A DNA stretch of 13,322 nucleotides from Mariprofundus sp. (GTDB lineage Bacteria; Pseudomonadota; Zetaproteobacteria; Mariprofundales; Mariprofundaceae), in the NCBI GenBank assembly GCA_030951095.1, contig JAUZQI010000073.1, positions 1 through 13,322 on the forward strand. Direction: 5' to 3'. Of the stretch, positions 1-13,322 are shown piece after piece; position 1 is the stretch's first letter; the number at the start of each line of letters is the position of its first letter. The position numbers and the translations under genes were made by a program. Under the pieces are notes generated by a model. The model ran no database searches. It was not told where the DNA came from and saw nothing but the letters and a program-made list of their open reading frames with translations.

Positions 1-167
1 CCAACGCCGGCTGCCGCCAGATAATAGGCGACAGGCGAACCCAGGCCGCCAGCACCGATCATGAATACTTTCGATTCGAGTAGCTTCGACTGCCCTTCCG
101 CACCGACTTCCGGCAAAATAATATGCCGCGAATAGCGCTCGATTTGTTCTTCCGTAAAATCAATCAT
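1..167 (-). CDS. moeB: MoeB/ThiF/HesA-family E1-like adenylyltransferase, N-terminal part
   Basis: Only the first 55 codons are in the window; the gene runs off the left edge. The translation begins MIDFTEEQIERYSRHIILPE and continues into GAEGQSKLLESKVFMIGAGG, then LGSP and AYYLAAAGVG. This is the classic start of the MoeB/ThiF/HesA family: the RYSRHIxLPE motif, then the glycine-rich nucleotide-binding loop GAGGLGSP. These enzymes adenylate the C-terminal glycine of a ubiquitin-like sulfur carrier so that it can be turned into a thiocarboxylate. The nearby CysO-like gene is the obvious substrate. The start is the ATG at 167; a GAGG lies about 12 nt upstream, a rather distant ribosome site. 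It is last in the visible operon, 82 bp after cysK. moeB, thiF or a dedicated carrier-activating paralogue cannot be told apart from this fragment. Confidence 0.88.
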   Translation of the reverse strand, partial: MIDFTEEQIERYSRHIILPEVGAEGQSKLLESKVFMIGAGGLGSPVAYYLAAAGV

Positions 168-188
168 GAAAATCTATAACCTCTTTTT

Positions 189-241
189 ACCGCAAAGGAC
201 GCAAAGAAAATCTTTTACAAATCCTTTGCGTACTTAGCGGT
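189..241. repeat. Imperfect inverted repeat of the CGCAAAG type
   Basis: The left arm ACCGCAAAGGACGCAAAG (189-206) is answered by CTTTGCGTACTTAGCGGT (224-241), with two mismatches inside the arms. Each arm is itself a near-tandem of a 9-bp unit (CGCAAAGGA/CGCAAAGAA on the left). It fills most of the cysK-moeB spacer. A related half-copy occurs at about 6801-6816. From memory, such strings are frequent in spacers of many environmental bacteria; their function is unknown. The hairpin lacks a proper U tract, so I do not call it a terminator. Confidence 0.6.
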
Positions 242-249
242 GAAAGCTT

Positions 250-1182
250 TTAAACTTCGATGCCTTTGAACAGGTCCGTGGACATATAGCGTTCGGCCAT
301 GGATGGCAGAATCACTACAATACGCTTGTCCTTCATTTCAGGCCTATCGGCTACTTTGAGCGCTGCGGCAACGGCTGCGCCGGATGAAATACCGCCGGGA
401 ATGCCCTCTTCGCTGGACAGACGGCGCGCCATTTCAAAAGCTTCGTCATTGGTGACTTTGACTGCGCCATCGAGAATATCGACGTTCAAATTGGCCGGAA
501 TAAAGCCTGCACCAATACCCTGAATCTTGTGCGGACCGGGGGCTTCACCTGAAATAACCGGCGAATCGGCAGGCTCCACGGCAAATGCCTTGAAGTTTGG
601 GTTACGCTGTTTGATCACTTCGGCAACACCGGTAATGGTGCCGCCGGTACCCACGCCTGCCACGACTGCATCTACGTTGCCATCGCAATCACTCCAAATT
701 TCCTGTGCAGTTGTTTGACGGTGAATCTCCGGGTTGGCCGGGTTTTCAAACTGCTGCGGCATAAATGCCCCGTCGATATCGGCAACAATATCGGCAGCCT
801 TGGCAAGAGCTCCTTTCATACCCTTTTCAGCCGGGGTCAACACCAGTTCGGCACCAAGCAATTTGAGCAATTTGCGGCGTTCCAGACTCATGGATTCAGG
901 CATGGTCAAAATACAGCGATAACCTTTGGCACGCGCCACAAAAGCCAGCGAAATGCCCGTATTACCGGAAGTCGCCTCGACAATCACGCCGCCCTCTTTG
1001 AGGCTGCCATCGGCTTCGGCTGCCTCAATCATCGCCTTACCAATACGATCCTTGACCGAATTCAGCGGGTTATAAAACTCGCATTTGGCAATGATTTCCG
1101 CCCCGGTATTCGCGCCGATGCGATTCAATCGAATCAACGGCGTATTGCCGACCGTTTCTGCTGTATTATTGTATATCGCCAT
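250..1182 (-). CDS. cysK: Cysteine synthase, O-acetylserine sulfhydrylase type (CysK)
   Basis: This fold-type II PLP enzyme of 310 aa makes cysteine from an activated serine (O-acetylserine in the CysK group) and a sulfur donor. The PLP lysine is K44 in NSVKDR. The substrate-carboxylate loop TSGNTG is at 71-76, the phosphate-binding GTGGT loop lies near 178-182, and the C-terminus carries the ERYMSTDLF signature. The segment [12 protein letters not shown] is typical of CysK. The O-phosphoserine-using CysM of the mycobacterial CysO system differs there (the arginine-containing ALRNMDEG region), so I favour O-acetylserine as substrate. The ATG at 1182 is preceded by AAGGAG six bases upstream; the TTG six bases earlier is not needed. 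It lies between the NIL gene and moeB, in an operon with a CysO-like carrier, so it could take sulfur from a carrier thiocarboxylate as well as from free sulfide. That second role is inference. Confidence 0.93.
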
Positions 1183-1213
1183 ATCCAACTCCTTTGCATT
1201 ATAATCTTTTCAA

Positions 1214-1245
1214 TTACAGATGAACGCAGATAAACACAGATTTTG
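1214..1245. repeat. Short periodic spacer repeat (ACAGAT / CAGAT units)
   Basis: The spacer between the NIL gene and cysK contains ACAGATGAACGCAGATAAAC followed by ACAGATTTT: three CAGAT words spaced 10-11 bp apart. Read on the minus strand it is ATCTG...ATCTG...ATCTG. I recall strings like this from spacers of unrelated bacteria. No coding sense is seen. The rest of this 190-bp spacer holds a palindrome CCCATGGG (1289-1296) and the hairpins listed separately. Confidence 0.55.
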
Positions 1246-1304
1246 TTTTCTCTCTGCATGCAACAACCTTGAAAAACATCCACGTAGCCCATGGGTGGGT
1301 CGCC

Positions 1305-1361
1305 AAAATCAAGGCTTGTCATTGATTTTGTGAACCGGAAGAAAACCACGTTTTCTCCCGG
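1305..1361 (-). terminator. Two tandem hairpins after the NIL gene; possible attenuator or RNA-processing site
   Basis: Read on the minus strand, the NIL stop codon is followed 11 bp later by a 12-bp stem with one mismatch and a 3-nt loop (1335-1346 pairing with 1350-1361). A second stem follows, AAAATCAA/TTGATTTT with a 9-nt loop (1305-1312 with 1322-1329). The first stem has no real U tract; the second ends in TTTT as part of its own stem. Termination would separate thrC-cysO-NIL from cysK-moeB and would probably be partial. An RNA-stabilising or processing role is equally possible. Confidence 0.4.
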
Positions 1362-1372
1362 TGCTCAAACAA

Positions 1373-1612
1373 TCAGCCTTCGATGACATCCTGTTCAATC
1401 GGAGCCACGTTCACGCCCTGTTCAACCAGCCATTTTGTTGCAGCCTCAACCACGGCATCCTCGCCATCAATTTCCAGACCAACCAAACCCATATGATCTT
1501 TCACTTCGGCGGTACGGATATTGGTGATGACATCAAACTCTTTGGCCAGCTTCCAGATCAGCGGTTCGCGAACCGTAGACTCATCAAAGGTCAGGTAAAC
1601 GCGCAACTGCAC
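1373..1612 (-). CDS. Free-standing NIL-domain protein
   Basis: This 79-aa protein consists of a single NIL domain. The start (MQLRVYLTFDES), the pattern REPLIWKLAKEFDV, and GLVGLEIDGED followed by AAxKWLxEQGVNV match the ferredoxin-like NIL fold, best known as the methionine-binding C-terminal domain of the MetN transporter ATPase. NIL domains also occur in small NIL-ferredoxin proteins linked to homocysteine formation in methanogens. No cysteine cluster is present here, so it is not a ferredoxin fusion. I chose the GTG at 1612 because it overlaps the carrier stop codon (TAGTG), implying translational coupling; the frame could be read from a TTG at 1618. Its place between a sulfur carrier and a cysteine synthase suggests a binding or sensing role in sulfur transfer, but no function can be read from sequence alone. 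Confidence 0.85.
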   Translation of the reverse strand: MQLRVYLTFDESTVREPLIWKLAKEFDVITNIRTAEVKDHMGLVGLEIDGEDAVVEAATKWLVEQGVNVAPIEQDVIEG

Positions 1613-1890
1613 TAGCAACCGCCTGCAATTGCCGGCACGATGGACACTTCATCACCATCTTTCAGCGCCGTAGCGCGACCTTCCAGAAAACGCACATCTT
1701 CATCATTCACATAGACATTCACAAAGCGGCGAATTTCACCAGCCTCGTCACACAGGCGCTCTTTCAGGCCCGGGTGCGCTGCTTCCAGATTGTCAATAAT
1801 TTCGCCGACATTCGCACCTTCAATCGACACTTCATCAGCACCGCCCGTCAATTTACGCAGCGGGGTTGGAATTCGTACAGATACACTCAT
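1612..1890 (-). CDS. cysO: CysO/MoaD/ThiS-like ubiquitin-fold sulfur carrier ending in Gly-Gly-Cys
   Basis: This 92-aa beta-grasp protein resembles mycobacterial CysO: it starts with an [11 protein letters not shown] segment and contains [18 protein letters not shown], then [16 protein letters not shown]. Carriers of this group are adenylated by a MoeB/ThiF-type enzyme at the C-terminal glycine, then loaded as a thiocarboxylate that donates sulfur to a PLP enzyme. Here the gene does not stop after Gly-Gly: the codons GGC GGT TGC TAG give Gly90-Gly91-Cys92. The terminal Cys must be removed before activation, normally by a JAMM/Mec-type peptidase. None is visible; it could lie beyond the left edge. 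A good ribosome site (AAAGGAG, 6 nt before the ATG) fixes the start. It lies 164 bp after thrC and overlaps the NIL gene by one base. Confidence 0.9.
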
Positions 1891-1951
1891 TTCTTTCTCC
1901 TTTCATTTTTCATCTTATCTCTAATTTATCATTTAACCGTAGCCGTTCAGA

Positions 1952-2030
1952 TTGCCTGGCTGTTGTTCGCTGGCAAGGCAAAAGCGTGCAGCTTACTACT
2001 GCAAGTGAGCACTTTTAACGCAACCCGCGG
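1952..2030 (-). other. thrC-cysO spacer with a possible stem-loop
   Basis: The 164-bp spacer contains, on the minus strand, TGCAG-TAGTAAG-CTGCA (perfect 5-bp stem) inside weaker flanking pairing AAAAGTG/CGCTTTT. This is only suggestive of a weak processing or attenuation structure. Nearer cysO the minus strand is A-rich (GATAAATTAGAGATAAGATG) and includes an 8-codon ATG frame ending in the cysO start; this is probably chance. No gene is seen. Confidence 0.25.
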
Positions 2031-2054
2031 GCAACAGACAGGTGAGCTGAATGA

Positions 2055-3302
2055 CTACGCGGCGGCTTCAAAGCCATCAGCTTCCGCCAGCGCATCAAAA
2101 TCTTTCAGGCTGGCATCAATGATGCGCGGCTTGTTGATTGCATCAGCAATAGCTTCCTGGGTTTTCAAGCCATTGCCGGTAATGCACAACACTATCGATT
2201 CATCACGCGGCAAACGCCCGGATTCAATCAACTTTTGGGCGCAGCCAAGGGTTACGCCGCCGGCTGTTTCAGCAAAAATACCTTCGGTTTCGGCCAGCAG
2301 CTTCATGGCCGCCACCACTTCGTCGTCCGAAATATCTTCGGCCCAGCCGCCGGACTCATTAATCACGCGATTGGCATAAAACCCGTCCGCCGGATTACCA
2401 ATCGCCAACGATTTGGCAAGCGTGTCGGCAATCACCGGATGAATCAGATCTGTGCCATCCTTGACCGATCGGGAAATCGGCGAGCAACCGGTAGCCTGTG
2501 CACCATACATCGCCGTATTGTTATCCTCGATCAGGCCCAGTTTGATAAATTCCTTGATCGACTTGTCAATCTTGGTGCACAGCGAGCCCGATGCCATCGG
2601 CACCACGATATGTTTGGGCGCTTTCCAGCCCAGTTGCTCCATCACTTCATAACCCAGCGATTTGGAGCCCTCGGCATAAAATGGCCGCACATTCACATTC
2701 ACAAACGCCCATCCATATTTACCGGCCACTTCCGAGCATAAGCGGTTCACATCATCATACTTGCCCTTGATGCCGATAATGCGTGTGCCAAAAATACCGG
2801 CACCGAGCACCTTGCCCTGCTCCAGATCATGCGGAATAAACACATAGGATTCCAATCCTGCCGCCGCCGCGTTGGCAGCCACGGAACCGGCCAGGTTACC
2901 GGTCGAGGCGCATGCCACCGTCTTGAATCCGAACTCGACCGCCTTGGACAGTGCCACAGATACGACGCGATCCTTGAAGGATAACGTCGGATAACACACC
3001 GAATCATTCTTGATATATAACTCGGATACGCCCAGTGCCTTTTCCAGATTTTTGGCGCGCACCAACGGCGTAAAACCATTCTGCGCTCCGACAGTTGGCT
3101 CGCCATTAATCGGCAGCAGTTCTTTATAGCGCCACATGGTCTGCGGACGCGACTCAATCAATTCACGGGTGAAATAACCATCGAGTTTGTCGTAGTCATA
3201 GACGACTTCCAGCGGCCCGAAACAAAACTCGCATACATGCGTGGGTTCGATATCGTATTCCTGACCGCACTCTCTACATTTCAGTGCACGAACAATGTTC
3301 AT
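2055..3302 (-). CDS. thrC: Threonine synthase family PLP enzyme with N-terminal zinc ribbon
   Basis: A 415-aa fold-type II PLP enzyme annotated by family as threonine synthase, which converts O-phosphohomoserine to threonine plus phosphate. The N-terminus has a zinc ribbon with C9-x2-C12 and C24-x2-C27. The PLP lysine is K109 in TLSFKDR, followed by CASTGNLAGSVAANAA (substrate loop) and by MASGSLCTKI. The ATG at 3302 has GGAG nine bases upstream; an upstream TTG at 3338 is rejected because it would place the start at the terminator U tract. It is first in an operon with a CysO-like carrier, a NIL protein, CysK and a MoeB-like enzyme, and it sits directly under a SAM-I riboswitch. That regulation is unexpected for plain threonine synthesis. 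An alternative activity, replacing the phosphate of O-phosphohomoserine with sulfur to give homocysteine, deserves testing but is inference. Confidence 0.9.
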   Translation of the reverse strand: MNIVRALKCRECGQEYDIEPTHVCEFCFGPLEVVYDYDKLDGYFTRELIESRPQTMWRYKELLPINGEPTVGAQNGFTPLVRAKNLEKALGVSELYIKNDSVCYPTLSFKDRVVSVALSKAVEFGFKTVACASTGNLAGSVAANAAAAGLESYVFIPHDLEQGKVLGAGIFGTRIIGIKGKYDDVNRLCSEVAGKYGWAFVNVNVRPFYAEGSKSLGYEVMEQLGWKAPKHIVVPMASGSLCTKIDKSIKEFIKLGLIEDNNTAMYGAQATGCSPISRSVKDGTDLIHPVIADTLAKSLAIGNPADGFYANRVINESGGWAEDISDDEVVAAMKLLAETEGIFAETAGGVTLGCAQKLIESGRLPRDESIVLCITGNGLKTQEAIADAINKPRIIDASLKDFDALAEADGFEAAA

Positions 3303-3336
3303 GTGCCTTATCTCCAATTTCGACGAGCCCAGAAAC

Positions 3337-3365
3337 AAAAAAACCTCCGCGATAAAGCGAAGGTT
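3337..3365 (-). terminator. Intrinsic terminator of the SAM riboswitch expression platform
   Basis: On the minus strand AACCTTCGC-TTTATC-GCGGAGGTT forms a 9-bp stem (one G-U or mismatch) followed at once by seven T residues. No minus-strand gene lies between the promoter and this hairpin, and it stands only about 35 bp before the thrC start. It therefore terminates the thrC leader rather than an upstream gene, as expected for a transcriptional riboswitch. Confidence 0.85.
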
Positions 3366-3407
3366 GTATCATAGAGAATGCACGCATGTGCATTAAACGA
3401 ACAACCC
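3361..3407 (-). promoter_or_regulatory. Probable antiterminator of the riboswitch
   Basis: On the minus strand GGGTTGT (3407-3401) can pair with ACAACCT (3367-3361; six Watson-Crick pairs plus one G-U). It would enclose a perfect hairpin AATGCAC-ATGC-GTGCATT (3377-3394). The first strand overlaps the 3' side of riboswitch stem P1 and the second overlaps the 5' arm of the terminator, so antiterminator formation excludes both. This is the usual logic of SAM-I OFF switches. Pairing was judged by eye. Confidence 0.6.
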
Positions 3408-3538
3408 GCATCATCGCTCCCTTGAGGTTTCCCTCTCAGGCAGGCATTGGCACCATTCTCCTCAGCGTTCTTTCGAACATCTTTGGCGGTTGCCGCAGTA
3501 TCATAGGGCCTGCACCCTCCACCGCTCTGGATAAGCCG
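3407..3538 (-). promoter_or_regulatory. SAM-I riboswitch (S-box leader)
   Basis: The minus strand reads GCTTATCCAGAGCGGTGGAG, then GGTGCAGGCCCTATGATACT, then GCGGCAACCGCC, and later GGTGCCAATGCCTGCC. These match the conserved core of SAM-I riboswitches: P1 5' strand with AGAG, the kink-turn GGTGGAGGG, GGCCC, the ATGA-AC joining region, GCAACC, and the GGTGCCAA-CCTGC segment of P3. P4 is GAGG-GAAA-CCTC with a GNRA-type loop. P1 closes with GATGATGC near 3407-3415, with one bulge. The aptamer of about 130 nt is normal in size. It is followed by an antiterminator and terminator, so high S-adenosylmethionine should stop transcription into thrC-cysO-NIL-cysK-moeB. Confidence 0.92.
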
Positions 3539-3557
3539 GATTTAATATGTAATGCGA

Positions 3558-3585
3558 ATTATCATGTCCCATTCACAAAACGCAA
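3558..3585 (-). promoter_or_regulatory. Probable sigma70-type promoter of the riboswitch operon
   Basis: On the minus strand TTGCGT (3585-3580) is separated by 16 bp from GATAAT (3563-3558, five of six matches to TATAAT). The predicted start near 3551 lies about 13 nt before riboswitch stem P1, which fits well. The -35 match is weak (three of six). Confidence 0.5.
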
Positions 3586-3643
3586 GCCTTATTCGCATCA
3601 TCCAACCATGCAATCGATTACCCCCATAAGAACGCTATGCTTT

Positions 3644-3811
3644 TTAGGGAAGTGCTGATTAAACCTGGTTTGATGAGACCGCAATGGGAAATGAAGGAGC
3701 TCAAGGCAAAGATTGCAAGGCATAGCACCGCTATGGCTCAAACCTTTAACGAAGAAATCGTTCATTTCCCATGTAGGATCGTGAATCATGGTTTGATCAG
3801 CGCTTCCTTAG
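3644..3811. mobile_element. Palindromic MITE-like element with IS5-like ends and TTAG target duplication
   Basis: The terminal inverted repeats GGAAGTGCTGATTAAACC (3648-3665) and the reverse complement of 3790-3807 (GGAAGCGCTGATCAAACC) match at 16 of 18 positions. TTAG flanks both sides (3644-3647 and 3808-3811), which fits the YTAR target duplication of IS5-type transposition; the GGAAG start also resembles IS5 ends. Inside are further perfect arms: ATGGGAAATGAA (3684-3695) with TTCATTTCCCAT (3761-3772), and CATAGC-ACC-GCTATG (3721-3735). The whole 160 bp can fold as one long hairpin. There is no transposase gene, so it would need an element elsewhere in the genome. It lies between the thrC-operon promoter and mrp. 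Confidence 0.75.
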
Positions 3812-3840
3812 TGTACAAACGTTTTCTTCTCAAATTGCAT
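3808..3840 (-). CDS. Possible 10-codon ORF with a strong ribosome site (unrecognised)
   Basis: The minus strand has AAGGAGGAGAAG directly before an ATG that opens MQFEKKTFVH and stops at TAA; the stop lies in the target duplication of the MITE and would also have existed before insertion. The ribosome site is better than that of most real genes here. The peptide has no run of regulatory codons (no Thr, Met or Cys run), so it is not an obvious attenuator leader. It may be chance or the remains of a leader cut off from its target by the insertion. Confidence 0.2.
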   Translation of the reverse strand: MQFEKKTFVH

Positions 3841-3928
3841 CTTCTCCTCCTTATCCAAAGCGCAGCGGCCCCGGCTGATTGAACACAGCAGGGGGATTTT
3901 CATATATGTCTTACTGAAATCGTATAAC

Positions 3929-3957
3929 TTGACAGTTTTACTCGGGATTACGACGAT
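3929..3957 (+). promoter_or_regulatory. Weak candidate promoter for mrp
   Basis: A perfect -35 box TTGACA (3929-3934) is followed after 17 bp by GACGAT (3952-3957, three of six matches), which would start transcription near 3964, just before the ribosome site. The alternative -10 TATAAC at 3923-3928 lacks a clear -35. The real promoter is uncertain. Confidence 0.3.
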
Positions 3958-3979
3958 GCCGTCCGTGATGGAGGTTCCC

Positions 3980-5050
3980 ATGCTTGCAGAAGCCGATATT
4001 CTCAAAGCCCTTTCCAGTATTATTGATCCTGATTTCAATAAAGACATCGTCACCCTTGGTTTTGTAAAAAATATCACCATCAATGGTGGTGCCGTTTCCT
4101 TCACCATCGAACTGACTACGCCAGCCTGTCCGGTCAAGGAAGAATTCCGCAGACGAGCGGATGAAGTCGTATCCATCCTGCCCAGCGTTAGCGAAGTCAA
4201 TATTACGATGAGTTCCAAAATGACAGATGGCCGGAGCAAGGAAGCGATTACCGGTGTCGCCAATATTATAGCCGTAGCATCAGGCAAGGGTGGTGTAGGA
4301 AAATCCACCACGGCTGTTAACCTGGCCGTGGCTATGGCTCAAACCGGTGCCCGGGTCGGACTGCTGGATGCCGATATCTACGGCCCTTCTATTCCGCGCA
4401 TGATGGGTCTGGCGGGCTATAAGCCGGAAATTGATTATGATAAAAAAACATTCTACCCGCTGGAAAATTATGGCGTAAAAACCATATCCATCGGTTATCT
4501 GGTGGAAGAAAATCAGGCTATGATCTGGCGAGGCCCCATGGTTTCCGGCGCCTTAAGCCAGTTGCTCACCGATGTGGTGTGGGGTGAACTGGATTACCTG
4601 TTTGTCGATATGCCGCCGGGAACCGGCGATGTGCAACTGACACTAACCCAGAAAGTGCCTGTCACCGGCGCTGTGATGGTCACTACTCCACAGGATATTG
4701 CACTGCTGGATTGCCGCAAGGGTATTGAAATGTTCAAAAAGGCAGGTGTTGCCACGCTCGGGATTGCCGAAAATATGAGCCAGTTCATCTGCCCGCACTG
4801 TGGTGAATCCAGTTCGATTTTCGCCGAAGGCGGTGCTGATCGGCTCAGCCGGGAATACAACACCAGCGTACTGGCCCACATCCCGCTGGATATATCTATT
4901 CGCGAAAAATCCGATGAAGGCACACCGATTGTGGCAGCCGCGCCGGATTCGGAGCCAGCCAAAGTTTATCATGCGCTGGCCGGCGAAGTAGCGCGCAAAA
5001 TCAGCATCTTAAACAGCCGAAAAATTGATATCCCGGTTATCGCACAGTAA
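3980..5050 (+). CDS. mrp: Mrp/ApbC-type Fe-S cluster carrier ATPase
   Basis: A 356-aa cytoplasmic P-loop ATPase that carries and delivers iron-sulfur clusters. Residues 1-75 form a MIP18/DUF59 domain (ALSSIIDPDFNKDIVTLGFV, then TTPACPVK with C50). The deviant Walker A GKGGVGKST is at 102-110, followed by DADIYGPSIPRMMG (130-143), the DMPPGTGD segment at 210-217 and the metal-binding pair C271-P-H-C274. Length and order match full-length Mrp. I chose the ATG at 3980 because GGAGG sits five bases upstream; upstream starts at 3929, 3956 and 3968 add residues not needed by the family. It is the only plus-strand gene, diverges from the thrC operon, and ends one base before the stop codon of the convergent HIT gene. 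Confidence 0.95.
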   Translation: MLAEADILKALSSIIDPDFNKDIVTLGFVKNITINGGAVSFTIELTTPACPVKEEFRRRADEVVSILPSVSEVNITMSSKMTDGRSKEAITGVANIIAVASGKGGVGKSTTAVNLAVAMAQTGARVGLLDADIYGPSIPRMMGLAGYKPEIDYDKKTFYPLENYGVKTISIGYLVEENQAMIWRGPMVSGALSQLLTDVVWGELDYLFVDMPPGTGDVQLTLTQKVPVTGAVMVTTPQDIALLDCRKGIEMFKKAGVATLGIAENMSQFICPHCGESSSIFAEGGADRLSREYNTSVLAHIPLDISIREKSDEGTPIVAAAPDSEPAKVYHALAGEVARKISILNSRKIDIPVIAQ

Positions 5051-5051
5051 A

Positions 5052-5501
5052 TCAGGCAGGCGCGTTGTTTGTTTCATGTTCATCAACACCAGTCATTCCA
5101 CTACCTGAAAGGAGCGTCCGCATACGCAAGCATAAAGCATCTGCATCATGCTTGCTGTAGGCAAGCGCTGGCAACTTTCCCCATACCGGTGCCGGCCAGA
5201 CAGGATCAGTTCTATATCGTACAATGTGGTGAATATGCAGTTGTGGAACAATATTTCCCAATGCCGCAATGTTGATTTTATCGGCGTTAAATTCTGTTTC
5301 GATACATTTGGCCAGCAAGGAAGATTCTCGCATCAGTTGTTGCTGATCCTCACCTGATAACTGATGGGCTTCGCTAATGTCTTGTCGCTGCGGCACTAGA
5401 ATGAACCAGGGATACTGGCTGTCATTCATCAGCAATACCACAGAGAGAGGGAACCGACCCAGCACAAAACAGTCCTGCTTTAATTGCGGATGCAAAATCA
5501 T
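5052..5501 (-). CDS. HIT-family (histidine triad) nucleotide-binding protein
   Basis: A 149-aa member of the HIT superfamily, enzymes that hydrolyse or transfer nucleotides through a histidine. The motif is NIVPQLHIHHIVR (83-95): Q87-L-H89-I-H91-H92-I. Glutamine occupies the first position of the usual H-x-H-x-H triad, while the nucleophile-position His (H89) and the next one (H91) are kept. Downstream TDPVWPAPVWG is typical of a proteobacterial HIT subgroup. The N-terminal RFPLSVVLLMNDSQYPWFIL half also fits. The ATG at 5501 has AAAGGAGG just upstream. Its substrate is unknown. It lies at the distal end of a minus-strand run after the UPF0178 gene, separated by a palindromic element, and converges on mrp. 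Confidence 0.85.
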   Translation of the reverse strand: MILHPQLKQDCFVLGRFPLSVVLLMNDSQYPWFILVPQRQDISEAHQLSGEDQQQLMRESSLLAKCIETEFNADKINIAALGNIVPQLHIHHIVRYRTDPVWPAPVWGKLPALAYSKHDADALCLRMRTLLSGSGMTGVDEHETNNAPA

Positions 5502-5511
5502 GATGCCTCCT

Positions 5512-5581
5512 TTAGGGAGATGCTGATTTAGCAAGCCGCCCATGGCCTGCACGGAAACGCAGATTTAATCAGCGCGCCCTC
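5512..5581. repeat. Short palindromic element related to the MITE ends
   Basis: TTAGGGAGATGCTGATTTA (5512-5530) is mirrored by the reverse complement of 5563-5581, which begins TGAGGGCGCGCTGATTAAA. Both arms contain GCTGATT after GGG, like the ends of the element at 3644-3811. It fills the whole 67-bp gap between the UPF0178 stop and the HIT start. The UPF0178 stop codon lies inside its right arm, and the HIT ribosome site (AGGAGG, 5507-5512) abuts its left edge. No clear target duplication is seen. Confidence 0.5.
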
Positions 5582-6024
5582 AGATGCCTGGCCAGAAAGC
5601 TGTCCAGTTGATTGGCAAAACGTTGTCGATCTGCAGCGCCGAATGCCGCCGGGCCGCCTGTAACTACACCTTCGCCGCGCAAGTTATCCATAAAGTTACG
5701 CATGCTTAGCGCCCCGCGAACATTATCTGAAGTGTACATTTCACCTCTCGGATTCAAAGCAAAACTACCCTTCTCAATCATCCCCGCAGCCAATGGAATA
5801 TCAGCGGTAATTGCCAGATCACCCGCTTTGGCATGATCGACGATATAATCATCGGCCACATCGGGGCCTGCAGCAACTATAACCGCATTGATATATTCGG
5901 ATTTGGGGTGTTGAAGTTTTGCGTTGGCCACTAATGTCAATGCAATACGGACACGATCGGCAGCGCGAAACAAAATCTCTTTAATCACCTTGGGACAGGC
6001 ATCAGCATCCACCCAGATGCGCAT
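5569..6024 (-). CDS. yaiI: YaiI/YqxD-family protein (UPF0178, DUF188)
   Basis: A 151-aa protein with the strongly conserved N-terminus [20 protein letters not shown] and further family blocks: [34 protein letters not shown]-like ([13 protein letters not shown]), and a C-terminal GGP-FG-DRQRFAN-LD segment. Length matches E. coli YaiI. The family has a PIN-like set of acidic residues (D6, D8 and the [10 protein letters not shown] aspartates), suggesting a nuclease-like fold, but its biochemical role is not established. It starts in a TAATG overlap with the upstream nucleotidyltransferase stop, so the two are translationally coupled. The last residues (HLRAR) and the stop are encoded by the palindromic element at 5512-5581. 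Confidence 0.92.
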
Positions 6025-6704
6025 TAATGGCTCAGCAAACGGCTGGCCTTCATCAAATCACAGGGCCGACCAATATCAAACCAGAAACCATGGTGTGCCA
6101 GTCCCTTGCATGCGCCTCTGGCAATCATCTCGCGAATGGATCGGGCCAAAGAAAATATTTCATCCGAATCATAATGTTCAAACACAGATTCATCCCAGAC
6201 CGATACACCGGCAAAGGTAAACCGGTCATAACCACTCATCGACACATCATCTCCATGCAGGATAAAATCACCGTTCAGATGATGCTGCGGGTTTTCCACC
6301 AGCGCAATGCTGCAACCGCTTTCCGGTGCCATAAGCGCCAGACTGGATATATCGATATCAGCCAGCACATCACAGTTGTGAACAACAACGGGGCCTCGAC
6401 CCGGCAGCATCGACAATGCTTTTTTTACGCCGCCACCGGAATCCAGCAATGTTTCTTCATAACTGATACAGATATGGCAACCGAACTTCGCCCCATCGCC
6501 CAAATAATCAGCCAGTTGATTGGCATGGTGGAATGCATTCACGGCAATCTCACGCACCCCAAGGGCAACCAATCGCCGGATGACATGCGCAATTGCCGGC
6601 TTACCCGCCACCCGCACCAACGCTTTAGGGCGATGGCTGGTCATCCATTTCAATCTTGTTCCCATGCCCGCCGCTAAAATAACAGCGCGATCCATTCGCT
6701 CCAT
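6024..6704 (-). CDS. murU: Nucleotidyltransferase, MurU-like (NDP-sugar pyrophosphorylase family)
   Basis: A 226-aa protein of the sugar-phosphate nucleotidyltransferase family. The nucleotide-binding signature [20 protein letters not shown] ends in PK (P26-K27), followed by [30 protein letters not shown] (82-97) and the metal-binding NCDVL (110-114, D112). A C-terminal [10 protein letters not shown] is typical. The short length without a C-terminal hexapeptide domain and the LLDSGGGV motif resemble MurU, which makes UDP-N-acetylmuramate from N-acetylmuramate-1-phosphate in peptidoglycan recycling. The usual kinase partner AmgK is not in the window, so the substrate is tentative. The ATG at 6704 is preceded by GGAG eight bases upstream; upstream extension reads into a hairpin. 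Confidence 0.8.
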
Positions 6705-6726
6705 GCCCGTCTCTCCATAGATTTCT

Positions 6727-6780
6727 CTTAAAAGGTACACTGATTTAATCCATTTTGAATTGAATCAGTGTACCTTTAAC
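6727..6780 (-). terminator. Strong hairpin after the patatin gene; possible terminator or palindromic repeat
   Basis: AAAGGTACACTGATT (6731-6745) and AATCAGTGTACCTTT (6763-6777) are perfect inverted arms. They extend to about 19 bp with one G-U pair, and the loop is about 9 nt. On the minus strand it lies 89 bp after the patatin stop and ends CCTTTTAAG, a poor U tract. It could end the mutS-patatin transcript, or form a 5' stem-loop in the murU leader. Its CTGATTTAAT core recalls the palindromic elements at 3644 and 5512. Confidence 0.5.
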
Positions 6781-6788
6781 TCCAACCA

Positions 6789-6816
6789 ACTATAAATCTT
6801 GAACCGCAAAGTATGC
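6789..6816. repeat. Half-copy of the CGCAAAG repeat with a -10-like box beside it
   Basis: GAACCGCAAAGTATGCAGA (near 6800-6818) resembles the arms of the repeat at 189-241. On the minus strand it runs into TATAGT (6794-6789), five of six matches to a -10 box, which could serve murU-yaiI; no good -35 is seen. Confidence 0.35.
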
Positions 6817-6865
6817 AGATATTCTTTCCATTACACACGCTGGAGCAAAACGTTTTTAGCGCAAC

Positions 6866-7786
6866 TCACCCGTCCAGTTTTTCAATCAACTCCGGCATTT
6901 TTGCAAGCGCCGCCTGTCTGCCCTTTTCAATTTCCTGCTCCGGATTGGAAAAGTCATGCCACTGCGTAAAACCAACCAGCGGCTCGATAAGCACATCTGC
7001 AAATGTCTTGTTATATTTACGCAAATATAATGATTTAACCTGAGTTGCCCAATCCAGCATACCATAGACATTGGCCGGTTCGTTATATTCACTCGGTCGA
7101 GAGCCCACATTCACAGCCAGAACCAGTTGATCGGAAGTAGTAAGCATTTGCGCTTCCATGGCCGGCAAATCTGATGCCACCCCACCATCTACAAATTTTT
7201 TCCCGCCGATTTTAACCGGATCAAATACGCCGGGGATAGCCATGCTGGCAGCAATCGCACATGGCAACTTTACATCCGAATTGGCCGAGAACAGATGGCA
7301 TTCACCGCTGGGAAACTGTACCGCCGTCACATATAACGGGATTTTAGCATCCTTGAATGATTCCCCGCCACAAAATGCGAATGCAATATCCACCAAAGCA
7401 TCGGTATCGGCCACAGCCAATTCGGTCGCCGCTCTGGTATACAGAAGAGTCTGCTTGGCGGCAGCGCTCAGCTTCGATAACCATCCCTGATCCTGTGTAT
7501 CAGCCTCATCAAGCGAAGGTAAATCCAGCTTGGAAAATGTTTCCGACTGCAGAATTTCACTGGCATGCTGAATCACTGCTCTGGCATCTGGATTCACCGC
7601 ATACATAGCCCCGAACAACGATCCTATACTGCTACCAACAATGGCATCGGGCCTAAAGTTGTGTTGCTCCAGCACATCCAACACACCCAGATGCGCCAGA
7701 CCGCGACCACCGCCACCACCCAACGCCAGCACAAAACCATTTTTCTTTTCTTTTCGATGTTCAAAAATGCGCTCAAGTAAATTCAT
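6866..7786 (-). CDS. Patatin-like phospholipase family protein
   Basis: A 306-aa serine hydrolase of the patatin family (RssA/YchK-like group), expected to act on phospholipid or other lipid esters. The oxyanion-hole segment GGGGGRGLAHLGVL is at 23-36, the nucleophile elbow G51-S52-S53-I54-G55 gives catalytic S53, and the dyad aspartate is D200 in FVDGGVASDLPA. All key residues are present. No signal peptide or membrane segment is visible, so it is probably cytoplasmic or membrane-associated. The ATG at 7786 lies 10 nt after the glnD stop; the ribosome site is weak (GTGGTAG), suggesting translational coupling. An upstream in-frame extension would overlap glnD and lacks family similarity. It is the last gene of the mutS operon. 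Confidence 0.9.
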   Translation of the reverse strand: MNLLERIFEHRKEKKNGFVLALGGGGGRGLAHLGVLDVLEQHNFRPDAIVGSSIGSLFGAMYAVNPDARAVIQHASEILQSETFSKLDLPSLDEADTQDQGWLSKLSAAAKQTLLYTRAATELAVADTDALVDIAFAFCGGESFKDAKIPLYVTAVQFPSGECHLFSANSDVKLPCAIAASMAIPGVFDPVKIGGKKFVDGGVASDLPAMEAQMLTTSDQLVLAVNVGSRPSEYNEPANVYGMLDWATQVKSLYLRKYNKTFADVLIEPLVGFTQWHDFSNPEQEIEKGRQAALAKMPELIEKLDG

Positions 7787-7796
7787 TCTACCACGC

Positions 7797-10358
7797 TCAC
7801 TCTTCCTGCTCCGGCAACGTTGCCACATCTGCAAGGCTTTCACACAGAGCTGTTACCTGTTCCGTCGATAATTGTTTCGATTGCTTACCTGTTATAAAGA
7901 ACACATCAACAGCCCGCTCACCGAATGTTGAGACAGAGGCACCGTGCAGGACATAACCTTCAGTACTGATAACCTCTGCAAGTCTGGCCAATAACCTGGG
8001 CTGGTCGGCAGCAGACACTTCGATAGCTGTCTCCCGAAACGAGGCCTTGGGTAATTCACGTACCCGCACCGGCACGCGTTGCATTAATACGCTCAGCTTG
8101 AAGTTGTTGTCTACTTTCACCTTTTCGATCTCATCCTGCAACAGCAAATGGCCAATACGGGTCTCCATCCGTTCCAGGTCGGATACGACATCGAAGGGAG
8201 TACCATCTGAAGCCTGTAAATGGAAAGCATCCAGCACCCGCTCATCAGTCATTTTATAAGCCTGTGCCGCCACGATACTGGCATGTCCGGAGGTGAGCGT
8301 TGCAGCCAATGCGGCAAACAGTCCATCCCGACCGTGAGCAACAACAAATACCAGTGTTTCAGCTCGTTCCCTGTCTACCCACAGCTGAACAGCATCGCCT
8401 GGATGATCAGCAAGCAACTCAGTGATTTTACGCAACTGCCTTGGTGAAAAGTGCATCACACATGACATCGAAAGCAGACCGATCGCAGCTTGCAGCGATT
8501 CTCTGTTGCCTCTGGCTTTTTCCAGCACGGTTTCAATCCGTATGCGATAACGCTGTTCGCCAGCCTCACCACCAGCCTGATCTCCCTGCAGATGCTGGGC
8601 AGTGGCATGATATATCTCGCGTAACAATGTGCCCTTCCAGTCATTCCAGACATTCGGCCCGACAGCCGCAATATCCGCCACCGTCAGCAACAACAGATAT
8701 TTTAGTCGTTCAAGATCACCTACACGCTGGGCAAACGCGCTGATCACTTCAGGATCGGACAAATCAAAGCGCTGACTCTTGACTGCCATCAGCAAATGCT
8801 CGCGTACCAACCACTCGATCAGCTCAGTGGCATCGCGATTCAGGCCGATGCGCTGGCAAAAGTTGCGCGCAATCACTGCCCCGTTCTCCGAGTGGTCACC
8901 CTCTATACCCTTGGCAATATCATGAAAGAGCAGCGCCATATATAACAGTTCAGGCCGCTTGATTTTATGGCACACTTCATGCGCCAATGGTAACCGCATA
9001 TCACGTCCCCGATGCCAGAAGTTTCTGGCCTCGCCTATTGCCCGCAGGGTGTGTTCATCAACCGTAAAAGCATGGTATCGATTGAATTGGCCAAGCCCCA
9101 CCACATCGCGGAACTCAGGAATGAAACGCCCCAGCACACCGGTAATATTCATCCCACGCAAGGCCCAGTGAACATTCCGATTGCTGCGCAGGATTTGTAG
9201 AAACAATCTGTGCGCCTCAGGATTACTGCAAAATGCGTCATCAATGATCATCACGTCAGCCCGAATTTGTCGCAATGCCTGACTGGAAAGTTTTCTGCGA
9301 TCCTGCTGCGAAACATGGAAAATACGCAGCAACCGCAGGGGATCCTCTTTGAAAACATTGCTATGACTGATGCCGACCAATTGCCCTTCAAGTGTAAAAC
9401 CATTACCGATATTGTGCTTGAATGTGAACCGCTGAGGGTGCAACTGTTCGTTAAAGTGCATGCGCATCAAGCCCGTAATCCGGGAAATCCGGCCCACATG
9501 CCGGAAATAGTCTTTCATAAAGGCATCGACAGCTGGAAGATGATTCACTGACTCGTAGTGCATGCGCTCCGCCAGTACCACCTGCTGTTCAAAACCAAGG
9601 CGATCGGATGCGCGCTTCACTTCCAGGTGCAGGTTGGCCCGGCAACGCCAGAGAAAGTCCTGAGCACTAAGAAGGTGATCCCTTTCCCGGCTGGAAATAG
9701 CCCCTTTATCGACAAGGCCGGCAACATCTTCACAGCCATACCATGCCTTGGCCAACCAGAACACCGTCTGCACATCACGCAAACCGCCCTTACTTTCCTT
9801 GATATCAGGCTCCATCAAAAATGCAGTACCGCCAGTTCGCTTATAGCGATTTTCCAACTCGGCCAACTTGGCTTCTATAAACGCCTTGCGCTGCTTCCTG
9901 AAAAACAGGCCGAGTTTATCCTGCATCTGGTTATAATGATCTCCCTTGCCTGCCAACAAGCGTGACTCCATAGCCGCTGTCGCTGATGACCAGTCCTCGT
10001 TGACATGCAGCAGCGTATCTTTGACCGTACGCACAGCATGGCCAATCTTGGCTCCCATATCCCACAAAGAGAGCAGAAATGCCTGCATCTCCGCCTCGAC
10101 TTTTGCCGGGCATGTATCAGGCACAAGAAACCATAAATCCCAATCCGAACAAGGCGCCAGCTCTCTTCGCCCATAGCCACCCACAGCCACCAAATCCACG
10201 CACGCCGATGCTGTTGGTGCTGTGTTCTGCCACAACTCGATTAAAAAGGCATCCACATTGCGGCACATCAGCGCACTTAATTCAGCGCCGTTATCACCGG
10301 CATCAAAGGCTTCAGAAACCGCATCAAACAGCGACGAAATGATATCCTTGTCAGCCAT
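7797..10358 (-). CDS. glnD: Bifunctional PII uridylyltransferase / uridylyl-removing enzyme
   Basis: An 853-aa glutamine sensor that uridylylates PII proteins when nitrogen is scarce and removes UMP when glutamine is plentiful. The nucleotidyltransferase motif GGYGRRELAPCSDWDL is at 60-75, with metal-binding D72 and D74. The conserved block FLMEPDIKESKGGLRDVQTV follows. The HD phosphohydrolase motif is near residue 480 (LLFHDIAKGIEGDHSENGA). Two ACT domains lie at the C-terminus (about 655-735 and 775-850, the latter with PRLLARLAEVISTEGYVLHGA). The N-terminal region before the catalytic motif is about 20 residues shorter than in E. coli. The ATG at 10358 lies 2 nt after the lipoprotein stop (TAACCATG) without a strong ribosome site, so translation is probably coupled. 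Confidence 0.96.
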   Translation of the reverse strand: MADKDIISSLFDAVSEAFDAGDNGAELSALMCRNVDAFLIELWQNTAPTASACVDLVAVGGYGRRELAPCSDWDLWFLVPDTCPAKVEAEMQAFLLSLWDMGAKIGHAVRTVKDTLLHVNEDWSSATAAMESRLLAGKGDHYNQMQDKLGLFFRKQRKAFIEAKLAELENRYKRTGGTAFLMEPDIKESKGGLRDVQTVFWLAKAWYGCEDVAGLVDKGAISSRERDHLLSAQDFLWRCRANLHLEVKRASDRLGFEQQVVLAERMHYESVNHLPAVDAFMKDYFRHVGRISRITGLMRMHFNEQLHPQRFTFKHNIGNGFTLEGQLVGISHSNVFKEDPLRLLRIFHVSQQDRRKLSSQALRQIRADVMIIDDAFCSNPEAHRLFLQILRSNRNVHWALRGMNITGVLGRFIPEFRDVVGLGQFNRYHAFTVDEHTLRAIGEARNFWHRGRDMRLPLAHEVCHKIKRPELLYMALLFHDIAKGIEGDHSENGAVIARNFCQRIGLNRDATELIEWLVREHLLMAVKSQRFDLSDPEVISAFAQRVGDLERLKYLLLLTVADIAAVGPNVWNDWKGTLLREIYHATAQHLQGDQAGGEAGEQRYRIRIETVLEKARGNRESLQAAIGLLSMSCVMHFSPRQLRKITELLADHPGDAVQLWVDRERAETLVFVVAHGRDGLFAALAATLTSGHASIVAAQAYKMTDERVLDAFHLQASDGTPFDVVSDLERMETRIGHLLLQDEIEKVKVDNNFKLSVLMQRVPVRVRELPKASFRETAIEVSAADQPRLLARLAEVISTEGYVLHGASVSTFGERAVDVFFITGKQSKQLSTEQVTALCESLADVATLPEQEE

Positions 10359-10360
10359 GG

Positions 10361-10678
10361 TTACTTGCAGCGATAGACGTCAAATACCTGTTCACCATCA
10401 ACAATTTTACTCATGGCAACGATCGTATCCCCTTTCATTTCCGCCGCTGAATTGCGGCACAGTGTTTCCAACTCCTCGCTCATCTTCTCCTCTGAACGGG
10501 AAATGAAAGCCACTTTATCCAACACGGATACCGTCGTGCGGCCCAGCTTCTTGCAGCCGTCTATCTGACTGAGATATGCCACCCGTACATTCAAGGCATC
10601 ATTTGTCGGTTCCACCCAAGGACTGCAACCGGACAAAGCAACGACCGCAACCCATAACGTCAAACTGATTCTTTTCAT
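10361..10678 (-). CDS. Small lipoprotein, DUF4156-like
   Basis: A 105-aa protein with a lipoprotein signal: MKR, a hydrophobic stretch to about residue 15, then the lipobox L-S-G-C18. The mature part contains [12 protein letters not shown], a run [20 protein letters not shown] and a C-terminal VYRCK, resembling the DUF4156 pattern of a small envelope lipoprotein with one probable disulfide. Residue +2 is serine, which usually fits outer-membrane sorting. The function is unknown. It starts in a classic ATGA overlap with the mutS stop and ends 2 nt before glnD, so it is cotranslated between two unrelated cytoplasmic housekeeping genes. Confidence 0.85.
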
Positions 10679-13269
10679 ATGTCATCAACCTCTTTTTTTA
10701 ATATATCAAGAAATGTAAGCGCATCCAACGGACGCATCGAATCCACATCCGCCTCCGCCAGTTTATCATGCAGCTGTCGTAAACGCTCCAGTTCCTCTTC
10801 CTGCCGCCTCTTTTCCGCTACAGCAAAAAGCCCCAATTGTGACTTGCCTGTTTCCGCCGCTAATTCGGAGCCATGTTCCAGTCGAAACAGGTGTTCGCGT
10901 GCGCGTTTGATGACAGGACGCGGCAACCCGGCCAACTGCGCTACCGCAATACCATAGGACTGATCGGCCGCATCTTCCACCACCTGGTGCATAAAAATAA
11001 CCGATCCATTCCATTCCCGGACAGTCACAGATGCATTAAAGGCAGCGGCATGTTCATCCGGTAACTCGGTAAGCTCATGGTAATGCGTAGCAAATAACGT
11101 CAACACATCATTTGCAGCAATCAGATGCTCTGCCACTGACCATGCAATGGCAAGACCATCCCAGGTACTTGTACCCCGACCAATCTCATCGATTATCACC
11201 AGAGAACGGGATTCCATCTGGTTCAGAATAGTCGCCGTTTCCATCATCTCCACCATAAAAGTAGAACGCCCGCTGGTCAGTTCATCACCAGCGCCTACAC
11301 GGGTAAAAAGACGTTTGGTTAATGGAATACGCGCCTCTTCCGCCGGCACAAAACAACCGGTATGTGCCAACCAGACAATCCATGCCACCTGGCGCATATA
11401 CGTTGATTTTCCACCCATATTGGGCCCGGTTAACAGCATAAAACGACGAGACTTCAAGTCCATATGCGTGTCATTAGCTACAAACGCCTCATTAGCCGCC
11501 AAATGTCGCTCCACGACCGGGTGCCTGCCACCAACCAGTTTCAGAGCGCTCCCACCATGCACATCCGGGCATATATAGTGGTGCTTTAACGCCAAATGCG
11601 CGAAACAGGCTACCACATCCAGACCGGCCACAGCTCTAGCCGCCTGTTGAATAGCCGGTGCCTGCCCGGAAATCTGTTGTCTGAGTGATTCTACCAGCAC
11701 ATTTTCCCGCTGCATGGCAGCATCACGCGCGCCTAGAATTTCTGATTCAAAACTGTGTAATTCGTCGGTAATAAAACGCTCGGCGTTTACCAGCGTCTGT
11801 TTCCGCACATAATCAACCGGTGCTGATTTGGCCTGCGCCTTGGAAATCTCGATAAAATAACCGAACACCTTGTTGTATTTCACGCGCAAATTAGCCAGGC
11901 CCGAACGTTCACGTTCACGTTGCTCATAATCGCGCAACCAATCGCCCGCATCTTTTGCCAAACCACGCAAACGATCCAGTTCAGCATCAAAGCCTTCCCG
12001 AATGACCCCGCCATCACGGAACGCCTGCGGAGGCATATCAACCAGAGCACTGGCCAGATGACCGGCCAGTGGCTCCAGACCATGCAGTGCTGCAATCATT
12101 TCGATAAACAGACCGCTTCGATCTCCAAGTTGCTGGCGCAACTCAGGCAGAGCCAACAACGCATCAGTTAATCCCCGAAAATCGCGAGGTGCTGCCCGGC
12201 CAAGCACAATACGAGTAAGCATGCGTTCCATATCACGCACACCTGAAAGGCGAGAACGCAAGGCATTCAGCATATCGGAATCGTCCACCATACTCTGTAC
12301 CGCATTTTGCCGTTCGTTTAACAAGTTCAGGTCAGTCAATGGCCGATCGATCCAGTCACGCAGCTGTCGCGCACCCATCGGCGTAGAGGTTTCATCCAAC
12401 ACATGAATCATGCCTGCTTTTGGATCTCCCGCCAGTGAACTGTACAGCTCCAGGTTACGGCGTGAGCGCGCATCAATACGCATGCTATCCGCCTGCTCAA
12501 TAAATACCGGTAACGACAAATGTTCCAACGTGCACTTCTGGGTTTGTCCCAGATAAGCCAAAACTGCGCCGACAGCAGCAGCAGCCTGCTCATGTCCGTC
12601 CAGGTTCAGCGACTGCCAATCTGAAACTCCGAAATGCTGTTCAAGCTGTTCACGCGCAACCGCCACTGAAAAACTCCAGTCTCCAGAGCGGGTGATCGGC
12701 ACATTTTCCAATGATGTTTCAGCCTCTGTCAGCAACAATTCCGCTGGAGCCAATACAGCCAGTTGCTCTTCCAGCCTGGCTTCACCTTGCCCCTCCAGTA
12801 ATCGCCAGTGCCCACAGGATAAATCGACCGAAGCCAATCCCCAGCATTCACCTTCCCTGAAACAAGCGACCAGCGGTGCCGAGCATGCCTGATCGAGCAA
12901 CTCTGACTCGGTAATGGTGCCCGCCGTAACCACCCTCACAACTTCACGTCGAACAGGCCCTTTTGAACCATCCGGCGGCTCCATTTGATCGCAAACTGCC
13001 ACGCGCTTGCCCGCTGCCACCAGCTTGGCCAGATAACCATCGGCCTGATGCCATGGAACGCCAGCCATCGGAATGTCTTCACCGTTAGATTTTCCGCGCT
13101 TGGTCAATGTAATTCCAAGAATTGTTGATGCCTCTACAGCATCCTCGAAAAACATCTCGTAAAAATCGCCCATACGATAAAATAACAGGCAGTCCGCATT
13201 TTCGGACTTGATCTTCAAATACTGCTGCATCATGGGGGTATGGGCGTTGTCATCGGCCTTCTTTGTCAT
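10675..13269 (-). CDS. mutS: DNA mismatch repair protein MutS
   Basis: An 864-aa mismatch sensor of methyl-directed repair. The mismatch-reading Phe-x-Glu motif is F36-Y-E38 in RMGDFYEMF, the same numbering as E. coli. The lever and clamp domains occupy the middle. Walker [10 protein letters not shown] lies near residues 613-621, followed by [20 protein letters not shown] (signature region), Walker [17 protein letters not shown] near 690, and [11 protein letters not shown]. The C-terminus [19 protein letters not shown] is intact. Full length and no visible lesion. The ATG at 13269 gives the usual [12 protein letters not shown] start; upstream is GCGGGC with no good Shine-Dalgarno, and a small hairpin CCCGT-TACATT-GCGGG covers the ribosome-binding area. 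First visible gene of the mutS-lipoprotein-glnD-patatin operon. Confidence 0.97.
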
Positions 13270-13284
13270 GCCCGCAATGTAACG

Positions 13285-13307
13285 GGAATGGTGAATAGTG
13301 AATAGTG
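13285..13307. repeat. Short GTGAATA tandem in the mutS leader
   Basis: The 53 bp after the mutS start at the right edge hold GGTGAATAGTGAATAGTGG, a 7-bp unit (GTGAATA) repeated about 2.5 times. It is another short word-like spacer repeat. The true promoter of the mutS operon is probably beyond the edge. Confidence 0.5.
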
Positions 13308-13322
13308 GTAATAAATAGCGAG

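Follow-up and report, generated by a model that had tools for sequence, protein, structure and literature searches.

What does a SAM-I riboswitch control when the first gene behind it is annotated as a threonine synthase? This question is raised by a contig of Mariprofundus sp. (JAUZQI010000073.1, assembly GCA_030951095.1), the whole 13,322-nucleotide stretch of which is referred to here as the window. The initial annotation had placed a SAM-I riboswitch on the minus strand and proposed a check against RF00162. This search (cmscan) gave a significant, full-length match on the minus strand at 3537-3408 (model positions 1-108 of 108; 60.9 bits versus a gathering score of 44.4, E = 2.4e-12), so the aptamer (3408..3537) lies where it had been drawn, to within 1-2 bases. 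It is the sole RF00162 match in this genome, which is 78% complete, and a SAM-I riboswitch is found on the same strand, upstream of the same lead gene, in 38 of the 41 Mariprofundales genomes.

The leader between the aptamer and the first gene contains an intrinsic terminator with a U-tract (3335..3365, minus strand), also noted earlier, in which a 9-bp stem is followed by a T run at 3365-3342. By number alone, terminator-like sites in positions 1-4000 occur at chance level (4 observed versus 5.2 expected). An equivalent terminator is present in 35 of 35 related leaders (35 of the 38 SAM-I leaders of the order, leaving out G009, G035, and G036; a comparison made without a shuffled control), some of which have altered stems that retain pairing. 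In the antiterminator (3361..3407, minus strand), GGGUUG (3407-3402) is able to pair with CAACCU (3366-3361); according to sequence and folding, this pairing competes with the 5' arm of the terminator, and the antiterminator appears when the leader is folded alone. Its conservation was judged by motif count rather than by a longest-pairing test: GGGUUG occurs in 31 of the 35 leaders and GGUUG in 2 further ones, and G-U pairing with this motif is still possible where the partner reads CAGCCU. The longest-pairing test gave other partners in 9 of the 35 leaders (G002, G003, G005, G010, G015, G023, G026, G027, and G038) and a variant antiterminator in G040. As judged from these sequences, the expression platform is a mutually exclusive antiterminator/terminator pair.

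The five sulfur or amino acid genes claimed for the strand behind this switch were all identified. The lead gene (2055..3302) encodes a 415-amino acid protein of pyridoxal phosphate fold type II with a Cys-rich N terminus; it belongs to the PALP/threonine synthase family, is annotated as ThrC, and is referred to below as metM-like, a predicted O-phosphohomoserine-dependent homocysteine synthase. It is followed by a metO-like gene (1612..1890) for a 92-amino acid ubiquitin-like sulfur carrier of the ThiS/MoaD family (PF02597) ending in AIAGG-C, and by a gene for a stand-alone NIL domain protein (1373..1612; PF09383, E = 1.2e-12). The GTG start of the latter overlaps the metO stop codon (TAGTG), with an alternative TTG start at 1618, and among solved chains its product matched MetN NIL domains only, weakly (best E = 0.058). 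Next are cysK, encoding cysteine synthase A (250..1182; TIGR01139, 449 bits versus a cut-off of 351), and a moeB/thiF-type gene for an E1-like adenylyltransferase (1..167), of which the N-terminal 55 amino acids precede the contig end. In 19 of 20 relatives fetched, the metM-metO-nil-cysK-moeB order is intact, and the E1 gene is whole in 19 of 20. The aptamer, the antiterminator/terminator, and five same-strand genes agree with the proposal of one SAM-switched operon, and the recurrence that had been asked about is borne out by the gene order and by the SAM-I element before metM in the order.

The view that this operon is led by thrC did not hold. The lead protein does score above the cut-off of the NCBIfam threonine synthase model TIGR00260 (266 bits versus 167), but it groups apart from the ThrC that is linked to homoserine dehydrogenase (hom) and lacks the Thr at position 88 (Thermus thermophilus numbering). 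A metM-like gene is present in 39 of the 41 Mariprofundales (full-length in 36, at 82-100% identity, partial in 2, and a contig-end stub in 1; it was not found in G032 or G037), and a distinct ThrC (33-36% identity) is present in 36 of the 41. Both genes occur in 34 of the 39 metM carriers, and in the single region that was profiled, the separate ThrC gene comes after hom. In a quick, midpoint-rooted tree, in which the CysK row and ThrC_L139 sit on long branches, the 85 MetM rows form one branch with a support of 99 and the ThrC group has a support of only 7. No metM-like gene was found in 19 more distant members of the phylum (G042-G060), whose two best matches fall with ThrC in this tree. 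When residues were compared without ThrC_L139 and short rows, the catalytic Lys and the STGN motif were retained in MetM, and 37 group-specific residues distinguished it; among them, position 88 holds Leu in all 100 MetM sequences and Thr in all 20 ThrC sequences. We presume that Thr88 of T. thermophilus has a role in threonine synthase.

These data bear on whether the lead gene could encode a true or bifunctional threonine synthase under SAM control that balances O-phosphohomoserine between threonine and methionine. Besides the TIGR00260 score, such a reading can draw on a Microcystis ThrC that is 51.6% identical to MetM, makes threonine in vitro, and is not fully MetM-like in vivo (PMC12172450), and on our finding no second ThrC in this 78% complete genome or in the metM carriers G004, G009, G021, and G040. 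We consider it quite improbable, given the separate ThrC in 34 of 39 carriers, the 37 distinguishing residues with the lost Thr, and the 27 of 41 genomes that would then show no homocysteine synthase (with PF01053 judged among the matches listed). The same 34 genomes led us to reject the idea that the clade has no threonine synthase other than the lead gene. The lead gene is a threonine synthase paralogue that is most likely to be read as a MetM homocysteine synthase, and for such an enzyme control by SAM is to be expected.

The initial annotation had regarded SAM control of a sulfur carrier operon as nonstandard. However, a 2024 report described a metM gene with a SAM riboswitch upstream, together with a MetO carrier, in Streptomyces, and Streptomyces albulus MetM/MetO reportedly form homocysteine from O-phosphohomoserine (Hasebe 2024, doi 10.1128/aem.01247-24, as cited in PMC12172450). 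The Mariprofundus locus has the same three parts: a ThrC-related enzyme in a clade of its own, an adjacent MetO, and a SAM riboswitch upstream. Nonomuraea, used in place of S. albulus, lies inside the MetM branch, and its locus also contains SAM-I and MetO. Unlike the Streptomyces system as far as that account describes it, the operon here adds NIL, CysK, and MoeB, and its MetO has a residue after GG. Based on these sequence comparisons, the Mariprofundus operon is most likely a longer form of the Streptomyces route.

A further difference from Streptomyces is that 27 of 41 Mariprofundales genomes contain no other known homocysteine synthase that we could find (PF01053 being judged among the matches listed); 25 of these 27 carry metM, and in G032 and G037 neither metM nor another route was found. 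MetA is present in 14 of 41 genomes, and a full PF01053 enzyme was found in the same 14, each time adjacent to MetA (among the matches listed, which were ordered by score so that rows beyond them are weak). No full PF01053 (MetY-type) protein was found among the matches listed for the genome of the window, which is 78% complete. MetX was found in 0 of 41 (best score 23 bits), in a search that gave no match at the model's curated cut-off, controls included. All 19 distant phylum members contain MetA or a MetX-model match of at least 132 bits. ThrB was found in 30 of the 31 genomes searched for it, 27 over the cut-off, and MetH in 37 of 41 order members. A point against the MetM reading is that the same 14 of the 41 retain MetA and the MetY-type enzyme beside the proposed route.

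According to a 2018 study, at least one further homocysteine route was still to be found, and a NIL/ferredoxin protein is required for methionine synthesis in Desulfovibrio (PMC5764234). With a NIL domain encoded in the operon, one could envisage that the HcyBio (DUF39)/NIL-ferredoxin route converts aspartate semialdehyde to homocysteine and that the NIL protein takes part in it. This is almost certainly not the case, as HcyBio (PF01837) was found in 0 of 61 genomes by a search that was positive in the controls Methanosarcina, Methanocaldococcus, and Synechococcus, and the NIL protein has no ferredoxin domain according to Pfam; we therefore rejected this route.

The initial annotation had also joined cysteine and homocysteine synthesis in one module. 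The homocysteine link stands, and the cysteine link comes only from the position of cysK in the operon. The claim of a CysO-like carrier with an E1 partner is in line with the best solved match of MetO, chain 3dwg_C from Mycobacterium tuberculosis (95 bits), which we take to be CysO, and with the ThiF/MoeB gene in the operon. M. tuberculosis CysO serves CysM in CysO-CysM-Mec+ cysteine synthesis, and the Mariprofundus genome likewise encodes a JAB peptidase. This match and the downstream cysK fit a mainly cysteine-making operon in which MetO serves CysK and MetM takes free sulfide. In contrast to the mycobacterial system, however, the operon enzyme is CysK-type (CysM models score below their cut-offs), and the usual neighbor of the carrier is MetM. 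Among the best 80 of 584 confirmed relatives (at least 54% identical; not a random sample), metM is followed by MetO within 1.5 kb at 68 of 73 loci, whereas a cysK-like gene lies within 6 kb of metM in 31 of 80, contig ends limiting both counts. A CysM-like gene is also found elsewhere in relatives: a second cysteine synthase (∼36-41% identity) was identified in each of the 31 genomes searched (incomplete in G004 and split in two in G018), and its best model is CysM, below the cut-off, in 3 of 3 profiled. We thus regard the cysteine-centered alternative as unlikely; the notion of the operon CysK as sole cysteine synthase is not supported by the 31 genomes either. In the same best 80 of 584, SAM-I precedes metM on the same strand at 42 of the 80 named loci, and record titles place the gene, among the matches listed, in Zetaproteobacteria, Desulfobacterota-type bacteria, Nitrospirota, Verrucomicrobiota, Omnitrophota, Methylomirabilota, and others.

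In Wolinella succinogenes, methionine is reportedly made through a protein thiocarboxylate (HcyS/HcyF/HcyD, said to be the work of Krishnamoorthy and Begley in 2011), with a carrier masked behind GG, a JAMM peptidase, and MetY acting on O-acetylhomoserine as the acceptor enzyme. The Mariprofundus system shares a ubiquitin-like carrier with a masked C terminus, an E1-like enzyme, and a JAMM-type peptidase in the genome; its predicted acceptor enzyme is a ThrC paralogue rather than MetY, and the window contains no JAB gene. Operons that combine ThiS/MoaD, E1, JAB, and cysteine synthase have been described (Iyer 2006, PMC1779556, Table 1, rows 4b-4e). They resemble this one in joining carrier, E1, and cysteine synthase, in one case (Pelobacter) with O-acetylhomoserine sulfhydrylase, but the available part of that text mentions neither NIL, methionine, nor homocysteine, and threonine once, as a residue.

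The MetO of the window carries one residue (C) behind GG, and in some delta-type and Omnitrophota genomes MetO and NIL are fused in a single polypeptide. Locus L059 encodes a MetO-NIL fusion, and locus L144 a JAB protein (1779-2282). In the Mariprofundus genome, a Prok-JAB protein (75 bits) is encoded at G000:C103; it contains HSHP and, further on, a D. Among loci from the best 80 of 584, a JAB peptidase is present in 48 of 48 genomes with a tailed or NIL-fused MetO (47 if G061 and G025, which have equal scores, are one genome counted twice, as is very likely), an association that is not independent of phylogeny. Of the genomes with a MetO ending exactly in GG, 7 of 16 have a JAB match of at least 50 bits and 9 have none, so a constant need for JAB was rejected. 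This comparison began with 70 loci, of which 5 without a MetO above 90 bits were dropped (L060, L065, L076, L082, and L099) and one, L130, has a MetO without GG. Loci L054 and L055 lie on contigs equal in length to those of G020 and G025. The JAB search covered 80 of 92 genomes (all except G004, G005, G006, G009, G014, G017, G019, G021, G032, G034, G036, and G037). One tentative interpretation, which we think doubtful, is that MetO is a masked or fused precursor (MetO-GG-X or MetO-GG-NIL) requiring JAB cleavage, as in ubiquitin fusions, and that the NIL half senses methionine and keeps MetM activity in check. If so, there would be two layers of feedback, by SAM at the RNA and by methionine at the protein. 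With the MetO-NIL fusion and the link to JAB, ubiquitin-like precursor processing in amino acid synthesis becomes directly testable.

Taken together, the locus is probably a SAM-OFF-switched MetM/MetO methionine operon, for which we infer the chemistry, the SAM response, the JAB processing, and the roles of CysK and NIL as follows. At low SAM, the leader would form the antiterminator and the genes would be read; at high SAM, closure of the aptamer P1 helix by SAM would let the terminator form and transcription would stop. A JAB peptidase encoded elsewhere would strip the residue behind the MetO GG, after which MoeB would adenylate the C-terminal GG and help to form the thiocarboxylate. MetM would swap the phosphate of O-phosphohomoserine for sulfur from MetO (or sulfide), yielding homocysteine that MetH would methylate. 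CysK may produce cysteine or draw on the same sulfur source, and the NIL protein probably binds methionine or acts as a docking partner.

This operon offers a source of homocysteine in those Mariprofundales genomes in which no acyl-homoserine route was found. It also suggests that the label threonine synthase is wrong for genes of the metM clade, and we predict that proteins of this clade with a MoaD-like neighbor are MetM, not ThrC. Automated calls of auxotrophy could overlook the MetM route.

The SAM-I aptamer in the window, at 3537-3408 on the minus strand, is certain, and it is the sole SAM-I match in the assembly to which the window belongs (G000; 1.65 Mb, 78% complete). On the same strand, the aptamer is followed by GGGUUG (3407-3402), CAACCU (3366-3361), a terminator stem with its U run (3365-3342), and the ATG start of the metM-like gene at 3302, which has GGAG ahead of it. 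When folded alone, this leader forms the antiterminator (z = -2.07 versus shuffles). All 35 related leaders have a terminator downstream of the aptamer and ahead of the gene; GGGUUG is found in 31 of the 35, and GGUUG is found in 2 further ones. Judged from sequence, the predicted layout of the leader is that of a classical transcriptional OFF design. Between the riboswitch and an mrp-like gene, ∼150 bases (3655-3805) contain an inverted pair (3684-3698 and 3758-3772), have outer ends that are alike by eye, and resemble a small transposon remnant. The rest of the window (3929-13269) begins with a plus-strand gene for a NUBPL/Mrp-type P-loop NTPase, followed on the minus strand by genes for a HIT protein, YaiI/YqxD, a nucleotidyltransferase, a patatin-like protein, GlnD, a DUF4156 protein, and MutS.

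SAM-I was found in 38 of the 41 members of the host's probable order, Mariprofundales (Zetaproteobacteria; G000-G040), the exceptions being G032 and G037, both without metM, and G034, in which only residues 177-414 of MetM were found. Among the genomes of the named loci (the best 80 of 584 confirmed relatives), 25 of 50 contained SAM-I; direct scanning of those 25 loci placed SAM-I ahead of metM and on its strand in 24, all above the cut-off, and found none in L122. In the remaining 30 of these best 80 loci, SAM-I was present in 18, likewise ahead of metM. Other operon genes separate the switch from metM in, for example, L058, L068, L103, L114, L124, and L127. Genome G041, which has a metM-like gene, has no SAM-I match. 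In each of two more distant phylum members (G056 and G057), the single SAM-I lies immediately ahead of the MetX-like gene, the usual kind of SAM-I target.

The lead gene, called ThrC in the initial annotation, is not the usual threonine synthase. Its orthologue is full-length in 36 of 41 order genomes (82-100% identity, counting that of G010, which has a stop inside the matched stretch), partial in G009 and G034, a stub in G036, and absent from G032 and G037. A second ThrC of ∼355 amino acids, 33-36% identical to the lead gene product, was found in 36 of the 41; the copies of G035 and G037 are fragmented or incomplete, and that of G038 contains a single in-frame stop. Both genes are present in 34 of the 41, and in G008 the second ThrC follows a homoserine dehydrogenase gene. 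In a tree, 85 MetM rows form one branch (support 99) that includes a Nonomuraea protein and leaves 21 ThrC rows outside. Lys110, S133-T134-G135-N136, and Lys164 are common to both kinds of row, 37 positions separate 100 MetM from 20 ThrC rows, MetM rows have an AxGSL-form loop in place of GNAGN, and MetM has Leu137 at the site where the T. thermophilus chain has Thr (its position 88). In 7 of the best 80 of 584 relatives (L079, L085, L090, L102, L104, L125, and L131, all Nitrospirota-type by title), a ThrC-like gene lies directly downstream of metM-metO(-nil), thus placing two presumed O-phosphohomoserine users side by side.

MetX was found in none of the 41 order genomes (model matches of at most 23 bits), and HcyBio in none of 61 genomes. 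MetA is present in 14 of the 41, and the genomes with a full PF01053 enzyme are these same 14; the two genes are adjacent each time, and the PF01053 enzyme was of MetY type in the one case profiled. No recognized homocysteine synthase was found in the remaining 27, 8 of which are 98-100% complete. The metM-like gene, whole or partial, is present in 25 of these 27; G032 and G037 also lack it and so show no route at all, which may reflect incompleteness or auxotrophy. The metM-like gene is absent from all 19 more distant phylum members (G042-G060), each of which has either MetA or a MetX-model match of 132-487 bits (below the MetX model cut-off of 500, as were the matches of the control genomes). 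G041 retains the metM-like gene and an unchanged operon order and has neither MetX nor MetA. Homoserine kinase was found in 30 of 31 genomes (27 above the cut-off; the G000 copy is in two pieces) and MetH in 37 of 41 order genomes.

The order metM-metO-nil-cysK-moeB is whole in 19 of 20 relatives fetched, and in the twentieth the contig stops before moeB; moeB is truncated in the window because the window starts at the end of its contig (C165 of G000). Within the best 80 of 584 relatives, 73 loci extend far enough to be scored for metO, which follows metM at no more than 1.5 kb in 68 of them; for NIL, at up to 2.5 kb, the count is 42 of 66. Over a span of 6 kb, an E1 gene is present in 34 of the 80 loci and a cysK-like one in 31. 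Gaps between the operon genes at 185-245 and 1205-1245 hold the repeat-like CGCAAAGGACGCAAAG and ACAGATGAACGCAGATAAACACAGA; sequences similar to these are common interspersed repeats.

The MetO encoded in the window ends in AIAGG-C. Residues behind GG, often one and variable, occur in 48 genomes (3 of them as MetO-GG-NIL fusions), all 48 of which have a PF14464 (JAB) match of at least 50 bits. Of 16 genomes with an exact GG end, 7 have such a match and 9 do not; these 9 belong to Verrucomicrobiota, 7 by title and L073 and L093 by tree place. Because clades repeat among genomes, this link between GG tail and JAB presence (Fisher p = 4e-7) is counted as one or few independent events. A single MetO-NIL reading frame, joined just behind AIAGG, is complete in L058, L059, L066, and L069 and cut by the contig end in L132; Pfam confirmed the fusion in the two checked. 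A carrier-E1 fusion is also present in L123, and L130 (around 1939-2349) encodes a MetO-like protein with AIAAG instead of AIAGG in a genome with no JAB match. The JAB protein of G000 (L144, 1779-2282) has HSHP and a D after it. In G041 (L152, C8:14320-15574), a desampylase-like JAB peptidase gene directly follows a CysM-like gene, a pair that resembles CysM-Mec+.

In PMC12172450, S. albulus is described as having a SAM-riboswitch metM with metO (citing Hasebe 2024), and a Microcystis MetM relative, without a SAM riboswitch, as having threonine synthase and deaminase activity and not fully acting as MetM. PMC12452182 describes Bacillota thrC as preceded by T-boxes, not SAM-I, and tandem SAM-I ahead of hom1. 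No description of the Mariprofundales operon was found in the literature searched, which covered few subscription papers, and the available portions of PMC4239095 and PMC3766115 do not mention it. Since metM-metO with a SAM riboswitch is reported for S. albulus and this operon is undescribed in that literature, we class it as a variant of the MetM/MetO system, from which it differs in its NIL, CysK, E1, and masked carrier.
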